Below, one piece after another: positions 1-64,000 of a DNA stretch of 64,000 nucleotides (its first letter is position 1; every line of letters begins with the position of its first letter). The position numbers and the translations under genes are program-made. The notes under the pieces are model-generated. The model ran no database searches and was not told where the DNA came from. It saw only the letters and a list, made by a program, of their open reading frames with translations. The stretch lies in NCBI GenBank assembly GCA_011525845.1, contig WYBP01000002.1, forward strand, positions 1 through 64,000. Direction: 5' to 3'. The stretch comes from Gemmatimonadaceae bacterium (GTDB lineage: Bacteria > Gemmatimonadota > Gemmatimonadetes > Gemmatimonadales > Gemmatimonadaceae).

Positions 1-344
<344 letters not shown>

Positions 345-380
345 TCTTGCAACCTAAAACAGCGTCAGCACGGGTCTCGG

Positions 381-1670
381 TCAGAAGACCAGCAACAGCG
401 GGTTCTCGATCAGGCGGCGGAGGGTCTGGAGGAACTTGGCGCCCACCGCGCCGTCGATCACGCGGTGGTCGCAGCTCATCGTCACGCGGAGGCGCTTGCT
501 CGTGCCGAAGCTCCCGTCCGCGTGCACGATCACCTTGTCCTCGATCGCGCCGATCGCGAGGATCGCGCTCTCGGGAGGATTGATGATCGCGGTGAACTGG
601 TCGATCTGCATCATCCCGAGGTTGGAGACGGAGAAGGTCGAGCCCGTGAACTCCTCGGGCTTGAGCTTCCGCTCGCGCGCCTTCTTCGCGAGCACCTTCG
701 CCTCGGCGCTGATCTCCGACATCCGCTTCTGCTCGGCGTTGAAGATCACGGGGACGATCAGCCCGTCGTCGGTGGCCACGGCCATGCCGAGGTGGACGGT
801 GTTGAAGTAGCGGATGCGATCGCCGAGCCAGTGCGCGTTCACCTCCGGGTGCTGCTGGAGCGCGGTGGCGGTGGCCTTCAGGACGATGTCATTGAACGAG
901 ACCTTGAACTCGGGGCCGAGCTCGGCGGCCGCGGCGCGCATCTCGGCGGCGCGGTCGAGAGAGAACTCGGCCGTGAGGTAGAAGGTCGGGATCGGACCGA
1001 TCGACTCGGAGAGCCGCTTGGCGATCGTCTTGCGGATCTGCGTGAGGGCGACGTCGTCGAACTCGTTCCCGCTCGGGGCGCGGCGTGGAGCGGCCGCGCC
1101 GGCGGGAGCGCCGACCGGGGTGGCGGCACGAGCACCGCCCGCGGCGATCGCCGCCTCGATGTCGCGCTTGATGATGCGGCCCGCGGGGCCGGTGCCCTGC
1201 ACGGAGCCGAGGTCGAGACCCTGCTCGCCGGCGAGGCGGCGGGCCAGCGGCGACGCACGGCCGCCCGAAGATGCGGTGGGAGCAGGAGCCGATGCCGCGG
1301 GCGCACTGGCCGGAGCGCTGGGTGCCGGAGCGGCGCCAGGCGCACTCGCTGCGGGAGCCGGAGAAGGTGCTGGAGCCGCAGCAGGCGCGGCAGCCGCGCC
1401 ACCGCCGGCGACCAACGCCGAGATGTCCTCATCCTTCGCGCCGATCACCGCCACGAGCGCGCCGACGGGCGCGGTGACCCCCTCGCCGATCACTCGCTTC
1501 CGCAGCACGCCATCGCCGCGCGCCGCGAGCTCCATGACCGCCTTGTCGGTCTCCACCTCGGCGAGGAGGTCGCCCGTCTTGACGGCGTCCCCCTCGTTCT
1601 TGAGCCACTTCACGAGGCGCCCCTCCTCCATCGTGGGGCTCAGCGCCTCCATAAAGACCTTCGTCGCCAT
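381..1670 (-). CDS. pdhC: Pyruvate dehydrogenase E2, dihydrolipoamide acetyltransferase
   Basis: E2 core of the pyruvate dehydrogenase complex; it passes the acetyl group from E1 to CoA on a swinging lipoyl arm. The 429-residue protein has one N-terminal lipoyl domain (about 1-78) with the lipoylated lysine K43 in ETDKAVMEL, and an Ala/Pro-rich flexible linker (about 85-135). Next come a peripheral subunit-binding domain (about 138-175, RASPLARRLA to RDIEAAIA) and the catalytic acyltransferase domain, which ends with the HxxxDG active-site motif (H402, D406 in DHRVIDG). The length is normal for a one-lipoyl-domain E2. It lies 81 nt downstream of pdhB and is followed by lpd, so all complex subunits are together. 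Lipoate for K43 can come from the adjacent lipA. Confidence 0.96.
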   Translation of the reverse strand: MATKVFMEALSPTMEEGRLVKWLKNEGDAVKTGDLLAEVETDKAVMELAARGDGVLRKRVIGEGVTAPVGALVAVIGAKDEDISALVAGGGAAAAPAAAPAPSPAPAASAPGAAPAPSAPASAPAASAPAPTASSGGRASPLARRLAGEQGLDLGSVQGTGPAGRIIKRDIEAAIAAGGARAATPVGAPAGAAAPRRAPSGNEFDDVALTQIRKTIAKRLSESIGPIPTFYLTAEFSLDRAAEMRAAAAELGPEFKVSFNDIVLKATATALQQHPEVNAHWLGDRIRYFNTVHLGMAVATDDGLIVPVIFNAEQKRMSEISAEAKVLAKKARERKLKPEEFTGSTFSVSNLGMMQIDQFTAIINPPESAILAIGAIEDKVIVHADGSFGTSKRLRVTMSCDHRVIDGAVGAKFLQTLRRLIENPLLLVF

Positions 1671-1698
1671 AGTCGTGTCCGTGGGTTGATTCGGGAAG

Positions 1699-1750
1699 TG
1701 GAGGGGAGAGCGGTCGTGACCCCACCTCTCCCATCTCCCATCTCATCTCT
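1699..1750. repeat. Purine/pyrimidine hairpin repeat between pdhB and pdhC
   Basis: GTGGAGGGGAGAG on the + strand is followed after a short spacer by a pyrimidine tract holding two CTCCCAT copies (about 1727-1750). On the transcribed strand the purine arm begins right after the pdhB stop codon and the pyrimidine arm precedes pdhC. The arms can pair imperfectly. It belongs to the same family as 281-344, 3750-3862 and 34911-34990. Confidence 0.7.
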
Positions 1751-1751
1751 G

Positions 1752-2732
1752 CTACTCGAGGTACATCACCTTCTTCACCGCCGCGATCGTCTTCCCGAGG
1801 TCCGGCTTCGCCGCCTTCTCGAGCGCCTTCGCGTACGGCATCGGCACGTCCACCTGGTGCACCCGCACCACCGGCGCGTCGAGGTGGTCGAAGCACTCGC
1901 GCTGCACGTAGTCCACCACCTGCGCGCCGATCCCGGCGAGCTCCCATCCCTCCTCGAGCACCACCGCGCGGTTCGTCTTCCGCACCGAGGTGGCGATCGC
2001 CTCGACGTCCATCGGCCGCACGGTGCGGAGGTCCACCACGTCCACGCGGATCCCTTCCTGTGCGAGCTGGTCCGCCGCCTTCATCGCGACGAGCGCCATC
2101 TTCCCGTTCGTGATGATCGAGCAGTGGTCTCCCTCACGCTTGAGCTCCGCCTTGCCGATCGGGATGATGTACTCCTCCTCCGGCACCTCGCCCTTGTTGT
2201 TGTAGAGCATCTCCCCTTCGAGCATGATCACCGGGTTGTCGTCGCGGATGGCGGCCTTGAGCAGCCCCTTCGCGTCGTACGGCGTGCCCGGGGTGACGAC
2301 CTTGAGGCCGGGGATGTGCGCGAGCCAGGACTCGAACGCCTGCGAGTGCTGGGCCGAGAGCTGGAGGGCCGCACCGTTCGGGCCGCGGAAGACCATCGGC
2401 ATCGGGTACTGGCCGCCGGACATGTAGAGCATCTTGGCGGCGGCGTTCACGATCTGGTCGATCGCGAGGAGCGCGAAGTTCCAGGTCATGAACTCGATGA
2501 TCGGCCGGAGCCCGACCATCGCCGCGCCGACGCCCACGCCGGCGAAGCCGAGCTCGGTGATGGGCGTGTCCACCACGCGCATCTCGCCGAACTCCTCGAG
2601 GAGTCCCTTCGAGACCTTGTACGCCCCGTTGTAGACGCCGACCTCCTCGCCCATCAGGAAGACGCGGTCGTCGCGGGCCATCTCTTCACGGAGGGCCTGG
2701 TTCAGGGCCTCGCGGTAGGTGATCACTGGCAT
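1752..2732 (-). CDS. pdhB: Pyruvate dehydrogenase E1 component, beta subunit
   Basis: Beta subunit of the thiamine-diphosphate E1 enzyme, forming an alpha2-beta2 tetramer with PdhA. The 326-residue protein begins MPVITYREALNQALREEM and shows the transketolase pyrimidine-binding fold, with the family motifs VFLMGEEVG near residue 25 and DTPITELGFAGVGVGAA near 55-75. A C-terminal transketolase domain (about 200-320) includes VVDLRTVRPMD and VVLEEG. The ATG at 2732 lies two bases after the pdhA stop, so translation is probably coupled. The reading frame stays open far upstream because of high GC, but homology begins at this ATG. Confidence 0.96.
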   Translation of the reverse strand: MPVITYREALNQALREEMARDDRVFLMGEEVGVYNGAYKVSKGLLEEFGEMRVVDTPITELGFAGVGVGAAMVGLRPIIEFMTWNFALLAIDQIVNAAAKMLYMSGGQYPMPMVFRGPNGAALQLSAQHSQAFESWLAHIPGLKVVTPGTPYDAKGLLKAAIRDDNPVIMLEGEMLYNNKGEVPEEEYIIPIGKAELKREGDHCSIITNGKMALVAMKAADQLAQEGIRVDVVDLRTVRPMDVEAIATSVRKTNRAVVLEEGWELAGIGAQVVDYVQRECFDHLDAPVVRVHQVDVPMPYAKALEKAAKPDLGKTIAAVKKVMYLE

Positions 2733-2734
2733 CG

Positions 2735-3748
2735 TCAGCTCGTGGTGTCGACGAGGACGTCTTCGTAGAGCGCCTCGAGCGGGGGTTCGGGGCTCGCGTC
2801 GGCGAAGTCCCAGGAGTCCTGCACGACCGCCTTGATCTCCTGCTCCATCTGGGCGACGTCGGCGTCGGTGAGGTCGCCGGCGTCCATCATCCGGGCCTTG
2901 AGGAGGTTGATCGGGTCGCGCTTCAGGTACTCGTCGAGCTCGGCCTTGGTGCGGTAGGTGCCGCTCACCGCGTCCGACATCGAGTGGCCCATGTAACGGT
3001 AGGTGCGGATCTCGAGGAGGACCGGCTTGGACTCGCGCCGCGAGATCTCGAGCGCGCGCTCCATCGCATCGCGCACGGCGAAGACGTCCTGCCCGTCCAC
3101 GTGCTCGCCGTCCATCCCGTCGTAGGAGTCGGCGCGGCGCGAGAGGTCCTGGATCGCCGCCGCGCGCTCCACCGCGGTCCCCATCCCGTACTTGTTGTTC
3201 TCGATGATGAAGATGCAGGGGAGCTTCCAGAGGGCGGCCATGTTGAGCGCCTCGTGGAAGGCGCCGGTGTTCACCACCGACTCGCCCATGAAGCAGACGA
3301 TCACCTGGTCGCCGCCCCGGTACTTGATCGCGAAGCCGACGCCCGCCGCCACCGGCACATGCCCGCCGACGATGCCGTGCCCGCCGAGGAAGTTGAGGTT
3401 GCGGTCGAAGAGGTGCATCGAGCCCCCCTTGCCGCGCGAGCACCCGTCGATGCGCCCGAAGAGCTCGGCCATGATCGCGCGCGGCGTCATCCCGCGGGCG
3501 AGCGCCTGGCCATGGTCGCGGTAGGTGGTGATGACGTAGTCGTCGGGGCGGAGCATCGAGAGCACGCCCGTGGAGACCGCCTCCTGCCCGATGTAGAGGT
3601 GGCAGAAGCCGCCGATCTTCCCGAGCGCGTACGCCTCGCCGACCTTCTCCTCGAAGCGGCGCTGGAGGAGCATCGAGTGGAGGAGCTCGCGGCGGAGCTC
3701 GGCGTCGCCGGGGAGCTTCGCGGAATCGGACTTCTTCTTCGCGGCCAT
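2735..3748 (-). CDS. pdhA: Pyruvate dehydrogenase E1 component, alpha subunit
   Basis: Thiamine-diphosphate-binding alpha subunit that decarboxylates pyruvate and acetylates E2. It is 337 residues. A charged Lys-rich start (MAAKKKSDSA) is followed by the conserved FCHLYIGQEAV, YRDHGQALARG and GKGGSMHLFD segments. The ThDP/Mg motif reads GES (155-157) then, after the usual spacing, ENN (183-185); most family members have GDG or GDA at the first site, so the first metal ligand here is Glu rather than Asp. The phosphorylation-loop-like region YRYMGHSMSD is intact. It is separated from lipA by a repeat-filled gap and is tightly joined to pdhB. Confidence 0.95.
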   Translation of the reverse strand: MAAKKKSDSAKLPGDAELRRELLHSMLLQRRFEEKVGEAYALGKIGGFCHLYIGQEAVSTGVLSMLRPDDYVITTYRDHGQALARGMTPRAIMAELFGRIDGCSRGKGGSMHLFDRNLNFLGGHGIVGGHVPVAAGVGFAIKYRGGDQVIVCFMGESVVNTGAFHEALNMAALWKLPCIFIIENNKYGMGTAVERAAAIQDLSRRADSYDGMDGEHVDGQDVFAVRDAMERALEISRRESKPVLLEIRTYRYMGHSMSDAVSGTYRTKAELDEYLKRDPINLLKARMMDAGDLTDADVAQMEQEIKAVVQDSWDFADASPEPPLEALYEDVLVDTTS

Positions 3749-3749
3749 T

Positions 3750-3862
3750 GAACGGCGGGTGGGAGGTGTGAGGTGGGAGGTGTGTGGTGGGAGGTATGAG
3801 GTGGGAGGTGGGAGGGTCGCCGAGCAGGCAGTTCCTCACACCTCCCCCCTCACTCCTCACAC
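3750..3862. repeat. Long purine/pyrimidine hairpin repeat between lipA and pdhA
   Basis: The + strand shows an irregular run of GGTGGGAGGTGTGAGG-like units (about 3753-3816), a spacer of about 15 nt, then CCTCACACCTCCC (3834-3846) and a further CT-rich stretch. In mRNA sense the purine arm starts at, and includes, the lipA stop codon (GTG TGA GG). The long arm can pair as an imperfect hairpin just before pdhA. It is the largest member of the family. Confidence 0.75.
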
Positions 3863-4771
3863 CTGCAGTTGGGCAGCTTGGACCTGTTCCCAGGCGTGGT
3901 ACGACGACCGCACGAGCGGGCCCGACTCGACGTGCTTGAAGCCCATCGCCTTCCCCTCGGTGCGGAACATCGCGAACTCCTCGGGCGTGACGTACCGGTC
4001 GAGCGCGATGTGGTCGTCGGAGGGACGGAGGTACTGGCCGAGGGTGAGGATGTCGACGTCCACCTCGCGCAGTTCGCGCATGGTCTTGAGGACCTCCTCG
4101 TTCGTCTCCCCCATCCCGAGGATGATCCCCGTCTTGGTCGGGATGTCGGGGGCGATGCGCTTGGCCGCGCGGAAGATCTCGAGCACGCGCTCGTAGCGGC
4201 CCCCCGGGCGCGCCTTCTTGTAGAGGCGCGGGACGGTCTCGGTGTTGTGGTTGTAGATCTCGGGGCGCGCCTCGAGCACGGTGCGGATCGAATCGACGTT
4301 CCCCTGGAAGTCCGGGACGAGCACCTCCACCGAGCACCCCGGCACCGCCTCGTGCACCTGCCGGATCACCTCGGCGAAGGCCCAGGCGCCGAAGTCGGGG
4401 AGGTCGTCGCGGTCCACGCTCGTGATCACGAGGTGCCGGAGGTTCATCTTCTGCGCCGCCTCGGCCACGCGGCTTGGCTCGGCCGGGTCGAACTTGGGCG
4501 GCCGCCCGTGGGCGACGGCGCAGTAGGCGCAGTTCCGGGTGCAGACGTCGCCCAGGATCATGAAGGTCGCGGTGCCGTGCTCCCAGCACTCGCCGACGTT
4601 CGGGCAGTGCGCCTCCTCGCAGACCGTGTGCAGGTCGAGCTCCCGCATCAGCTGCTTGAGATGGAGGTAGTTCGGACCCCCCGGCGCCTTCACCTTGAGC
4701 CAGGAGGGTTTCCGCTCCGGCAGGGGCTCGGCGCGATGCCGGCCCATGATCTGGTACAGGACCTCGCCCAT
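3857..4771 (-). CDS. lipA: Lipoyl synthase (radical SAM)
   Basis: Radical SAM enzyme that inserts two sulfurs into protein-bound octanoyl groups, making the lipoyl cofactor used by PdhC and GcvH in this window. The 304-residue protein has both cluster-binding sets: the auxiliary [4Fe-4S] cysteines C51, C56 and C62 (CEEAHCPNVGEC) and the radical SAM CxxxCxxC at C77, C81 and C84 (CTRNCAYC). The C-terminal RSSY serine ligand motif is present (GPLVRSSYHAW). The length and the MGRHRAEPLPERKPSWLKVK start match the family. It is the first gene of the pyruvate dehydrogenase cluster, so cofactor supply is co-transcribed with its main target. Confidence 0.96.
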   Translation of the reverse strand: MGEVLYQIMGRHRAEPLPERKPSWLKVKAPGGPNYLHLKQLMRELDLHTVCEEAHCPNVGECWEHGTATFMILGDVCTRNCAYCAVAHGRPPKFDPAEPSRVAEAAQKMNLRHLVITSVDRDDLPDFGAWAFAEVIRQVHEAVPGCSVEVLVPDFQGNVDSIRTVLEARPEIYNHNTETVPRLYKKARPGGRYERVLEIFRAAKRIAPDIPTKTGIILGMGETNEEVLKTMRELREVDVDILTLGQYLRPSDDHIALDRYVTPEEFAMFRTEGKAMGFKHVESGPLVRSSYHAWEQVQAAQLQV

Positions 4772-4887
4772 CAGTGTCCGACCCCGGGGGTGGGAGTGAG
4801 GTGACCGGCCGCGGCCGGCCCAAGGGGCATCGCCCTCGGGAGCGAGGGTGCCGGAATATAGACCGGGCGAGGGGTCGCGTAAGTGTG

Positions 4888-4920
4888 CGTAACCATCAAT
4901 AGCTGAGTTTAACGGTTACG
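4888..4920. promoter_or_regulatory. Inverted repeat in divergent lipA promoter region
   Basis: CGTAACC (4888-4894) and GGTTACG (4914-4920) form a perfect 7-bp inverted repeat with a 19-nt centre in a locally AT-richer stretch. It lies between divergent lipA (starts at 4771) and the small membrane gene at 5024. Position and symmetry suggest an operator; the regulator is unknown. Confidence 0.4.
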
Positions 4921-5023
4921 GTAATCGCAAGCTGGATTCAGGCCGCCGAGGCCACCCCGTCACCGGCCGAAACCCGCCGGAAGGGACGTGCGTATGGTCA
5001 GTACACTCGCACAAGGGACTTCC

Positions 5024-5242
5024 ATGCTGCGCACCATCTTCATGATCGGGCTGATCGCCTTCGCGGGCCTCTTCGTCCTGAAGCTCTTCTTCGGGATCCT
5101 GGGCGGCGTGTTCGGCATCCTGTTCCTCCTGCTCCGGCTCGCGATCCCGATCGCGATCGTCGGCGGCCTGATCTACCTCGTGCTGCGCGTCTTCGCGCCG
5201 GACACGGCCAAGGACCTGCGCAGCAAGTTCGGCGGCGACTGA
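5024..5242 (+). CDS. Small two-segment membrane protein, function unknown
   Basis: This is a 72-residue protein starting MLRTIFMIGLIAFAGLFVL with two hydrophobic segments (about 5-35 and 38-58, rich in Leu, Ile, Val and Gly) and a short charged tail (DTAKDLRSKFGGD). The ATG at 5024 is chosen because AAGGGA (5013-5018) sits 5 nt upstream as a good ribosome site; in-frame GTG 4988 and ATG 4994 would add 10-12 polar residues. It is divergent from lipA and followed by a strong hairpin terminator. No family recognised; probably an inner-membrane protein. Confidence 0.6.
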   Translation: MLRTIFMIGLIAFAGLFVLKLFFGILGGVFGILFLLLRLAIPIAIVGGLIYLVLRVFAPDTAKDLRSKFGGD

Positions 5243-5301
5243 GCCTCGGAGGTCCCAACGGCGACTCCGCCGGCGATCCGTCCGGTGGCTGCGCGGGCGA
5301 T

Positions 5302-5337
5302 CCCGGCGAGCCCGGCGAGCCCGGCGATCGCGGCGAG
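5302..5337 (+). repeat. Four tandem 9-mers (CCCGGCGAG-type)
   Basis: CCCGGCGAG is repeated twice exactly (5302-5319) and followed by two variants (CCCGGCGAT, CGCGGCGAG). The run lies in the non-coding stretch between the small membrane gene and its terminator. It is a simple short tandem array with no visible function. Confidence 0.6.
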
Positions 5338-5357
5338 CCCTCGGTCCTGAAGTGCGA

Positions 5358-5388
5358 GAGCGGCGGCACCCACCGGGTGCCGCCGCTC
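5358..5388. terminator. Bidirectional hairpin terminator
   Basis: GAGCGGCGGCACCC (5358-5371) pairs perfectly with GGGTGCCGCCGCTC (5375-5388) across a 3-nt loop, giving a 14-bp GC-rich stem. It lies between the convergent genes ending at 5242 (+) and 5421 (-). There is no long T tract on either side, as is common in high-GC genomes. Confidence 0.75.
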
Positions 5389-5420
5389 AGCGTTCCACGG
5401 TGTCGCGCCCCCGGCGCGGC

Positions 5421-6401
5421 TCACCCCGCGTCCAGCGCCTCCGCCACCGCCCAGCCGAGGAGCGGGATCATCAGCTCGTGGTGTCCCGTGATCTCGAACC
5501 CCTCGCCCCCGGCGAGCACCGGGCGCTGCACCACGTTCACGCGCGGCCGGTAGTGGCGCTGCATGTCGAAGTCCGCCGTGGTGAACTCGGTCGGCTTCCC
5601 GCCATTCAGGTTGCGCGCGACGGTGAGCGCCTTGAGGAAGACCTCGGGCATGATGACCGCGCTCCCAAGGTTGAGCACCACGCCCCCCTGGTGCAGCTCC
5701 TCGCAGGAGGCGGCCAGGCGCCGGAAGTCGCGGTGGCTGGTGTCGCCGATGGCCGCGCCACTGGCGGCCGGGTGCTGATGGATGATCTCGGCGCCGAGTG
5801 CGGCGTGCACGGTGACGGGGATCCAGTGGCGGTGCGCCGCGAGGATCACGGAGTGCTCGGGGTGCAGCAGCTTCGGCACGGCCTCGAGCGCGCGTGCGAC
5901 GGACTCGCCCATCCCCCAGCCGTGCTGCTGTCCCGCGATGAACGCCTCGTTGAGCCCGCGCCCCGTCTCCTCGGCCATCCCGAACGACCCGTCCTTGAGG
6001 CCGGCGGCGACGTCCTCCGAGGTGCCGCCGAAGCGCGCGACCTCGTAGTCGTGGATCGCCGCGGATCCGTTCATGGCGAGGTGCGTGATCACGCCGCGCT
6101 TCATGAGGTCCATCAGCACGGGGCCCACGCCGGTCTTCACGACGTGCCCGCCGAGCATGACGATCACGGCGCGCTTCCGCTTGGCGGCGCGCACGGTGGC
6201 CTCGACCACGCGGCGGAAGTCCTGCGCCTTGAGCACGTCGGGGAGGGCCGCGAGGAACGCCCCGAACGACCGGTCCTCGCCGGGCACGCCGGCGAACTCC
6301 TCGGCGCGCACCTTGTTGGGGCGGAGGGCGATGGGGACGGTCCGGACCCGCGCGAGGTCCGCCTCGCGCGGTGCGCCGCGCGAACCGCGTTCCTTGCTCA
6401 C
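5421..6401 (-). CDS. Conserved protein of unknown function, possibly deoxyhypusine-synthase-like fold
   Basis: This is a 326-residue soluble protein with a GTG start. It carries Gly-rich and charged motifs that look enzymatic: VIVMLGGHVVKTGVGPVL (about 80-97), THLAMNGSAAIHDYEVARFG (about 106-125), GGTSEDVAAGL, HPAASGAAIGDTSHRD and VLNLGSAVIMPEVF. The VxMLGGHVxKTG and NGxxAIHDYE segments look like nucleotide- or cofactor-binding loops of a Rossmann-type protein. A distant link to the deoxyhypusine synthase fold is only a guess from this pattern. It is convergent with the preceding small membrane gene and follows the DUF3108 gene on the same strand with a 49-nt gap. No function is assigned. Confidence 0.55.
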   Translation of the reverse strand: MSKERGSRGAPREADLARVRTVPIALRPNKVRAEEFAGVPGEDRSFGAFLAALPDVLKAQDFRRVVEATVRAAKRKRAVIVMLGGHVVKTGVGPVLMDLMKRGVITHLAMNGSAAIHDYEVARFGGTSEDVAAGLKDGSFGMAEETGRGLNEAFIAGQQHGWGMGESVARALEAVPKLLHPEHSVILAAHRHWIPVTVHAALGAEIIHQHPAASGAAIGDTSHRDFRRLAASCEELHQGGVVLNLGSAVIMPEVFLKALTVARNLNGGKPTEFTTADFDMQRHYRPRVNVVQRPVLAGGEGFEITGHHELMIPLLGWAVAEALDAG

Positions 6402-6450
6402 GCGCCCTGCGCCGGTGGCGCGGCGGCGTCCTGCGATGCTGTCGTTGCCC

Positions 6451-7290
6451 TCACGGGATCTCGCTCTCCTTGGAGTCCGCCGAGGCCTCGAGGCGGTACG
6501 AGCGCAGGTACAGGTTCAGGGACCCGAACGAGAGGCGTGACTTGAGCTGGAGCATCAGGCGCCGGTCGTCGTCGGAGAGCCAGATCTCGGCCTGGCCACC
6601 CTCGGAGAAGATACCGGAGGTCTTGATGATCGGCTGGAGCACGATGGCGTCGAAGGTGCCGGCGGGCACCCGCACCCGCTCCTTGCGGAGCACCCGGATG
6701 ATGACCGGGTTGCGGTCCGGCTTGAAGTAGCGGTTGAACTCGTACGTCTTCCCGACCTCGAGGTCCACCGTGCGGACGAAGAAGAGGAAGGACCCATCGT
6801 CGAGCGGGTCGTGCACCGAGGGCATCTCGCGGTTGTTCTTCGCGACCTCGTTGTAGACCGCCCGCTCCGGGAAGATCTCGTACTTCCGCTCGCGCTCGCG
6901 CGACCCCTGGTCGGTGTCCTGGATGTACCGGAGCGAGTTCAGCGTCCGGATGTCCATCCAGCTGTCGTAGACGTCGTTGACCTTGTAGAAGAACGTGCCG
7001 CCCTTGAGCGTGAACTGCACGTGCCAGGTGAGCGCGTCGCGGATGGGCTCGATGCCGAGCACGCGCATGCGCGCGGTGCCCACCTTGAGCACGCCGAACT
7101 TCACGTCGTAGACGAGCTGCTCCCCCTCGTTGAAGGGGACCGGGGCCGCCGCGATGCGCGAGGAGAGGACGAGTCCCTGCGCCGACGCGGGTGCGGGGAG
7201 CGCCACCGCCAGTCCCGCGGCCAGCCCCGAGACCAACGCCGGCGCGCAGGCGCCGGCACGCACCCCTCGCAGGAAGCGCACCGCGCGCAT
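6451..7290 (-). CDS. DUF3108 family exported protein
   Basis: This 279-residue protein has a signal peptide (about 1-38, ending PAPASAQG) and a DUF3108-type body. The body contains PFNEGEQLVYDVKFG, a run of beta-strand-like segments with ERERKYEIFPE and VGKTYEFNRYFKPDRNPVIIRVLRKE, and a C-terminal DDDRRLMLQLKSRL strand. Family members are periplasmic or outer-membrane-associated proteins of unknown function. The start is placed at the ATG ending at 7290, which overlaps the stop of the upstream glycosyltransferase by one base (TGATG), indicating translational coupling. The link to a GT2 enzyme suggests a cell-envelope role, by inference only. Confidence 0.85.
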   Translation of the reverse strand: MRAVRFLRGVRAGACAPALVSGLAAGLAVALPAPASAQGLVLSSRIAAAPVPFNEGEQLVYDVKFGVLKVGTARMRVLGIEPIRDALTWHVQFTLKGGTFFYKVNDVYDSWMDIRTLNSLRYIQDTDQGSRERERKYEIFPERAVYNEVAKNNREMPSVHDPLDDGSFLFFVRTVDLEVGKTYEFNRYFKPDRNPVIIRVLRKERVRVPAGTFDAIVLQPIIKTSGIFSEGGQAEIWLSDDDRRLMLQLKSRLSFGSLNLYLRSYRLEASADSKESEIP

Positions 7291-8057
7291 CACGCCGCGG
7301 TCGGTGGGCGCGGCCGGCCTCGGGATGCCCACCCCTCCTTCACGAGGGCCCACGCATCCGGCCACGGGTCGCGGCGCGTCGGGCGCTGGCGCACGTCGAA
7401 GCGCAGCGGGAGCGGCACGGTCTCCACGCGGCGCGCCTGCGCCACCGCCGCCCGGAGGAAGTCGAGGTTCGCCTGCCAGGTGGCCGGGGCGTGCGTGACG
7501 GGGAGGTCGCCGGCGGCGCGCAGCAGGTCGCGCACCACGGTGATCCGCATCAGCCGCAGGCTTCCGAACGGGTCCGTGATCCCCTCCACCGTGACGGCGC
7601 CGCGGATCGGCCAGAGGCGCGGGAGCCACCCCGCCAGCCGGTGCAGCTTCCGCACCGGCTCGGGCGCGTCGGCGGGCACCACGCGCTCGGCCACGACCAC
7701 GTCGGCCCCACCCTCGAAGCGCTTCACGAGCTCGGGGATCCCCTCCGGCTGCTCGGTGAAGTCGGCCTGCATCACGATCACCGCATCGCGGCGCGGGTAG
7801 CGCGTGCGCTGCGATGCCTCCCGCAGGAGCGCGTCGACCGAGCGCGCATACCCCACGCGCGAGGGGCCGCCGATCACGGTGAGCGGCATCGCCTTGGCGT
7901 ACGGCAGGAGCAGCTCGCGCGTGCTGTCCGTGCTCGCGTCGTCGTAGACGAGGATCTCGTACTCGCGCGCGTACTCCTGGAACACCTTGCGGATGCGCCA
8001 GAGGAGGACGCCCACGGTCGGGGCCTCGTCGAAGGTCGGGATGCAGATGTAGATCAC
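7290..8057 (-). CDS. Glycosyltransferase family 2
   Basis: This 255-residue GT-A fold enzyme begins MIYICIPTFDEAPTVGVLLWRIR, the usual GT2 nucleotide-sugar site, with the DDASTDSTREL motif at about residue 39. The place of the DxD metal motif is taken by MQADFTEQP near residue 96, as in polyprenyl-phosphate hexosyltransferase-like members. There is no C-terminal membrane domain, so it is probably a soluble or peripheral enzyme. It is coupled to the DUF3108 gene downstream and lies 52 nt from a GT4-family glycosyltransferase upstream, so envelope glycan or glycolipid synthesis is likely. The donor and acceptor cannot be read from sequence. Confidence 0.88.
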   Translation of the reverse strand: MIYICIPTFDEAPTVGVLLWRIRKVFQEYAREYEILVYDDASTDSTRELLLPYAKAMPLTVIGGPSRVGYARSVDALLREASQRTRYPRRDAVIVMQADFTEQPEGIPELVKRFEGGADVVVAERVVPADAPEPVRKLHRLAGWLPRLWPIRGAVTVEGITDPFGSLRLMRITVVRDLLRAAGDLPVTHAPATWQANLDFLRAAVAQARRVETVPLPLRFDVRQRPTRRDPWPDAWALVKEGWASRGRPRPPTAA

Positions 8058-8109
8058 GGTCGCAAGCTAGGGGAAGGGGCCGGCCGGGCGTACCCCACGT
8101 CATATCCCA

Positions 8110-9207
8110 TCAGACCACGGAACGTTCGATCAGGTCACGGTAGGCGGCGAGGTGCGCGGCGACCATGTGGGCCGTATCGAATTGCTTCGCGCGCGCTGGT
8201 CCGGCGGCCGCGAGCGTGGCGCGCAGCGCGTGGTCGTCCGCCAGCCGCGCGACCGCCGAGCCGAACCCGCGCACGTCGTCCGGCGCGACGAGCAGCCCGT
8301 TCCGTTCGTGCGCGACGATCTCCGCGATGCCTCCCGTGTCGAACGCCACGGTGGGAACACCCAGCGCCATCGCCTCGATCACGGCGGTGCCGAGCCCCTC
8401 GGCGTTCCCGGGGTGCAGGAGGAGGTCGAGGCCGGCGAGCGCGGCCTGCACCTCGTGGACGTAACCCGCGCGGTAGGAGCGCACGCCGTGCAGCGTCGTC
8501 CGGCCCGACGCCGGCCCGCCGAGGAGGACGAGGCCGATCCGCTCGCGGAGCGCGGCAGGGAAGTGCGCGACGAGCGCGTCGAGCTCCTCCTGGTGCCCGC
8601 CGGAGGTGAGGGGACCGACCACCCCCGCCACGAGCGACCCGCCGGGCCAGCCGCACTCCCGCCGCCAGTCGCGGGGGGGGACGGGGTCCCGCGCCGATAC
8701 TCCGGGATAGACCAGCGACACCCGGTCCGCGGTGACCCCGGCCGCGACCAGCGCGTCGCGTACGGCAGAGGAGATGGCGACGAAGCGGTCCACGCGCCCG
8801 CGGGCACGGAGCGTGCGGCGGGGGACCAGGGTGGAGCGGTGTGTGGCCACCAGCGGGCTGTGCACGCGGCGCCCGAGCAGGGCGCCGTCGAGGAGGGCGA
8901 GGGCGCGGGCGTCGTGCGCATGCACCACGTGCGGGCGCCAGGTGACGAGGAGGCGGCGGAGGCGGCGGAGCGCGAGCAGGTCGAGCGCGCTGCGCATCGG
9001 GAAGGAGGCCGAGGCCAGGCCCGCGGTCTTGAGCTGGTGGAGCAGCGGGGTGGCGGGGGGCGTGACCACGAGGGGCTCGATCCCCTCGGCGCGCAGCCCG
9101 GCCGCGAGGAGGAGGAGCTGTCGCTGGCCACCGCGCCATTCCCGGGCGGTGTCCACGTGGAGGACCCGCAGGGCCCGGAGCGCGGGTGGAACCGGCCGCC
9201 GTTTCAC
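8110..9207 (-). CDS. Glycosyltransferase family 4 (GT-B)
   Basis: The 365-residue protein starts MKRRPVPPALRALRVLHVDT and carries the N-terminal EWRGGQRQLLLLAAGL acceptor-side motif. Its C-terminal donor domain has LLLHPGNAEGLGTAVIEA and GVPTVAFDTGGIAEIV, including the family's E(x7)E-type region. It is a retaining glycosyltransferase like those that build lipopolysaccharide, capsule or glycolipids. It lies in the same direction as the GT2 and DUF3108 genes, with a 52-nt gap. The gap to the divergent gene at 9268 contains a possible -10 (TAACCT, 9234-9239) for the plus strand. Confidence 0.88.
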   Translation of the reverse strand: MKRRPVPPALRALRVLHVDTAREWRGGQRQLLLLAAGLRAEGIEPLVVTPPATPLLHQLKTAGLASASFPMRSALDLLALRRLRRLLVTWRPHVVHAHDARALALLDGALLGRRVHSPLVATHRSTLVPRRTLRARGRVDRFVAISSAVRDALVAAGVTADRVSLVYPGVSARDPVPPRDWRRECGWPGGSLVAGVVGPLTSGGHQEELDALVAHFPAALRERIGLVLLGGPASGRTTLHGVRSYRAGYVHEVQAALAGLDLLLHPGNAEGLGTAVIEAMALGVPTVAFDTGGIAEIVAHERNGLLVAPDDVRGFGSAVARLADDHALRATLAAAGPARAKQFDTAHMVAAHLAAYRDLIERSVV

Positions 9208-9267
9208 GGGTGTTGGAGGCAGGACACGCGCGGTAACCTAGTGCGTCATTCGACTGGAGGCATTCAC

Positions 9268-9999
9268 GTGATCGTTGCGAACGTGCGTTCCCGGTTGACC
9301 CGAGAGGATGTGGGCCTCGCGCTCGCGCTCGTCGCGCAGGCGGGGAGCGAGGCGCGCGACCGGAGCGAGACCACCCTGCAGGAGGAGGGGCTCGACGCCT
9401 TCCTCGACGACCCGGCGCTGCTGCCGGCGCTGCTGGAGACGCCCCGCGGCGCCCACGCCTCGCTCCCGCTCTTCGCCTACGTGGTGGTGCGGCAGGCGCT
9501 GCTGCAGGGCGGGGAGCGGGACCGCGTGCTGGCGGACTACGCCGCGGCGATCCTCCTGCACTTCGGCCTGCGCGACCGCGCGCAGCGCGTGGGCGACCAC
9601 GATGACGAGACGTACGACACGCTCGCCGGGCTCGTGGCCGCGGCCGAGGGACCGGACCCGCGCCGCGCGTTCCTCGTGCAGGCGCACCTCGGCAACTACG
9701 CGCTCTGGATGAGCGGGCTCTTCCCGGACTTCATCGAGCGGCGCCGCTGGCGGCGTGGCGGTCCCGACCTCGACTACTTCGAGCAGCTCGGCCGCCGCGG
9801 GTTCCAGCTCGCCGCGCAGCACCGGCTCGCGAACGAGCATGGCCTCGCGCTCCTCTTCGCGCTCGCCGCCGAGCGCTTTCCGGTGCTGCGCATCGCGCTC
9901 AACCGCATCAGCGACGGGCTCCTCTTCCCGAACAACCACTCGCCCGACCGCCTGCTGCGGCAGGTGCGCGACGAGGCGCGCTGGCGGCACCCCAGCTAG
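9268..9999 (+). CDS. Conserved hypothetical protein
   Basis: This is a 243-residue protein of unknown function with a GTG start (9268) supported by CTGGAGG seven bases upstream. It is mostly alpha-helical with repeated acidic and Leu/Ala stretches (LLPALLETPRGAHASLPLFAY, DYAAAILLHFGLRDRAQRVG, RRAFLVQAHLGNYALWMSGL). No signal peptide, membrane segment or catalytic motif stands out. It is divergent from the GT4 gene and followed 44 nt later by another unknown gene on the same strand. I do not recognise the family. Confidence 0.7.
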   Translation: MIVANVRSRLTREDVGLALALVAQAGSEARDRSETTLQEEGLDAFLDDPALLPALLETPRGAHASLPLFAYVVVRQALLQGGERDRVLADYAAAILLHFGLRDRAQRVGDHDDETYDTLAGLVAAAEGPDPRRAFLVQAHLGNYALWMSGLFPDFIERRRWRRGGPDLDYFEQLGRRGFQLAAQHRLANEHGLALLFALAAERFPVLRIALNRISDGLLFPNNHSPDRLLRQVRDEARWRHPS

Positions 10000-10043
10000 A
10001 TTCGCGACATCCGTCGTTCGTCCCGTCCCACCGGAGTCGCCTG

Positions 10044-10607
10044 GTGTTCGAATCCCTTCGCGCGACGCTCGCCGACCTCCTCGGCGGGCGCGTGGCCCCC
10101 GCGGAACGCCGCGTCGTGATCGCGGAGATGAAGCGCGCCCTCGTGCAGGCCAAGCTCGGCGTGGAGGACCTGCGCGACGGACTCGAGGTCACGCGTCGCC
10201 GACTCGCCGAGGAGCGCGAGTCCCTCGCCACGGCCACCCGCCGCCGCACGCTCGCCGAGGGGATCAACGACGCGGAGACGGTCGGCGTGGCGGCGAAGTA
10301 CGAGGCGCAGCACGCGGAGCGCGTGGCGGTGCTCGAGCGGAAGCTCGAGGCGCAGGAAGCCGAGTGCGGGCTCGCCGAGCGCGACTACGACGAGATGGTG
10401 AAGCAGCTCAAGCAGGCGAGCGTGGGCGCCGGGAGCGGGCTCTCGGAGGGGTCGCGTGGTCCCACGGACGCCGAGCTCGGGCTCCCCGACGACGCGCCGC
10501 TGCGCGGGGAACTCGACGGCCTCGCGCGCCGCCAGCAGCGGGCGGAGCGCGAGGCCGGAGCCGACGCCAAGCTCGAGGAGCTGAAGCGCCGGATGGGGCG
10601 GGAGTAG
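10044..10607 (+). CDS. Hypothetical coiled-coil protein
   Basis: This is a 187-residue, highly charged, mostly helical protein (GTG start, CCGGAG seven bases upstream). Residues about 20-130 are rich in Arg, Glu, Ala and Leu with heptad-like spacing, and the C-terminal part (PLRGELDGLARRQQ to LKRRMGRE) is another helix, so a coiled coil is likely. The centre has a Gly/Ser-rich linker (SVGAGSGLSEGSRG). It resembles PspA-like or scaffold proteins only in general character. The stop codon lies within a terminator hairpin shared with the convergent transporter gene. Confidence 0.7.
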   Translation: MFESLRATLADLLGGRVAPAERRVVIAEMKRALVQAKLGVEDLRDGLEVTRRRLAEERESLATATRRRTLAEGINDAETVGVAAKYEAQHAERVAVLERKLEAQEAECGLAERDYDEMVKQLKQASVGAGSGLSEGSRGPTDAELGLPDDAPLRGELDGLARRQQRAEREAGADAKLEELKRRMGRE

Positions 10608-10627
10608 GGCGCCGCGCGCGCCCCTAC
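10604..10627. terminator. Bidirectional terminator containing both stop codons
   Basis: GTAGGGCGC (10604-10612) pairs with GCGCCCCTAC (10618-10627, one bulged C) across a 5-nt loop. The stem includes the TAG stops of both convergent genes, so one hairpin ends both transcripts. Confidence 0.6.
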
Positions 10628-12162
10628 TTCACCCCCGCCATCATCTTCCGCACCGGGATGACCATCGCGCCCAGCACGACCGTGGCGCCGAAGAGCAGGA
10701 CGGTGGTCGCCGTGAAGAGCCGCGGCATCTCCTCGAGCCGGTTCGGGTCCACGTGCCCTCCGACGAGCCCCGCGATGAGGTTGCCCAGAGCCGACGCGAG
10801 GAACCAGATCCCCATCATCTGCCCGACGAACTTGCGCGGCGCGAGCTTCGTCATGGACGAGAGGCCGACCGGGCTCAGGCAGAGCTCGCCGATGGTCTGG
10901 AAGAAGTAGCTCGCGACGAGCCACCAGGGGGAGACGAGCTCGGTGCCGCCGCTCGCGACCACCTTGTTCGCCGCGAAGATCATCAGCAGGAAGCCGATGC
11001 CGGCCAGGAAGAGGCCGAGCGCGAACTTGGTGGGGCTGGAGAAGTCGAAGCCCCGCTTCGCGAGTCCCACCCAGAGGGCCGCGAAGATGGGGGCGAAGAT
11101 GATGATGAAGCCCGAGTTCACCGACTGGAACCAGGTGGCCGGGATCGTCCAGCCGCCGACGGCACGGTCGGTGAAGTCGCGGGCGAAGAGGTTCAGCGAG
11201 GTGGGCGCCTGCTCGAACGCGGCCCAGAAGATCGCCGCGAAGACGAAGAGCACGACGATCACGCCGACCCGCTTCATCTCGTCCTTGTTGAGCCCGCCGG
11301 CGATGAACACGTACGCGAAGTACCCCACCGCGAGCCCGACGAGCACGAGGGTCATCGACTGCCCGATGCGCTGGGCGTCGAGGGTGATGGTGCCCGCGGC
11401 GGCCAGCGCGAAGACGAGGGCCACCACGCCGAGGCCGATGCTGATCGAGAGCTTCACCATCGACTCCTGCTTCGCCTGCACCGCCGCGTCCGGGTGCTTG
11501 ATCACGTCCTCGCCGATGGGCCCGAGCGTCTTCCGCGCGGAGAGCCCGAAGACGACGAGGCCGAAGAACATCCCGACGCCCGCGGCGCCGAAGCCGTAGT
11601 GCCAGCCGACCGCCTCGCCGAGGAACCCGGTGACGATCTGGCCGAGGAAGGCGCCGAGGTTGATGCCCATGTAGAAGATCGAGAAGCCCGCGTCGCGCCG
11701 GGCGCCCCCCTCGGGATACAGGTCGCCGACGATCGCCGAGATGTTCGGCTTGAGCAGCCCGGTGCCGAGGACGATCAGGATGAGGCCGAGGAAGAAGAAG
11801 ATCTTCCCCGCGCCCGGTCCCGCGAGCCCGGAGAGCCCGACCGAGAGGTGCCCCGAGGTGATGAGCGCCGCGCCGAGGAAGATCGCGCGCCGGAGCCCCA
11901 GGAGCCGGTCGGCCACCCAGCCGCCCGGGAGGGATGCGACGTACACGGACGCCGCGTAGATGCCGACGATCGCCGAGGCCTGCGTGCGGTCGAAGCCGAA
12001 CCCGCCCTCGGTGAGCGCGGCGGCCATGAAGAGGATGAGGAGCGGGCGCAGGCCATAGAACGAGAACCGCTCCCACATCTCGGTGAAGAAGAGCGTCGCG
12101 AGTCCGCGCGGGTGTCCGAAGAACCGGCGGTCGTTGACGTATGGAGTGATGTCGGTGGCCAT
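10624..12162 (-). CDS. POT-family proton-coupled peptide transporter
   Basis: This inner-membrane symporter of the POT/PTR2 family takes up di- and tripeptides with protons. The 512-residue protein has about 12-14 hydrophobic segments. It carries the family ExxERFxxYG motif (EMWERFSFYGL near residue 30), the GWVADRLLGLRR loop, GTGLLKPNISAIVGDLY and FYMGINLGAFLG (the PTR2 signature), and a late FxQTIGELCLSPVGLS segment typical of POT carriers. The start at 12162 gives MATDITPYVNDRRFFGHPRG, the usual cytoplasmic lead. It is divergent from the Crp/Fnr regulator gene (107-nt gap), which may control it, by inference. Confidence 0.93.
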   Translation of the reverse strand: MATDITPYVNDRRFFGHPRGLATLFFTEMWERFSFYGLRPLLILFMAAALTEGGFGFDRTQASAIVGIYAASVYVASLPGGWVADRLLGLRRAIFLGAALITSGHLSVGLSGLAGPGAGKIFFFLGLILIVLGTGLLKPNISAIVGDLYPEGGARRDAGFSIFYMGINLGAFLGQIVTGFLGEAVGWHYGFGAAGVGMFFGLVVFGLSARKTLGPIGEDVIKHPDAAVQAKQESMVKLSISIGLGVVALVFALAAAGTITLDAQRIGQSMTLVLVGLAVGYFAYVFIAGGLNKDEMKRVGVIVVLFVFAAIFWAAFEQAPTSLNLFARDFTDRAVGGWTIPATWFQSVNSGFIIIFAPIFAALWVGLAKRGFDFSSPTKFALGLFLAGIGFLLMIFAANKVVASGGTELVSPWWLVASYFFQTIGELCLSPVGLSSMTKLAPRKFVGQMMGIWFLASALGNLIAGLVGGHVDPNRLEEMPRLFTATTVLLFGATVVLGAMVIPVRKMMAGVK

Positions 12163-12256
12163 GGCGGGTCGAGGGAGGGGGGCGAACGGGGGTGGCGAGG
12201 ATTCTGGCACGAATCGGCGCATTGCGATACCCCAGCGCGCGGGCCGCCGGATGCGT

Positions 12257-12262
12257 TATCCT
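12257..12262 (+). promoter_or_regulatory. Putative -10 element, leaderless start of the Crp/Fnr gene
   Basis: TATCCT lies 7 nt before the ATG at 12270, and there is no Shine-Dalgarno-like sequence in between. A -10 at this distance would put transcription start at or next to the A of ATG. Similar TANNNT-to-start spacings occur before the genes at 25765, 27331 and 43187. Confidence 0.4.
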
Positions 12263-12269
12263 TGCCACG

Positions 12270-12998
12270 ATGAGCCTCTCACGGACCCTCCGGGACGTCC
12301 CCCTCTTCTCGCAGCTCCGCGAGAGCGACCTCACCCGGCTCGCCGGGTTGCTCGTGCCCCGCGAGTACCCGCGGAACGGCGTGATCCGCTTCGGGCACGA
12401 CCCGTGCGACACCTTCTACGTGGTGATCTCCGGGCAGGTGAAGGTGATGCTGATCGCGGAGGACGGGCGCGAGGTGGTGCTCTCGCTGCTCCGCGACGGG
12501 GACTTCTTCGGCGAGATGACGCTGCTCGACGACGAGCCGTACGCGGCCAGCGTGATCGCGATGGAGGAGTCGAAGCTCCTGGTGCTGCGGCGCGACGATT
12601 TCCGGCGCTGCATCCGCGACCTCCCCGACGTGGCGTTCGGCCTGCTGCGCGCGATGGCGGGCCGCCTGCTCGAGGCCGACCACAAGATCGGTGGCCTCAT
12701 GCTGCTCGACGTCACGGGGCGCGTCGCCCACTTCCTGCTTGAGCATGCGTCGCGCCTGGGGGAGGAGCATGTGCGCGGGCTCCCGACCCACCAGGTGATC
12801 GCGCAGATGGTGGGCTCGTCGCGCGAGACGGTCTCGCGCACGATCGGGGCCCTCACGACGAAGGGGCTGATCGAGGCGATGCCGGACGGGATCCGGATCC
12901 TGAACCGGGAGGCGCTGGAGAGCGCGGCGGGGCAGATGCTGCGCCGCCGGCTCAAGAAGCCCTACTCGGGCGAGCCCACCCGCGCGGCGTCGGACTGA
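12270..12998 (+). CDS. Crp/Fnr family transcription regulator
   Basis: The 242-residue protein has an N-terminal cyclic-nucleotide-binding-like beta-barrel (about 10-125, with VISGQVKVMLIAEDGREVVL and GDFFGEMTLLDDEPYAASV). A dimerisation helix follows, and then a C-terminal Crp-type winged helix (about 165-230) with the recognition segment HQVIAQMVGSSRETVSRTI. There are no Fnr-type N-terminal cysteine sets, so it is not a classic oxygen sensor; cAMP or another ligand is possible. The ATG at 12270 is preferred over an upstream in-frame ATG (12192) because homology begins at MSLSRTLRDVPLFSQL. The 3' end overlaps the convergent HD-GYP gene by 37 nt. Confidence 0.92.
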   Translation: MSLSRTLRDVPLFSQLRESDLTRLAGLLVPREYPRNGVIRFGHDPCDTFYVVISGQVKVMLIAEDGREVVLSLLRDGDFFGEMTLLDDEPYAASVIAMEESKLLVLRRDDFRRCIRDLPDVAFGLLRAMAGRLLEADHKIGGLMLLDVTGRVAHFLLEHASRLGEEHVRGLPTHQVIAQMVGSSRETVSRTIGALTTKGLIEAMPDGIRILNREALESAAGQMLRRRLKKPYSGEPTRAASD

Positions 12999-14668
12999 GA
13001 GAGGCGGCGCGCCGGTGGCTGGACCGCCGGCGCGTCGGGGGCCACCGGCGCGACGGGGGCGACCGCGAGCGCACAGGCGAACGCCGAGTAGACCTCCGAT
13101 GACCAGCTCGAGCGCATGTTCGCGATGGTCTGCATCGCCATCGGATGGGACATCGCCGCGCGATAGGAGCGGGTGGTGGTCAGGGCGTCGTACACGTCGA
13201 CGATGCCGACCACCTGGGCGGCCACCGGGATCGCGTCCCCCACGAGCTGGTCCGGGTAGCCCGTCCCGTCGTACTTCTCGTGGTGCCAGCGGATGATCGG
13301 CTTCAGGTCCCACGGGAACTCCACCTCCGCGAGCAGCTCGATGCCCCAGACCGGGTGCATCTGCACGACCTCGAACTCGTCGCGCGTGAGCGGGCCGGGC
13401 TTGTTCAGGATCTCGTGCGGGACCTTCACCTTCCCCAGGTCGTGGAGGTAGGCGCCGAGGCGGATGGTGGTGACCGCGAGGTCGTCGAGACCCAGCGCGC
13501 GCGCCACGGCCACGGCATTGTCCGCCACGCGGCTGCAGTGGCCGAAGGTGTAGCTGTCGCTCGACTCGATCGAGCCACCCCACTCCCGCACGACGGCGAG
13601 GTAGGTGTCCTCGAGGTCGCGGACCTTGCCGTCGACGTTGACGAGGTCGATGCGCGCGTTGAGCCGGCCGAAGAGCCCGTGGGCCGCGTTCAGGAGCGTC
13701 AACGCCTCCTGGTTGCGTCCCATCGCCTGGTAGACCACCGCGAGGTCGCGCGTCGCCTCGGCCTCGTGGAGCACCGTGCCGGCCGCCACCGCGAGCTCGA
13801 TCGCCGAGCGCAGCCGCGATTCCGCGAGCGCCAGCCGCCCGGTCTCCCGGTAGACGACGCCGATGACGCGGTACGCGGCGGACTTGTGCCCCGGCGCCCC
13901 GAGCTGGTCGAACACCACCAGCGCCGACTCGGCGCTGCGCCGCGCCTCCTCGAAGCGCTGCCGCGCCGCGAGCACGTCCGCGTGGTTCAGCAGGCAGAGG
14001 CCGTGCAGGTGGACGTCCCCCGCACGCTCCGCGATCCCCTGGCTCTGCGTGAAGTACCACTCGGCGTCGTCGAGCAGCCCCTTGTCCGCGCTCACCATCC
14101 CGAGGTTGTGGAAGGCCAGCGCGCAGCCGTGCTCGTCGTTCGCCGCGCGATAGTCATTGAGGGACTGCAGGTAGCGCTGAAGCGCCTCGTCCAGGTTCCC
14201 GTGGATGTTGGCGATGATGCCCAGGTTCTGTTCGATGCGCGCGCGGAGCTCGCGGCTCGCGCCGCCGAGCGTGCGCGCCCGCTCGAACTCCGTCGACGCC
14301 TCCTCGAGCGATCCCTCGCGCAGGAGCATCACGCCGAGCGTGTTGAGCGCCTCGGCGGCCAGGAGTGCGTGCCCCGCCTCCGCCGCCACCGCGTGGCTCC
14401 GGCGGCAGAGCTCGCGCGCCACGGCACACTCGTCCCGCTTGTGCCGGACCACCGCGAGCCGGCGGAGCGCCTCGGAGAGCACCGGGAGGGCGCCGGCCGA
14501 CTCGGCACCCGTGATCGCCGCCTCGTAGAGCGTCACCGCCTCCGGGATGCACCCGACCCGCTCCTGGGACCGTGCGTCGGCCAGGCACTGCGCGGGCGAG
14601 CGCCCCGCCCCTGGACGCGGGGACGGGGCGGGAAGACCCGCCGCGGGAAGGGAGACGGCGAGCGACAT
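12962..14668 (-). CDS. TPR-repeat HD-GYP domain protein, likely cyclic-di-GMP phosphodiesterase
   Basis: This is a 568-residue protein. After an unstructured start, residues about 35-340 are TPR-like helical repeats (LVLSEALRRLAVVRHKRD, EALNTLGVMLLREGSLEEAS, ALAFHNLGMVSADKGLLDDAE). Residues about 370-520 form an HD-GYP domain with the HD pair in AYLHDLGKVKVP, the downstream HP/H pair, and HHEKYDGTGYP, the motif that names the family. It probably degrades cyclic-di-GMP, with the TPR part as a protein-interaction or signal input. The C-terminal tail is Ala/Pro-rich. The ATG at 14668 lies one base after the stop of the upstream lipoprotein gene, so the two are translationally coupled. Confidence 0.9.
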   Translation of the reverse strand: MSLAVSLPAAGLPAPSPRPGAGRSPAQCLADARSQERVGCIPEAVTLYEAAITGAESAGALPVLSEALRRLAVVRHKRDECAVARELCRRSHAVAAEAGHALLAAEALNTLGVMLLREGSLEEASTEFERARTLGGASRELRARIEQNLGIIANIHGNLDEALQRYLQSLNDYRAANDEHGCALAFHNLGMVSADKGLLDDAEWYFTQSQGIAERAGDVHLHGLCLLNHADVLAARQRFEEARRSAESALVVFDQLGAPGHKSAAYRVIGVVYRETGRLALAESRLRSAIELAVAAGTVLHEAEATRDLAVVYQAMGRNQEALTLLNAAHGLFGRLNARIDLVNVDGKVRDLEDTYLAVVREWGGSIESSDSYTFGHCSRVADNAVAVARALGLDDLAVTTIRLGAYLHDLGKVKVPHEILNKPGPLTRDEFEVVQMHPVWGIELLAEVEFPWDLKPIIRWHHEKYDGTGYPDQLVGDAIPVAAQVVGIVDVYDALTTTRSYRAAMSHPMAMQTIANMRSSWSSEVYSAFACALAVAPVAPVAPDAPAVQPPARRLSQSDAARVGSPE

Positions 14669-14669
14669 C

Positions 14670-15224
14670 CTACCAGGCCACCGCGTACTCGGAGAAGTGG
14701 TCGAGACGGGCCGAGACCTCGCGGCGGCGGAAGTCGTCGATCGTCTCCAGCAGCGTGAGGATCGTGAGGTCCTCATCGATGTACGCGATGTGCTTCGGCA
14801 CCAGCGAGCCGAGCAGGTTGCAGTTGGCGTAGCTCATGGTGAGCACCGCCGGGCGACCGAACTCGAGCCCGTGCGGCCCGAACTCCACGCGATTCACCGT
14901 CGCGCTCGGCGCGTACGCCGTGATCGTCACCCGCTCGCTGAGCGCGCCGCGCGGGATGCGGAGCGAGTGGGGACCGACGTCGATCGTGCCCCCTTCCGGA
15001 CCGACGCGCTGCCGCACGCGCACGGCGGGCATCGGCGTGCAGCGCAGGAGGCCGACCCGGGTCAGCGTCGGGCTCAGCGCCTCGAGCAGGTCGGGATTCG
15101 CCGTGGCCGCCGAGAGGTTCGCGGGTTCGGTGGGCTGTTCCGGCGCCACGGCGTCGGCGCAGCTGATGAGCACCGAGGTGGCGACGAGCAGGAGGGCGGC
15201 TGGGAAGAAACGGGAGATGCGCAT
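14670..15224 (-). CDS. ZU5-like domain lipoprotein
   Basis: This is a 184-residue exported lipoprotein. The signal peptide (MRISRFFPAALLLVATSVL) ends with the lipobox LISC, and the mature part begins ADAVAPEQPTEPANL. Residues about 75-140 match the ZU5-like pattern, with GPEGGTIDVGPHSLRIPRGA and VTITAYAPS. The protein ends LDHFSEYAVAW, a tail commonly seen on exported proteins of this type. The start at 15224 is favoured because AAGGA lies eight bases upstream; an ATG three codons earlier (15233) is possible. It is co-transcribed with the HD-GYP gene, suggesting an envelope-linked sensing role, which is inference. Confidence 0.75.
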   Translation of the reverse strand: MRISRFFPAALLLVATSVLISCADAVAPEQPTEPANLSAATANPDLLEALSPTLTRVGLLRCTPMPAVRVRQRVGPEGGTIDVGPHSLRIPRGALSERVTITAYAPSATVNRVEFGPHGLEFGRPAVLTMSYANCNLLGSLVPKHIAYIDEDLTILTLLETIDDFRRREVSARLDHFSEYAVAW

Positions 15225-15417
15225 CTGGGTCATCCTTCGCGGAGGTTCGACCGCCGGTGGTCCGGGGGTTCGGGGCGAACGATGTCACTTGCAAACGGCG
15301 CGCGCGGTGACGGCCCTCGGTGTTCCCCATCACACCAGGGGCCCGGGCGTGCGCGGCGTCACATGGGTGCTGGGACCTTCGACCGAACGGGCGCCCGGAG
15401 GACCCGCGGCGCGCGCG

Positions 15418-17094
15418 TCAGCGCCGCGGCGCGCCCGTCGGCACCGCCGCCAGCATCGTCCGCGTCGCGTCGTGCGCCGGCGCGGAGAGCACGGCGCGGG
15501 TCGGTCCCGTCTCCACGATCCGCCCCGCGTGCATCACCGCGATCCGGTCCGCGATGCGGGCGACGGCCGCGAGGTCGTGCGAGATGAAGAGGAGGGCGAG
15601 GCCGCGCTCGGCGCGCAGGCGCGAGAGCGTGTCGAGGAGCTGCCCGCGCGTCGGAGGGTCGACGGCGGAGACGGGCTCGTCGCAGACCAGGAGGTCGGGC
15701 TCCACCGCGAGTGCCCGCGCGAGCGCCACGCGCTGGCGCTGCCCGGACGAGAGCGCGCGCGGGAGCCGCGACGAAGCGTCCGCGGGGAGGCCGAGCGACT
15801 CGAGCAGGGTGCGCGCCCGCGCGGCCGCCTCGTCCGGGCCGCAGAGCCCGTGCACGACCGGACCCTCGGCCACCAGGGCCTCGCAGGTGAGGTGGGGCGA
15901 GAGCGAGGCGCCGGCGTCCTGCGGCATGTACTGGATGCGACGGCGCCGCCGGCGCAGGGACTCCCCCTGCACGGCCATGAGGTCCGCGCCGTCGAGCCGG
16001 AGTGCCTCCGCCACGCAGGGGACGAGCCGGAGGATGGCCTGCGCCAGGGACGTCTTCCCGCACCCCGACTCCCCCACGACCCCGAGCACCTCGCCGCGCG
16101 CGACGTGCAGCGTGGCGTCCTGGACCGCCTCGACCGCCTGCGTCGCGCGCAGCCCGCGGCGGCGCTCCGCGTACCGCACGCGGAGGGCGCGGACCTCCAG
16201 CAGTGGCGACGCTGCGCGCGGGGAGTCCGCGCGCGTCGGGTCCGCCAAGGTGCCCTCCGCCGACTCGCGTGCGGCGGCATCCGCGGTCGGGATCGCCAGG
16301 CGATGCCGGGCCAGCCGCTGCGCGGCGGACGAGCGCGCACCGCTCATCACTGCCGCCGGGGGACCATCCTCGACGACGCGGCCGCCGTCCAGCACGAGCA
16401 CGCGCTCGCACCGCTCACCGACCAGATCCAGGTCGTGCGTGATCAGCATGAGTGCGGTGCCCGAGCGCCGCCGCAGCTGCTCGAGCAGGTCGAGCATGCG
16501 CGCCTGCCGCACGGGGTCGAGCGCGGTGGTGGGCTCGTCGGCGATGATGAGCAGGGGGTCGAGCATCAGCGGCATCGCGAGCAGGAGGCGCTGGCGCATC
16601 CCACCCGAGAACTCGTGGGGATAGCGCCGCGCCGCGTCGGCCGCGTCCGGGATGCCCACGCGGTCCAGCATCTCGGTCGCGCGCGCCAGCGCCGCGCGTG
16701 CGTCCTTCTCGCCGTGCACCGTGACGGCCTCGGCGAGTTGATCTCCCACGCGCATCGATGGATTGAGGGCGGTGATCGGTTCCTGGAACACCATCGCGAG
16801 CTGGCGTCCGCGCACGTCGCGCAGCTCGGCCGCCCCGAGGGAGAAGAGCTCGCGACCCGCGAGCCGCGCGCTCGATCCGGGCGTCGGGAGGAGGCCGGCC
16901 GGGAGGAGGCGCAGGAGCGCCAGGCCCAGGGTGCTCTTCCCCGCGCCCGACGCCCCGACGATGCCGACGCTGCTCCCCGCCGCGAGGTCGAAGGTCACGT
17001 CGTCGAGGATCGCCGGTCCTCGCGCGCCGGCCGTGCGGGAATCGCGGGGGACGACTCCGAGCGCCCGCACCGACAGCACCGGGGCATCCATCAT
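15418..17094 (-). CDS. Peptide/nickel-type ABC transporter, fused ATP-binding protein (DppD-DppF-like)
   Basis: A single 558-residue chain carries two ABC ATPase domains. Domain 1 (about 1-255) has Walker A GASGAGKST, signature FSGGMRQR and Walker B LLIIADEPT. Domain 2 (about 300-555) has Walker A GESGCGKTS, signature LSSGQRQR and Walker B LLVCDEPV. Separate DppD and DppF proteins are the common arrangement, so this is a fusion that fixes the heterodimer. It powers oligopeptide or nickel-type import with the two permeases just upstream on this strand. The ATG at 17094 overlaps the permease stop by 4 nt (ATGA). Substrate cannot be inferred. Confidence 0.93.
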   Translation of the reverse strand: MMDAPVLSVRALGVVPRDSRTAGARGPAILDDVTFDLAAGSSVGIVGASGAGKSTLGLALLRLLPAGLLPTPGSSARLAGRELFSLGAAELRDVRGRQLAMVFQEPITALNPSMRVGDQLAEAVTVHGEKDARAALARATEMLDRVGIPDAADAARRYPHEFSGGMRQRLLLAMPLMLDPLLIIADEPTTALDPVRQARMLDLLEQLRRRSGTALMLITHDLDLVGERCERVLVLDGGRVVEDGPPAAVMSGARSSAAQRLARHRLAIPTADAAARESAEGTLADPTRADSPRAASPLLEVRALRVRYAERRRGLRATQAVEAVQDATLHVARGEVLGVVGESGCGKTSLAQAILRLVPCVAEALRLDGADLMAVQGESLRRRRRRIQYMPQDAGASLSPHLTCEALVAEGPVVHGLCGPDEAAARARTLLESLGLPADASSRLPRALSSGQRQRVALARALAVEPDLLVCDEPVSAVDPPTRGQLLDTLSRLRAERGLALLFISHDLAAVARIADRIAVMHAGRIVETGPTRAVLSAPAHDATRTMLAAVPTGAPRR

Positions 17095-17903
17095 GCGTCC
17101 GGCCGTTCGCCCAGGCGCTCGGCGATCAGGTTGGTGGTGAGCACCGTCGCCACGATCGCGAGGGTCGGGAAGAGCACGAGCCACCAGCGCCGCACGACCT
17201 CGCCCTCCGCCTCGAGGATGATGTTCCCCCAGCTCGGGTGCGGCGGCCCGACCCCGAGGCCGAGGAACGAGAGTCCGGCCTCGAGCGGGACCGCGGCGGC
17301 GAGCGCGACCGTGGCCGCGACGCCGATGGTGGGGAGGAGGGCGGGGAGCAGGTGGACGCGCAGGAGCCGCCGCGGCGGGACGCCGAGGGCGCGTGCGCCG
17401 CGCACGAACTCGCTCGCCAGGAGCCGGTGCGTCTCGTGGCGGACGAGGCGCGCCGTCGTCATCCACCCCGTGACGCCGAGGAGGAGGGCGAGGGCGAGGG
17501 GCGTGACCGTGCCGAAGGCCGCGACCGCGGTAAGGAGGAGGAGGAGGCGAGGGATCGCCATCGCCGCGTCGGTGATGCGCATCAGCGCCGCGTCGACCCA
17601 TCGCCCCGAGAGCGCCGCCGTGGCACCGATGGCGGTGCCGACCGTGACGGCCACGAGCACGGCCGACGCCGCGATGCCGAGGGAGACGCGCGCACCCGCG
17701 AGCATCCGGCTGAGCACGTCGCGCGAGATGGGGTCGGTGCCGAACGGATGCGCCCACGAGGGGGGGAGCGCGGCGAGGCCCACGGGGTCCGGCTGTGCGA
17801 GCGGATCGTACGGCGCGAGCCAGGGGCCGAGCACGCCGAGCGCAGCGAGCCCGGCGAGCGCGGCGTAGGGTGCCGCCCTCCGCAGGCGTGCGGTGCCGCG
17901 CAT
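17091..17903 (-). CDS. ABC transporter permease, DppC-like
   Basis: This 270-residue inner-membrane permease has about six hydrophobic segments and the binding-protein-dependent transport motif near EFVRGARALGVPPRRLLRVHLLPALLP (about 165-190), the EAA loop that contacts the ATPase. HPFGTDPISRDVLSRMLAGARVSL near residue 50 is the DppC/OppC-type N-terminal signature. The start (ATG ending at 17903) overlaps the preceding permease stop by one base, and its stop overlaps the ATPase start. It belongs to the four-gene importer at 15418-20527. Confidence 0.93.
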   Translation of the reverse strand: MRGTARLRRAAPYAALAGLAALGVLGPWLAPYDPLAQPDPVGLAALPPSWAHPFGTDPISRDVLSRMLAGARVSLGIAASAVLVAVTVGTAIGATAALSGRWVDAALMRITDAAMAIPRLLLLLTAVAAFGTVTPLALALLLGVTGWMTTARLVRHETHRLLASEFVRGARALGVPPRRLLRVHLLPALLPTIGVAATVALAAAVPLEAGLSFLGLGVGPPHPSWGNIILEAEGEVVRRWWLVLFPTLAIVATVLTTNLIAERLGERPDA

Positions 17904-18862
17904 CAGCGCCGCCGCCGCGGGTCGGCCCAGGCCACGGCGACGTCGGCGAGCACGGTGCCGAGGACCACGAACAGGCTGCTGACGAGGACCGCCCCCGAGA
18001 CGAGCGGGTAGTCGCGCCGAAGCACCGCCTCGACGACCACGCGGCCCATCCCGGGCCAGGCGAAGACCTTCTCCACGAGCACCGCGCCGCTCACGAGCGC
18101 GGGGAAGAGCACGCCGGCGAGGGTGAGCACGGGGACGAGCGCGTTGCGGAGCGCGTGCCGCACCAGGATCCGCCGTTCGGGGACGCCCTTCGCGCGCGCG
18201 GCCCGGATGAACTCCGCGTCCGCCACCTCGAGGAGCGCTCGCCGCTGGTGCCGCGCGACGATCGCGCCGACGAGCAGGGTGAGCGTGAGCGCGGGGAGGA
18301 CGAGGTGGTGCAGCACGTCGATCGCGCCGGCGAGGCCCGCCGCCGGGAAGTCCTGCCGCATCCCGCCGATCGGGAAGAGTCCCCAGGCGAGCGCCGGTCC
18401 CATCACGAGCAGGAGCGCGACGACGAACTCCGGAACGCTCATGACGAGCAGCGTGAGGCCGCCCGCCGCACGCGTGGCGGGCGAGTCGCCGCGCCAGCCG
18501 AGCCAGGCGCCGAGCGCGACGCCCCCGATCCACCCGAGCAGGAGCGCGGTGCCCATGAGGAGGATCGTCGGCGGGAGGGACTGGGCGAGCGCGGTCGCCA
18601 CCGGCTGGTTGCGCGAGTGCGACCAGCCGAACTCGCCGCGCGCGGCGTTCAGGACGAAGCGGCCGAATTGCTCGGGGATCGGCCGGTCGAGGCCGTGCAC
18701 CTGCAGCATCCTCGCGCGCACCTCGGCGGGGATCGTCTCGTGCTCCAGCGAGGTGGCGAACGGGTCACCGGGGACGAGCCGGATGAGCGCGAAGCAGAGC
18801 GCGACGACCAGCGCGACGACCGTCGCGCCCTGGCCGAGCCGGGAGAGCAGGATGCGGCGCAC
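17903..18862 (-). CDS. ABC transporter permease, DppB-like
   Basis: This 319-residue permease starts MRRILLSRLGQGATVVALVV, a membrane helix, followed by the DppB-type RLVPGDPF motif. It has several further membrane segments and the EAA loop EFIRAARAKGVPERRILVRHALRNAL. Together with the downstream DppC-like protein it forms the membrane channel of the importer. It lies 12 nt downstream of the binding-protein gene. Periplasmic loops and fold match the peptide/nickel family. Confidence 0.93.
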   Translation of the reverse strand: MRRILLSRLGQGATVVALVVALCFALIRLVPGDPFATSLEHETIPAEVRARMLQVHGLDRPIPEQFGRFVLNAARGEFGWSHSRNQPVATALAQSLPPTILLMGTALLLGWIGGVALGAWLGWRGDSPATRAAGGLTLLVMSVPEFVVALLLVMGPALAWGLFPIGGMRQDFPAAGLAGAIDVLHHLVLPALTLTLLVGAIVARHQRRALLEVADAEFIRAARAKGVPERRILVRHALRNALVPVLTLAGVLFPALVSGAVLVEKVFAWPGMGRVVVEAVLRRDYPLVSGAVLVSSLFVVLGTVLADVAVAWADPRRRR

Positions 18863-18874
18863 GCCCCCGGACGG

Positions 18875-20527
18875 TCAGGGGGTCGCTGGCGTCGCGTCGC
18901 GCGGCAGCCGCTGGGCCGGGTCCACCGTCCACTCGCCGAGCGTCAGCCACCAGGCGTCCGGGCGCCACGGGGGGAGCACCAGGCGCCTGTGGATGGCGGT
19001 GCCGTTCTTGATCTCGTAGAGCCAGACGGCGGCCGCGTCGTCGACGGCCTGCTGGTACCCGCGCCGGAGCAGCGCGCGGGAGCGCTCGGGGTCCATGGCG
19101 CGGAGTCCGGCGTCGATCAGGGAGTCGAAGGGCGCGCTCGTGTAGCGCCAGGCGTTCTGGGTGCCGCCGCCGGGGATCGCGGTGCTGGTCCACCAGCCGC
19201 GCACGCCGCGCGGGCTGGGCGTCGTGCGGATGCCGCCGAGTGCGGCGTCGAAGCGGCCGGCGTTCTGCTTGTCGAGGAAGGCCTGGAACTCCGAGCGGTC
19301 GATCGTCATCTCCACGCCGACGGCGCGGAGCTGCTCCTGCATCAGCACGGCGGCGCGCTCGCGCGAGCGGCTCGAGCTCGGGAGGATCACCTGGAAGGTG
19401 AGCCGCCGGCCGCCGCGTCGCCGCACGCCGTCCGCGCCGCGCTCACGCCAGCCCAGGGAGTCGAGCAGCGCCTCCGCCGCCGCGCGGTCGAACGGGATCT
19501 GCCGCAGCGTCGTGTCGGCCGTGGACTGCGTCCGCGTGAACGGTCCCATCCCGACCAGCCCCAGCGTGTCGAAGATCCCGCGCACCAGCGCCTGCCGGTC
19601 GACGGCCATCGTGATCGCGCGACGCATCGCGAGGTCCGCGAAGAGCGGGTGGGGGCGCGCCGGGGCCCGCGGGTCGCGGAAGTTGAAGGCCATGAACGCG
19701 TAGTCGAACCCCGGCGCGGTGACCACGCGCAGGTGCGGCTGCGCGGCCATCTCGCCGATCTCGGTGGGCGGGAGCGGGTCCCAGACGTCGACCTCGCCGG
19801 CCTTCACCCGGGCGAGCCCCGCCGCCATCTCCGGCGAGACGCTGAGCAGCACCCGGTCGAGCTTCGCCCGGCCGCGGTAGTGGTCGCGGACGGTCGCGAG
19901 CTCGATGGCGACCCCCGGTTCCCAGCGCACGAAGCGGAAGCGCCCGCTCCCCACCGGCGCGTGCGCGGCGGGGCTGGTGCGCAGCGCGCCGCTCGGCAGC
20001 GCCGCCAGGATGTGCGCCGGCAGCGGCATGACCAGCGTCGCCGAGTAGAACTGCTCCGGCGACCGGTTCGCGAAGCGCACCTCCGCCGAGAGCGAGTCGA
20101 GTGCCGTCACGGAGACGATGTCCGCGATGGAGGCGGCGAGGGGAGAGCCGTTGGCGCTGTCCCGGATGGCGGCGAGTCCGTACACGACGTCGGCGGCGCG
20201 CACCGGCTGTCCATCGTGCCAGCGCGCGGTGGGGTCGAGTTCGAACACGATCGCGAGCGAGTCCGGGCTCCAGCGCCAGCTGCGCGCGAGGCGCGGCTGG
20301 AAGTCGGCGTCCCCGACCGTGTTGAGGGACGGTCCGATCTCGGCGAGCCGGTCGAAGAGCAGCTCGGCGACGATCCGGCCCTGGATCCCCTCGACCAACG
20401 GCATGAGCAGGGCGTCCGCGTCGGCGGCAGCGCCGATCACCACCGTTCCCCCCGATGAACCGCCGGAGGAGCGGTCGCTGCAGGCGAGCGAGGACGCGAG
20501 GAGGAGGCACGCGAGGAGGCGGCGCAT
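18875..20527 (-). CDS. ABC transporter substrate-binding lipoprotein (SBP family 5)
   Basis: This periplasmic solute-binding protein is anchored as a lipoprotein (signal MRRLLACLLLASSLAC with C as lipid site). The 550 residues are in the normal range for extracellular solute-binding protein family 5 (DppA/OppA/NikA). Typical segments are LARSWRWSPDSLAIVFELDP, ARWHDGQPVRAADVVYGLAA (about 100-120), AFNFRDPRAPARPHPLFADL and RRAITMAVDRQALVRGIF (about 305-325). It is the first gene of the importer operon, and its start at 20527 gives the lipoprotein signal. The substrate is unknown, probably peptides. Confidence 0.93.
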   Translation of the reverse strand: MRRLLACLLLASSLACSDRSSGGSSGGTVVIGAAADADALLMPLVEGIQGRIVAELLFDRLAEIGPSLNTVGDADFQPRLARSWRWSPDSLAIVFELDPTARWHDGQPVRAADVVYGLAAIRDSANGSPLAASIADIVSVTALDSLSAEVRFANRSPEQFYSATLVMPLPAHILAALPSGALRTSPAAHAPVGSGRFRFVRWEPGVAIELATVRDHYRGRAKLDRVLLSVSPEMAAGLARVKAGEVDVWDPLPPTEIGEMAAQPHLRVVTAPGFDYAFMAFNFRDPRAPARPHPLFADLAMRRAITMAVDRQALVRGIFDTLGLVGMGPFTRTQSTADTTLRQIPFDRAAAEALLDSLGWRERGADGVRRRGGRRLTFQVILPSSSRSRERAAVLMQEQLRAVGVEMTIDRSEFQAFLDKQNAGRFDAALGGIRTTPSPRGVRGWWTSTAIPGGGTQNAWRYTSAPFDSLIDAGLRAMDPERSRALLRRGYQQAVDDAAAVWLYEIKNGTAIHRRLVLPPWRPDAWWLTLGEWTVDPAQRLPRDATPATP

Positions 20528-20566
20528 GGCGGAGGGGGCTGCGGGTGTCGGGTCGGGGCGGGAGGC

Positions 20567-21454
20567 CTAGCGACGCCAGGTCCAGGCGTCGGAGGCGAAC
20601 GCACCCTCTAGACGCGCAAGGTCCGCCTGAAGTGACCGTCCATCGAGCTCCGCGACCGGTCGCGCCCCGCCGACGAGCGCCAGGAGGGAGGCGCGGAGTG
20701 CGGCGCCCACCTCGTCCGGCGTCGTCGGGCGGCCGAGCGCCTCCGTGAGGGTCGCCGCCCGTCGCGTGGCCGGGGGGACGTCCGCGGTGCGTGCCGTGCG
20801 GCCCTCCCGCGGTGCCCCCGGCGGGCCGACGCGGAGCGCCTCGATGAGGGACTGCTCGTCCTCGATCAGGATGGAGCCGTGTTGCAGGAACGCACCGTCC
20901 TCACGGAGCTGCGCGCTCCCCGCGAGCTTCGCGCCGCGCCAGGTGAGCTCGCCGGCCGCCGGCTCGGCGAAGCAGGACGCGCCCTCGGGGCGCATCGCTG
21001 GCACGCCGCGCCCGCGCGTGGCGCCCGCGGAGTCCGGGGCCCGCGGCGCCTCCTCCGCGGCGACCCCGAGCCGCGCGAGCGCGTCGAGGAGGAGCGCGTT
21101 GATCGCGCGGTAGCTCTCGCCGAGCGAGGTGCCGGCAGCCGGCGCGGTCACGCTGTAGGTGAGCTCGCGGTGGTGCAGGAGGGCGCGGCCGCCGGTGGGT
21201 CGCCGCACCACGTCCACGCGCTCCGCGGCGAGGCGATCGAGGTCGTACAGCCCCCTGGCGCGCTCGTGGCGGCCGAGCGAGAGGGTGCGCCGTGACCAGC
21301 CATAGAGCCGCAGCGTGGCCTCGCCCGAGCGGCGCGCGTGCGCGAGGAGCGCGGCGTCGGTCGCCATGTTGCGGGCGCCGGTGTCCGTGCCCGAGGCGAG
21401 CAGGCGCCAGCGCGCGCCGAGGGTGGCGAGCGTCCGCGCGGCATCAGGCGCCAC
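20567..21454 (-). CDS. Lipoate-protein ligase A / octanoyltransferase family protein
   Basis: This BPL_LplA_LipB-fold enzyme attaches lipoate or octanoate to the lysine of E2 or GcvH. It shows WRLLASGTDTGARNMATDAALL at the N-terminus, SLGRHERARGLYDLDRL, the signature VRRPTGGRALLHHRELTYSV, and a GAKLAGSAQLREDG segment carrying the conserved lysine. At 295 residues it suits LplA or LipM rather than LipB. LipM versus ligase cannot be decided from sequence alone. The start is uncertain: the GTG at 21454 keeps the WRLL segment and lies 12 nt past the stop of the small upstream gene. It sits next to gcvP and gcvH, two lipoate-linked genes, and lipA is nearby, so a lipoate supply role is clear. Confidence 0.8.
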   Translation of the reverse strand: MAPDAARTLATLGARWRLLASGTDTGARNMATDAALLAHARRSGEATLRLYGWSRRTLSLGRHERARGLYDLDRLAAERVDVVRRPTGGRALLHHRELTYSVTAPAAGTSLGESYRAINALLLDALARLGVAAEEAPRAPDSAGATRGRGVPAMRPEGASCFAEPAAGELTWRGAKLAGSAQLREDGAFLQHGSILIEDEQSLIEALRVGPPGAPREGRTARTADVPPATRRAATLTEALGRPTTPDEVGAALRASLLALVGGARPVAELDGRSLQADLARLEGAFASDAWTWRR

Positions 21455-21465
21455 GAGGGTGGTCG

Positions 21466-21624
21466 TCAGCGCGTGACCGCGAAGTAGACGACGTAGAACC
21501 AGCTGAAGATCCCATGGACCACGGCCCAGAGGATCGACTGATGCGTGCTCCAGGAGATCGCGATCGCGAGCGCGGATCCGAAGCTGACACCGGCGCGCGT
21601 GACCTCCACTCGGGTACTCGCCAT
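21466..21624 (-). CDS. Conserved small membrane protein, 52 residues
   Basis: This is a 52-residue protein from ATG 21624 with a strong ribosome site GGAGG six bases upstream (GACGGAGGTGTGG-ATG). It begins [20 protein letters not shown] and continues with [33 protein letters not shown], giving two short hydrophobic segments rich in Trp and aromatic residues. It appears to be a family of tiny inner-membrane proteins of unknown function. It immediately precedes the lipoate ligase-like gene on the same strand and is divergent from gcvP. Length alone could make it be missed. Confidence 0.75.
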
Positions 21625-21722
21625 CCACACCTCCGTCAGGGGTCTGGGGAATGTACGGGGGCGACCCCACCCATGTAGTTTTCGCCGCGACGCAGTCCGA
21701 CCGCCCCACAGGAGCCCGAGCC

Positions 21723-24599
21723 GTGACCACGTTCCGTCATCCAGAGCCCGACACCTTCGTCAGCCGCCACAACGGACCCTCCGCCGACGAGCAGCAGGAG
21801 ATGCTCCGCGCCCTCGGCTACGGGTCCCTCGACGCCTTCATCGACGCCACGATCCCCGAGACGATCCGCTTCCGCCGGGCGCTCGCGCTCCCCGCGCCCA
21901 AGTCGGAGCAGGAGGCGCTGGCCGCGTTCCGCGAGGAGATGTCCGCGAACGAGGTGCGCCGCTCGTTCATCGGGATGGGGTACTACGACACGCACACCCC
22001 GGCGGTGATCCAGCGGAACATCCTGGAGAATCCGGGCTGGTACACCGCGTACACGCCCTATCAGGCGGAGATCGCGCAGGGGCGCCTCGAGGCGCTGCTC
22101 AACTACCAGACCGTCGTGAGCGACCTCACGGGCCTCCCGATCGCGAACGCCTCGCTGCTCGACGAGGGGACCGCGGCGGCCGAGGCGGCGACGATGGTGC
22201 ATGCGATCGTCGGCGACGACACGCGCAACGAGATCCTGGTGGCGAAGGACTGCCACCCGCAGACCATCGAGGTGGTGAGTGCGCGTGCCGCGGCGCGCGA
22301 CATCAAGGTGAGGGTCGTCGCGCCGGAGAAGATGCGGCCCAACAAGAAGACCGCCGGCGTGCTCCTCCAGTACCCGAACACCTTCGGCGCCGTGGAGGAC
22401 CATCGCGCGCTCTGCGAGCAGGTGCATGCCGCGGGCGGGCTGGTGATCGTCGCCACCGACCTCCTGGCGCTCACGCTCCTCGCACCCCCGGGGGAGTGGG
22501 GGGCGGACGTGGCGGTGGGCAACTCGCAGCGCTTCGGCGTGCCCTACGGGTACGGCGGCCCGCACGCGGCGTTCTTCGCCACGCGCGACGAGTACAAGCG
22601 GCAGATCCCGGGGCGCATCATCGGCGTCTCGCGCGACTCGTCGGGGAAGCCGGCGCTCCGCATGGCGCTCCAGACGCGCGAGCAGCACATCCGCCGCGAG
22701 AAGGCGAGCTCGAACGTCTGCACCGCGCAGGTGCTGCTCGCCGTGATGGCGGGGATGTACGCCGTCTGGCACGGCCCGGAGGGGCTCGTGCGGATCGCAC
22801 GGCGGGTGCACCACCGCGCCGAGCTCTTCGCCGCCGGGCTGCGGGCGATGGAGCTTGCGCCGGAACCGGCGGTCGTGTTCGACACCGTGACCGTCGTGGT
22901 GAACCGGCAGCGCGGGAAGATCGTGCGCGCCGCCGCCAAGCTCGGCATCAACCTGCGCGTGGTGAACAGCAAGACCCTCGGCGTCTCGATGGGGGAGAAC
23001 ACCACCGTTGCCGACGTCAGCGACCTGCTCACCGCGTTCAACCAGGGGGAGCCGCACGGCCTCGACCTTGACGCGCTGGGGAAGGGGATCGACGCGCGCT
23101 ACGACGAGCGCTTCGCGCGCACCTCGAGCTTCCTGACGCATCCCGTGTTCTCGACCTACCACAGCGAGACGGAGATGCTGCGCTACATGCGGAAGCTGGA
23201 GTCGCGCGACCTCTCGCTCACGCATTCCATGATCCCCCTCGGCAGCTGCACCATGAAGCTCAACGCCTCGGCCGAGATGTTCCCGGTCACCTGGCGGGAG
23301 GTCGGGGGGCTGCACCCCTTCGCGCCGGCCAAGCAGGCGGCCGGATACGCCTCGATGTTCGGACGGCTCGAGCGGGCGCTGGCCGAGATCACCGGGTTCG
23401 CGGCCGTCTCGCTGCAGCCGAACGCGGGCTCGCAGGGGGAGTACGCCGGGCTGCTGGTGATCCGCGCCTATCATGAGGCGCGAGGGCAGGGGCACCGGCG
23501 GGTCTGCCTGATCCCGCAGTCGGCGCACGGCACCAACCCGGCGAGCGCGGTGATGGTCGGGATGCAGGTGATCGTCGTGAAGACCGACGCCAACGGCAAC
23601 ATCGACGTCGCCGACCTGCGGGCGAAGGCCGAGGAGCACTCGGCGAACCTCGCGGCGCTGATGGTGACGTATCCCAGCACGCACGGCGTGTTCGAGGAGA
23701 GCATCAAGGACATCTGCGCCATCATCCACGAGCATGGCGGGCAGGTGTACCTCGACGGCGCGAACATGAACGCGATGGTCGGACTCTGCCGCCCCGGGGA
23801 CATCGGGGGGGACGTCTGCCACCTGAACCTCCACAAGACCTTCTGCATCCCGCACGGCGGGGGCGGCCCGGGGATGGGGCCGATCGGCGTGGCCGCGCAC
23901 CTGGCGCCCTTCCTCCCCGGGCACAGCGTGGTGAAGACGGGCGGGGAGCAGGGGATCGGTGCCGTCTCGTCGGCGCCGTGGGGGAGCGCGAGCATCCTCC
24001 CCATCTCGATGATGTACATCGACATGATGGGGGCGGCCGGGCTCACCGAGGCCACCAAGGTCGCGATCCTCAACGCGAACTACGTGGCGCACCAGCTCCG
24101 CGGGCACTACGAGGTGCTGTACAAGGGGAAGAACGGGCGCGTGGCGCACGAGTGCATCATCGACACGCGGCCGCTGAAGGCGCTCGCCGGCGTGGAGGTG
24201 GAGGACATCGCCAAGCGGCTGATGGACTATGGCTTCCACGCGCCGACGGTGAGCTTCCCCGTTGCGGGCACGCTGATGATCGAGCCCACCGAATCCGAGT
24301 CCAAGGCGGAGCTCGACCGGTTCTGCGAGGCGCTGATCGCGATCCGCGAGGAGGTGCGCGACATCGAGCGCGGGGTGCTCGGGCGGGAGGACAACCCGCT
24401 CCAGCACGCGCCGCACACGCTCGAGGTGGTGCTCAGCGACGGGTGGTCGCGCGGCTACTCGCGCGAGCGGGCCGCGTTCCCCCTGGCCTGGGTGCGGGAG
24501 CGGAAGTTCTGGCCGGCGGTGGGACGGGTGGAGAGCGCCTACGGCGACCGCAACCTCGTCTGCTCCTGCCCGCCGATCGAGGAGTACGCCTCGGCGTAG
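21723..24599 (+). CDS. gcvP: Glycine dehydrogenase (decarboxylating), P protein
   Basis: This pyridoxal-phosphate enzyme of the glycine cleavage system decarboxylates glycine and hands the aminomethyl group to the lipoyl arm of GcvH. The 958-residue single chain is the full-length homodimeric type. Motifs include [20 protein letters not shown] (about 95), a [11 protein letters not shown] segment, and [19 protein letters not shown] containing the PLP lysine (HK) at about residue 700. The GTG at 21723 follows CAGGAG by eight bases. gcvH is convergent just downstream; gcvT is not in this window. There is no recognisable glycine riboswitch in the 98-nt upstream gap. Confidence 0.97.
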
Positions 24600-24600
24600 C

Positions 24601-24633
24601 GCGCCAGTGCGCGCTCCGCGGGCGCACTAGCGC
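24601..24633. terminator. Bidirectional terminator between gcvP and gcvH
   Basis: GCGCCAGTGCGC (24601-24612) and GCGCACTAGCGC (24622-24633) form an 11-bp stem with one C-A mismatch and a 9-nt loop in the 46-nt gap between the convergent genes. Confidence 0.65.
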
Positions 24634-24645
24634 TACGGACGCCGC

Positions 24646-25032
24646 CTACTGCCCGATGTGCTTGGCGTAGGCGGCGGCGTCGAGGAGGCCCGAGAGCGCC
24701 TTCGGGTCCACCTGCATCTTCACCATCCACCCGTCGCCGTACGGGTCGGTGTTCACCAGCGCCGGCTCGCCGTCGAGCTTCTTGTTCACCTCGACGATCT
24801 CGCCGGCGAGGGGGGTGAAGAGCTCCGAGACCGCCTTGACCGCCTCGATGGTGCCGAAGACCTCGTGGTGGCCGAACTTCTTCCCGGCCGCCGGCATCTC
24901 GAGGTAGACGATGTCCCCGAGCTCGCCCTGGGCGTAGTCCGTGATGCCGACCAGCACGACGGAGGCGTCGGCGGTCTTCTTCACGTACTCATGGTCGGTC
25001 GTGTAGAGGAGGTCCTGCGGGATGGACGACAC
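24646..25032 (-). CDS. gcvH: Glycine cleavage system H protein
   Basis: This is the lipoyl carrier protein of the glycine cleavage system, 128 residues. The lipoylated lysine is K66 in VFGTIEAVKAVSEL, and the fold landmarks GITDYAQGELGDIVYLEMP and EVNKKLDGEPALVNTDPYGDGW are present. It is convergent with gcvP, not in the same operon, and lies 72 nt downstream of coaE on the minus strand. It depends on LipA or the ligase nearby for its cofactor. Confidence 0.97.
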   Translation of the reverse strand: MSSIPQDLLYTTDHEYVKKTADASVVLVGITDYAQGELGDIVYLEMPAAGKKFGHHEVFGTIEAVKAVSELFTPLAGEIVEVNKKLDGEPALVNTDPYGDGWMVKMQVDPKALSGLLDAAAYAKHIGQ

Positions 25033-25104
25033 GCGCGACTCCGTCGTGGGCGGGTGGACTGGGGTGCGATTCGCGTGGAAGGCTACCCGGGGCGTCCGTG
25101 GGGG

Positions 25105-25707
25105 TCAAGCCGCGGCGCGGAGCAGCTCCGCGTGGAGCGCGCGCACCTTCGCGTCCAGCTCCTCGACGGTGCCGTCGTTGTCGATGAGGTGATGGGCGCG
25201 GTCGCGCTTCCGCTGCGACGGCATCTGGGCGGCCATCATGGCGGAGGCCGCGGAGGCCGAGAGGCCGCGGTCGCGCATGAGGCGCTCGCGGCGCACCTCG
25301 GGAGGCGCATCGACGAGCACGACGCGGTCCATCTCCCCCTCGAGCCCCACCTCGAAGAGGAGCGGGATGTCGCAGACCACGAGCCGGTCGCCGCGCGCGC
25401 GCGCGGCGCCGACCTCCTCCTCGCGCAGCAGCGCGACCTCGGGGTGCACGATCGCGTCGAGGGCGGCGCGCTCGACGTCGTCGGCGAAGACGATCTCCCG
25501 GAGGGCCGTGCGGTCGAGCGTGCCGTCGGGCATGAGCACGCCGACCCCCCACCGGTCGACGATCCGGCGGAGGGCGCGCGTGCCGGGGCGCACGGCCTCG
25601 CGCGCGAGGTGGTCGGCGTCGATGACCGTCGCGCCCAGCGCGGCGAGGCGCTGGGCCACCATGGACTTCCCCGCAGCGATGTTCCCGGTGAGGCCGACGA
25701 TCAGCAT
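25105..25707 (-). CDS. coaE: Dephospho-CoA kinase
   Basis: CoaE phosphorylates dephospho-CoA, the last step of CoA synthesis. The 200-residue P-loop kinase starts MLIVGLTGNIAAGKSMVAQR with the P-loop GNIAAGKS at residues 8-15. It has the family IDADHLAREAVRPG and CDIPLLFEVGLE motifs and the lid region RRERLMRDRG. The normal family length is about 200. It lies on the same strand as gcvH and divergent from the pilin-like gene at 25765. Confidence 0.96.
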   Translation of the reverse strand: MLIVGLTGNIAAGKSMVAQRLAALGATVIDADHLAREAVRPGTRALRRIVDRWGVGVLMPDGTLDRTALREIVFADDVERAALDAIVHPEVALLREEEVGAARARGDRLVVCDIPLLFEVGLEGEMDRVVLVDAPPEVRRERLMRDRGLSASAASAMMAAQMPSQRKRDRAHHLIDNDGTVEELDAKVRALHAELLRAAA

Positions 25708-25752
25708 GGGCGAATCGTACGTGCCGCGTTACGAGTGGCGCCAGATGCGCGT

Positions 25753-25758
25753 TACCTT
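25753..25758 (+). promoter_or_regulatory. Putative -10 element for the pilin gene at 25765
   Basis: TACCTT is followed six bases later by the ATG at 25765, with no Shine-Dalgarno sequence between them. It has the same arrangement as at 12257, 27319 and 43173 and suggests a leaderless mRNA. Confidence 0.4.
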
Positions 25759-25764
25759 CGCAGC

Positions 25765-26334
25765 ATGTCCCGTCCCGGCCGCCGCCGCGCCTTCACGCTG
25801 ATCGAGATCCTCATGGTGATCGCCCTGATCGGGATCGTCACGGGGTTCGCGGTGACGCGCGTGAGCTACTGGGGGTACCGGATGGACTCCAACATCCGCC
25901 TGCTGCAGAACGTGATCATCGGGGCCCAGCAGCTCGCCATCACGCGCAACGTCACCGTGCAGGTGATGTTCGACGCCAACGAGCACCGGGTGCGCATCCT
26001 GCAGGACTTCAACAACAACGGCCTGATGGATGCGAGCGACAGCGCGCGCTACCGTCCCTTGGCGGATGGGGCCCAGTTCCAGGTGCCGCCGACCACGATC
26101 GACGGCGCGGCGCCGGCGTACATGACCGGGCCCGGGGTGATCGCGACCGGGAACCCGCTGCAGAAGGCCATCCGCATCGCGGCGAACGGGTCGCTCTCGG
26201 GGGACGTCGTGGTGTACATCGGGTCGCCGCGGAACCTGCCCGAGGACTTCCGCGCGATGTCCATCGTCGGTGCGACCTCGCGCACGGGGTTCTGGACCAA
26301 TGGCGGCGGTGCCTGGCTGAAGCGGAACAACTGA
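25765..26334 (+). CDS. Type IV pilin-like / GspH-type minor pilin
   Basis: This 189-residue prepilin has the N-methylation signal RRRAFTLIEILMVIALIGIV: a short basic leader, FTLIE, and then a 20-residue hydrophobic helix. The residue before the cleavage site is Ala instead of the usual Gly. The mature part (about 30-189) is beta-rich with QQLAITRNVTVQVMFDANEH and looks like a minor pilin or GspH-like pseudopilin. It lies close to further pilin-like genes at 27331-30994, separated by an AraC-type regulator on the other strand. Peptidase and assembly genes are not in the window. Confidence 0.85.
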   Translation: MSRPGRRRAFTLIEILMVIALIGIVTGFAVTRVSYWGYRMDSNIRLLQNVIIGAQQLAITRNVTVQVMFDANEHRVRILQDFNNNGLMDASDSARYRPLADGAQFQVPPTTIDGAAPAYMTGPGVIATGNPLQKAIRIAANGSLSGDVVVYIGSPRNLPEDFRAMSIVGATSRTGFWTNGGGAWLKRNN

Positions 26335-26394
26335 CGGGCTGCGCACGCGCGGCGCAGGGACCGCGCGCGTCCCACCCATCGCGGATCCGTCCGG

Positions 26395-27159
26395 CTAGCG
26401 CCCGATCCCGCTGAAGAGGTGCTCCACCGCCCAGGCCGCGCCACCGCGCGCGCGGATCTCCTGCGGGGTCGCGCTCAGGTAGCGCTGGCAGGTGTTGCGG
26501 AACGCTGAGCCGGAGGGGAAGTCGAGGAGCCGCGCGACCGCATCGGCGGCGCGGTTCGGGTCCTCCAGCATCTGCGCGGCGACGATCAGGCGCCCCCAGG
26601 CGAGGAGCTTCTGCGGGGGCGGGAAATCCGCGTCGGCGAGGCCGGTGAGGAGGGCGCGCTTGGAGGACCCGCAGATCTCGGCGAGGCGGTGCGAGGTGAG
26701 CCGCAGGTGCGCGCGGGTCACCGCGACCATCACGGCATCGCGCACGAGGGGCGGGAGGTTGGCGAGGCGGGGGCGGATCAGCTGTGCCACGCCGCGGGCC
26801 GTGGCGCGCTCGAGCACGGCGCGGAATGCGGCAGGCGTGTCATCCTGCCCGACGATCAGGAGTCCGTCGAATCCCGCGCGCCCGGCGTCGAAGAGGTCGC
26901 GGGCGCGGTCCGGCGTGAGGGTCACGTACGCCACCAGCGTGAGGCGCTCGGCGCGCATCTTCAGGCGCCGGACGACGTCGAAGTGGCTGTGGCCGTCGGC
27001 GAACAGGTCGATGATCGCGAGCGTGACCTCCTCGTCCTGGCAGGCGGCCTCGAGCTCGGTCCAGTCGCGGCAGTGCACCAGGCGGTGCTCGCCCTGCACG
27101 GCCGCGTTCACACGCTGTGACGCGCGGGCATCCGGAAGCATCGTGGCGATCGCGGCCAT
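26395..27159 (-). CDS. AraC-type regulator with degenerate receiver-like domain
   Basis: This 254-residue protein has an N-terminal alpha/beta part (about 1-130, LVHCRDWTELEAACQDEEVTLAIIDLFADG) that looks like a receiver fold with a possible phospho-Asp in AIIDLF. The C-terminal part (about 150-254) matches an AraC/XylS helix-turn-helix region: FPPPQKLLAWGRLIVAAQML, RAADAVARLLDFPSGSAFRN and YLSATPQEIRARG. Its place between pilin genes and the palindrome at 27250 in its own promoter region suggest autoregulation and control of pilus genes, but this is inference. The ATG at 27159 is chosen at the start of conserved sequence. Confidence 0.7.
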   Translation of the reverse strand: MAAIATMLPDARASQRVNAAVQGEHRLVHCRDWTELEAACQDEEVTLAIIDLFADGHSHFDVVRRLKMRAERLTLVAYVTLTPDRARDLFDAGRAGFDGLLIVGQDDTPAAFRAVLERATARGVAQLIRPRLANLPPLVRDAVMVAVTRAHLRLTSHRLAEICGSSKRALLTGLADADFPPPQKLLAWGRLIVAAQMLEDPNRAADAVARLLDFPSGSAFRNTCQRYLSATPQEIRARGGAAWAVEHLFSGIGR

Positions 27160-27249
27160 AGGGGGTGGGCGGTTGGGAGTGGTCTCGCGCGGGAGGCACG
27201 GGTCGTGCGTCGATAATTCCCGAGGTAATGACGGCGCGAGCCCGCCGAA

Positions 27250-27264
27250 TGTCACGATGTGACA
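27250..27264. promoter_or_regulatory. Perfect palindrome TGTCAC-GAT-GTGACA, probable operator
   Basis: Two 6-bp half-sites, TGTCAC and GTGACA, face each other across a 3-nt centre in the divergent region between the AraC-type regulator and the pilin gene at 27331. Symmetry and position fit a dimer-binding site; a Crp-type site would have a different spacing. Confidence 0.5.
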
Positions 27265-27318
27265 GCCACGCGAGGGACAGCGTCCTTTCCTTGGGTTGGT
27301 CCGCCCCTCCTGCGTCCG

Positions 27319-27324
27319 TAACTT
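27319..27324 (+). promoter_or_regulatory. Putative -10 element for the PilV-like gene
   Basis: TAACTT lies six bases before the ATG at 27331, with no ribosome site in between, so a leaderless start is plausible. It is downstream of the palindrome at 27250-27264. Confidence 0.4.
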
Positions 27325-27330
27325 CCGCCT

Positions 27331-27750
27331 ATGAACGCCCCGCGCGCCCGGGCCCGTCCCGGGATGACGATCATCGAGGTGATGTTCGCGATCGTGATCC
27401 TGTCCGGCGTGATGCTCAGCCTCTCGCGGTTCGGGCAGAGCTTCACGCGGGCGGCGCGCAACGCCTCGCACCTGACGATCGCGAGCGACCTGGCGACGGC
27501 GCGCGTGGAGGCGGTGCGGGCGCACGCGGCCTACGGCACGATCGTCTCCACCTTCGACAACACCGTGGAGACGAGCGCGACGGTCGGCGCGAACCCGTCG
27601 ATGGTGGGCAACGACGGGTACACGCGCACGACGCTGGCACTCCGCACGGTGAATGACACGACCGATTTCGTGACGGTGACGGTGACGGTGACGGCCGAGG
27701 TGCTGTCGAAGCCCGTGGCGAAGACCACGATCATCTCGGCGTTCCGGTGA
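27331..27750 (+). CDS. Type IV minor pilin, PilV-like
   Basis: This 139-residue prepilin has the leader MNAPRARARPG followed by MTIIEVMFAIVILSGVMLSL, a type III signal with G before the cleavage site. The mature part is short and Thr/Val-rich, with a (VT)n run that comes from four tandem GTGACG hexamers at 27670-27693. It begins the minor-pilin set with the downstream PilW- and PilX-like genes, to which it is joined by a 4-nt overlap (GTGA). The set may prime pilus assembly or belong to a secretion pseudopilus. Confidence 0.85.
   Translation: MNAPRARARPGMTIIEVMFAIVILSGVMLSLSRFGQSFTRAARNASHLTIASDLATARVEAVRAHAAYGTIVSTFDNTVETSATVGANPSMVGNDGYTRTTLALRTVNDTTDFVTVTVTVTAEVLSKPVAKTTIISAFR
27670..27693 (+). 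repeat. Four tandem GTGACG hexamers inside the pilin gene
   Basis: Four perfect GTGACG copies encode an alternating Val-Thr stretch. Gain or loss of a unit would keep the reading frame and change only the length of the beta-like strand. Confidence 0.7.
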
Positions 27751-28856
27751 GGGGGCGCGCGCGCGCGGGGTTCTCCCTCGTGGAGATCATGGTGGCGATG
27801 GCGCTGACGCTGGCGGTCTTCGCGATCACGCTCCCCTTCGTGCGCGCCCAGACGCGCGCCCTCGGGACGAGCGCCGGCCGGCTCGACGCGGACCAGCTCG
27901 CGCGGTACGCGCAGCGGGCGATCGACAAGGACCTGCGGCTCGCGAGCGCGATCCCGGGCCAGCCCCTCCTGGTGCTCGCCGCGCCGATGGCGATCGCGTT
28001 CAACGCGAACCTCCTCGCCGTCGACACGACCGATCCGGGCGCGGCCGACATCGATGCGTCCGCCCCCTCCACGCTGACCGACTCCTGGCGGTTCGCCGAC
28101 GCGGCGGTGCTCCCCACCACCGGGCGGAACTACCCGGCGCAGGACTATCTCGACGGCGCCGGGGTGATCAGCCGGATCGAGACGATCAGCTACTTCCTCC
28201 ATCCCGACACGGTCACGGGACGCTCCGACATCTACGTCCTCTACCGCAAGGTGAACGCGCGGGACTCGGTGGAGGTCGTGCGCAGCCTGCACGTGCCCAC
28301 CGACTCGGCGTTCTTCAGCTACCACCGGCCGGTCGGCGGCACGCTCACGCGCATCGCCGATGCGCGTCTCCCGCTCTACTGGGACTCCGTCGCGGTGGAC
28401 TCCGTGACGAGCGTCGGCATCCGTGCGGCCGGGTTCTACAAGGACCGGATGACGTCCGCGGTGACGATCCGCACGGTGAACTGGACCACGGTCATCCCGA
28501 ACGCGAAGGGCCGTGCGGCGCGGACCTGCGGCGCCGCGCCCGCCGCGCCGGGTGCCTTCACGCCGACCAAGGTCACGACCTCGCTCCCCTACCGCGTGCA
28601 GCTCGCGTGGAACGCATCGTCGGACGACAGCGCCGCACCGAACGACGTGCAGTACTACGTGATCGAGTGGCGCGTCTCGGGGACGGGGAACAGCTGGCGG
28701 ACGCTGACCACCGTGCCCGCGACGCGCGCCGGCACCTACCTGTGGACCCACGCCAACCCGCTCGTGATCGGCGACTACGAGTACGGCATCCGGGCGGCGG
28801 ACTGCGGCGGCCTCCTCTCCGCGCAGGTGGTGAGCGCGGTGGTGACGCTCCCATGA
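27747..28856 (+). CDS. Type IV minor pilin, PilW-like, with fibronectin-like C-terminal part
   Basis: The 369-residue prepilin begins GTG (27747) inside the stop of the previous gene. Its signal RGRARAGFSLVEIMVAMALT is a standard prepilin leader with G before the cleavage site and a following hydrophobic helix. The body (about 40-270) is PilW-like, with YFLHPDTVTGRSDIYVLYRK. The C-terminal ~100 residues (TKVTTSLPYRVQLAWNASSD to YEYGIRAADCGG) look like a fibronectin type III fold. It is joined to the next gene by an ATGA overlap. Confidence 0.8.
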   Translation: MRGRARAGFSLVEIMVAMALTLAVFAITLPFVRAQTRALGTSAGRLDADQLARYAQRAIDKDLRLASAIPGQPLLVLAAPMAIAFNANLLAVDTTDPGAADIDASAPSTLTDSWRFADAAVLPTTGRNYPAQDYLDGAGVISRIETISYFLHPDTVTGRSDIYVLYRKVNARDSVEVVRSLHVPTDSAFFSYHRPVGGTLTRIADARLPLYWDSVAVDSVTSVGIRAAGFYKDRMTSAVTIRTVNWTTVIPNAKGRAARTCGAAPAAPGAFTPTKVTTSLPYRVQLAWNASSDDSAAPNDVQYYVIEWRVSGTGNSWRTLTTVPATRAGTYLWTHANPLVIGDYEYGIRAADCGGLLSAQVVSAVVTLP

Positions 28857-30994
28857 TGCGCGCCCGGCGCGGCTCCGCGCTCATCCTCGTGCTCATGATG
28901 ACACTCGCCGTCGCGGGCCTCTCGATCGCGGCGATCTTCATGTCGTCGAGCGCCGGGCTCCTCTCGGCCTTCTACGACCGGGAGCGCGACTACCGGCTCG
29001 CGGCTGACGCCGCGCTCGAGGTCGCGCGGACCCGGCTCCGGCGCGACTCGACGCTGGTGGTGCCGGACACCGGGATGCGGGTGCTGCTCTCCGGCTACCA
29101 GGTGCGGGACGCGCAGGGCGTGGTGCTCCCGCGCGTGCGGGTGAACGTCTACGCCGCCGTCACGGGAGACACGACCGGGGCGTTCCTCCCCTTCATCACG
29201 CTCGTCGCGCAGGCGTACGATGCCGGCGGCACGCGCCATGTGCGGCGCGTGGACCTCCGGCAGGAGAGCTTCTCCCGCTACGGGCTCTTCGTGGACTCCT
29301 TCCCCGGGAGCCTCACGCACGGGCCGGCCGCGGCGCCCGGCCGCGTGCACACGAACTCGACCTGGCGCAGCTCGGGGTCCGGGAACACCTACGAGGACAC
29401 CGTCTCGGCGGTGGGCGGCCTGACCGGCAGTGGAACCTTCCGCTCCGACACCGTCGTGGGAGGCGCCCGGGTGCGGTTCCCGACCGACTCGACTTTCCCG
29501 GCACTTCACGCGCTTGCGGCGGGGGCGAACCTCGCGTTCACACCCCTCACGGGCTCGGCGCAGGGGACGCGGATTGAGTTTGTGGCGTTCGACGCCAACA
29601 ACGATGGCAACGTGAGTGCGGCCGAGGGGTTCGCGCGGATCTTCGACTTGGCGAACGCGGCAAACGTGGACACCACTTTGCTCAAGGTGGCGCCGACGGT
29701 CTATGACGCGTTCTTCGGACTGGTCCCATACTACCGATGGAATGACCCGGTGATCCAGCGGCAATGCGGCGCGTTCTACCGACGTGGCGGGCGGTGGCAC
29801 TTCTTCCCAATCTCGACGCACCGACTGGCTTGGGCTCGGCCGGTGATCCAGCAGACCGGCGCCTCTGCGTGGCCAGAGGTCGACTTCGCGACGATGAATG
29901 TCATGGATGACACATCGATGACGGCGGTCGAGCTCATCATGAGGAACCAGACGACCGCCCGCTGCTTCCCGGCGGGCAGTCCCTACCTCATGACGACGGA
30001 GCGGATGACAAACCTCGCCGGCGTTATCACCGGAACGGCCGCGGACTCCATTCCGTTCGGTGTCGTCACGCCGCCCGGAGGCTGGCCCGTCTCGGCGCCG
30101 TCCGGGTACGGGGGTTCGGACACGACCTTTACGGTACGCAGTCGCACCTGCACTGTTTGGCTGCTCGCGATCCTGGGTCGCTGCGATCCCGGGACGCTCC
30201 GGGATCTGGGGAGCTGGCGACTCTATGCGGGAACGCCGGTCGCGGGCGTCGCGACCACGGTCCGTCAGCCACAGGAGCTTCCGTACCTTTGGCCGTACAC
30301 CACGCAGCACAATCCCTCATCGCGAGGCGTCATCAGCGCGACCGCTGGGCCGCTCTTCGTCAGCGGCGAGGTACGAGGGCGCGTCACGCTTCGCGTGACG
30401 GGTGCGGTCAAGATCGTCGATCGCATCAGCTACCCGCGCGACGCGAACGATCCGCTCAAGCCAGCCTGCGAGGACGAGTTCGGACTCGTAGCCTCCGGGG
30501 ACATTCTCGTCGTCGAGGGGCTCACGTCGCGCGTGCGGCGAATCGGGAAACCGAACATCATCACCCCGATCCTTCTGGACAGTCTATTCAGCGTGATCCC
30601 TGGCGGATCCCGCCGCTTCACGCTCCATGGGAACTACCTGAGCACCGGCGGCACTGTCGGCGTCGAGAACCCGGCGACGTCGATGGGCGCGGCCGCGTTG
30701 CAGATGCTCTGCCCCGACGACGGCGCGGGCACGGCGAGCAACGGCGGATGCCTCGCGATCACCGGGAGCGCCGCGATGCGCACCTATTCGGCGCTCTACG
30801 GCGGGACGTCGAACTCGGGATTCCGGTACTACGGGATCGTCGACCGGTGCCAGTCGACCACGCGGCGCCCCCCCTTCTTCCCGACCACGAACCGCTCGAC
30901 CTTCGTGCGCGCCCTGGAAGTGGACCCGACGCTCGCGAACACGCCGTCCCGCATCCGCTCCCTGCTGATGCGGCTCAAGGGGAAGGCGCTCTAG
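28853..30994 (+). CDS. Pilus assembly PilX-like large exported protein
   Basis: This is a 713-residue protein. The start MMRARRGSALILVLMMTLAV has a hydrophobic N-terminal segment (about 8-35) without the FTLIE signal, like PilX-type proteins. The body, YRLAADAALEVARTRLRRDS and onward, is rich in Gly, Thr, Val and aromatic residues, giving an extended beta-rich exported protein. The two halves differ: from about 29560 the GC content and codon use drop compared with the flanking genes. Downstream of 30994 there is no further pilin gene. The length is greater than typical PilX, so a surface adhesive or a fused module is possible. Confidence 0.6.
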   Translation: MMRARRGSALILVLMMTLAVAGLSIAAIFMSSSAGLLSAFYDRERDYRLAADAALEVARTRLRRDSTLVVPDTGMRVLLSGYQVRDAQGVVLPRVRVNVYAAVTGDTTGAFLPFITLVAQAYDAGGTRHVRRVDLRQESFSRYGLFVDSFPGSLTHGPAAAPGRVHTNSTWRSSGSGNTYEDTVSAVGGLTGSGTFRSDTVVGGARVRFPTDSTFPALHALAAGANLAFTPLTGSAQGTRIEFVAFDANNDGNVSAAEGFARIFDLANAANVDTTLLKVAPTVYDAFFGLVPYYRWNDPVIQRQCGAFYRRGGRWHFFPISTHRLAWARPVIQQTGASAWPEVDFATMNVMDDTSMTAVELIMRNQTTARCFPAGSPYLMTTERMTNLAGVITGTAADSIPFGVVTPPGGWPVSAPSGYGGSDTTFTVRSRTCTVWLLAILGRCDPGTLRDLGSWRLYAGTPVAGVATTVRQPQELPYLWPYTTQHNPSSRGVISATAGPLFVSGEVRGRVTLRVTGAVKIVDRISYPRDANDPLKPACEDEFGLVASGDILVVEGLTSRVRRIGKPNIITPILLDSLFSVIPGGSRRFTLHGNYLSTGGTVGVENPATSMGAAALQMLCPDDGAGTASNGGCLAITGSAAMRTYSALYGGTSNSGFRYYGIVDRCQSTTRRPPFFPTTNRSTFVRALEVDPTLANTPSRIRSLLMRLKGKAL

Positions 30995-31139
30995 GCGCCT
31001 CCGCCCGCGCGCCGGCACCACGGGCAGGCGCCTGCCGTAGGGAATGCCACCACAGGCCCCAGCGGGCCACCTCGCGCAACCCTTCCGGCGTTCCCATTGT
31101 CTCTGGGACGTCCACGAGCCTGCCACCCCACCCCGCCCA

Positions 31140-31682
31140 GTGACCGACCACGAGATCATCGCCGAGGCATTGCGGGGAGATGTGCGGGCAGAGCGTCAGC
31201 TCTACGACGCGCACGTGGATCGCATCTACCGTCTCGCCTACCGCATGGCGGGCGACGAGACGCTGGCGCGGGACTTCACGCAGGACACGTTCATCCGGGC
31301 CTTCGAACGGCTCGCCGACTTCCGGGGGGACAGCTCCCTCGCGACCTGGCTGCACACGATCGCGGTGTCGGTGATCCTGAACGGGCTCAAGAAGGTGCGG
31401 CGCATCCGGGGACGGGAGATCGGCGGGGACGAACTGCCGGAGGTCACCCTCCCCACCCGGGAAGCCGAGCCGGACCTCAAGGTGCGGTTGCGGCGGGCGA
31501 TCGATGGCCTGCCGGAGGGATACCGGACGGTGTTCGTGCTGCACGACGTGGAAGGGTACACGCACGAGGAGATCGCGACCGCACTGGGGATCCAGTCGGG
31601 GACGTCCAAGGCGCAGCTGTCGCGGGCACGGGCCAAGCTGCGCACGGAATTGGCGGAGTTCGCCGGGGAGTGGGCATCATGA
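31140..31682 (+). CDS. RNA polymerase sigma factor, ECF family
   Basis: This 180-residue sigma-70-like factor has sigma region 2 (about 25-90, YRLAYRMAGDETLARDFTQD, TFIRAFERLADFRGDSSL) and sigma region 4 (about 120-170, LRRAIDGLPEGYRTVFVLHD, EGYTHEEIATALGIQSGTSK). The gap between the regions is short, as in ECF factors. The start is placed at GTG 31140, giving MTDHEIIAEALRGDVRAERQ; an earlier in-frame ATG (31044) would add unstructured sequence. The stop overlaps the next ATG by 4 nt (ATGA), so the gene below is probably its regulator or partner. Confidence 0.92.
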   Translation: MTDHEIIAEALRGDVRAERQLYDAHVDRIYRLAYRMAGDETLARDFTQDTFIRAFERLADFRGDSSLATWLHTIAVSVILNGLKKVRRIRGREIGGDELPEVTLPTREAEPDLKVRLRRAIDGLPEGYRTVFVLHDVEGYTHEEIATALGIQSGTSKAQLSRARAKLRTELAEFAGEWAS

Positions 31683-32512
31683 ACGACGGGCACGACGAGC
31701 GGTTCGAGGCATTCCTGCAGCGCGAGGCGCCGGAGTACAACCGGCCGCCGGCCGCGGTGCCACGGGACGAGATGTGGGCGGTGGTCGCCCGCGCCCGTTC
31801 CACGCGCCAGGCTCCGCCTGCGCGCCGCCCGTGGCGGATGGCGCCCTGGATCGGGATGGCCGCGACGCTCCTGATCGGCATCGGCGTGGGCCGCTACGCC
31901 CTGCAGCGCGACGCCTCGCTCGCCGACCCCACGCGCCTCGCGGGAGCGGACACGACGGTCCCGCAGGATGCCCAGCCCGGCACACCGGGAATCCCGGTCG
32001 CGCCCGGCGTGGCGCGCGAAGTCGGCCTCGACGGCGTTCCGGAAGGGGCACGGTCCCCGGCGGCGGCCGTCGCCTCGCACACCGCCGAGCCCACGACCAC
32101 GCGGACCGTCCCCGTGCGCCAGGCGTCACGGGATGTCCAGTCGCGTGGCCTCCTGCCCTCGGGACGCTCCGGCGCGGGAGAGCCCGGCACCGCCTACTCC
32201 GTCGCCTCGCGGGAGCATCTCTCGCGCGCCGAGGCGCTCGTGGCGGTGGTCGCGACGATGCCCGCCGACGCGATGATGGACTCCCTGATGGGCCGCTGGG
32301 CGCGCGATGTGCTCACGAACACGCGGCTCCTGCTCGATTCACCCGCCGGCGAGGACCCGATCCGTCGCCGGTTGCTGGAAGACCTCGAGACGCTGCTCGT
32401 GCAACTGGTCCAGCGCTCCGGCCGCACGGTCGAGGAGCGGGACATGATCGACCGCACGCTCCAGCGCACGCAACTCCTGACACGGCTGCGCTCCGGCGCG
32501 ACCGGCACCTGA
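31679..32512 (+). CDS. Single-pass membrane protein, likely anti-sigma partner
   Basis: This 277-residue protein has a short cytoplasmic part (about 1-58, MNDGHDERFEAFLQREAPEY) and one membrane segment (PWIGMAATLLIGIGVGRYAL, about 60-78). A long Ala/Pro/Thr-rich region of low complexity (about 80-195) and a C-terminal helical part (about 195-277, EALVAVVATMPADAMMDSLM) follow. There is no HxxxCxxC zinc motif of the usual anti-sigma family, so the match is by position: it is joined to an ECF sigma gene by ATGA. It may sequester the sigma factor at the membrane. Function is inference. Confidence 0.6.
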   Translation: MNDGHDERFEAFLQREAPEYNRPPAAVPRDEMWAVVARARSTRQAPPARRPWRMAPWIGMAATLLIGIGVGRYALQRDASLADPTRLAGADTTVPQDAQPGTPGIPVAPGVAREVGLDGVPEGARSPAAAVASHTAEPTTTRTVPVRQASRDVQSRGLLPSGRSGAGEPGTAYSVASREHLSRAEALVAVVATMPADAMMDSLMGRWARDVLTNTRLLLDSPAGEDPIRRRLLEDLETLLVQLVQRSGRTVEERDMIDRTLQRTQLLTRLRSGATGT

Positions 32513-32528
32513 CCCTGAGGACCCGCAC

Positions 32529-34058
32529 ATGAAGCTCCTGTCCATCGCCCTCCTCGCCGCCGCTGGCGTCACCACCGCCATGCTCCCGGACGCCGCGCGC
32601 CCGGTGCACGAGCCGGGACGCCAGGTCCCGGCCGAGAGCTGGGCGCCGCGCGACACGGCCGACTCGCTCTGGCGTCGCGGTCGCATCGCGATCTCCGACG
32701 AGTCCTGGTCGCGCGCGGCGCAGGCGTTCCGCGAGATCGTCGACCGCTACCCGAAGTCGGCGTACGCCGGCGACGCGCTCTACTGGGAGGCGTTCGCGCT
32801 CCAGCGGATGGGGTCGCAGGGCGACCTGCGTCGCGCCGCGTCGGCGCTCGAGCAGCAGCGCGTCGAGTATCCCAAGGCGGCGACCTTCACCTCGGGCGAG
32901 TCGTCGGCACTGCTCACCCGCGTGAACGGCCGCCTGGCGCGGCGGGGTGACGCGGACGCCGCGGCCGCGGTCTCCGAGATGGCGGCGGCGATCGCGGAGG
33001 CGACGGTCGCGGGGGTGGGGGAGGCGATGGCGCAGGCCGCCGCGGAACTCGAGCGTGCGCGCCCCGAGATCGAGCGCGGCCTCGCCGAGGCGCGCCGCGA
33101 GCTGGCGCAGGCCGGCGTGCGCATCTCGCGCGAGTCGCGCGGCGGTCGCGGGGGCGACATCCCGCCCGGGTGCGAGCATGTGGTGGATGACGAGCGGATC
33201 GAGGCGCTGAACGCGCTGATGCAGATGGACGCCGACCTCGCCCTGCCGATCCTCAAGAAGGTCCTCGAGCGGCGCGACAAGTGCTCGGAGCTGCTGCGCC
33301 GCAAGGCGGTCTTCCTCGTCTCGCAGCGGGACAACGACGAGGCGTTCGACATCCTGCTGAGCGCGGCGAAGAACGACCCGGACCGTGCCACCCGCGAGGA
33401 CGCCGTGTTCTGGCTCTCGCAGACCAAGCACCCGCGCGCCGTCGAGGTGCTCGAGCAGATCCTCCTCAAGGAGGCACCGGACGAGGAGATGCAGAAGAAG
33501 GCGCTCTTCTCGCTCTCGCAGATGGACAGCGATCGGTCGCGGGTCATCCTGCGCGACTTCGCCAAGCGGCGCGACGTCTCCGAGGACGTGCGGGGGGAGG
33601 CGATCTTCTGGCTCGGGCAGCGGAAGGGGGAGGCGAACGCCGCCTTCCTCCGCGAGCTCTACGCGTCGCTGGAGAGCGCGGAGCTGAAGGAGAAGGTGCT
33701 CTTCTCGGTGTCGCAGAGCCGGTCGCCCGAGAACACGCGCTTCCTGCTCCAGCAGGCGAAGGACCGCCGGCTCGACCCGGAGATGCGGAAGTCGGCGCTC
33801 TTCTGGGCGGGGCAGAGCGGCGCGCCCACGAAGGACCTCGCCGAGATCTACGACAGCGGCGGCGACGACACCGAGCTGCGGAACCAGGTGATCTTCGTGC
33901 TCTCGCAGAAGAAGAACGATGACGCCGCGGTGGACAAGCTCCTCGACATCGCGCGGCGGGAGCCCGACCGCGACCTCCGCCGGCAGGCGATCTTCTGGCT
34001 CGGGCAGTCGCGCGACCCGCGCGTGGCGAAGCTGCTCGAGGAGATCATCAACAAGTGA
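32529..34058 (+). CDS. Exported HEAT-like repeat protein
   Basis: This 509-residue protein has a signal-like start (MKLLSIALLAAAGVTTAM), a TPR-like N-terminal part (AAQAFREIVDRYPKSAYAGD), a coiled-coil middle (about 140-205) and a C-terminal array of HEAT-like repeats (about 225-509). The repeats have a two-helix look with recurring KAVFLVSQ, DAVFWLSQ, KALFSLSQ, EAIFWLGQ, KVLFSVSQ, SALFWAGQ, QVIFVLSQ and QAIFWLGQ cores, each followed by R-A-V-E-type helices about every 34-37 residues. It probably serves as a protein-binding scaffold in the envelope. It follows the sigma/anti-sigma pair by 16 nt and is joined to a second HEAT-like gene. Confidence 0.75.
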   Translation: MKLLSIALLAAAGVTTAMLPDAARPVHEPGRQVPAESWAPRDTADSLWRRGRIAISDESWSRAAQAFREIVDRYPKSAYAGDALYWEAFALQRMGSQGDLRRAASALEQQRVEYPKAATFTSGESSALLTRVNGRLARRGDADAAAAVSEMAAAIAEATVAGVGEAMAQAAAELERARPEIERGLAEARRELAQAGVRISRESRGGRGGDIPPGCEHVVDDERIEALNALMQMDADLALPILKKVLERRDKCSELLRRKAVFLVSQRDNDEAFDILLSAAKNDPDRATREDAVFWLSQTKHPRAVEVLEQILLKEAPDEEMQKKALFSLSQMDSDRSRVILRDFAKRRDVSEDVRGEAIFWLGQRKGEANAAFLRELYASLESAELKEKVLFSVSQSRSPENTRFLLQQAKDRRLDPEMRKSALFWAGQSGAPTKDLAEIYDSGGDDTELRNQVIFVLSQKKNDDAAVDKLLDIARREPDRDLRRQAIFWLGQSRDPRVAKLLEEIINK

Positions 34059-34915
34059 GCGTCCGGGCGGAGCGGTCCCGGGCCGTCGGCGCGGCCGCGG
34101 CACTCGCCGTGACGCTGGCGCTGGCCGCCGTCGCCACCGCCGTCGCGACCGCCGCGGAGGCGCAGGGGGGCGGGGAGGCGAGCGCGCGCGCGATCGCCCA
34201 GCGGGTCGCCGCGGTGCGCACCGGAACGGTCTGGATGTCGTTCGCGGCGATGCCCGGCACCTGCGGGAACGGCCGCGGCGGGATCTCCGTCCGCACGGGC
34301 GGCCGGAACTCGTTCTTCGGCAGCGGGAACCTCTCCTCGAAGGAATGGGAGGATGAGTGCGAGCCGGGCCCGGTGCGCGTCTCCCTCGACGTCTCGCGCG
34401 GCACGGTGACGGCGCTGCGGACCTACGTCGGCGGACGGTGGCGCGGCACGGCGGCCCTCGACCTCGGGACGGTGCCCCCGGCCGCCGCGACGGACTACCT
34501 GCTGGGCCTCGCGGAGCGCGGCGAGGGCCGGCCGGCGAAGGACGCGATCTTCCCGGCGAGCATCGCCGAGGGCGCGGTGGTCTGGCCGCGACTGCTGACG
34601 CTGGCGAAGGATGCCGAGCGGCCACGCCAGGTCCGCGAGTCCGCCCTCTTCTGGGTCGGGCAGGCGGTGGGGGACGCGGTGACCGCTGGGCTGCAGGAGA
34701 TCGTGGACGACCCGTCCGGCGACCGCGAGGTGCGGAAGAGCGCGGTGTTCTCGCTCTCGCAGCGCCCCAAGGACGAGTCGGTGCCCGCGCTCATCCGCAT
34801 CGCGCGCACGCACAAGGACCCGGAGCTGCGCCGCAGCGCGGTGTTCTGGCTCGGGCAGTCGAATGACCCGCGGGCGGTCGGGTTCTTCGAAGAGGTCCTG
34901 CTGAAAGGCAGATGA
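34055..34915 (+). CDS. Second exported HEAT-like repeat protein
   Basis: This 286-residue protein has a GTG start (34055) overlapping the previous stop. The N-terminal part has a hydrophobic signal (about 13-35, AAAALAVTLALAAVATAVAT) and a unique central region with GTCGNGRGGISVRTGGRN. The C-terminal third has three HEAT-like units of the same type as the previous gene: SALFWVGQAVGDAV, SAVFSLSQRPKDES and SAVFWLGQSNDPRAV. The last unit closely resembles the final repeat of the upstream protein, which suggests duplication of a repeat module. It ends the sigma-HEAT operon. Confidence 0.75.
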   Translation: MSVRAERSRAVGAAAALAVTLALAAVATAVATAAEAQGGGEASARAIAQRVAAVRTGTVWMSFAAMPGTCGNGRGGISVRTGGRNSFFGSGNLSSKEWEDECEPGPVRVSLDVSRGTVTALRTYVGGRWRGTAALDLGTVPPAAATDYLLGLAERGEGRPAKDAIFPASIAEGAVVWPRLLTLAKDAERPRQVRESALFWVGQAVGDAVTAGLQEIVDDPSGDREVRKSAVFSLSQRPKDESVPALIRIARTHKDPELRRSAVFWLGQSNDPRAVGFFEEVLLKGR

Positions 34916-34990
34916 GAGGTGGGAGATGTGAGAGGTGAGGAACTACGGGCGCGTTCCCATCGCTTCCCCTCCTCCTCTCTCTCGCCTCCG
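34911..34990. repeat. Purine/pyrimidine hairpin repeat after the HEAT operon
   Basis: GATGAGAGGTGGGAGATGTG (starting within the stop codon of the HEAT gene), a GAGAGGTGAGGAAC tail and a downstream pyrimidine arm CCCCTCCTCCTCTCTCTCGC form the same arrangement as the repeats at 281-344, 1699-1750 and 3750-3862. It lies between convergent genes, so it may act as a terminator here. Confidence 0.65.
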
Positions 34991-35037
34991 CTCTCTTCTC
35001 GACCGCTTCTCGCGCGGATCCCAGCGGGTTCCCGGCG

Positions 35038-35649
35038 CTACAGCACCAGCTGCTGCGTGTCTCCCCGGGTCACGGCGTGGCAGGCCCGGCAGCGCGCCTC
35101 GTACGCCTCGGCGCCCCCCACCATCACGGTCGGGGAGTCATAGGCGGCCGGACGGCCGTCGATGAGGCGTTGGTTCCGGCTCGCAGGGGCGCCACAGAGC
35201 ACGCAGATCGCGTGCAGCTTGTCCACCACCTCGGCCACGCACATCAGCTGCGGCATCGGCCCGAAGGGTTCGCCCCGGAAGTCGGTGTCGGTGCCGGCGA
35301 GGATCACGCGGCGCCCGCGGAGGGCGAGGTCACTCGCGATGGGCACGATCCCCGCATCGAGGAACTGCACCTCGTCGATCGCCACCACCTGCGCGAGCGG
35401 GTCGAGCCGGAGCGCGATCTGGTGCGACGAGTCCACCGGGACCGCCTCGATGGTGCGGCCGTCATGGCTCCCCACGGCGTAGACGCCCCCCGAGTAGCGG
35501 TCGTCGAGGTGCGACTTGAAGACCTGCACCCGCTTCTTCGCGATCATCGACCGGCGCACGCGGCGGATGAGCTCCTCGCTCTTCCCGCTGAACATCACGC
35601 CGGCGATGACCTCGATCCAGCCGCCGGTCAGCTGGAACGACCCCGTCAC
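35038..35649 (-). CDS. tdk: Thymidine kinase
   Basis: Type II (TK1-like) thymidine kinase of the salvage pathway, 203 residues. It has the P-loop [11 protein letters not shown] (about 17-27), an AIDEVQFLD Walker-B-like segment and the lasso-loop region [22 protein letters not shown]. The structural zinc cysteines are at CVLCGAPAS and CRACH. The GTG start at 35649 overlaps the stop of the upstream gene by 4 nt, so it is the second gene of a two-gene operon with the DEAD-like protein. Convergent with the HEAT operon. Confidence 0.95.
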
Positions 35650-37052
35650 CGCTCGTTCCTCGGGCCGCGGCCATCGTCGCGGCGGGGGCCGCGCGGCTTC
35701 TCATTGCGCGGCGCGAAGCCCTTGGGCTTGCCGCCCCGCGGCGTGAACGAGCGGGGACGCTCGCCCCGCTCGCCCCGATCCGGGCGTCCGCCCCGCTCGG
35801 GCCGGCCGCCGCGCTCTGGGCGCGCGCCCCGGTCAGCGGCGCTGCGCGGGCGCGGGAAGCGGTCGCCGCCGGCGCCCGTCGCCTCCTCGCGTTCGCGCAT
35901 CGCCTCCTTCATCACGGTCCGCACGCGCACCTCCGTCTCGCGCACCAGCTCCGCCTGCGCGGCCCGGGTCCGCTCGAGCAGCCGCAGCGCGGCCGCCGCG
36001 ATCTCCAGGCCATCGTGCTCCCCGAGGAGCGGCTCCAGCGCCAGCACCTCGCGCGCGGGGACGCCCTCCGCGAGCATCTCGCGCAGCTCGGCCCGCACCC
36101 GGGCCTCGGAGGCGCGGGCGCGCATGACGGCGGAGCGGGCCGCGAAGGGCTGCGGCGCGGTCTCGCCGGTGAGCAGTTGCAGCGCGGGGAGGTCGCGCGG
36201 CGAGATGATCGCGACGACGGTGGAGGGCTGCGCGGCCACGACCCCGCTCCAGACGGTGGCGGTGGGCACGCCGAGCAGCACCGCGAGCGAGGTGTTCGCC
36301 GCGACCGCATCGGTCGTGACGCAGGCGAGCGCTCCGTCGCGGTACCCGAGCGCGTCGAGCAGGGCGCGCGTCGCATCGAGCGCGTCGTGGTCGGTGACCA
36401 CGATGGTCGCCGAGGGCGCGTCCATCTCATCGAGCACGGTGGGGAGCCCCTCGAGGGGAGCGCCGCGCACCGAGAGGTACTTCACCACCTGGGCGGCCGG
36501 TGCGCCGGCGGCCGGGACGACATCCTCGATCACGCGGCGCGCCTTGTGGAGGTAGCGCTCGAGGAGCGCCTCCACGCCGGGGGTCGCGGCGAGCGCGGTG
36601 AGGAGGCGGGCGGCGCCCTTCGGCACCTCCGCCATCACGGCGGCGACGTCGGCGTCCTCCGGGTCCAGTTCGTCGGCGGCGGCGAAGAGCACCGTCGCGA
36701 CCTCGTCGAGCTTGAGCGCCGAGGCGATGAGCGCCGGTGCGAGTGCCGCCGGGGAGCCGATGACGACCTGCGCCGGCTGGGCGGCGAGCAGTCGCTTCGC
36801 CCGCGCGGGCGACGAGGCCGCGACCACGCGCTTCCCGGCACTGGCGGGGAGCGCGGCGATCGCCCGGGCGAGCGCGACGGTCGCGAGCGCATCGGGTGCG
36901 ATCAGCAGCAGCTGCGGCTGGGCGGCCTCGGCGCCGAGGCGCTCGAGCGCGGGGATCGCCAGGCGCGCGACGCGCGCCCAGTCGGGGGGCATGAAGTACG
37001 CCACATGGGCGGAGCGGACGGCGCCTGCCGTCGCGCGCTCGGGGGTCGTCAC
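35646..37052 (-). CDS. DEAD-box helicase-like protein lacking catalytic motifs, RG-rich tail
   Basis: This 468-residue protein looks like a two-domain RecA-fold protein of the DEAD-box type. Domain 1 (about 40-190) has [36 protein letters not shown] and [20 protein letters not shown], but no Walker A (GxGKT), and AAADELDPE stands in the place of DEAD. Domain 2 (about 200-330) has the helicase-like [40 protein letters not shown] layout. The end (about 400-468) is a low-complexity Arg/Gly/Pro tail ([17 protein letters not shown] and more), typical of RNA-binding helicases. It may bind RNA without unwinding. The GTG at 37052 has AGAGG seven bases upstream. Confidence 0.55.
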
Positions 37053-37116
37053 AGCGGGACCTCTGTTTTCAATGGCGCGCACCGGGGCGCGTGGGTATCG
37101 TTCGTCGAAGTCGCAA

Positions 37117-37122
37117 TATAAC
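37117..37122 (+). promoter_or_regulatory. Putative -10 element for the aminotransferase gene
   Basis: TATAAC lies in an AT-richer spot (CGCAATATAAC) of the divergent gap between the DEAD-like gene and the aminotransferase. Transcription would start near 37129, leaving a leader of about 20 nt that includes the GGAG ribosome site (37138-37141). The -35 is not clear. Confidence 0.45.
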
Positions 37123-37149
37123 CCTGCCATCCACCCCGGAGCCCTCACG

Positions 37150-38358
37150 TTGCCTGGAGGCCTGACGTTCCGCCCATCGGCGAACATCGCGGAGATGCGC
37201 GAGTCCGCGACCATCGCCGTGTCGCAGCGGGCGAGGGCCCTCAAGGCCGCCGGCCGCGAGATCATCGACCTCGGCGCGGGCGAGCCCGATTTCGAGACCC
37301 CCGAGCCGATCCGGGAGGCGGCCAAGGCGGCCCTCGACCGCGGTGCCACGCGCTACACCGCGGTGGACGGCATCCTTCCGCTCCGCGAGGCGATCGCGGG
37401 TGCGGCGAACGCGGCCTGGCAGGGGACAGATCGCGTGACGCCCGCCGAGGTCGTGGTCTCCACGGGCTCCAAGCAGTCGCTCTTCAACGCGTGCATGGTG
37501 CTGTTCGGCCCGGGGGACGAGGTGCTCGTCCCCACGCCGAGCTGGACGAGCTACTACGAGATGGTGGGGCTCGCGCGGGCCACGGCGGTCGAGGTGCACG
37601 GCGACCCGGCGCGCGGGTTCAAGGTGGACCCGGAACGGCTCAGCCGGCACGCCACGCCCCGCACGCGCGGCGTGATGCTCAACTCGCCGAGCAACCCCAC
37701 CGGCGCCGTCTACTCGCGGGAGGAGTTGCGCGCGATCCTGGACCTCGCGGCGTCGCGGGGCTGGTGGGTGATCAGCGACGAGATCTACGTGCGCATCACC
37801 TACGACGGGACCGCCGCGGGAGCGCTGGACGTCGCCGAGCGCCGGGACAACCTCGTGGTGGTGAATGGCGTCGCGAAGGCGTACGCGATGACCGGGTGGC
37901 GCATCGGCTGGACCGTCTCCCCGCTCCCCGTCGCCAAGGCGATGACGGCGCTCCAGTCGCACACCACCTCGAACGCGACGACCGTGGCCCAGCACGCGGC
38001 GCTCGCGGCGCTGACGCTGGGCGACCCCGTGGAGCGCGCGGTCCGTGCGATGGTGGACGAGTTCCGGGCGCGCCGTGATGCCGCACTCCCGATCCTCCGG
38101 GCCGCGGAGGGCCTGACGGTGCTTCCGCCGGAGGGGGCGTTCTATTTCTACGTCCGGGCGCCGGGCGCGGGCTCGGTGCCGGACGCGGGGAGTGTGTTCG
38201 CCACCCTCCTCCTGGAGGAGGAGGGAGTCGCGGTGGTGCCGGGGCTCGCGTTCCGCACGCCGGACTGGATCCGGATCTCGTACGCGGCGGAGCGATCACA
38301 GGTGCTCGACGCCTGCCGTCGCGTGGTGCGCGCGACGGAGGCGATGGTCGCGCGGTGA
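37150..38358 (+). CDS. Aspartate aminotransferase (class I/II)
   Basis: PLP-dependent aminotransferase of fold type I, 402 residues, most like bacterial aspartate/prephenate aminotransferases of the AspB type. Features are LGAGEPDFETPEPIREAAKA (about 42-61), TRYTAVDGILPLREAIA, LNSPSNPTGAVYSREEL (about 177-193), the PLP-lysine segment NGVAKAYAMTGWRIGW (lysine near residue 242) and the C-terminal AFRTPDWIRISYAAE arginine region. The start is a TTG at 37150 with GGAG eight bases upstream, since it gives the usual 19-residue lead before ATIAVSQRARALKAAG. It converts aspartate and 2-oxoglutarate to oxaloacetate and glutamate, or a related acid pair. Confidence 0.93.
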   Translation: MPGGLTFRPSANIAEMRESATIAVSQRARALKAAGREIIDLGAGEPDFETPEPIREAAKAALDRGATRYTAVDGILPLREAIAGAANAAWQGTDRVTPAEVVVSTGSKQSLFNACMVLFGPGDEVLVPTPSWTSYYEMVGLARATAVEVHGDPARGFKVDPERLSRHATPRTRGVMLNSPSNPTGAVYSREELRAILDLAASRGWWVISDEIYVRITYDGTAAGALDVAERRDNLVVVNGVAKAYAMTGWRIGWTVSPLPVAKAMTALQSHTTSNATTVAQHAALAALTLGDPVERAVRAMVDEFRARRDAALPILRAAEGLTVLPPEGAFYFYVRAPGAGSVPDAGSVFATLLLEEEGVAVVPGLAFRTPDWIRISYAAERSQVLDACRRVVRATEAMVAR

Positions 38359-38466
38359 GGTCGCTCCGCCGGTCGCCGCGCGCTTCCGCTGTGGCGCGGG
38401 CGATTCGGCTGTCGTCGCGGGCCGCGCCCGGGCCCACGCTGTCGCATCGCTGACCCGGGGGGATCC

Positions 38467-38973
38467 GTGTCGATCGAGGTCCGGCTGGAGGAGATCGAGG
38501 AGCAGGAGCTGCCGCCGGTGGACTACCGGTGGGACGCGGACACGGACATCCTCACCGCCGCGCTCCGTCCGGCCGGCGTGGCGGAGGGGCTCTCGGGCTC
38601 CGTGGACATCCAGGGGCCGGACGGCGCGTGGATCATGCTGGAGGTCACCGGCGGGCGGGTGGCGTCGGTGGAGATCGCGGTCTGGCCCGACGTGAAGACG
38701 GTCGACACGCTTCGGCTGCCGGCGGAGAACGGCGCCGTCCGGCTGCGCGTCCCCTCGCGCCCCTCGCAGCCCGGTCTGGCGGCGGTCGAGGTGGACACGA
38801 CCATCCGGGCGGTAGCCGACAAGGCCGAGCGGACGATACACTTCCGCATCGGTCCGCAGCGCTCGTCCCGGGCGATGCGCATCGCCCGCGACCTTATGGT
38901 GGAGGTGGACGCGCGTTCCCGCGTCGCGGGCCTCTGGCTCCTCAACGTCCCCCCGTTCCCCGCCACGTCATGA
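38467..38973 (+). CDS. Conserved protein with DUF2283-like repeats, function unknown
   Basis: This 168-residue protein from GTG 38467 shows DYRWDADTDILTAALRPAGV and GAWIMLEVTGGRVASVEIAV, a pattern similar to the short beta-rich DUF2283 domain, and a C-terminal part with TIHFRIGPQ and VDARSRVAGLWLLNVPPF. A second similar beta-rich unit may exist in the C-terminal half. It is joined by a 4-nt overlap to a Lrp-type effector domain gene, so a small-molecule sensing link is possible. Confidence 0.6.
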   Translation: MSIEVRLEEIEEQELPPVDYRWDADTDILTAALRPAGVAEGLSGSVDIQGPDGAWIMLEVTGGRVASVEIAVWPDVKTVDTLRLPAENGAVRLRVPSRPSQPGLAAVEVDTTIRAVADKAERTIHFRIGPQRSSRAMRIARDLMVEVDARSRVAGLWLLNVPPFPATS

Positions 38974-39248
38974 TCACGACCATCGTCCTCATCCAAGCCG
39001 AGCCCCGTCTCATCCCCAAGTGCGCGGTGGCGCTCGCGGGGATCGAGGGCGTGACGGACGTCTATTCGGTCTCCGGGGAGTGGGACCTGGTGGTGCTCGT
39101 GAAGGTCCGCGAGTACGAGCAGATCGCGCAGATCGTCACGGAGCAGTTCCCCAAGGTGCCGGGCATCGTGAAGACGACGACGCTCACGGCGTTCCGCGCC
39201 TACTCCAAGGCCGACCTGGAACAGGCCTGGGACATGGGCGTCGACTGA
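38970..39248 (+). CDS. Stand-alone Lrp/AsnC effector-binding (RAM) domain protein
   Basis: This 92-residue protein is only the C-terminal effector domain of the Lrp/AsnC family, without a DNA-binding part. MITTIVLIQAEPRLIPKCAV, IEGVTDVYSVSGEWDLVVLV and KVPGIVKTTTLTAFRAYSK are the typical RAM-fold strands and loops. Stand-alone RAM proteins are often small-molecule sensors that partner with other regulators. The ATG overlaps the previous stop by 4 nt. It is convergent and almost touching with the lipoprotein gene on the other strand. Confidence 0.88.
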   Translation: MITTIVLIQAEPRLIPKCAVALAGIEGVTDVYSVSGEWDLVVLVKVREYEQIAQIVTEQFPKVPGIVKTTTLTAFRAYSKADLEQAWDMGVD

Positions 39249-40196
39249 TCAGCGCCCGTCGTCCGTCCTCCGGACGCACCAGCCGAGTCCCATCCGGAAC
39301 ACCTCGGACCACTTGCCGGCGCCGTACTTGAGCACGATGAGGTCCGGCGTGGCGGCGTAGCGCCACTGCTCGACGATGATCTCGTCCACGCCGTCGCCGT
39401 CGAGGTCCACGTGGTTGGCGACGCGCTGGAAGTCCACGGCGCGGGCCTCGCCGTTGGCGAGGTGCGAGTAGCTCGTGTTCTGGGTGCCCGCGGAATCCTC
39501 CGCGAGCGCGAGGATCATCGTCGTGTGGCCGGCCCCCGGTCCCGCGTCGCCGGCGTTGGGGTCGATGTAGCTGCCGAGCAGCGTGCGACCGCTGGGACCC
39601 GCCCCCGTGGACAACCAGCGCCCGATGAAGTCGAGGGACTGCAGCTCCTCACGCCCCACGCCGCCCGCGGTGGCGACCGCGTTCGCGATCGTGCGCCCCG
39701 GAGCGGACGCGTCCCGCGGCAGCGGGTCCGCCTTCTTCTTCTGTGGGAGCGGCACGCTCGAGGCGAGGAACTCGACGCTCTCCTCCGGCGTGATGGTCGC
39801 CTGCAGCCGCACCTCGGCCTGCGGCACCACCTCGCGGCAGGCCGGGAGGGCGTAGAGGGCGTCGACGCCGTCCATCCACATCCCGCGGCTCACCTCGACC
39901 GCCCCGACGTCGGCACCGTCGCGGTAGATCGGGAGGCGGGCACCGGCCCCGAAGTACGTGGAGTCGAAGGTGCGCCACCCGTCGTTGTCGAGCACGATGG
40001 GCTGGAGCGCGCCGTTCGCGATGATCGCGATCGGGGCGGCGCGCGGTTCGTCGCGCGCGCCGTAGACGGTGAAGAGCACGGCGCTCGCCGTGCTCATGTC
40101 GGTCAGCGGAACGGGCGGGGGCAGCTCGGCTTCGTTCGGCTTGTCGCAGGCGAGCGCCAGGAGTAGGATGCTCGCGATGATCACGGGACGGCGCAT
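39249..40196 (-). CDS. Lipoprotein with FG-GAP-like repeat end
   Basis: This 315-residue lipoprotein starts MRRPVIIASILLLALAC with the lipid-site Cys and an acidic start (DKPNEAELPPPV). Near the C-terminus VDLDGDGVDEIIVEQWRYAA is a calcium-binding, FG-GAP-like motif (DxDxDGxxE), and the chain ends WSEVFRMGLGWCVRRTDDGR. No catalytic motif was seen. It is divergent from nurA, whose likely start lies inside this gene (40168). It is probably an outer-membrane or periplasmic lipoprotein of unknown role. Confidence 0.75.
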   Translation of the reverse strand: MRRPVIIASILLLALACDKPNEAELPPPVPLTDMSTASAVLFTVYGARDEPRAAPIAIIANGALQPIVLDNDGWRTFDSTYFGAGARLPIYRDGADVGAVEVSRGMWMDGVDALYALPACREVVPQAEVRLQATITPEESVEFLASSVPLPQKKKADPLPRDASAPGRTIANAVATAGGVGREELQSLDFIGRWLSTGAGPSGRTLLGSYIDPNAGDAGPGAGHTTMILALAEDSAGTQNTSYSHLANGEARAVDFQRVANHVDLDGDGVDEIIVEQWRYAATPDLIVLKYGAGKWSEVFRMGLGWCVRRTDDGR

Positions 40197-41169
40197 CTGG
40201 CCAAGCTATGGCCCGTCCAAGGGAGCGGCAAGCATCCGCGACGCCCTCCGGGCGCTCCGGCGATCCGGCATCCACGCCACCGCCGGCGCGGTTCCCCTGG
40301 AGGCGCTGGCGCGCCAGGATGAGCCGCCGCGGCTCGAGGCGGCGGAGCCGCTCGAAGGGTCCCAGGTCAGCGTGCGGCGCGTGGAGCCCGATGGCACGAC
40401 GTCCTTCGTCGCCTTCCTCGACGGGATCCAGCGTTCGCGCGTCCTCGCGCACGCCGGCACGGTCCCGATCGTCCATGGCGCCGTCGCGGCCGCCGTGCGG
40501 CGGCGGGAGCGTCGGCGCCTGACCACCTGGCAGGAGCCGGTCGTGGCCGAGGCGCTCTACGCCCCCCTGCGTGCGCTGCCCGCGGCGCTCGCCGCGGCGC
40601 TGCAGGAGCACTGTCCGATGGTGGACACCTTCGCGGACGAGGCCGCCGATGCCGCACGACATCCGCAGGAGGTCAGCGCACGCGCCCTCACGGCCGTGCA
40701 GCGCGCGCGCGAGGGCGCGGAGCAGGAGCTCCTCACGCGCTGGGTGCGCGAGGTCGCGGAGCCGGTGCTGGTGGACGGCGGCATCAGCGCGAACGCCGAC
40801 GCGGCGCGGGCCGCGTGCGCGGTGGGGGTGGTGAAGTCCCACCGGACGCTCTACGTGAGCGGCGACACGCTCGGCCTCGTGCTCGGCCTTCGCGAGGGGG
40901 AGCGGACGACGGCGATCGGGCTCTCGACGCCGCGCCGCACGCCGGTGGCGAGCTGGTACCTCCGGCTCCGGACGCACGAGGGACGCTCTCCGCTCCACGG
41001 ACTCGTGCGCGTGGAGGCCGCCCGGGGCGAGGATCTCACCGGGCGCGCCGACCGCATCTCGCGCTGGCTCCTCGCGGAGCGCACGCCCGTCGCGCTCCCC
41101 GACCAGCGCTGGGACGTGATGGTCTACGGCATCCGCGAGTGCGAGCAGTACCTTTCGGCCATCCTGTGA
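40168..41169 (+). CDS. nurA: NurA-like nuclease
   Basis: The 333-residue protein shows the NurA-fold hallmark FVAFLDGIQRSRVL (about 90-103), a Mg2+ site of 5'-3' nucleases that works with HerA. A helical N-terminal part (SIRDALRALRRSGIHATAGA) and a C-terminal domain with VEAARGEDLTGRADRISRWL follow. The start is uncertain: ATG 40168 has AGGAG four bases upstream but lies 29 nt inside the divergent lipoprotein gene. No other ATG/GTG/TTG follows until well inside the domain, and an ATC at 40234 with AAGGGA upstream is a non-standard option. It is joined by a 4-nt overlap (GTGA) to herA, confirming the pair. Confidence 0.75.
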   Translation: MLAMITGRRIWPSYGPSKGAASIRDALRALRRSGIHATAGAVPLEALARQDEPPRLEAAEPLEGSQVSVRRVEPDGTTSFVAFLDGIQRSRVLAHAGTVPIVHGAVAAAVRRRERRRLTTWQEPVVAEALYAPLRALPAALAAALQEHCPMVDTFADEAADAARHPQEVSARALTAVQRAREGAEQELLTRWVREVAEPVLVDGGISANADAARAACAVGVVKSHRTLYVSGDTLGLVLGLREGERTTAIGLSTPRRTPVASWYLRLRTHEGRSPLHGLVRVEAARGEDLTGRADRISRWLLAERTPVALPDQRWDVMVYGIRECEQYLSAIL

Positions 41170-43145
41170 GCACACCTCCGCCCCCGCCGTCCGCGCCCGC
41201 CGTCCTCGGGCGCGTCGTCGCGACCGAGCGCCGGCCCAACACGCCGCACGAGTTCCACTTCTGGACCGCGCTCGACGCGCCGGTCGGGATCGGGACCATC
41301 GTGCGCGTGGAGAGTGCGCGCCCCGTGAACGGCGTGCTCCCGCGCATCTACGGCGTGGTGACGGAGGCGTTCGGCTACACCGACCTACAGACGCCGCTGC
41401 ACGACGTGCTCGGCGCCGACGGCGAGCCGGGCGCGAGCGCGTTCGCGCCGACGGACCGCACCGAGATCCGCCTCTACACGGCCGCCGTGCTCCGGCACCT
41501 GCCCGAGGAGCCGCTCCAGCCCGTGCCGATGGGCACCGTGCACCTCGCGAGCGAGGCGGACGTGCAGGTGGCGCTGCGGATGGACACGTACGTCACCGGC
41601 GATGCGCCACGCGGGATCCCCGTGGGGCTCTATCGCGCGGGCGGCACGGAGGCCGCCGTGCAGCTCGACGCCGACTTCCTCCTCGGGCCGGAGGCCGCGC
41701 ACCTCTCGATCTCCGGCGTCTCGGGGCTCGCCACCAAGACGAGCGCGGTGGAGTGGCTGCTCCAGAGCATCTTCACGCACTTCCCGGCGTCCAAGGGGGG
41801 CGTGGCCGCGGTCTGCTTCAACGTGAAGGGCCCCGACCTCTGCTTCCTCGACCAGCCGGCCCTCGCGCTCGCCGACGAGGACCGCGCGATGTACGCCGCA
41901 CTCGGCGTGCCCGCGGAGCCCTTCACGAACGTCCGCTACTACGCGCCCTGGACGGCCCGCGGCACCCAGCTGGCGACCCTCCGCTCGAACGACGCGCTGC
42001 AGGAGAACGTGCACCCGCTCACCTGGGGCCTGCGCGAGACGCTGCAGTACGCCGAGGTGCTGCTCAACAAGGACGACATCGACGCGAAGGCGGACGCGCT
42101 GATCGACTTCATCAAGGAGCGGGTGCTCGACCAGCCCTTCAGCGACCCCGCGTTCGAGCGCGCGCACGAGGTGCGCTCGTTCGCGGACCTGGAGCAGTGG
42201 TTCCGCGAGCTGCTGCGCGCGATGGAGCAGCGGAACGCCGACCAGTGGCGCACGCACCATGTGGCCACCATCCGGAAGGTGCGGAACCGGCTCTCGAACA
42301 TCTCCACGCGCTGCCGCGGCCTCGTCACGAACGACGGCTCGATGAGCGACCTGCCGTTCGGCGCGTTCGAGGACCGGGGCGTGTACGTCGTGGACGTCGC
42401 GAACCTCGAGGAGGATGCGCAGGACCTCGTCTTCGCGCGCATCGTCTCGCAGCTGCGCGAGCACCTCGAGCGGCGCCAGCTCGGCGTGGAGCACGTGGTG
42501 GTGTTCGTCGACGAGCTCAACAAGTACGCGCCGGCGGACGGGCCGGAGACGTACGTGCGCAAGATGCTCCTCGACATCGCCGAGCGCGGCCGCTACCTGG
42601 GACTCGTGCTCTTCGGCGCGCAGCAGTTCCGGTCGCAGGTGCACCGGCGCGTGGTGGGGAACAGCGGCACGGCGCTCTACGGCCGGATGGATCCCGACGA
42701 GCTCGCGACCCCCGGCTACCAGACCATCACGCCGGCGATCAAGGCGCGGCTCGCCACCCTCGAGAAGGGGCAGCTGATGGTGCGGCACCCGCACTTCGGC
42801 CAGCCGATCTTCGTCCGCTTCCCGCGGCCGGCGGTGCTCGGCGGGCGCGAGGGCGTGGCCCGGTTCCCGCAGGCGGAGGAGCTCACGCTCGAGGCCGCGG
42901 TCACCAAGGGGCTGCGGCGCCTCGACCCGTCCGTCACCCTCGGGTGGGTGCAGGACGCGCTCGCCCTCGCGGGGGAGGACGAGGACGGCATCCTGCGCGC
43001 GCGGAACCGCACGCTGCAGGCGCGCCCCGACGACGTGAAGGCGTACTTCAAGGCGCAGCTCCGCAAGCGCGTCGCCGCCGAGCGCGCGGCGCCGCGCGGG
43101 CCCACGCCGCTCCGCGTCCCGCCCCCCGACGATCCCTACGGCTGA
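41166..43145 (+). CDS. herA: HerA-like hexameric ATPase
   Basis: This 659-residue HerA/FtsK-type ATPase is the motor of the NurA-HerA complex that resects broken DNA ends. The N-terminal region (about 1-150) is a beta-barrel HAS-like domain (GRVVATERRPNTPHEFHFWT). The P-loop is SISGVSGLATKTSAVE, with GVSGLATKT at about 184-192, not the usual GxxGxGK(S/T). Walker B is VVVFVDELNKYAP (about 440-452), and a sensor/arginine-finger part with RRVVGNSGTALYGRMDPDEL follows. The GTG at 41166 overlaps the nurA stop by 4 nt. It is followed 41 nt later by sbcD. Confidence 0.85.
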   Translation: MSTPPPPPSAPAVLGRVVATERRPNTPHEFHFWTALDAPVGIGTIVRVESARPVNGVLPRIYGVVTEAFGYTDLQTPLHDVLGADGEPGASAFAPTDRTEIRLYTAAVLRHLPEEPLQPVPMGTVHLASEADVQVALRMDTYVTGDAPRGIPVGLYRAGGTEAAVQLDADFLLGPEAAHLSISGVSGLATKTSAVEWLLQSIFTHFPASKGGVAAVCFNVKGPDLCFLDQPALALADEDRAMYAALGVPAEPFTNVRYYAPWTARGTQLATLRSNDALQENVHPLTWGLRETLQYAEVLLNKDDIDAKADALIDFIKERVLDQPFSDPAFERAHEVRSFADLEQWFRELLRAMEQRNADQWRTHHVATIRKVRNRLSNISTRCRGLVTNDGSMSDLPFGAFEDRGVYVVDVANLEEDAQDLVFARIVSQLREHLERRQLGVEHVVVFVDELNKYAPADGPETYVRKMLLDIAERGRYLGLVLFGAQQFRSQVHRRVVGNSGTALYGRMDPDELATPGYQTITPAIKARLATLEKGQLMVRHPHFGQPIFVRFPRPAVLGGREGVARFPQAEELTLEAAVTKGLRRLDPSVTLGWVQDALALAGEDEDGILRARNRTLQARPDDVKAYFKAQLRKRVAAERAAPRGPTPLRVPPPDDPYG

Positions 43146-43172
43146 CCGGTGCGGCGGCGCGGTTGGCGGGCG

Positions 43173-43178
43173 TAGATT
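43173..43178 (+). promoter_or_regulatory. Putative -10 element for sbcD
   Basis: TAGATT lies eight bases before the GTG at 43187, with no ribosome site in between. It resembles the elements at 12257, 25753 and 27319 and suggests a separate, leaderless transcript for sbcD-sbcC. Confidence 0.35.
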
Positions 43179-43186
43179 CCCGCAGC

Positions 43187-44380
43187 GTGCGCCTCGTCCA
43201 CCTCTCTGACCTCCACCTCGGGTTCCGCCAGTTCCAGCGGCAGACCCCGGCCGGGATCAATCAGCGTGAAGCTGACGTCGCGGCGGCCTTCGCGCGCGCG
43301 GTGGACAAGCTCATCGACCTCGCCCCCGACGTGATCCTCATCGGGGGCGACGTGTTCCATACGGTGCGCCCCACGAACACGTCGATCCTCCACGCGTTCC
43401 AGCAGTTCTCGCGCCTCGTCGCCGCCCTCCCGAGGACCGAGGTGGTGATCGTCGCCGGGAACCACGACATGCCGCGGTCGACGGAGACGATCTGCATCCT
43501 GCGGCTCTTCGCCGCACCGCTCGGGATCCACGTGGCGGACCGGGAGCCGCGGCGACTGCGGTTCGACGCGCTCGAGCTCGCGGTGCTCGCGGTACCCGAC
43601 CTCCCGCCGGGGAGCGTCGAGCTCGCGCCCGACCCGACGGTGCGGTACAACGTCCTCCTCCTGCACGGCGAGATCCAGGGGGCGCTCCCGCACGCCGACA
43701 CGCCGGACCGCGCCGCGGCGCAGATCCCCGTGGCCGAGGTCACCCGCGAGGGATGGGACTACGTCGCGCTCGGCCACTACCACGTGTACAAGCGCGTCGC
43801 CGACCACGTGTACTACTCGGGCTCGCTCGAGTACACGAGCACGAACCCCTGGGGGGAGCTCGCCGAGGAGAAGGCGGCCAAGCTGCCGGGGAAGGGGATG
43901 ATCGAGCGCGACCTGGCCACCGGGAAGCAGACCTTCCACCCACTGCCGGTCACGCGTGCCTACCTCGACCTGCCGCCGATCGAGGGGCGCGGGATGTCGG
44001 CCGAGGACCTCGACAAGGCCATCCAGGCGGCGGTCGCCCGGGTGAGCGGCGGCGTGGAGGGGAAGGTGGTGCGCCTCGTCGCGCGCAACGTTCCCCGCCA
44101 CATCGCTCGCGAGATCGACCACAAGGCACTCCGCGAGCTGCAGCGGAGCGCGCTGCACTTCCACTTCGACACGCGCCGGCCGGAGCTGGTGAAGCGGCAG
44201 GTGGGCGGTGGGTCTCCGGGCCGGCGCCCCTCGCTCGCCGAGACGCTGCGCGAGGCGCTGCGGAGCCGGTCGCTCCCTGCCGGGGTGGATGGTGACGCGC
44301 TCATCGCGCTCGGGCTCCACTACCTGCAGGAGGCCGAGGTCTCGGAGCCCTCCCCCGAGCTGCCGGGAGAGGGCGCATGA
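43187..44380 (+). CDS. sbcD: DNA double-strand break repair nuclease, SbcD/Mre11-like
   Basis: This 397-residue metallophosphoesterase nuclease forms the Mre11-Rad50 (SbcCD) complex with the next gene product and trims DNA ends and hairpins. The phosphoesterase motifs are in order: HLSDLHLGFR (motif I, about 5-14), LIGGDVFHTVRPTN (II, about 52-65), IVAGNHDMP (III), a LLLHGEIQ segment and GHYHVYKRV (V). A C-terminal capping part follows (about 270-397). The start is GTG 43187. The stop overlaps the sbcC start by 4 nt. The protein length is like the archaeal/bacterial Mre11 type. Confidence 0.92.
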   Translation: MRLVHLSDLHLGFRQFQRQTPAGINQREADVAAAFARAVDKLIDLAPDVILIGGDVFHTVRPTNTSILHAFQQFSRLVAALPRTEVVIVAGNHDMPRSTETICILRLFAAPLGIHVADREPRRLRFDALELAVLAVPDLPPGSVELAPDPTVRYNVLLLHGEIQGALPHADTPDRAAAQIPVAEVTREGWDYVALGHYHVYKRVADHVYYSGSLEYTSTNPWGELAEEKAAKLPGKGMIERDLATGKQTFHPLPVTRAYLDLPPIEGRGMSAEDLDKAIQAAVARVSGGVEGKVVRLVARNVPRHIAREIDHKALRELQRSALHFHFDTRRPELVKRQVGGGSPGRRPSLAETLREALRSRSLPAGVDGDALIALGLHYLQEAEVSEPSPELPGEGA

Positions 44381-46845
44381 GGCTCGCGCGGCTCCGGCTC
44401 CTGAACTTCCGCCAGCACGCGGAGAGCGAGATCGAGTTCGACTCGGGCCTCACGGGGATCATCGGCCCGAACGGGGCGGGGAAGTCGACCATCCTCGAGG
44501 CGATCGCCTGGGCGCTCTATGGCGGGAACACCGTGCGCGGCGGGAACGAGTCGCTCCGCTTCCACCGCGCGAGCGCGCGCGCGCCCGTGCGGGTGGAGCT
44601 CGACTTCGACCTCGGCGGGCACCGCTACCGCGTGGTGCGGGGGCTCACCACGGCGGAGCTCTTCCTGGACGGCGGGGAGCAGCCGATCGCCAACTCGGTG
44701 ACGGCCGTGGCCGAGATGCTCCAGCGGCGCATCGGGATGACGCGCACCGAGTTCTTCAACACGTACTTCACCGGCCAGAAGGAACTCGCGGTGATGCAGT
44801 CGCTCACCGCCGGAGAGCGCGCGCAGTTCCTGTCGCGGGTGCTGGGGTACGAGCGGCTCCGCGCCGCGCAGGAGCTCTGCGCGGCGCGGCGCAAGGAGCT
44901 CGCGAGCGAGATCCAGGGGCTCCGGACCGGGATGCCCGAGGGCGATGCCGTGGCGCGCGACGAGGCGGAGACGGCGCGTGCGCTCGAGGCCGCGACCCGC
45001 GCGGCGGAGGAGGCGGACCGCCTCGAGCGGGAGACGCAGGAGGCGCTCCAGTCGGTGGCCCCGCGCTGGCTGGCGGCGCAGACGGGACGCGAGGAGCGGC
45101 AGCGCGTGGCGACGGAGCTGGCGGCCGTGGAAGGCGAGGCCGGGGCGCTCACCCGCGCCGAGGCGCGCCACGCGCAGGAGCTCGAGCAGGTGGCCGAGGC
45201 GCGGACGGCGCTCACCCCGCTGCTGCCGGACGTCGAGGCCTTCGAGCGGGTGCGGAAGGAGCTGGAGACCTCGCGCGCCCTCGCGATCAGCGATGGCCGC
45301 CGGCGGGCGCTGGCGGACACGCAGGCGGCGCTCGCCCTGGAGGTGCAGGTGCTGGGCGAACAGCGCACGCGGCTCGCGGCGGCCCCGGCGGAGGAGGAGC
45401 AGGCGACCCTCGAACTCGAGACGAAGCGGCGCGCGCTCGAGGAGGCGCAGGGGAAGCTCGAGTCGCGGCGCACCGAATGGGTCCGTGACCGCCAGGAGGT
45501 CGACACGCGGCTGCGCGCCCTCCGCGGCCAGTACGCCGAGCTCCGGGACCAGCGCGACACCCTCGTGCAGCTCGGCGACGAGGGGAAGTGCCCCACCTGC
45601 ACGCGCCCGCTCGGCGAGCACTTCCGCAACGTGCTCGACGTGCTCGAGCGCCAGATGGAGACCGTGGAGGCCGATGGTGCCTACTTCCGGTCCCGGCTGG
45701 AGCAGCTCGAGGGGATGCCGGCCGACATCGAGCACCTCGACGAACAGCGCAGGAAGCTGCAGGCGGAGGTGGGGCAGTCGGAGCGGCGGCTCGCGAAGGT
45801 GCAGGCGGGCGTGGCGCAGCTGGCACAGGTGGAGCGCGACCTCGCCGCCAAGGGTGCGCGCCTCGCCGCGGCGAGCGCCGAGCTCGAGGGGATCGCCGGC
45901 GGGTACGACGAGGCGCGGCACCGCGCGCTCGAGGCGGAGCACGCGCGCCTCGCCGAGTCGAGCACGCTCGCCAACCGGCTCTCCACGCGCATCGAGCGCG
46001 AGCCGGCACTGCTGCGGGAGGCCGAGTCGCTCGCGCGGCAGCGCGCCGCGCTGGAGGAGCGCCGCAAGGCCGCCAGCGCGCGGCTCGCGGCCCTCGAGTT
46101 CCCCGAGGATGAGTACCTCGAGCTCCGGCGGCTGCACGACGAGGTGGCGGCGGCGTACGCCGAGGCATCCCGGGCGGCGGCCGGGGCACGCGCCGGCCGT
46201 GAGCTCGCCCAGGCCGCCGCCGACCGCGCGGCGACGGCGCGCGCCGAGTACGAGCGGCTCTCCGCCCTCGTGGAGGCGCTCGAGCGCGACCGGCGCCTGC
46301 ACGAGGAGCTGCACCGCGCCTACTCCGACCTCCGCACCGACCTGAACTTCCAGCTGCGCCCGGAGGTCTCCGAGATCGCGTCGAACTTCCTCACGGAACT
46401 CACCGACGCGCGCTACACCGAGCTGGAGCTCGACGACAAGTACCGCCTGCTCGTGCTCGAGGAGGGCGTGCCGAAGCCGGTGATCTCCGGGGGCGAGGAG
46501 GACATCGCGAACCTCGTGCTGCGCCTCGCGATCTCGCAGATGATCGCGGACCGCGCCGGGCAGTCCTTCTCCCTCCTCGTGCTCGACGAGGTGTTCGGCT
46601 CGCTCGACGAGGTGCACCGGCAGAACGTGATCGACCTGCTGCGCGGCCTGCACGACCGGTTCGAGCAGGTGATCCTCATCACGCACATCGAGGGGGTGCG
46701 CGACGGGCTCGACCGCGTGGTCTCCGTCGGGTTCGACCCGAAGTCGGGCGCTGCGGTCGTGACGACGGCCGACCCGGCGCTCGCCGAGAGCGCGCTCCTG
46801 GGCGCGGGCGCGGGCGCGGGCGCGGGTGCGGGGAGCGCGGCGTGA
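44377..46845 (+). CDS. sbcC: DNA double-strand break repair ATPase, SbcC/Rad50-like
   Basis: This is the ABC-ATPase partner of SbcD: two ATPase halves joined by a long coiled coil. The 822-residue chain has Walker A IIGPNGAGKSTILEAIAWAL (about 28-47), coiled-coil regions about 170-400 and 415-690, and the zinc hook CPTC with cysteines C405 and C408. The signature is VISGGEEDIANL and Walker B is SLLVLDEVFGSLDE. The length is normal for Rad50-type bacterial SbcC (800-1000 residues). The last residues are a Gly-Ala repeat encoded by five GGCGCG-type hexamers (46801-46830). It is joined by ATGA to sbcD and by a GTGA overlap to the GNAT gene. Confidence 0.93.
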   Translation: MRLARLRLLNFRQHAESEIEFDSGLTGIIGPNGAGKSTILEAIAWALYGGNTVRGGNESLRFHRASARAPVRVELDFDLGGHRYRVVRGLTTAELFLDGGEQPIANSVTAVAEMLQRRIGMTRTEFFNTYFTGQKELAVMQSLTAGERAQFLSRVLGYERLRAAQELCAARRKELASEIQGLRTGMPEGDAVARDEAETARALEAATRAAEEADRLERETQEALQSVAPRWLAAQTGREERQRVATELAAVEGEAGALTRAEARHAQELEQVAEARTALTPLLPDVEAFERVRKELETSRALAISDGRRRALADTQAALALEVQVLGEQRTRLAAAPAEEEQATLELETKRRALEEAQGKLESRRTEWVRDRQEVDTRLRALRGQYAELRDQRDTLVQLGDEGKCPTCTRPLGEHFRNVLDVLERQMETVEADGAYFRSRLEQLEGMPADIEHLDEQRRKLQAEVGQSERRLAKVQAGVAQLAQVERDLAAKGARLAAASAELEGIAGGYDEARHRALEAEHARLAESSTLANRLSTRIEREPALLREAESLARQRAALEERRKAASARLAALEFPEDEYLELRRLHDEVAAAYAEASRAAAGARAGRELAQAAADRAATARAEYERLSALVEALERDRRLHEELHRAYSDLRTDLNFQLRPEVSEIASNFLTELTDARYTELELDDKYRLLVLEEGVPKPVISGGEEDIANLVLRLAISQMIADRAGQSFSLLVLDEVFGSLDEVHRQNVIDLLRGLHDRFEQVILITHIEGVRDGLDRVVSVGFDPKSGAAVVTTADPALAESALLGAGAGAGAGAGSAA
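46801..46830 (+). repeat. Five tandem GGCGCG-type hexamers at the sbcC 3' end
   Basis: Four perfect GGCGCG copies and one GGTGCG encode a Gly-Ala run at the extreme C-terminus of SbcC. Copy number change would alter only tail length and keep the frame. Confidence 0.75.
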
Positions 46846-47807
46846 GCGACGTCGCCTCCCGCGTGAGCGGCCCCTTCCCGATCCGCGACGAGGACCTCAC
46901 GGCCCTCAACGGGCTCTTCAGCGACGCCTTCAGCGAGCGTTACCGCCGCGACGGGATGGCCGGCGTGCGCGTGCCGCCGCTCAACCCGGTGATCTGGCGC
47001 TTCGCGATCGAGGGGTCCGCGAAGGGCGCGATGCTCTGGCGCGACGGCCTCGGGAAGATCGCCGCCTTCAACCTCGCGCACGTCTCCGGCCGCGAGGGCT
47101 GGATGGGACCGCTCGCGGTGCGTGACGACCTGCAGGGTCACGGGCTCGGGCGCACCATCGTGCGCGCGGGCATCGAGTACCTCCGCGGGGCCGGCTGCAG
47201 GGTGATCGGGCTCGAGACGATGCCGCGGACGATGGACAACATCGGTTTCTATGCCGCCCTCGGGTTCCTCCCCGGCCGGCTCACCATCACGCTCACGCTC
47301 GACGCGCAGCCCGCGACGGACCGGCGGCCGCCCCTCCTCAGCGAGCATGCGGCGGACGAGCGCGCGGCGATCATCACGGAGGCGGCCGCGCTGGCCGATG
47401 CGGTGCGCGCGGGGAGCGACTACTCGCGCGAGATCGTGCTCACCCTCGGGCATGGGCTCGGCGACCTGCTCCTCCTGCGCGACAACTGGGGGGAGATGGA
47501 GGGGTTCGCGCTCTTCCACGACGCGCCCCTGGTGGAGGGGCGCAGCCGGGAGGAGCTCCGCGTGCTCAAGCTCGTGCTGCGCGACGTCGGGGCGATGCCC
47601 CGGATGGCGGAGGCGCTCGCGGCGCAGGCCCGGCGGAGTGGCGTGATGCGCGTCGCCATCCGCGTGCAGGGCGACTATCCCGGCGCGTTCCGCGCACTCG
47701 TGGCGCGCGGCGCGCACGTGCGCTGGACGGACCTGCGGATGAACCTCACCGGCTTCGAGGAGGTGCCGGCGGCGTCGGGGGTGGTGCTCTCGAACTGGGA
47801 GATCTGA
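46842..47807 (+). CDS. GNAT acetyltransferase-like protein, two-domain
   Basis: This 321-residue protein starts GTG 46842 within the sbcC stop. The N-terminal half is a GNAT fold with the acetyl-CoA motif GPLAVRDDLQGHGLGRTIVR (motif A, about 90-109) and NIGFYAALGFLPGRLTITL (motif B, about 133-151). The C-terminal half (about 165-321) is a second, degenerate GNAT-like unit with REIVLTLGHGLGDLLLLRDN. It is the last gene of the repair operon, so a link to DNA repair is possible but not shown. Substrate unknown. Confidence 0.85.
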   Translation: MSDVASRVSGPFPIRDEDLTALNGLFSDAFSERYRRDGMAGVRVPPLNPVIWRFAIEGSAKGAMLWRDGLGKIAAFNLAHVSGREGWMGPLAVRDDLQGHGLGRTIVRAGIEYLRGAGCRVIGLETMPRTMDNIGFYAALGFLPGRLTITLTLDAQPATDRRPPLLSEHAADERAAIITEAAALADAVRAGSDYSREIVLTLGHGLGDLLLLRDNWGEMEGFALFHDAPLVEGRSREELRVLKLVLRDVGAMPRMAEALAAQARRSGVMRVAIRVQGDYPGAFRALVARGAHVRWTDLRMNLTGFEEVPAASGVVLSNWEI

Positions 47808-47814
47808 CGCGGCG

Positions 47815-47982
47815 CTACGGCGTCCGCTTCCGCGCGCGTTCGCCGCGCTTGACCGCGCCGAGGATCACGAAGAACACCCCGAGCGTGAGCAGGAGGTGGA
47901 TCAGGCCGGGGGCCTCGAACAGGAAGGTGCCGGCGGCCCAGAGGACGAGCATCGCGAGCCCAGCGATCGTGGTCAGGTCCAT
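47815..47982 (-). CDS. Small two-segment membrane protein, lmo0937/DUF5670-like
   Basis: This 55-residue protein reads MDLTTIAGLAMLVLWAAGTF then LFEAPGLIHLLLTLGVFFVI and ends LGAVKRGERARKRTP: two hydrophobic segments with a basic tail, as in the small bacterial lmo0937/DUF5670-like family. It is convergent with the GNAT gene (7-nt gap). No clear Shine-Dalgarno sequence precedes the ATG, so the start is uncertain, but its hydrophobic pattern and tight fit between genes support a real gene. Function unknown. Confidence 0.6.
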   Translation of the reverse strand: MDLTTIAGLAMLVLWAAGTFLFEAPGLIHLLLTLGVFFVILGAVKRGERARKRTP

Positions 47983-48009
47983 CGTGACGGGAGCAAGGGG
48001 AATCGCCGA

Positions 48010-48038
48010 TTGACGGTCGGCGGGCCGGGTCCTACATT
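48010..48038 (+). promoter_or_regulatory. Sigma-70-type promoter of the structured RNA
   Basis: TTGACG (48010-48015) and TACATT (48033-48038) are separated by exactly 17 nt, a near-consensus housekeeping promoter and the best one seen in the window. Transcription would start at about A48045. Confidence 0.75.
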
Positions 48039-48044
48039 CGACGC

Positions 48045-48215
48045 AGTGACGAGTTGGGGCGGAGAGAATTCACTTTTTGAGCCGATAAGTCCTTAGAGGC
48101 GGGTCCGACATCTCTGTCAACGCCATGCCCGGACGCCGGGAAGACGGAAATAGGGTGAGGGCCTCATGCATTCGACAGGGCTTCAAAAACCTCTCTTCGT
48201 TCCCACCTCTCTCCG
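48045..48215 (+). ncRNA. ssrS: Structured non-coding RNA resembling 6S RNA
   Basis: This roughly 170-nt RNA lies in the largest gene-free stretch (308 nt), between a strong promoter and a strong terminator. The sequence predicts a 6S-like shape. A 12-13-bp closing stem (48055-48067 with 48192-48205, one bulge) opens into a bubble, then AAGUCC (48087-48092) pairs with GGGCUU (48178-48183), GAGGC (48096-48100) with GCCUC (48161-48165), and an apical arm follows. The 5' side of the bubble reads UUUUUGAGCCGAUAAGUCC, close to the UGAGCCGAUA of E. coli 6S RNA, and the 3' side has GGGCUUCAAAAACC. 6S RNA mimics an open promoter and binds RNA polymerase. Ends are estimated. Another structured RNA is possible. 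Confidence 0.65.
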
Positions 48216-48249
48216 AAGCTCCGTCCCTCGGGACGGGGCTTCGGTCTTT
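48213..48249 (+). terminator. Intrinsic terminator of the structured RNA
   Basis: CCGAAGCUCCGUCCC (48213-48227) pairs almost perfectly with GGGACGGGGCUUCGG (48230-48244), a 14-15-bp stem with a CUCG-type loop, and is followed by UCUUU. It lies directly after the RNA and before the PTPS gene. Confidence 0.85.
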
Positions 48250-48290
48250 CGGCCCCTGCGTGCCTCAAATGTAATCCCCGCCCCCGACCG

Positions 48291-48704
48291 ATGCCCCTCG
48301 TCGCCATCACCCGCATCCTCCGCTTCAACGCCGCCCACCGCGTCTACAACCCCGCGCTGAGCGATGCGGAGAACGACCGCCTGTTCGGGAAGTGCAACAA
48401 CCCGAACTGGCACGGGCACAACTACACGCTCGAGGTGACGGTCGAGGGCGAGGTGGACCCGAAGACGGGGTACGTGATCGACCTGGGCGACCTGAAGCGG
48501 GTCGCCGAGCGGGAGCTGATCGTGCACCTCGACCACAAGAACCTGAACCTCGACGTACCCTTCATGTCGGGAACCATTCCCACGACCGAGAACTTGGTGG
48601 TCGCATGCTGGCGCATCCTCGCGCCCAAGGTCGCCCCGGCGCGGCTGGCCAAGCTGCGCCTCTGGGAAACGGAGAACCATTATGTCGACTACGAAGGCCG
48701 CTGA
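48291..48704 (+). CDS. 6-pyruvoyltetrahydropterin synthase / 6-carboxytetrahydropterin synthase family protein
   Basis: The 137-residue T-fold enzyme converts dihydroneopterin triphosphate. It has [10 protein letters not shown] (first zinc-ligand His), [18 protein letters not shown] with the catalytic Cys and the HGH zinc pair, and [13 protein letters not shown] and TTENLVV later in the chain. The CNNPNxHGHNY pattern looks more like true PTPS than like typical QueD. It overlaps folE by 23 nt and is followed by an SDR gene, so a tetrahydrobiopterin-like pterin pathway is favoured, with queuosine synthesis as the alternative. The gene starts 42 nt after the RNA terminator. Confidence 0.85.
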
Positions 48705-49344
48705 GCTCGCGCGCATGGACGTCAAGCCGATCTCGGGATCGGACCAGTTCGAGGCCGACCCGCCGCTGCGCGGCGCGGACCGCCTCGAGTTCGAGAACAT
48801 CGTGCGCCGCCAGCTCGAGCTCCTCGGCGAGGACCCGGGGCGCGAAGGGCTCCTGAAGACCCCGGAGCGCGTCACCAAGTCCATGGCCTGGCTCACCCGC
48901 GGCTACGCGATGGACGTGGCCGACGTCGTGGGCGACGCCGTGTTCGAGGAGGAGCACGCCTCCATGGTGATGGTGCGCGACATCGAGCTCTACTCGCTCT
49001 GCGAGCACCACCTCCTCCCGTTCTACGGCAAGGCGCACATCGCGTACATCCCGAGGGGGCGGATCGTGGGGCTCTCGAAGCTCCCGCGGATCGTCGAGGT
49101 GTTCGCGCGGCGGTTGCAGGTGCAGGAGCGGCTCACCGAGCAGATCGCCGAGGCCATCGAGGACGTCCTCGCGCCGCACGGCGTGGGCGTGGTGATCGAG
49201 TGCGAGCACCTCTGCATGATGATGCGCGGCGTGGAGAAGCAGAACTCGCGCACCATCACCTCCGCGCTGCGGGGCTCCTTCCGCGACGATGCGATGACGC
49301 GGGACGAGTTCCTCCGCCTCGCCTACGGCCCGGCCACGCGGTGA
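48682..49344 (+). CDS. folE: GTP cyclohydrolase I
   Basis: FolE opens the imidazole ring of GTP to make dihydroneopterin triphosphate, the common precursor of folate, queuosine and biopterin. The 220-residue protein has the conserved zinc and catalytic segments [20 protein letters not shown] and [19 protein letters not shown], as well as [15 protein letters not shown]. The ATG at 48682 is used because GGAGA lies six bases upstream, though an internal ATG at 48715 is also possible. It sits between the PTPS-like and SDR genes, and its stop overlaps the SDR start by 4 nt. Confidence 0.96.
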
Positions 49345-50063
49345 CCGCGCCGCCGCTCGCCGGGCGCAGCGCCCTCGTCACGGGGGCCTCGCGCGGGATC
49401 GGCGCGGCCACCGCGCGCTCGCTCGCGGCGCTCGGCGCCCGGGTGGTCGTCACCGCGCGCACGAAGGACGCCCTCGAGGCGCTCGCCCGTTCGCTCCCGC
49501 ACGAGGCGGTCGCGATCGCGGCCGACCTGGCGGCACCGGCGGCGGCGACCGAGCTCTCCGCGCAGGTGCACGGTGCGCTCGGCGGGCCCCCGGACATCGT
49601 CGTGCACGCCGCCGGGACCTTCCCGCTCTCGCCGGTCGAGTCGCTCGCCGACGCCGAGCTGGATGCCGCGCTCGCGCTGCACGTCGCGTTCCCGATCCGG
49701 ATGGTGCGCGCCCTGATGCCGGGGTTCCGCGCGCGCGGGTCCGGGCACTTCGTGATGATCGGGTCCGTCGCGGACCGCATCGTCTTCCCCGGGAACGCGG
49801 CGTACGCCGCGTCCAAGCACGGGCTGCGCGCCGCCCACGAGGCCGTGCGGGCCGAATCGCGCGGGAGTGGCGTGCGCACCACCCTCATCTCGCCGGCCGC
49901 GACCGACACCGCGATCTGGGATCCGCACCATCCGGACCTGTCCCCCACCCTCCCCTCGCGCGCGGAGATGCTCCGGGACGGGGACGTGGCGGACGCCGTC
50001 TGCTGGGCGGTGACCCGCCCCGCGCACGTCAACGTCGAGGAAGTGCGGCTGGCGCGGAGCTGA
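49341..50063 (+). CDS. Short-chain dehydrogenase/reductase, possible sepiapterin-reductase-like
   Basis: This 240-residue classical SDR has the cofactor motif [15 protein letters not shown] (TGxxxGIG, about 13-20), an acidic/basic cofactor-choice region, VVHAAGTFP in place of NNAG, and the catalytic S-Y-K set in [10 protein letters not shown] and YAASKHG. It is NAD(P)H-dependent. Being in one operon with folE and a PTPS-like gene makes sepiapterin reductase activity, the last step of tetrahydrobiopterin synthesis, a good guess. A general ketoreductase is the alternative. It starts GTG 49341. Confidence 0.85.
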
Positions 50064-50075
50064 GCGCGCGGGTGC

Positions 50076-51212
50076 TCAGGTGGCGCCGATCCCCGCGAGC
50101 ACGTCGTCCTCGAACTCGTCCGCCAGCGCCCGCGTGACGGCGAAGAAGCTCTCCGTCCGTTCGTAGAGCGCGCGCTGCCGGTCCGCGCTCGTCGGCGCAC
50201 CCTCGCCGATCGCGCGGAGCTCCGCGAAGTACGCCTCGCTCCCCTTCGCATGCCCCTCGCGGGCGATCTCCTCCAGGGTGCGCAGCAGGTAGTCGCGCAC
50301 CGGCTCGGTGTGCCCCTCGTCGCTGGTGACGTACTCCGCCTCCATGCCGTGCCGCGAGGCGCGCCACTTGTTCTCCCGCACGAGGAACTCCGGAGGGTGC
50401 CTCCGCCCCTTGCCGGCGGCCACGCGCGCCCCCGCACGCTTCGCGAGCGCCTGCGCCAGCGCGACGATCGCGCAGGTCTCGCGGATGGAGGCGAGGCCGT
50501 CGCAGACGCGGATCTCCAGCGTGCCGTACCGCGGACTCGGCCGGATGTCCCACCAGAGGTCCTTCAGCGAGGTGATCGCGTGCACCCGCTGGAGCGTCTC
50601 GACGAGCGAGGTGAACTCCTTCCAGTCGTTGAGCAGGATCGGGCTGCCGCCGGTCGGCATCGCCTCGAACACCGTCACGCGCGAGGAGGCGAGCCCGGTC
50701 ACCTCGCCCTGCCAGTAGGGCGAGGAGGTGGAGATCGCGAGGAGCAGCCCGAGTTCGCGCAGGAGCTCGTTCTGCACGGCGATGCAGGTCTCCGCGTCGG
50801 GCATGCCGATGTGCACGTGCAGCCCGAAGATCAGCAGCCGGCGCGCGATCCACTGGTTGCGGGCGATCAGGCCGTGATACCGCTCGGAGGGGAAGAGCTT
50901 CCGCTCCTGGTAGCGCGCGGTCGGGTGCGTGCCCGTCGAGATGAACCGCACCCCGTGCTCCCGCGCCAGCGCGAGGAGGGGCACCGCCGTCGCGCGCAGG
51001 TCCCGCTCGGCATCGGCGGGGGACCGGCAGATCCCCGTGCTCATCTCAAGCATGGACTGGAAGATCTCCGGCTGCACCTTCGGTGACTCCCCCCACCGGC
51101 TGATGAGTTGCGAGGCCTTCGGGGTGAGTTCGTGCGTCTCGCGGTCGACGATCTGCAGCTCGACCTCGACGCCCAGCGTGTACGGTTCCGACTTGGCGAA
51201 TTCCAGCTTCAT
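50076..51212 (-). CDS. Carboxylate-amine ligase of the GCS2/YbdK family
   Basis: The 378-residue protein is an ATP-dependent ligase of the glutamate-cysteine ligase 2 family. It has YTLGVEVELQIVDRETHEL (about 11-29), a substrate-binding QSMLEMSTGICRSPADAERD, STGTHPTARYQERKLFPSERYHG in the middle (seen as separate blocks), LLIFGLHVHIGMPDAE and SPRYGTLEIRVCDGLASIRE. YbdK-like members have weak gamma-glutamyl activity in vitro and their substrate is often unclear. The ATG at 51212 is divergent from the methyltransferase-like gene over a gap with a TATACT promoter. No other glutathione gene is nearby. Confidence 0.9.
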   Translation of the reverse strand: MKLEFAKSEPYTLGVEVELQIVDRETHELTPKASQLISRWGESPKVQPEIFQSMLEMSTGICRSPADAERDLRATAVPLLALAREHGVRFISTGTHPTARYQERKLFPSERYHGLIARNQWIARRLLIFGLHVHIGMPDAETCIAVQNELLRELGLLLAISTSSPYWQGEVTGLASSRVTVFEAMPTGGSPILLNDWKEFTSLVETLQRVHAITSLKDLWWDIRPSPRYGTLEIRVCDGLASIRETCAIVALAQALAKRAGARVAAGKGRRHPPEFLVRENKWRASRHGMEAEYVTSDEGHTEPVRDYLLRTLEEIAREGHAKGSEAYFAELRAIGEGAPTSADRQRALYERTESFFAVTRALADEFEDDVLAGIGAT

Positions 51213-51262
51213 GGCTTCTTACGGATCAGCGCGCGAGCGCGCGTGGGGATATTGTCGATTCC

Positions 51263-51272
51263 TAGTATACTA
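51263..51272. promoter_or_regulatory. TAGTATACTA palindrome, divergent promoter
   Basis: A perfect 10-bp palindrome in an AT-rich spot of the gap between divergent genes 51212 and 51308. It supplies a TATACT -10 on either strand (51266-51271 for +). Clear -35 boxes were not found. Confidence 0.55.
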
Positions 51273-51307
51273 ACCGTTCCGCCACCTTCACGGCCCGCTC
51301 CGGACCC

Positions 51308-51991
51308 ATGCGCCTCGACCTCTCCGAACGCCTGCGCTGCCCCTCCGCGCACCAGCCGACACCGCTGGTGATCGTGGCGGATGAGGTCCTGGAGCGTGAC
51401 CTGGTGCGCGGGACGGCCGGCTGTCCCGTCTGCCGCGCGGAGGTGCGCATCGCGCGCGGGGACCTCTGGTTCGAGGACGCCGCCGCGCCGGCCGGAACGC
51501 GGGTGGAGGAGGGCGCGGGAGCCGGCACCGGCGTCGCGCCGTCGCACGACATCGCCGGCCTCGAGCGGCTCATGGCCCTGCTCGGCCTTTCGGAGCCCGG
51601 CGGCGCCATCCTCCTCACCGGCGGCTATGCGCGTTTCGCGCTCCCATTGGCCGCGACCCTCGACTTCTCCGTGGTCACCTTCGCCGACCGCGGGGAGGGG
51701 CCCGCACCGGGTGACGGCCACGAGCGCGGGTTCGCCCTCGCCGCGGTGCGGGGCGCACCAGCGGCCGTGCCCTTCAGCGATGGCACCTTCCGCGCCGCAG
51801 CACTCGACGCCGGACTCGGCCCGGCGCTCGTCCAGGATGTGCTCCGCTGCACCGTGCCCGGTGGGCGCGTGGTGGCGCCGGTCGCACTGCCGCGCCCGGA
51901 CGGGGTGCAGGAGCTCGCGCGCGACGGGCGCGAGTGGGTCGGGGAGACCGTCCCCGCCGCGCCGATGGTCACCCTCGGCCGGCGGAGCTGA
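51308..51991 (+). CDS. Zinc-ribbon-like / methyltransferase-like protein, function unknown
   Basis: This 227-residue protein starts with a small Cys part (ERLRCPSAHQPTPLV, GCPVCRAEVRIARGDLWFED), which looks like a rubredoxin-type zinc ribbon, then an alpha/beta fold with GLSEPGGAILLTGGYARFAL, and ends with VPFSDGTFRAAALDAGLG and CTVPGGRVVAPVAL, a methyltransferase-like order. The SAM-binding glycine motif is not clearly intact. It resembles a class I methyltransferase with a ribbon, but this is a weak assignment. It shares a divergent promoter region with the carboxylate-amine ligase gene. Confidence 0.6.
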   Translation: MRLDLSERLRCPSAHQPTPLVIVADEVLERDLVRGTAGCPVCRAEVRIARGDLWFEDAAAPAGTRVEEGAGAGTGVAPSHDIAGLERLMALLGLSEPGGAILLTGGYARFALPLAATLDFSVVTFADRGEGPAPGDGHERGFALAAVRGAPAAVPFSDGTFRAAALDAGLGPALVQDVLRCTVPGGRVVAPVALPRPDGVQELARDGREWVGETVPAAPMVTLGRRS

Positions 51992-51994
51992 CGG

Positions 51995-53815
51995 TCACTC
52001 GCCGCCGTCGTAGAGGGAGTCGATCAGCGCCTTGTACGACTGGTCGATCACCCGGCGCTTGACGCTGAGCTTGGGCGTGAGCTCCCCGCGCTCGATCGAG
52101 AAGTCGTGCTCGAGCAGCGCGATCTTCTTCGGCACCTCGAACGACGCGAGCCCCTCGAGCTGGCCCTTGACCTCCTTCTCCATCTTGGCGCGGATGGTGG
52201 GCATCTCGAGCAACTGCCGCCGCTCGGTCCAGATGATGTTCTTGAGCCCCGCCCACTTCTCGAGGTTGTCCCAGTTCGGCACGATGAGCACGGAGGGGAA
52301 CTTCCGCTTGTCGCCGATCATCACGGCCTGCGAGACGTACTTGTTGAGCTTGATGCGATTCTCGATCGGCTGCGGCGCGATGTTCTTCCCCCCCGCCGTC
52401 ACGATGATGTCCTTCTTGCGGTCCGTGATGCGGAGGAAGCCGTCCTCCAGCACGCCGATGTCGCCGGTGTGGAACCAGCCGTCCTTGTCGATCGCCTCGG
52501 CCGTCGCGTCCGGCCGGTTGTAGTACCCCTGCATGACGTGGGGGCCGCGCGTGAGGATCTCCCCGTCCTCGGCGATCCGCACCTCGACGCCCGCGACCGG
52601 CTTCCCCACCGACCCGATGCGGAACGCCGCGTCGCTGTTCACCGCGATCACCGGCGAGGTCTCGGTGAGCCCGTACCCCTCGAGGATCGTGAGCCCCGCC
52701 GCGTAGAAGAACTTGTTGATGCTCGGCGCGAGCGGGGCACCTCCCGACACGAAGTAGCGCAGCCGGCCGCCGGTGCGCTCCTTGAGCTTGGAGAAGACGA
52801 GCTTCTGCGCGAGCCCGTACTGCCAGCCGAGGAATCCGCCGGGGGTCCGGCCGGCGAGCTTCTGGTCGGCCCAGCGGTCGGCGACGTTGCGGGCCCAGCC
52901 GAAGATGCGCGCCTTGACCGCGCCCCCGGAGACGGCGTTCTCGAGCACCCGCGCATACATCTTCTCGAAGAGCCGCGGCACGGACATCGCGTAGTGCGGC
53001 CGGACCTCGGAGAGGTTGAAGGGCACCGCATCGATGCTCTCCGCGTACGCGATCGTCACGCCGCCGGAGAAGAAGAGGTAGTCCCCCATCCGCTCGAAGA
53101 TGTGCGAGAGCGGGAGGAAGCTGAGGGCCACCTCACCCGGCGTGGTCTTCACGTTGTTGGCCGAGGCGAGCACGTTCGACGAGATGTTGTCGTGCGTGAG
53201 CATCACGCCCTTGGGCAGCCCGGTGGTGCCGGAGGTGTAGATGAGCGTGGCGAGGTCGGCGGGCTTCACGGTGAGCGCGGCGGCCTTCCACTCCGCGGCC
53301 TTCCCCGCGCCGTCGAGCGCCGCCCCCTTCGCCTCGAGCTCGCGGAAGGTGAGGTCCGCGCCGGCCGGCTTCGGCTCGGCGAAGCTGATGATCGTCCGCA
53401 CCGACTTGAGCTCCCCCCGCACCGAGGCCGCCTTGGCCGCCTGCTCCGGCGTGGACACGAAGAGCGCGGACGCCCCCGAGTCATTGAGGGGGTGCACGAT
53501 CTGCTCGGCGGGGAGCGTCGGGTAGATCGGGACGTCGGTCATCCCGCCCCCCAGGCAGGCCCAGTCGGCGAGCGCCCACTCCGGCCGGTTCTCCGACATG
53601 ATCCCCACCCGGTCGCCGCGCTTGACGCCGATGGCGCCGAGTCCGAGGGAGACGCGACGCACGCGCTCCAGGGTCTCGCGGTGCGAGATGGGCGTGTACG
53701 CGCCGTCCTTCTTGTACAGGTACGCCGCCGGGAGGTCGAACGACTCCACCGCCTTGAAGAAGAGCGCGGTCAGCGTCGTCGGCGCAGGGCGGGGTCCACC
53801 GGCAGCGGAGTTCAT
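51995..53815 (-). CDS. Long-chain fatty acid-CoA ligase
   Basis: AMP-forming acyl-CoA synthetase of the long-chain (FadD15-like) family, 606 residues. It activates fatty acids to acyl-CoA at the membrane. Motifs are the P-loop-like LIYTSGTTGLPKGVMLTH (about 191-208), EGYGLTETSPVIAVN (about 350-364), GWFHTGDIG and DRKKDIIVTAGGKNIAPQPI, and the C-terminal GELTPKLSVKRRVI with the catalytic Lys region. N-terminal and total length are normal. It ends a minus-strand group with a TPR protein, ParA and an Ig-like lipoprotein, 25 nt downstream of the last. Confidence 0.94.
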   Translation of the reverse strand: MNSAAGGPRPAPTTLTALFFKAVESFDLPAAYLYKKDGAYTPISHRETLERVRRVSLGLGAIGVKRGDRVGIMSENRPEWALADWACLGGGMTDVPIYPTLPAEQIVHPLNDSGASALFVSTPEQAAKAASVRGELKSVRTIISFAEPKPAGADLTFRELEAKGAALDGAGKAAEWKAAALTVKPADLATLIYTSGTTGLPKGVMLTHDNISSNVLASANNVKTTPGEVALSFLPLSHIFERMGDYLFFSGGVTIAYAESIDAVPFNLSEVRPHYAMSVPRLFEKMYARVLENAVSGGAVKARIFGWARNVADRWADQKLAGRTPGGFLGWQYGLAQKLVFSKLKERTGGRLRYFVSGGAPLAPSINKFFYAAGLTILEGYGLTETSPVIAVNSDAAFRIGSVGKPVAGVEVRIAEDGEILTRGPHVMQGYYNRPDATAEAIDKDGWFHTGDIGVLEDGFLRITDRKKDIIVTAGGKNIAPQPIENRIKLNKYVSQAVMIGDKRKFPSVLIVPNWDNLEKWAGLKNIIWTERRQLLEMPTIRAKMEKEVKGQLEGLASFEVPKKIALLEHDFSIERGELTPKLSVKRRVIDQSYKALIDSLYDGGE

Positions 53816-53840
53816 GGCTGGGCGTGGGGCGAGGGGAAGG

Positions 53841-54647
53841 TCAGGGAGGCGGCGCGACGGTCACGGTGAAGACGACGGGACTGCCGCGCACCGGCACACC
53901 GAACCGCTTCACGTCCGCGACGACCCGGAAGCTGTCCGTCGTGGGGGTGATGGTGTTGGCGAACACCCGGAGGCGCCGCGCCGACGTGCCATCGGTCTTC
54001 GTGGTGTCGAGCCGCGACCGGCGCCCGGTGGTGCTCTGGAGCGCCACCCGCGTCGTGTCCGTCGGGGAGAGGGTATCGCCATCGTGCACCACGCGCCAGC
54101 GCACGAGCCATCCGGTGACCGCCGGAGTCAGCCCCCCCGCGACGTCGAAGCTCTGCAGCGTGACGCGCAGTTCGGGGGCGAGGTTCGTGGCGACGTCGGG
54201 GAGGACGTAGTTGTACGCGATGCGCGTGGTGGTGGGCGCGATCAGGGTGTCCGGGGTGCGGGTCACCGTGATGCTGCGCGTGGCGCTCTGCAGGCCGTTG
54301 ATGCTCGCGACCAGCCGGATGGTGCCGCTGCGGCGCGTCGTGCGGAGGAACCCGGCGGCGTCGATCGTCACGCCGGTGTCGAGCGAGAGGTAGGCGATCG
54401 GCGCCCCCGCGATCACGCCGCCGCTCGAGTTGAAGGCGAGCCCGCGGAGCGGGGCGGCGGCGCCGAGCGAGTCGCGGAGCGTGTCCCCCGCCAGCACGGC
54501 GGGGTAGGGGATGCTGTCGAACTCGAGCGCGACCGGGACGTCCGGGCCGCTGCTCAGGTCGGCGCAGGCCCCGAAGGCGGAGAGGAGGAGCGCGCCCGGG
54601 AGGAGGAGCCGGCCGAGGACGCGCGTGCAGCGACGGTCCGCGGTCAC
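53841..54647 (-). CDS. Ig-like domain lipoprotein
   Basis: This 268-residue lipoprotein starts at a GTG (54647) that overlaps the ParA stop by 4 nt. The signal [15 protein letters not shown] has the lipid Cys. The mature part shows beta-rich repeats with [40 protein letters not shown] (a bacterial Ig-like/BIG2 pattern, about 75-130) and a Thr-rich rest ending [13 protein letters not shown]. It is probably outer-membrane associated. Function unknown. Confidence 0.7.
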
Positions 54648-55414
54648 ATCCCGGCGCGTTCGGCGAGCCGCGTCGCGAGGTTCACGTACGCCTGCGAGGC
54701 CGGGTCCGCCGGCGAGCGCACCACCGCCGGCTGCCCCGCCGCGAACGACTCCGCCACCGCGTGCGAGCGCGGCACCACGATGTCGAACATCAGGTGGCTC
54801 GGCACCTTCTCGCGGATGTAGTTCGCCGTGGTCTCGCACGCCGGGTTCCCCTCCTCGTACATCGTGAGCAGGATCCCGTCGAAGACGAGCCGCTCGTGTT
54901 GCGTCACGATGTCCTGGATACCCCGCAGCATCTGCGGCGTCGTCTGCAGTGCGAGGGGCTCCGCCTGGAGGGGGATCAGCACGCGGTCGGCGGAGGCGAG
55001 CGTGCCCCGCGTGACCGGGCCGAGCCCCGGGGGGGTGTCGACCACCACGATGTCGCACCGCTCGCTCGCGGAGTTGAGCATCTTGGCGAGCAGGTCCGAC
55101 GAGGCGATCTGCTCCTGGTACGCGGTGTGGTCCACCGCGTCCGTCACGCTCCCGGCGAGCATCACCCGCAGCCACGGAAGCGTCGTCGGGAGGAGGACGT
55201 CGCGCAGCGTGCGGTCGCCCGAGAGGTGGTCGGCGAAGCCGTAGCTCGGGTGCCCGCGCCGGAGCCCGGCGCCGTAGCGCACCGAGCCCTGCGGGTCCAC
55301 GTCGACGAGGAGGGTCTTCAGGCCACGCCGCGCGAACGCCGCGGCGAGGTTCACCGCCGTGGTCGTCTTGCCGACTCCCCCCTTCTGGCTCACGATCGCG
55401 AGGACGGTCCCCAA
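54644..55414 (-). CDS. ParA/MinD-family ATPase
   Basis: This 256-residue deviant Walker ATPase has [20 protein letters not shown] (deviant Walker A KGGVGKT), [11 protein letters not shown], and [17 protein letters not shown] (Walker B). The lengths and the [16 protein letters not shown] segment fit ParA/Soj. It uses a TTG start at 55414, one base after the stop of the upstream TPR gene (TGA-A-TTG), so translation is coupled. No parB or parS-like repeat is visible, so this may be an orphan ParA that positions a complex rather than a chromosome. Confidence 0.9.
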
Positions 55415-55415
55415 T

Positions 55416-55871
55416 TCACTCCCCTGCGGCTGGCGCGGTCCCGTCCGTCGGGGCGCGCAATTGGTCGATGGTGGCCTGCGCGTGCGCCACCCAGCGCTCG
55501 GCGTCCGGCCCCTTGGGCGGTCGGGCCAGGAAGGCGTTCAGGTGCTTGATCGCGCCGACGTTGTCCCCCCGCTTCTGGAGCAGGAAGGCGAGCCCGTAGT
55601 GGGCCCCGGAGAGCGTCGGATCGAGGTCCAGCGCCTTGCGATAGGCCCGCACCGCCTCCTCCAGCCGCCCGATCCGCGAGAGGGCGATCGCCATGTTCTG
55701 CAGGATCTTGAGGTCGTCCGGGCGCTCGCGGAGCGCCAGCCGGTAGCTGGTCACCGCGGCGTCGTAGTCCCCCTGACGCTCGAGCACCAGCGCCTCGTTG
55801 AGATAATCGAGACGCTGCCGGTTCTGCGCGGACTCGGAGCGGCCGCCGAAGAGGCGGTCCCAGAATGACAT
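55416..55871 (-). CDS. TPR-repeat protein
   Basis: This 151-residue soluble protein has about three TPR units: [40 protein letters not shown] and [20 protein letters not shown]. The start [16 protein letters not shown] resembles the short lead often seen in FHA- or pilus-linked TPR proteins. It is the first gene of a TPR-ParA-lipoprotein-FadD run, with TGA next to the TTG of ParA. It may be the protein-binding partner of the ParA ATPase. Confidence 0.85.
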
Positions 55872-55992
55872 GGCGTGTCGAGAGGGGGCGGGTGTCCCGC
55901 ACAAGCTATTGATGCGGTCAGGGGCCAGCAACCGCGGTGCCCGGGTACTAACTTGGGAGGCACCGTCCCACCGCTCCCACGAGGCCCAGCCC

Positions 55993-56517
55993 ATGCCGGC
56001 GAACCGATTCACCACGGACCCCACCCGGGAGACCCTCTACGTCGACTGGCCGCTCTTCGGCGAGCTCTCGCGCGCCCTGGCGCTCAAGGTCTCGCACGCG
56101 TTCGAGCCCGAGGTCGTGGTGGGAGTCGCGACCGCCGGGGTCGTCCCGGGAGCGGTCGTGGCCGCGATGCTCGACCTCCCCTTCTTCTCCATCATCGTCA
56201 GCCGCCGCTACCAGGCCAAGACGGTGCGCGAGACGCCCGCCGTGCTCTCGGGCGCCCCCGCGGAGGTGATCGGCCGCCGCGTGCTCCTCGTGGACCAGAC
56301 CTGCAACGAGGGGGACACGATGCGGCTCGCGGTCGCCGCGATCGTGAACGCCGGTGCCTCCGAGGTGCGCACCGCGGTGAGCTTCCGCACCGGGAGCTAC
56401 AAGCCGGACTTCCACGCCCTCGAGACGGAGAGCAACATCGTGCTCCCCTGGGACCATGAGTCGATCGTCGAGGGGGAGCTGCGCGCCAACCCGAAGTACG
56501 GACCATACATCGACTGA
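55993..56517 (+). CDS. Phosphoribosyltransferase family protein
   Basis: This 174-residue PRTase-fold protein has VGVATAGVVPGAVVAAML (about 45-60) and the PRPP-loop segment RRVLLVDQTCNEGDTMRLAV (about 92-111). The usual loop is two acidic residues then TTG (for example DDVVTTG); here it is D-Q-T-C-N-E-G-D. This change could alter substrate or make it a binding protein. A hood-like flexible part SRRYQAKTVRETPAVLSG may be present. It is the first plus-strand gene after the TPR-ParA group, and a TACTAA-like -10 is at 55946-55951. Confidence 0.8.
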   Translation: MPANRFTTDPTRETLYVDWPLFGELSRALALKVSHAFEPEVVVGVATAGVVPGAVVAAMLDLPFFSIIVSRRYQAKTVRETPAVLSGAPAEVIGRRVLLVDQTCNEGDTMRLAVAAIVNAGASEVRTAVSFRTGSYKPDFHALETESNIVLPWDHESIVEGELRANPKYGPYID

Positions 56518-56533
56518 CGTCGGGGGAGCCGTG

Positions 56534-56881
56534 ATGCGCCGTGCGCTGCGATCGATCATCTCGTCCCTTGCCGTCGCCGGCCTCGCGGCCGCATGTGGCG
56601 GCGACAGCTCCGGCCCGGGCTCCGGCGGGAGCACGAGCACCGCGATCACGGTGGGGAACAACTTCTTCAACCCGAACGCCACCACGGTGCCCAACGGCGC
56701 GACGGTCACCTGGACCTGGGGCGCGGGCTCGGCCTCGCACAACGTCACCTTCGACGGCGGCCCCGCCTCCGCCACGCAGACCTCGGGCACCTACACGCGC
56801 ACCTTCATGGCGGCGGGGTCCTACCCGTACCACTGCACGGTGCACGGCACGTCGATGTCCGGGACCGTCGTCGTCCAGTAG
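56534..56881 (+). CDS. Plastocyanin-like cupredoxin lipoprotein
   Basis: This 115-residue blue-copper protein has a signal and lipobox (LAVAGLAAACGG), then a Ser/Gly linker and a single cupredoxin domain. The type 1 copper ligands are the His in SASHNVTFDGG, then Cys, His and probably Met in YHCTVHGTSMSG. It is likely an electron carrier anchored outside the inner membrane. ATG 56534 follows GGGGGAG by about six bases. It lies 16 nt after the phosphoribosyltransferase gene. Confidence 0.92.
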   Translation: MRRALRSIISSLAVAGLAAACGGDSSGPGSGGSTSTAITVGNNFFNPNATTVPNGATVTWTWGAGSASHNVTFDGGPASATQTSGTYTRTFMAAGSYPYHCTVHGTSMSGTVVVQ

Positions 56882-56930
56882 GAGCCCCGGCCCCGGGAAC
56901 CGATCCCCCGGGCCAACGCTTGGTCGGACG

Positions 56931-57176
56931 ATGATCGACTGTGAAGCCGTGATGCGTGAGCTCTGGGACTTCCTCGACGGGGAGCTCCCCGCCGAGCGCC
57001 TGGCGCTGATCGACGCGCACGTGCGGCTCTGCGACCGCTGCGGGCCGCACCTGCGGTTCGAACGCGCCTTCCGCGCGGCGCTGCACCGCGCGCGGCAGGC
57101 GGATGGTGCCCCCGAAGCCCTCGGCGAGCGCGTGCGCACCGCGCTCGCGACCCTCGGCTACCAGGACCCGCGATGA
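56931..57176 (+). CDS. Zinc-binding anti-sigma domain protein (ZAS-like)
   Basis: This 81-residue protein starts MIDCEAVMRELWDFLDGELP, then shows HVRLCDRCGPHL, giving the Cys near residue 4 and the HxxxCxxC zinc set of the RsrA/ChrR-type anti-sigma domain. The last part is a charged helix. There is no sigma gene next to it, so its partner is elsewhere or its role is different. It overlaps the Rieske-flavodoxin gene by 4 nt (ATGA), so it is likely a redox-linked regulator of that protein or co-expressed with it. Confidence 0.8.
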   Translation: MIDCEAVMRELWDFLDGELPAERLALIDAHVRLCDRCGPHLRFERAFRAALHRARQADGAPEALGERVRTALATLGYQDPR

Positions 57177-58315
57177 GCGAACCGAGCTGGCAGGACCTCG
57201 GACCCGCCGAGGCGTTCCGGAGCGCGGCGCTGCAGCAGGTGACGATCGGCCGGCTGCGCCTCGCGGTCTCCTTCCGCGACGGTGAGTTCGGCGCGGTGCA
57301 CGGCGCCTGCTCCCACGCCGGAGGGCCCCTCGGCGAGGGAACGCTCGAAGGCGACTACGTCGTCTGCCCCTGGCACCACTGGAAGTACCATCGGCTCACG
57401 GGCCTCGGCGAGCCGGGGTACGAGGACGACGCGGTGCCGCGGTATCCGGTGCGCGTCGTGGAAGGGCGGCTCGAGGTGGACATCGCGAACGGGACCAAGC
57501 GGTCGCGCAAGCCGCACGACCCGCATCCGCTCGCGCGGCGGGTCGAGCGCGCGCCGGGCCCGCCGCGCGTCCTCGGGATCTCGACCACCAACATGGAGGC
57601 GGGGTATCCGCGCTACTCCACCTCGGAGGCGCTCCTCGAGCACGCGCTGGGCTTCGCGGCGGCATCGCTCGGCGCCGAGCAGCGGATGCTCCGGCTCCGG
57701 GACCTCGAGTTCCGCGCGTGCGAGGGGTTCTACTCGAAGAGCGCGCACGCCTGCACCTGGCCCTGTTCGATCACCCAGATGGACCCCGACGACCAGCTGG
57801 ACCGGGTCTATGAGGCGGTGGTGCACTGGGCCGACGTGGTGCTCGTCGCGACCCCGATCCGGTGGGGGAACGCCTCGGCGCTCTACTACAGGATGATCGA
57901 GCGCTTCAACTGCATCCAGAACCAGGTGACGATCGCCAACCGCGTCCTCATCAAGAACAAGGTCGCGGCGTTCATCATCACCGGCGGTCAGGACAACGTG
58001 CAGGCCGTCGCGGGCCACCTGCTCGGCTTCTTCGGCGAGATCGGGTTCCACTTCCCGCAGTTCCCGTACGTGGCGCACAGCCGCGGGTGGACCGCGGAGG
58101 ACATGGAGAACAACGTGCGGTTCGTGCGGGAGAGCGCGGAGCTGCGCGAGGGCGCCGAGCAACTCGCGGCGCGCGCGGTGGATGAGGCGCTCCTGCTGCT
58201 GGACCACCAGGATGCGGCGCACCGGTTCTCGCGCGGAGGGCGCAAGGCGCACCACATGGCGGCGGACCCTACGCCAGTTCCTGCAGCGCCTCCTGGTACC
58301 CCACCCCCTCGGTGA
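57173..58315 (+). CDS. Rieske [2Fe-2S] domain fused to a flavodoxin/NADPH-FMN reductase-like domain
   Basis: The 380-residue protein has an N-terminal Rieske domain (about 1-115). The CxH set is in GACSHAGGPLGEGTLE and the CxxH set in VVCPWHHWKYHRLTG. The C-terminal domain (about 125-345) is a flavodoxin-like fold, with PPRVLGISTTNMEAGYPRYS, ADVVLVATPIRWGNASALYY, NKVAAFIITGGQDNVQAVAG and FGEIGFHFPQFPYVAHSRGW, typical of NADPH-dependent FMN reductases. A Rieske domain feeding electrons to a flavin in one chain is unusual. The tail is Pro-rich, and it overlaps the convergent V4R gene by 47 nt. Confidence 0.85.
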   Translation: MSEPSWQDLGPAEAFRSAALQQVTIGRLRLAVSFRDGEFGAVHGACSHAGGPLGEGTLEGDYVVCPWHHWKYHRLTGLGEPGYEDDAVPRYPVRVVEGRLEVDIANGTKRSRKPHDPHPLARRVERAPGPPRVLGISTTNMEAGYPRYSTSEALLEHALGFAAASLGAEQRMLRLRDLEFRACEGFYSKSAHACTWPCSITQMDPDDQLDRVYEAVVHWADVVLVATPIRWGNASALYYRMIERFNCIQNQVTIANRVLIKNKVAAFIITGGQDNVQAVAGHLLGFFGEIGFHFPQFPYVAHSRGWTAEDMENNVRFVRESAELREGAEQLAARAVDEALLLLDHQDAAHRFSRGGRKAHHMAADPTPVPAAPPGTPPPR

Positions 58316-58826
58316 GCCGCGTGTACACGTGCGTCACCACCTCGGCGCTCGTGAGCAGGAACCGGCACCGCTCCGCGCCATTCGACCGGCACTCCACCTC
58401 GATGCACCCGAGGGTGCCGTCTGCCACCCGGCCGAAGAAGTCGGAGAGCATCCCCGCGGAGTAGTAGCAGGAGGGGTAGGGCATCGCGGCGGAGGGGTCC
58501 GCCTCGGCCCAGTCCGCGCTGTCGAGTGCGACGGCCGCGTCCCCGATCGGCGTCATCGCGACGCTCCCCCAGCCCCCGTCCGCGAAGAAGCGCGCGGCGG
58601 CCTGCTGGAAGTCGGCGTACGACATCGCCTCCGGCGCGCTCCGGCCCGCCTGCTCGCACCACTCGCGGAAGGCGGCGAAGACCGCCTCCCCGCCGGCATA
58701 TCCGGACTCCTGCAGCACGGCGGCGAACCCGTCCCCCATGTCGCGCACGAGGGCGGCGCGGAGGGCGCGCAGGGAGGCGTGCGGGATGGCGGAGTGCGAG
58801 GCGGGGCTCAGCGTGCGAGGCGTCAT
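58269..58826 (-). CDS. V4R domain protein
   Basis: This 185-residue protein has a helical N-terminal part and a V4R (vinyl-4-reductase) domain at about 110-180 with YPSCYYSAGMLSDFFGRVAD, GCIEVECRSNGAERCRFLL. V4R domains bind small hydrophobic molecules and include possible metal-binding cysteines. The start is set at ATG 58826, which gives MTPRTLSPASHSAIPH; a GTG at 58853 overlapping the ligA stop is possible. It lies downstream of ligA on the same strand, and its 3' end overlaps the Rieske-flavodoxin gene. Confidence 0.82.
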   Translation of the reverse strand: MTPRTLSPASHSAIPHASLRALRAALVRDMGDGFAAVLQESGYAGGEAVFAAFREWCEQAGRSAPEAMSYADFQQAAARFFADGGWGSVAMTPIGDAAVALDSADWAEADPSAAMPYPSCYYSAGMLSDFFGRVADGTLGCIEVECRSNGAERCRFLLTSAEVVTHVYTRLTEGVGYQEALQELA

Positions 58827-58845
58827 GATGGAGTCGAAAGAAGGG

Positions 58846-60900
58846 TCAGGCACCGAGGCGGCGCAAGAGTTCCGCCTCGTCGATCACGGTGATGCCGAGC
58901 TGCTCCGCCTTCTCGAGCTTGCTGCCGGCCTCGGCGCCGGCCACCACGAGGTCCGTCGCCTTGGAGACCGAGCTGGTCACCTTGCCCCCCGCGTTCTCCA
59001 CGAGCTCGGTGGCCTGGCCGCGCGAGAGCGTGGGGAGCGTCCCCGTGAGGACGATCTTCATCCCCTTGAAGACACCGTCCGCGGCCACCGCGCGCGGCTC
59101 GTCCATCCGCACGCCCGCCGCGGCCAGCCGCGCGACCAGGTCCCGCACCGCGGGGTCGTGCGCCCAGTCGTGCACCGATTCGGCGATGGTGTGCCCCACG
59201 CCGTGCAGCGCCTCGATCTCCTCGACCGTGGCCTGCGCGAGTGCGTCCATCGACCCGAACGAGCGCGCCAGCAGCTTCGCCGACTCGGCTCCCACGTGGC
59301 GGATGCCGAGCGCGTTCAGGAGCCGCGCGAGGGGCTGTGCGCGCGAGGCCGCGATGGCCGCCACGAGCTGCTCGGCGCTCTTCTCGGCGAAGCGCTCCAG
59401 CGTCAGCACCTGCTCCACCGTGAGCGTGTACAGGTCCGCGGCATCCTTCACGAGCCCCGCCGCGATCAGCTGCTCGAGCCGCTGGTAGGAGAGCCCGCGG
59501 ATGTCCATCCCGTCGCGCGAGGCGAAGTGCGCGAGCGCCTCGATCCGGCGGCCGGCGCAGGCCACGTTCGGGCAGTAGCTCGCCACCTCCTCCTCATCGC
59601 GGACGGCCGCGGTGCCGCACACCGGGCAGTGGGTCGGCACCTGGACGACCCGCTCCTCCCCGGTCCGCCGCGCCGGGATCGGCCCGAGGATCTGGGGGAT
59701 CACCTCCCCCGCGCGCTTCACCTGCACCGCGTCCCCGATCCGGAGGTCCTTCTCCGCGACCAGTTCGAAGTTGTGCAGCGTGGCGTAGTTGATCGTGGCG
59801 CCGCCGACCTCCACGGGTGCGAGCACCGCGCGCGGGGTGAGCGCGCCCGTGCGTCCCACCTGCACCTCGATGTCGAGCAGGATCGTCTCGGCGATGTCGG
59901 GCGCGAACTTGCGTGCCACCGCCCAGCGCGGCACGCGCCCGCCCACGACGCCGAGCTCGGACTGGAGTGCGAGCCGGTTCACCTTCACCACGCCCCCGTC
60001 GATCGCGAAGGGGAGCTCGGCGCGGATCACCTGCTCGACGGAGCGCGCCCACTCGTGCACGGCGTCGAGCGTGGGGCAGGCCTTCCGGTGCGGCGCGACC
60101 GGGATCCCCCAGGAGGCGAGGGTCTCGAGGAGCTCCCACTGCGTCGCGAAGGGGAGCGCGTCGGTGCCCGGCACCGCGAAGGCGTAGCCGTAGAAGCGGA
60201 GCGGTTTCTTCGCCGACTCGCGCGGGTCCTTCTGGCGGAGCGCGCCGGCGGCCGAGTTGCGCGGGTTGGTGAAGACGTCCTCGCCGGCGCGGACCCGCTC
60301 CTCGTTCATCCGCTCGAAGCCGTCGAAGGTCATGTAGATCTCGCCGCGGATCTCGATCTCGGCGGGCCACCCCGTGCCGTCCAGGTGGCGCGGGATGTCG
60401 GCGATGGTGCGGAGGTTGGCGGTCACGTCCTCGCCGACGGTCCCGTTGCCGCGCGTCGCGCCCACGGCGAGGGTCCCGTCGCGATAGGTCAGCGAGACCG
60501 CGGCGCCGTCGATCTTGAGTTCGCAGCAGTAGCCGTCCGCGTCCACGGCGTCGCCGACGAGCTTGCGGAGCCGCGCGTCCCACTCGGCGAGCTCGGCCTC
60601 GTCGAAGGCGTTGTCGAGCGAGGCCATCGGCACGAGGTGCGTGTGCTTGGTGAGGTGGCTCTCCCCCACCTCGGCGCCGACGCGCGCGGTGGGGGAGTCC
60701 TCGTCCCGGAGCTCCGGGTGGTCGCGCTCCAGCGCCTGCAGCTCGCGGAAGAGCTTGTCGTACGCGGCGTCCGTGAGCGTGGGCTTGTCGAGCACGTAGT
60801 ACTCGTGCGCCGCGCGCTCGAGCGCGCGGCGGAGCTCGGCGGCGCGTGCCGCGAGCGCCGCCGGTGTCGCGCCTCCCGGTCCCTTCTCAGCCCGCGGCAG
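58846..60900 (-). CDS. ligA: NAD-dependent DNA ligase, probable CTG start
   Basis: LigA seals nicks in replication and repair using NAD+. The protein has domain Ia (N-terminal HEYYVLDKP motif), the adenylation lysine in CELKIDG (K129 if the start is at 60900), OB fold, a zinc finger (CPVCGTAAVRDEEEVASYC and a later C), helix-hairpin-helix repeats and a C-terminal BRCT domain. The only ATG/GTG/TTG in the 5' part is GTG 60795, which would remove AAELRRALERAAHEYY, the NMN-binding domain Ia segment. The frame is open upstream to 60978, with CTG at 60900 preceded by GGAGGAAGG about eight bases away. The 684-residue form fits the family. It overlaps the ferritin gene by 14 nt. Confidence 0.85.
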   Translation of the reverse strand: MPRAEKGPGGATPAALAARAAELRRALERAAHEYYVLDKPTLTDAAYDKLFRELQALERDHPELRDEDSPTARVGAEVGESHLTKHTHLVPMASLDNAFDEAELAEWDARLRKLVGDAVDADGYCCELKIDGAAVSLTYRDGTLAVGATRGNGTVGEDVTANLRTIADIPRHLDGTGWPAEIEIRGEIYMTFDGFERMNEERVRAGEDVFTNPRNSAAGALRQKDPRESAKKPLRFYGYAFAVPGTDALPFATQWELLETLASWGIPVAPHRKACPTLDAVHEWARSVEQVIRAELPFAIDGGVVKVNRLALQSELGVVGGRVPRWAVARKFAPDIAETILLDIEVQVGRTGALTPRAVLAPVEVGGATINYATLHNFELVAEKDLRIGDAVQVKRAGEVIPQILGPIPARRTGEERVVQVPTHCPVCGTAAVRDEEEVASYCPNVACAGRRIEALAHFASRDGMDIRGLSYQRLEQLIAAGLVKDAADLYTLTVEQVLTLERFAEKSAEQLVAAIAASRAQPLARLLNALGIRHVGAESAKLLARSFGSMDALAQATVEEIEALHGVGHTIAESVHDWAHDPAVRDLVARLAAAGVRMDEPRAVAADGVFKGMKIVLTGTLPTLSRGQATELVENAGGKVTSSVSKATDLVVAGAEAGSKLEKAEQLGITVIDEAELLRRLGA

Positions 60901-61405
60901 AGGCGTCGCCTTCCTCCGAGAGTCCGCCCTGGAGCAGGAAGTTCTCGACGAAGAAGAGCCCCGGCTCGCCCGCGCGCTTCACCATCCGGAGGAGCGTGTC
61001 CATGGACGAGACTTCCTCCCGCTGCTCGCTCACGAACCACTCCAGCGCGTTCTTGGAGAGGTGGTCCTTGTCCTTGATGGCGAGGTCCACGATCCCGTTG
61101 ATCTGGCGGGTGACCTTGAGCTCGGAGTCGAGCGCGAGCTTCACCGCCTCGACGGAGCTCTTGAAGGTCGGCTTGGGCGCGGGGATCGCGGGGATCTTCA
61201 CGGCGCCCCCCGCGTCCAGGATGTAGCGCACGAAGCGCATCGCATGGTCGCGCTCCTCGGCGGCCTGCTTGGTGAAGTGCGCGGCGAGGGCGGGGAGCCC
61301 CTCCTCATCGAAGTAGCACGAGATCGCGATGTACTGGTGCGAGGCGGCGAGCTCGTTGCCGACCTGCTCGTTGAGCGCGGCGTTCATCTGCTTGGAGATC
61401 ATCAT
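60887..61405 (-). CDS. ftnA: Non-heme ferritin
   Basis: Iron-storage ferritin of 172 residues. The four-helix bundle has the ferroxidase ligands (ALNEQVGNELAASHQYIAIS and AAEERDHAMRFVRYIL, with E and ExxH), and later glutamates in EWFVSEQREEVSSMDTLL. It starts MMISKQMNAALNEQVGNELA; ATG 61405 has GGGAG eight bases upstream. It is upstream of ligA on the same strand, whose putative CTG start overlaps this gene. The promoter region is shared with divergent deoA. Confidence 0.93.
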   Translation of the reverse strand: MMISKQMNAALNEQVGNELAASHQYIAISCYFDEEGLPALAAHFTKQAAEERDHAMRFVRYILDAGGAVKIPAIPAPKPTFKSSVEAVKLALDSELKVTRQINGIVDLAIKDKDHLSKNALEWFVSEQREEVSSMDTLLRMVKRAGEPGLFFVENFLLQGGLSEEGDASAAG

Positions 61406-61500
61406 CTTATGGACTCCCGGGAGGCCCGGCGGTTTATTGATGGGATGGATCCTTCGCACGATCGTCAGTCTAACGTTGCCAGAGCGGGCGGGGTGGGTCA

Positions 61501-62847
61501 ATGACGGTCGTCGAGCTCATCGAGCGCAAACGCGACGGCGGCCGGCTCACGCCCGAGGAATGGCACTCGCTCATGGCGGCGTACGCCCGCGGCGACGTGC
61601 CCGACTACCAGGTCGCGGCGCTCGCGATGGCGGTCTACTTCCGCGGGATGGACGACGCCGAGACCGAGGCGCTGATGACCGCGATGCTCGAGAGCGGCCG
61701 CCGGCTCGACCTCTCGCACCTCACGGTCGCCCGGGTGGACAAGCATTCCACCGGTGGCGTGGGGGACAAGGTCTCGATCATCCTGGCGCCCCTCGTGGCC
61801 GCCTGCGGCGCGGCCGTGCCGATGATGTCCGGGCGCGGGCTCGGCCACACGGGGGGCACGCTCGACAAGCTGGAGAGCATCCCCGGGTTCGAGACGCGCC
61901 TCACGCTGGAGCAGGCGGCGAAGCAGGTGGAGCGGATCGGATGCGCACTGATCGGCCAGACCCGCGAGATCGCGCCCGCCGACCGGCGCTTCTACGCGCT
62001 GCGCGACGCGACGGCGACGGTCGAGGCCATCCCGCTCATCGCCGCGAGCATCATGAGCAAGAAGCTCGCGGAGGGGCTCACCGGGCTCGTGCTCGACGTG
62101 AAGACCGGCGCCGGCTCCTTCATGCCCAGGCTCGAGGACGCGATCAAGCTCGCCCGCACGATGATCGCGCTCGGCGAGCGCCACGGCTGTCCCACGGTCG
62201 CGCTCCTCACGGACATGGACGCGCCCCTCGGCGAGGCGTGCGGGAACGCGGTGGAGGTCGTGGAGTCCATCGAAGTGCTGCGCGGTGGCGGGCCGGCGGA
62301 CCTGCGCGAGGTGACGCTGGCGCTCGCCGCCGAGATGCTGCTCGTGGGGAAGGTGGCGGCGGACCGGGCGACCGCGCGCGCGAAGGTGGCCGAGGCGCTC
62401 ATGAGCGGGGCCGCGCTCGCCAAGTTCCGCGAGATCGTCCAGGCGCAGGGTGGGCATCCGGGCGCCGTGGACGATCCGGTGAAGCACCTCCCGCAGGCGC
62501 CGCTCCAGGTGGAGGTCGCGGCGGAGCGCGCCGGCGTGGTGCAGCGGGTGGAGCCGCGGGTGATCGGGCGGGCGATCACCACGCTGGGTGGCGGACGCCA
62601 GCGGGTGGACGACGAGATCGACCACGCCGTCGGGTTCCGGCTGCGCGTGAAGCCGGGGAGTGCCGTGCGCCCCGGCGAGACGCTCGCCACCATCCTCGCC
62701 CGCGACGCCACCACGCTGGAGGCGGCGCGCGAGGCGCTCCTGCGCGCGATCGTCATCGGCGAGGAGGCGCCCCCGGCCCGCCGGCGCGTCTCGCACCGCA
62801 TCACGAGCGGGGGACTGGAGGAACTCACCGGTCCGGGTGCAACTTGA
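61501..62847 (+). CDS. Pyrimidine-nucleoside phosphorylase / thymidine phosphorylase
   Basis: This 448-residue glycosyltransferase family 3 (TP/PNP) enzyme cleaves pyrimidine nucleosides with phosphate. It has the signature SGRGLGHTGGTLDKLESIPG (about 117-136) and DKHSTGGVGDKVSI (about 80-93). A C-terminal domain (about 350-440) has LGGGRQRVDDEIDHAVGFRL. It begins MTVVELIERKRDGGRLTPEE. It is divergent from ferritin; a small membrane gene follows after 5 nt. Thymidine kinase (tdk) elsewhere in this window makes up the other side of salvage. Confidence 0.95.
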   Translation: MTVVELIERKRDGGRLTPEEWHSLMAAYARGDVPDYQVAALAMAVYFRGMDDAETEALMTAMLESGRRLDLSHLTVARVDKHSTGGVGDKVSIILAPLVAACGAAVPMMSGRGLGHTGGTLDKLESIPGFETRLTLEQAAKQVERIGCALIGQTREIAPADRRFYALRDATATVEAIPLIAASIMSKKLAEGLTGLVLDVKTGAGSFMPRLEDAIKLARTMIALGERHGCPTVALLTDMDAPLGEACGNAVEVVESIEVLRGGGPADLREVTLALAAEMLLVGKVAADRATARAKVAEALMSGAALAKFREIVQAQGGHPGAVDDPVKHLPQAPLQVEVAAERAGVVQRVEPRVIGRAITTLGGGRQRVDDEIDHAVGFRLRVKPGSAVRPGETLATILARDATTLEAAREALLRAIVIGEEAPPARRRVSHRITSGGLEELTGPGAT

Positions 62848-62852
62848 GGGCC

Positions 62853-63083
62853 ATGGACTTCCAGAAGATGGCCGCCCTCGGGGCGCAGGGAGCTGCCGGC
62901 GGGATCCTCGCCGCCTGGCTCGGGTTCGTCTGGCTCATCCGCCCGGTCTCGTCCGGCGGCATCGACGCCGTGAGCTGGCACGCGGCCAGCATCTCGACCT
63001 TCGTGATCTTCGGGCTGCTCTCCGCGGTGCACCTGTACTTCGCCGCGCAGCTCAAGCGCGGGGCGGATTCGATCCGGGGATGA
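62853..63083 (+). CDS. Small membrane protein, function unknown
   Basis: This 76-residue protein starts MDFQKMAALGAQGAAGGILA and has two hydrophobic segments (about 14-35 and 48-68, WHAASISTFVIFGLLSAVHL), then a basic tail. It follows the phosphorylase gene by 5 nt in the same direction, so it is likely in its operon. No family recognised. Confidence 0.7.
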   Translation: MDFQKMAALGAQGAAGGILAAWLGFVWLIRPVSSGGIDAVSWHAASISTFVIFGLLSAVHLYFAAQLKRGADSIRG

Positions 63084-63097
63084 GGGGATCCGGGCCG

Positions 63098-63113
63098 TCG
63101 GCGCTCGCGCCGA
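63098..63113. terminator. Short hairpin, possible terminator
   Basis: TCGGCG-CTCG-CGCCGA is a 6-bp hairpin with a 4-nt loop just after the small membrane gene (ends 63083) and about 80 nt before the metalloprotease gene. It has no T tract. Confidence 0.35.
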
Positions 63114-63195
63114 GGCCACCGGAAACCCGGAGGGGGCGAGCGACGTAGAACGGTGCTGACCCCAACGACGACCACCGTCCTGACGCACGACTCCG

Positions 63196-64000
63196 ATGTC
63201 CCTCTCTCGCGCCCTGCGGTGCGCGCTCCCCGGCGCGCTGCTCCCCCTGAGTATTGCGGCCCAAGGGCCTGAGACATCGGGGACCGTGCACGCCGTCTGG
63301 CGTGACCCCGCGCGCGCCGGCGAGCCCGCCACCCTCACGCACCACCTCACACTCGACGACGGCACCACGCTTCGCGTCGGCATCGCGCGCGGGCTCGCGG
63401 AGCCGTACGGTGGGCTCGATGCGCTCGATCGCCGGCGCGTGCGCGTGGCCCTGCGCGATGGGCAGGTGACGGCGATCCGCGGCATCGACGCGCCGGCCGC
63501 CGGGACGCTGCCGGAGGCACGCCTCCTCGCGGGGCTCGCACAGCCGCGTCCCTACGTGACGCTGCTCTGCGCGTTCCCCGACTTCCCCGACATCCGGCCC
63601 GCGACCCTCGCGGAGGCCGAGCGTGCCATGGGCGGCACGTATCCCGGGATGGCGCACTACTGGGACGAGGTCTCCAACGGCGAGATCTCGATGGCCGGAA
63701 GCATCGTGCGCGGGTGGTACACGCTTCCCCAGCCGAAGTCGGCGTACGTGGGGAGCAGCGAGGCGAACGTCACGCTCCTCGCGCGGGACTGCGCCGCCGC
63801 GGCCGACGCGGACGTCCACTTCCCCGACTTCGCGGGCGTGAACTTCGTGATGAACACCGACATCGGCTGCTGCTTCTGGGGCGGGAGCGGCGGCCTGACG
63901 CTGGACGGCGGGCCGCGATCCTACGGCATGACCTGGCTCGGCGGCGACGTGATGCGGAACGTCGGGTTCGTGGCGCACGAGATGGGGCACTCCCTCGGGC
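63196..64000 (+). CDS. Secreted zinc metalloprotease, N-terminal part, cut by window end
   Basis: The frame from ATG 63196 runs open to the window end (268 codons, incomplete). It begins MSLSRALRCALPGALLPLSI with an AAQG-type signal cleavage end, so it is exported. The rest includes VTLLCAFPDFPDIRPATLAE, GGTYPGMAHYWDEVSNGEIS and FVMNTDIGCCFWGGSGG, and ends GFVAHEMGHSLG, the HExxH zinc motif and its third-ligand start. The pattern is that of the M6/immune-inhibitor-like or related gluzincin proteases. The family cannot be set without the missing part. Confidence 0.85.
   Translation, partial: MSLSRALRCALPGALLPLSIAAQGPETSGTVHAVWRDPARAGEPATLTHHLTLDDGTTLRVGIARGLAEPYGGLDALDRRRVRVALRDGQVTAIRGIDAPAAGTLPEARLLAGLAQPRPYVTLLCAFPDFPDIRPATLAEAERAMGGTYPGMAHYWDEVSNGEISMAGSIVRGWYTLPQPKSAYVGSSEANVTLLARDCAAAADADVHFPDFAGVNFVMNTDIGCCFWGGSGGLTLDGGPRSYGMTWLGGDVMRNVGFVAHEMGHSLG

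Follow-up and report, generated by a model that had tools for sequence, protein, structure and literature searches.

A nurA-herA-mre11-rad50 gene run conserved in Gemmatimonadaceae, a candidate substitute for RecBCD/AddAB

Our analysis of a 64,000-nucleotide stretch of a Gemmatimonadaceae genome (the window; contig WYBP01000002.1) found genes for NurA, HerA, Mre11 (SbcD) and Rad50 (SbcC), together with a GNAT-family acetyltransferase gene, in a single run on the + strand (40168-47807). Judged from the sequences and their distribution among relatives, this set is probably a chromosomal system for resecting DNA ends, used in place of RecBCD/AddAB. A preliminary description had proposed a non-standard bacterial system for double-strand break repair, and this candidate was supported, as were the protein identities, the missing RecBCD/AddAB and the conserved linkage in Gemmatimonadota. 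A survey of recombination genes across bacteria, published in 2005, concluded that there must be unknown presynaptic systems, since many recombining genomes lacked most presynaptic proteins (PMC1193525). According to a 2023 paper, only a few bacteria, e.g., Deinococcus-Thermus, have HerA-NurA (PMC9960219); in contrast, a whole Gemmatimonadota order carries HerA-NurA beside archaeal-type Mre11-Rad50. Moreover, RecC-bearing relatives lost HerA-NurA at the same site, which provides natural species pairs for a direct test of the replacement idea. Tentatively, and with slightly less than even confidence, Mre11-Rad50-HerA-NurA (with GNAT) could represent a third, fully functional class of bacterial recombination-initiating systems, exchangeable with RecBCD/AddAB and serving the whole order, with a related version in another gene order serving many Actinomycetota.

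Layout of the gene run and identity of its proteins

The features of the run and its left border are as follows.

39249-40196, - strand: divergent lipoprotein-like gene, left border of the run; no family assigned
40168-41169, + strand: nurA, predicted RNase H-like nuclease, Deinococcus-type NurA, 333 aa (profile, fold, active-site residues)
41166-43145, + strand: herA, predicted hexameric-type DNA translocase ATPase, 659 aa, GTG start (profile, fold, Walker motifs)
43187-44380, + strand: mre11/sbcD, predicted metallophosphoesterase nuclease, 397 aa, start at GTG 43187 or TTG 43163 (Metallophos, TIGR00619, motifs)
44377-46845, + strand: rad50/sbcC, predicted ABC-ATPase, 822 aa, resembling archaeal Rad50, with a coiled coil and a CPTC zinc hook (NCBIfam Rad50, motifs)
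46842-47807, + strand: predicted GNAT-family acetyltransferase, 321 aa, conserved at the end of the run (Acetyltransf_1, 4.8e-12)

The four genes lie and point as first described, and the coordinates confirmed the 4-nt overlaps reported at nurA-herA (herA GTG 41166 on the nurA stop, 41167-41169) and sbcD-sbcC (rad50 ATG 44377 on the mre11 stop, 44380). A third 4-nt overlap joins rad50 (stop 46845) to the GNAT start (46842), and the GNAT gene is therefore part of the run and more than a trailing gene. Between herA and mre11 lies a gap of 41 nt (43145 to GTG 43187), shorter if mre11 starts at TTG 43163. Because the first codons of nurA overlap the divergent gene, its start codon can be placed only between 40168 and about 40225.

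A NurA profile built from 18 relatives matched Deinococcus radiodurans NurA (7f6d_H, E 2.2e-5). The AF2 model of NurA (pLDDT 83) matched 7f6d_G at 1.4e-11 and Thermotoga maritima NurA (1zup) at 3.3e-10, with no other Foldseek match below 0.001; by this comparison, the predicted model has the RNase H-like core with NurA-specific topology. Residues D85, K223 and R314 align with the catalytic D53, K201 and R309 of the D. radiodurans enzyme and are invariant across 18 aligned family NurA sequences. Pfam NurA (PF09376) and DUF87 matched none of the window proteins. The PF09376 gathering score, which is a detection threshold and not a biological defining feature, was reached neither by the window NurA, which was unmatched, nor by its 18 relatives, one of which matched at E 0.21.

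The HerA profile matched D. radiodurans HerA (7f6d_B) over nearly its whole length at 1.4e-144, and the HerA model matched 7wrw_A at 4.2e-36 as well as archaeal HerA (9x1m/4d2i). Near-invariant motifs include a Walker A-like GVSGxATKT and a Walker B DELNKYA; profile, fold and motifs together indicate a HAS barrel joined to a RecA-like ATPase. The Walker A had been considered degenerate, a reading rejected on finding GxSGxATKT in the aligned D. radiodurans HerA too. The window protein differs from the latter by about 90 extra C-terminal residues past the matched part. An archaeal HerA model gave 15.9 bits, with its cut-off at 800, and the best relatives of the pair are Deinococcus HerA-NurA, which places HerA and NurA outside the archaeal subfamilies. 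Pfam, NCBIfam and PADLOC scans alone would have led to rejection of NurA and doubt on HerA; profile and fold comparison reversed both, and the NurA-like and HerA-like identities first proposed held in profile searches, with the folds in agreement. By sequence comparison, both belong with the Deinococcus type rather than with the archaeal one.

Family models and intact motifs likewise upheld the SbcD/Mre11 and SbcC/Rad50 identities. Mre11, the only copy found in the window genome, matched Metallophos (2.9e-11), TIGR00619 (7e-21) and a Sulfolobus Mre11 model (1.7e-19), retains the phosphoesterase motifs DLH, GDVFH, GNHD and GHYH, and has archaeal Mre11 as its best solved relatives. Rad50 scored 204 bits with NCBIfam Rad50 versus 86 bits with SbcC, and its solved relatives are Rad50 without exception; its sequence contains Walker A (GPNGAGKST), the zinc hook CPTC, the signature SGGEE and Walker B (LLVLDE). 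Both proteins score as archaeal-type.

Conservation of the run and comparison with known systems

The genes and their synteny are conserved across the Gemmatimonadota order, and the grouping is not due to chance, as the linkage is repeated across relatives. HerA was found in 148 of 179 family genomes (83%). Where a single contig carries NurA and HerA, they are adjacent in 67/74 genomes; HerA is within 3.5 kb of Mre11 in 74/76, and the Mre11 to GNAT spacing, with GNAT after rad50, is kept in 82/84. The conserved locus sits among housekeeping genes (aminotransferase, PTPS, folE, GCS2, acyl-CoA ligase), with no mobile genes among the neighbours scanned. A secreted-protein gene separates herA from mre11 in most relatives, so co-transcription of all four genes is not universal; in two genomes (G006 and G109), the NurA-HerA and Mre11-Rad50-GNAT halves are 10-17 kb apart. 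GNAT stays with Mre11-Rad50 where HerA-NurA is gone. Of the suggestion that GNAT is a trailing, added regulator, the trailing part does not stand; if GNAT acts on the system, it would belong to Mre11-Rad50, whose linkage to it outlasts HerA-NurA.

Archaea use HerA, NurA, Mre11 and Rad50 to trim broken DNA ends, and their gene order is herA-mre11-rad50-nurA. The initial claim of an arrangement as in archaea was correct for the gene set but not for the order, which in the window is nurA-herA-mre11-rad50-GNAT. The window shares with the archaeal end-resection operon (Sulfolobus, Pyrococcus) all four protein families, encoded in a single co-directional run, and an Mre11-Rad50 pair that scores best against archaeal models and structures. 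It differs in its Deinococcus-type HerA/NurA, its GNAT gene and its bacterial host, which also encodes RecJ. Relative to D. radiodurans HerA-NurA (PDB 7f6d, 7wrw), which shares HerA sequence and ATP-binding loop as well as NurA fold and catalytic residues, the window genes differ in their linkage to mre11-rad50 and GNAT. D. radiodurans is without Mre11-Rad50 according to PMC12977600; sbcCD of this species is mentioned in PMC4663267.

The order herA-mre11-rad50-nurA is also that of other families within the class and of Actinomycetota. Bacterial HerA-NurA had been described as usually separate from SbcCD; this was contradicted by 53 of the 54 related loci that had sufficient sequence, mostly from Actinomycetota and drawn from the 80 best HerA matches rather than a random sample, in which a Deinococcus-type herA lies in a herA-sbcD-sbcC-nurA run. 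These runs (L077-L081, L097-L176) unite the same four functions, with HerA about 30-33% identical to that of the window. They differ in gene order, in having no GNAT and in an SbcCD of ordinary bacterial type (one scanned), and in Gemmatimonadota their host genomes also have AddAB-like genes.

RecBCD/AddAB status and loss of HerA-NurA

The window genome (99.8% complete) is without RecC and recognisable AddAB, which answers the check called for in the preliminary description. PF04257 (RecC) had no match in this genome or in a single-contig congener (G128), and PDDEXK_1 was absent from the latter. The only PDDEXK_1 protein of the window genome is an IrrE-UvrD-PDDEXK fusion, rejected as AddA/RecB because it scored far below equivalog cut-offs and had no accompanying RecC or second PDDEXK_1 protein. 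Literature searches returned nothing on Gemmatimonadota with RecBCD and only unrelated work on Gemmatimonas with NurA.

Among high-quality genomes, RecC was present in 13/18 lacking HerA versus 17/87 bearing it (Fisher p 2.8e-5, in a test that ignores shared ancestry). Losses were for this reason also counted on a family tree of 53 genomes. All five losses of HerA-NurA fell in RecC+ lineages, which make up 24% of tree length; the probability of this by chance is about 8e-4, on the assumption that HerA was never regained and with one g3 node weakly supported (0.39). At the two loci inspected (L094, L095), nurA-herA was cleanly excised in place and mre11-rad50-GNAT kept, with a homologue of the divergent lipoprotein-like gene flanking the empty site. 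Three further HerA-negative genomes (G155, G216, G218) carry AddAB-size PDDEXK_1 genes. Three others (G013, G038, G043) have neither HerA nor RecC; G013 gave a weak PDDEXK_1 match only, and G038 and G043 none among the matches listed. The HerA-negative family genomes number 31, including 11 unnamed ones for which AddAB status is only partly covered. Several lineages carry HerA-NurA and RecBCD-type systems together.

Proposed mechanism and competing explanations

As relatives lost HerA-NurA mainly in lineages that gained RecC, the set probably stands in for RecBCD. We infer physical cooperation, resection polarity, RecFOR loading and a GNAT role as follows. Mre11-Rad50 would bind and tether the broken end and clear proteins or hairpins, and a HerA hexamer and NurA dimer would load beside it. 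HerA would pump the duplex in and NurA would digest mainly the 5' strand, leaving a 3' tail onto which RecA would be loaded, presumably by RecFOR because the set contains no known RecA loader. As a guess, GNAT might acetylate Mre11-Rad50 and so adjust its action. In vitro, NurA-HerA of D. radiodurans resects 5' tails (PMC9960219), and Sulfolobus Mre11 interacts with HerA (PMC2288612). The proposed common job with RecBCD/AddAB is processive helicase-nuclease resection at double-stranded DNA ends, by an unrelated motor and nuclease (a HerA/FtsK hexamer and RNase H-like nuclease instead of SF1 helicases and a PDDEXK nuclease), and without known chi recognition or RecA loading. Counting against this explanation are the secreted-protein gene between herA and mre11 in most relatives, the genomes without HerA and RecC, the lineages holding both systems, and mixed mutant phenotypes: nurA or herA deletion in Deinococcus/Thermus left damage resistance modestly affected or even improved (PMC9960219), although T. 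thermophilus HB27 became sensitive to UV and heat on losing hepA (PMC5448004). In addition, HerA-NurA of Thermococcus kodakarensis cuts both strands, and the authors of that study doubt that it acts in resection (PMC12977600).

RecJ, encoded in the window genome (TIGR00644 at 1.2e-146), means that another resection route exists, which also counts against substitution by the set. Main resection could fall to RecJ (with RecQ/UvrD) and RecFOR, leaving HerA-NurA-Mre11-Rad50 auxiliary for hairpins, protein-blocked ends and stalled forks, as argued for Deinococcus; UvrD-family helicases are present in the genome, and RecJ-RecQ is favoured as the main route in D. radiodurans (PMC9960219). We consider this reading somewhat unlikely because RecJ is nearly universal in bacteria (PMC1193525), which leaves the loss of HerA-NurA with RecBCD gain unexplained. 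An antiviral role has been proposed for archaeal HerA-NurA (PMC12977600), and HerA fold neighbours include HerA from anti-phage complexes. For the window proteins, PADLOC returned only weak or partial matches (mad8 to HerA at 1.3e-11; mad3/LmuB to Rad50). RecBCD degrades phage DNA too, and the replacement pattern is therefore compatible with a shared defence function. A system destroying linear foreign DNA in the manner of HerA-Sir2 or HerA-DUF4297, in which Mre11-Rad50 would be the sensor, is nonetheless improbable: the best matches are Deinococcus HerA-NurA and not defence HerA, and the HerA partner is NurA instead of a Sir2 or DUF4297 effector. High prevalence and the housekeeping neighbourhood, without mobile genes among the neighbours scanned, led us to reject a defence island as first choice. 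It is also unlikely, only slightly less so than defence, that NurA-HerA and Mre11-Rad50-GNAT are independent modules, neighbours by descent only. Retention of Mre11-Rad50-GNAT after NurA-HerA loss, the intervening secreted-protein gene and the two genomes with distant halves favour such independence, but a differently ordered linkage of these four families, with another type of SbcCD, recurs elsewhere in the class, outside this family, and in Actinomycetota, and the four are linked in archaea too; this repeated linkage in different orders suggests a joint function.

Gene Run and Protein Identities

The nurA-herA-mre11-rad50 run placed at 40168-46845 by the preliminary description is present on a single strand, with a GNAT gene next.

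Features of the run and its divergent neighbor
39249-40196, strand opposite to nurA: divergent lipoprotein-like gene, overlapping the first nurA codons
40168-41169, + strand: nurA, start codon uncertain
41166-43145, + strand: herA, GTG start
43187-44380, + strand: mre11/sbcD, GTG start, or TTG at 43163
44377-46845, + strand: rad50/sbcC
46842-47807, + strand: GNAT gene

Three of the four junctions in this five-gene run are 4-nt overlaps, among them the two described earlier (nurA/herA, 41166-41169; sbcD/sbcC, 44377-44380), and herA and mre11 are separated by 41 nt. The start of nurA is uncertain because of the overlap with the divergent gene. The neighborhood is ordinary, with an aminotransferase and an Lrp/AsnC-type domain to the left and PTPS, GTP cyclohydrolase, short-chain dehydrogenase, GCS2, and acyl-CoA ligase genes to the right.

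All protein families of the run are known. The Pfam NurA model did not match the window protein and matched only 1 of 18 relatives (E 0.21); a profile of these 18 relatives matched D. radiodurans NurA (drNurA, 7f6d_H) at E 2.2e-5. The only significant matches of the AlphaFold model (pLDDT 83) were 7f6d_G (1.4e-11) and T. maritima NurA (1zup, 3.3e-10). D53, K201, and R309 of drNurA are required, as shown by mutation (PMC9960219). These residues align with D85, K223, and R314 of the window protein, all invariant in the 18 aligned relatives. Profile, fold, and catalytic positions thus upheld the NurA assignment missed by Pfam. The HerA profile matched D. radiodurans HerA (drHerA) over nearly the whole length at 1.4e-144, and the HerA model (pLDDT 78) matched 7wrw at 4e-36, followed by T. 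kodakarensis and Sulfolobus HerA. The unusual loop GVSGLATKTS has a drHerA equivalent, GISGVATKTS, which rules out decay and marks a subfamily feature.

The expected motifs are present in both Mre11 and Rad50. Rad50 scored 204 bits with the archaeal-type Rad50 model versus 86 with the SbcC model, and its solved relatives are Rad50s. Archaeal Mre11 proteins are the best solved relatives of the window Mre11, the one match in this genome.

Conservation and Alternative Arrangements

Among 150 Gemmatimonadota genomes, HerA was matched in 101, NurA in 84, Mre11 in 132, and GNAT in 93. Synteny was retained: NurA and HerA are adjacent in 67/74 testable genomes, HerA lies within 3.5 kb of Mre11 on the same strand in 74/76, and Mre11-to-GNAT spacing is preserved in 82/84. 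In most Gemmatimonadales, herA and mre11 are separated by a secreted-protein gene (DUF6263 in the one case tested). The compact run of four genes thus characterizes the window's genus along with some others. Such DUF6263-type genes, absent from the window's herA-mre11 junction, occur at L016:3563-4357, L021:3471-4424, L023:3464-4291, L094:4058-4873, and L095:6879-7709, and stay when nurA-herA is lost.

Outside the order, the arrangement herA-sbcD-sbcC-nurA was found with all four genes in 53/54 related loci having enough downstream sequence; the loci (L077-L081, L097-L176) were selected as the 80 best HerA matches and so do not sample bacteria at random. Carriers are other families of the class and, for the most part, Actinomycetota (Micromonospora, Actinoplanes, Acidimicrobiia); GNAT is absent from these loci. 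Four-family linkage in bacteria is therefore common for Deinococcus-type HerA, contrary to the earlier claim that bacterial HerA-NurA usually lies apart from SbcCD. The window differs from these runs in its distinct arrangement and archaeal-type Mre11-Rad50, whereas SbcCD of one such locus (L077) scores as ordinary bacterial SbcCD. Another (L081, genome G052) lies within ~10 kb of two AddAB-size PDDEXK_1 genes. A divergent run in some other class families (L082-L084; G072, G070, G067) shows the window's order, nurA-herA-sbcD-sbcC, which implies repeated changes of gene order in the phylum.

HerA-NurA Loss and RecBCD

The window genome lacks RecC and a recognizable AddAB: no RecC profile match was found there or in its single-contig congener G128, and the sole PDDEXK_1 protein found, an IrrE-UvrD-PDDEXK fusion among three UvrD-type helicases, falls far below AddA and RecB cut-offs. 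PDDEXK_1 had no match in G128. The fusion, a 1256-aa frame (L075:4012-7782, contig C19) with IrrE-like M78 peptidase, UvrD helicase, and PDDEXK nuclease domains, is possibly an accessory or defense helicase-nuclease; a separate gene may account for its N-terminal part.

Across 179 Gemmatimonadaceae genomes, HerA occurs in 148 and RecC in 46. RecC is present in 13/18 high-quality family genomes without HerA versus 17/87 with it (Fisher p 2.8e-5). On a Mre11, Rad50, and GNAT tree of 53 genomes, five HerA losses were counted, assuming HerA is never regained, every one in RecC-bearing lineages; these make up 24% of tree length, giving a chance of ~8e-4. In G039, G055, G068, G090, G134, and G144, the genomes compared, a PDDEXK open frame of RecB size is located ~6 kb from RecC. 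In G019 and G055, nurA-herA is cleanly missing from its site, which is flanked by the divergent lipoprotein gene on one side and the secreted-protein gene on the other, with mre11-rad50-GNAT retained. Lineages holding both systems exist, which fits RecBCD gain first and HerA-NurA loss later. HerA-negative G155, G216, and G218 lack RecC and carry AddAB-size PDDEXK_1 genes; both HerA and RecC are missing from G013, G038, and G043, which belong to the order but not to the family. Three small genomes (1.8-2.1 Mb) of the window's own genus (G028, locus L096; G247; G254) have RecC and no HerA.

Degradation of phage DNA is another activity of RecBCD, so a role in repair, in defense, or in both would fit the replacement pattern. 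Prevalence and locus lead us to favor repair.

Proposed Function

Homology and co-evolution suggest that Mre11-Rad50 probably prepares broken ends, after which HerA-NurA would resect them and other factors would load RecA. Deinococcus HerA-NurA resects in vitro (PMC9960219). Against this scheme stand RecJ, encoded in the same genome; Deinococcus and Thermus mutants, whose phenotypes are mixed (PMC9960219, PMC5448004); and a 2026 study in which archaeal HerA-NurA cut both strands and an antiviral role was suggested (PMC12977600). Repair by end resection remains our favored reading.

Bacterial HerA-NurA has already been studied in Deinococcus-Thermus (PMC9960219 for the Deinococcus enzyme), and a review lists homologues in Actinobacteria and others (PMC8708640). 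In the open-access literature, we found no paper on a HerA-NurA/Mre11-Rad50 system in Gemmatimonadota. Throughout the order, the GNAT gene keeps its place next to rad50, even in genomes that lost HerA-NurA, and its protein is a candidate modifier of Mre11-Rad50.
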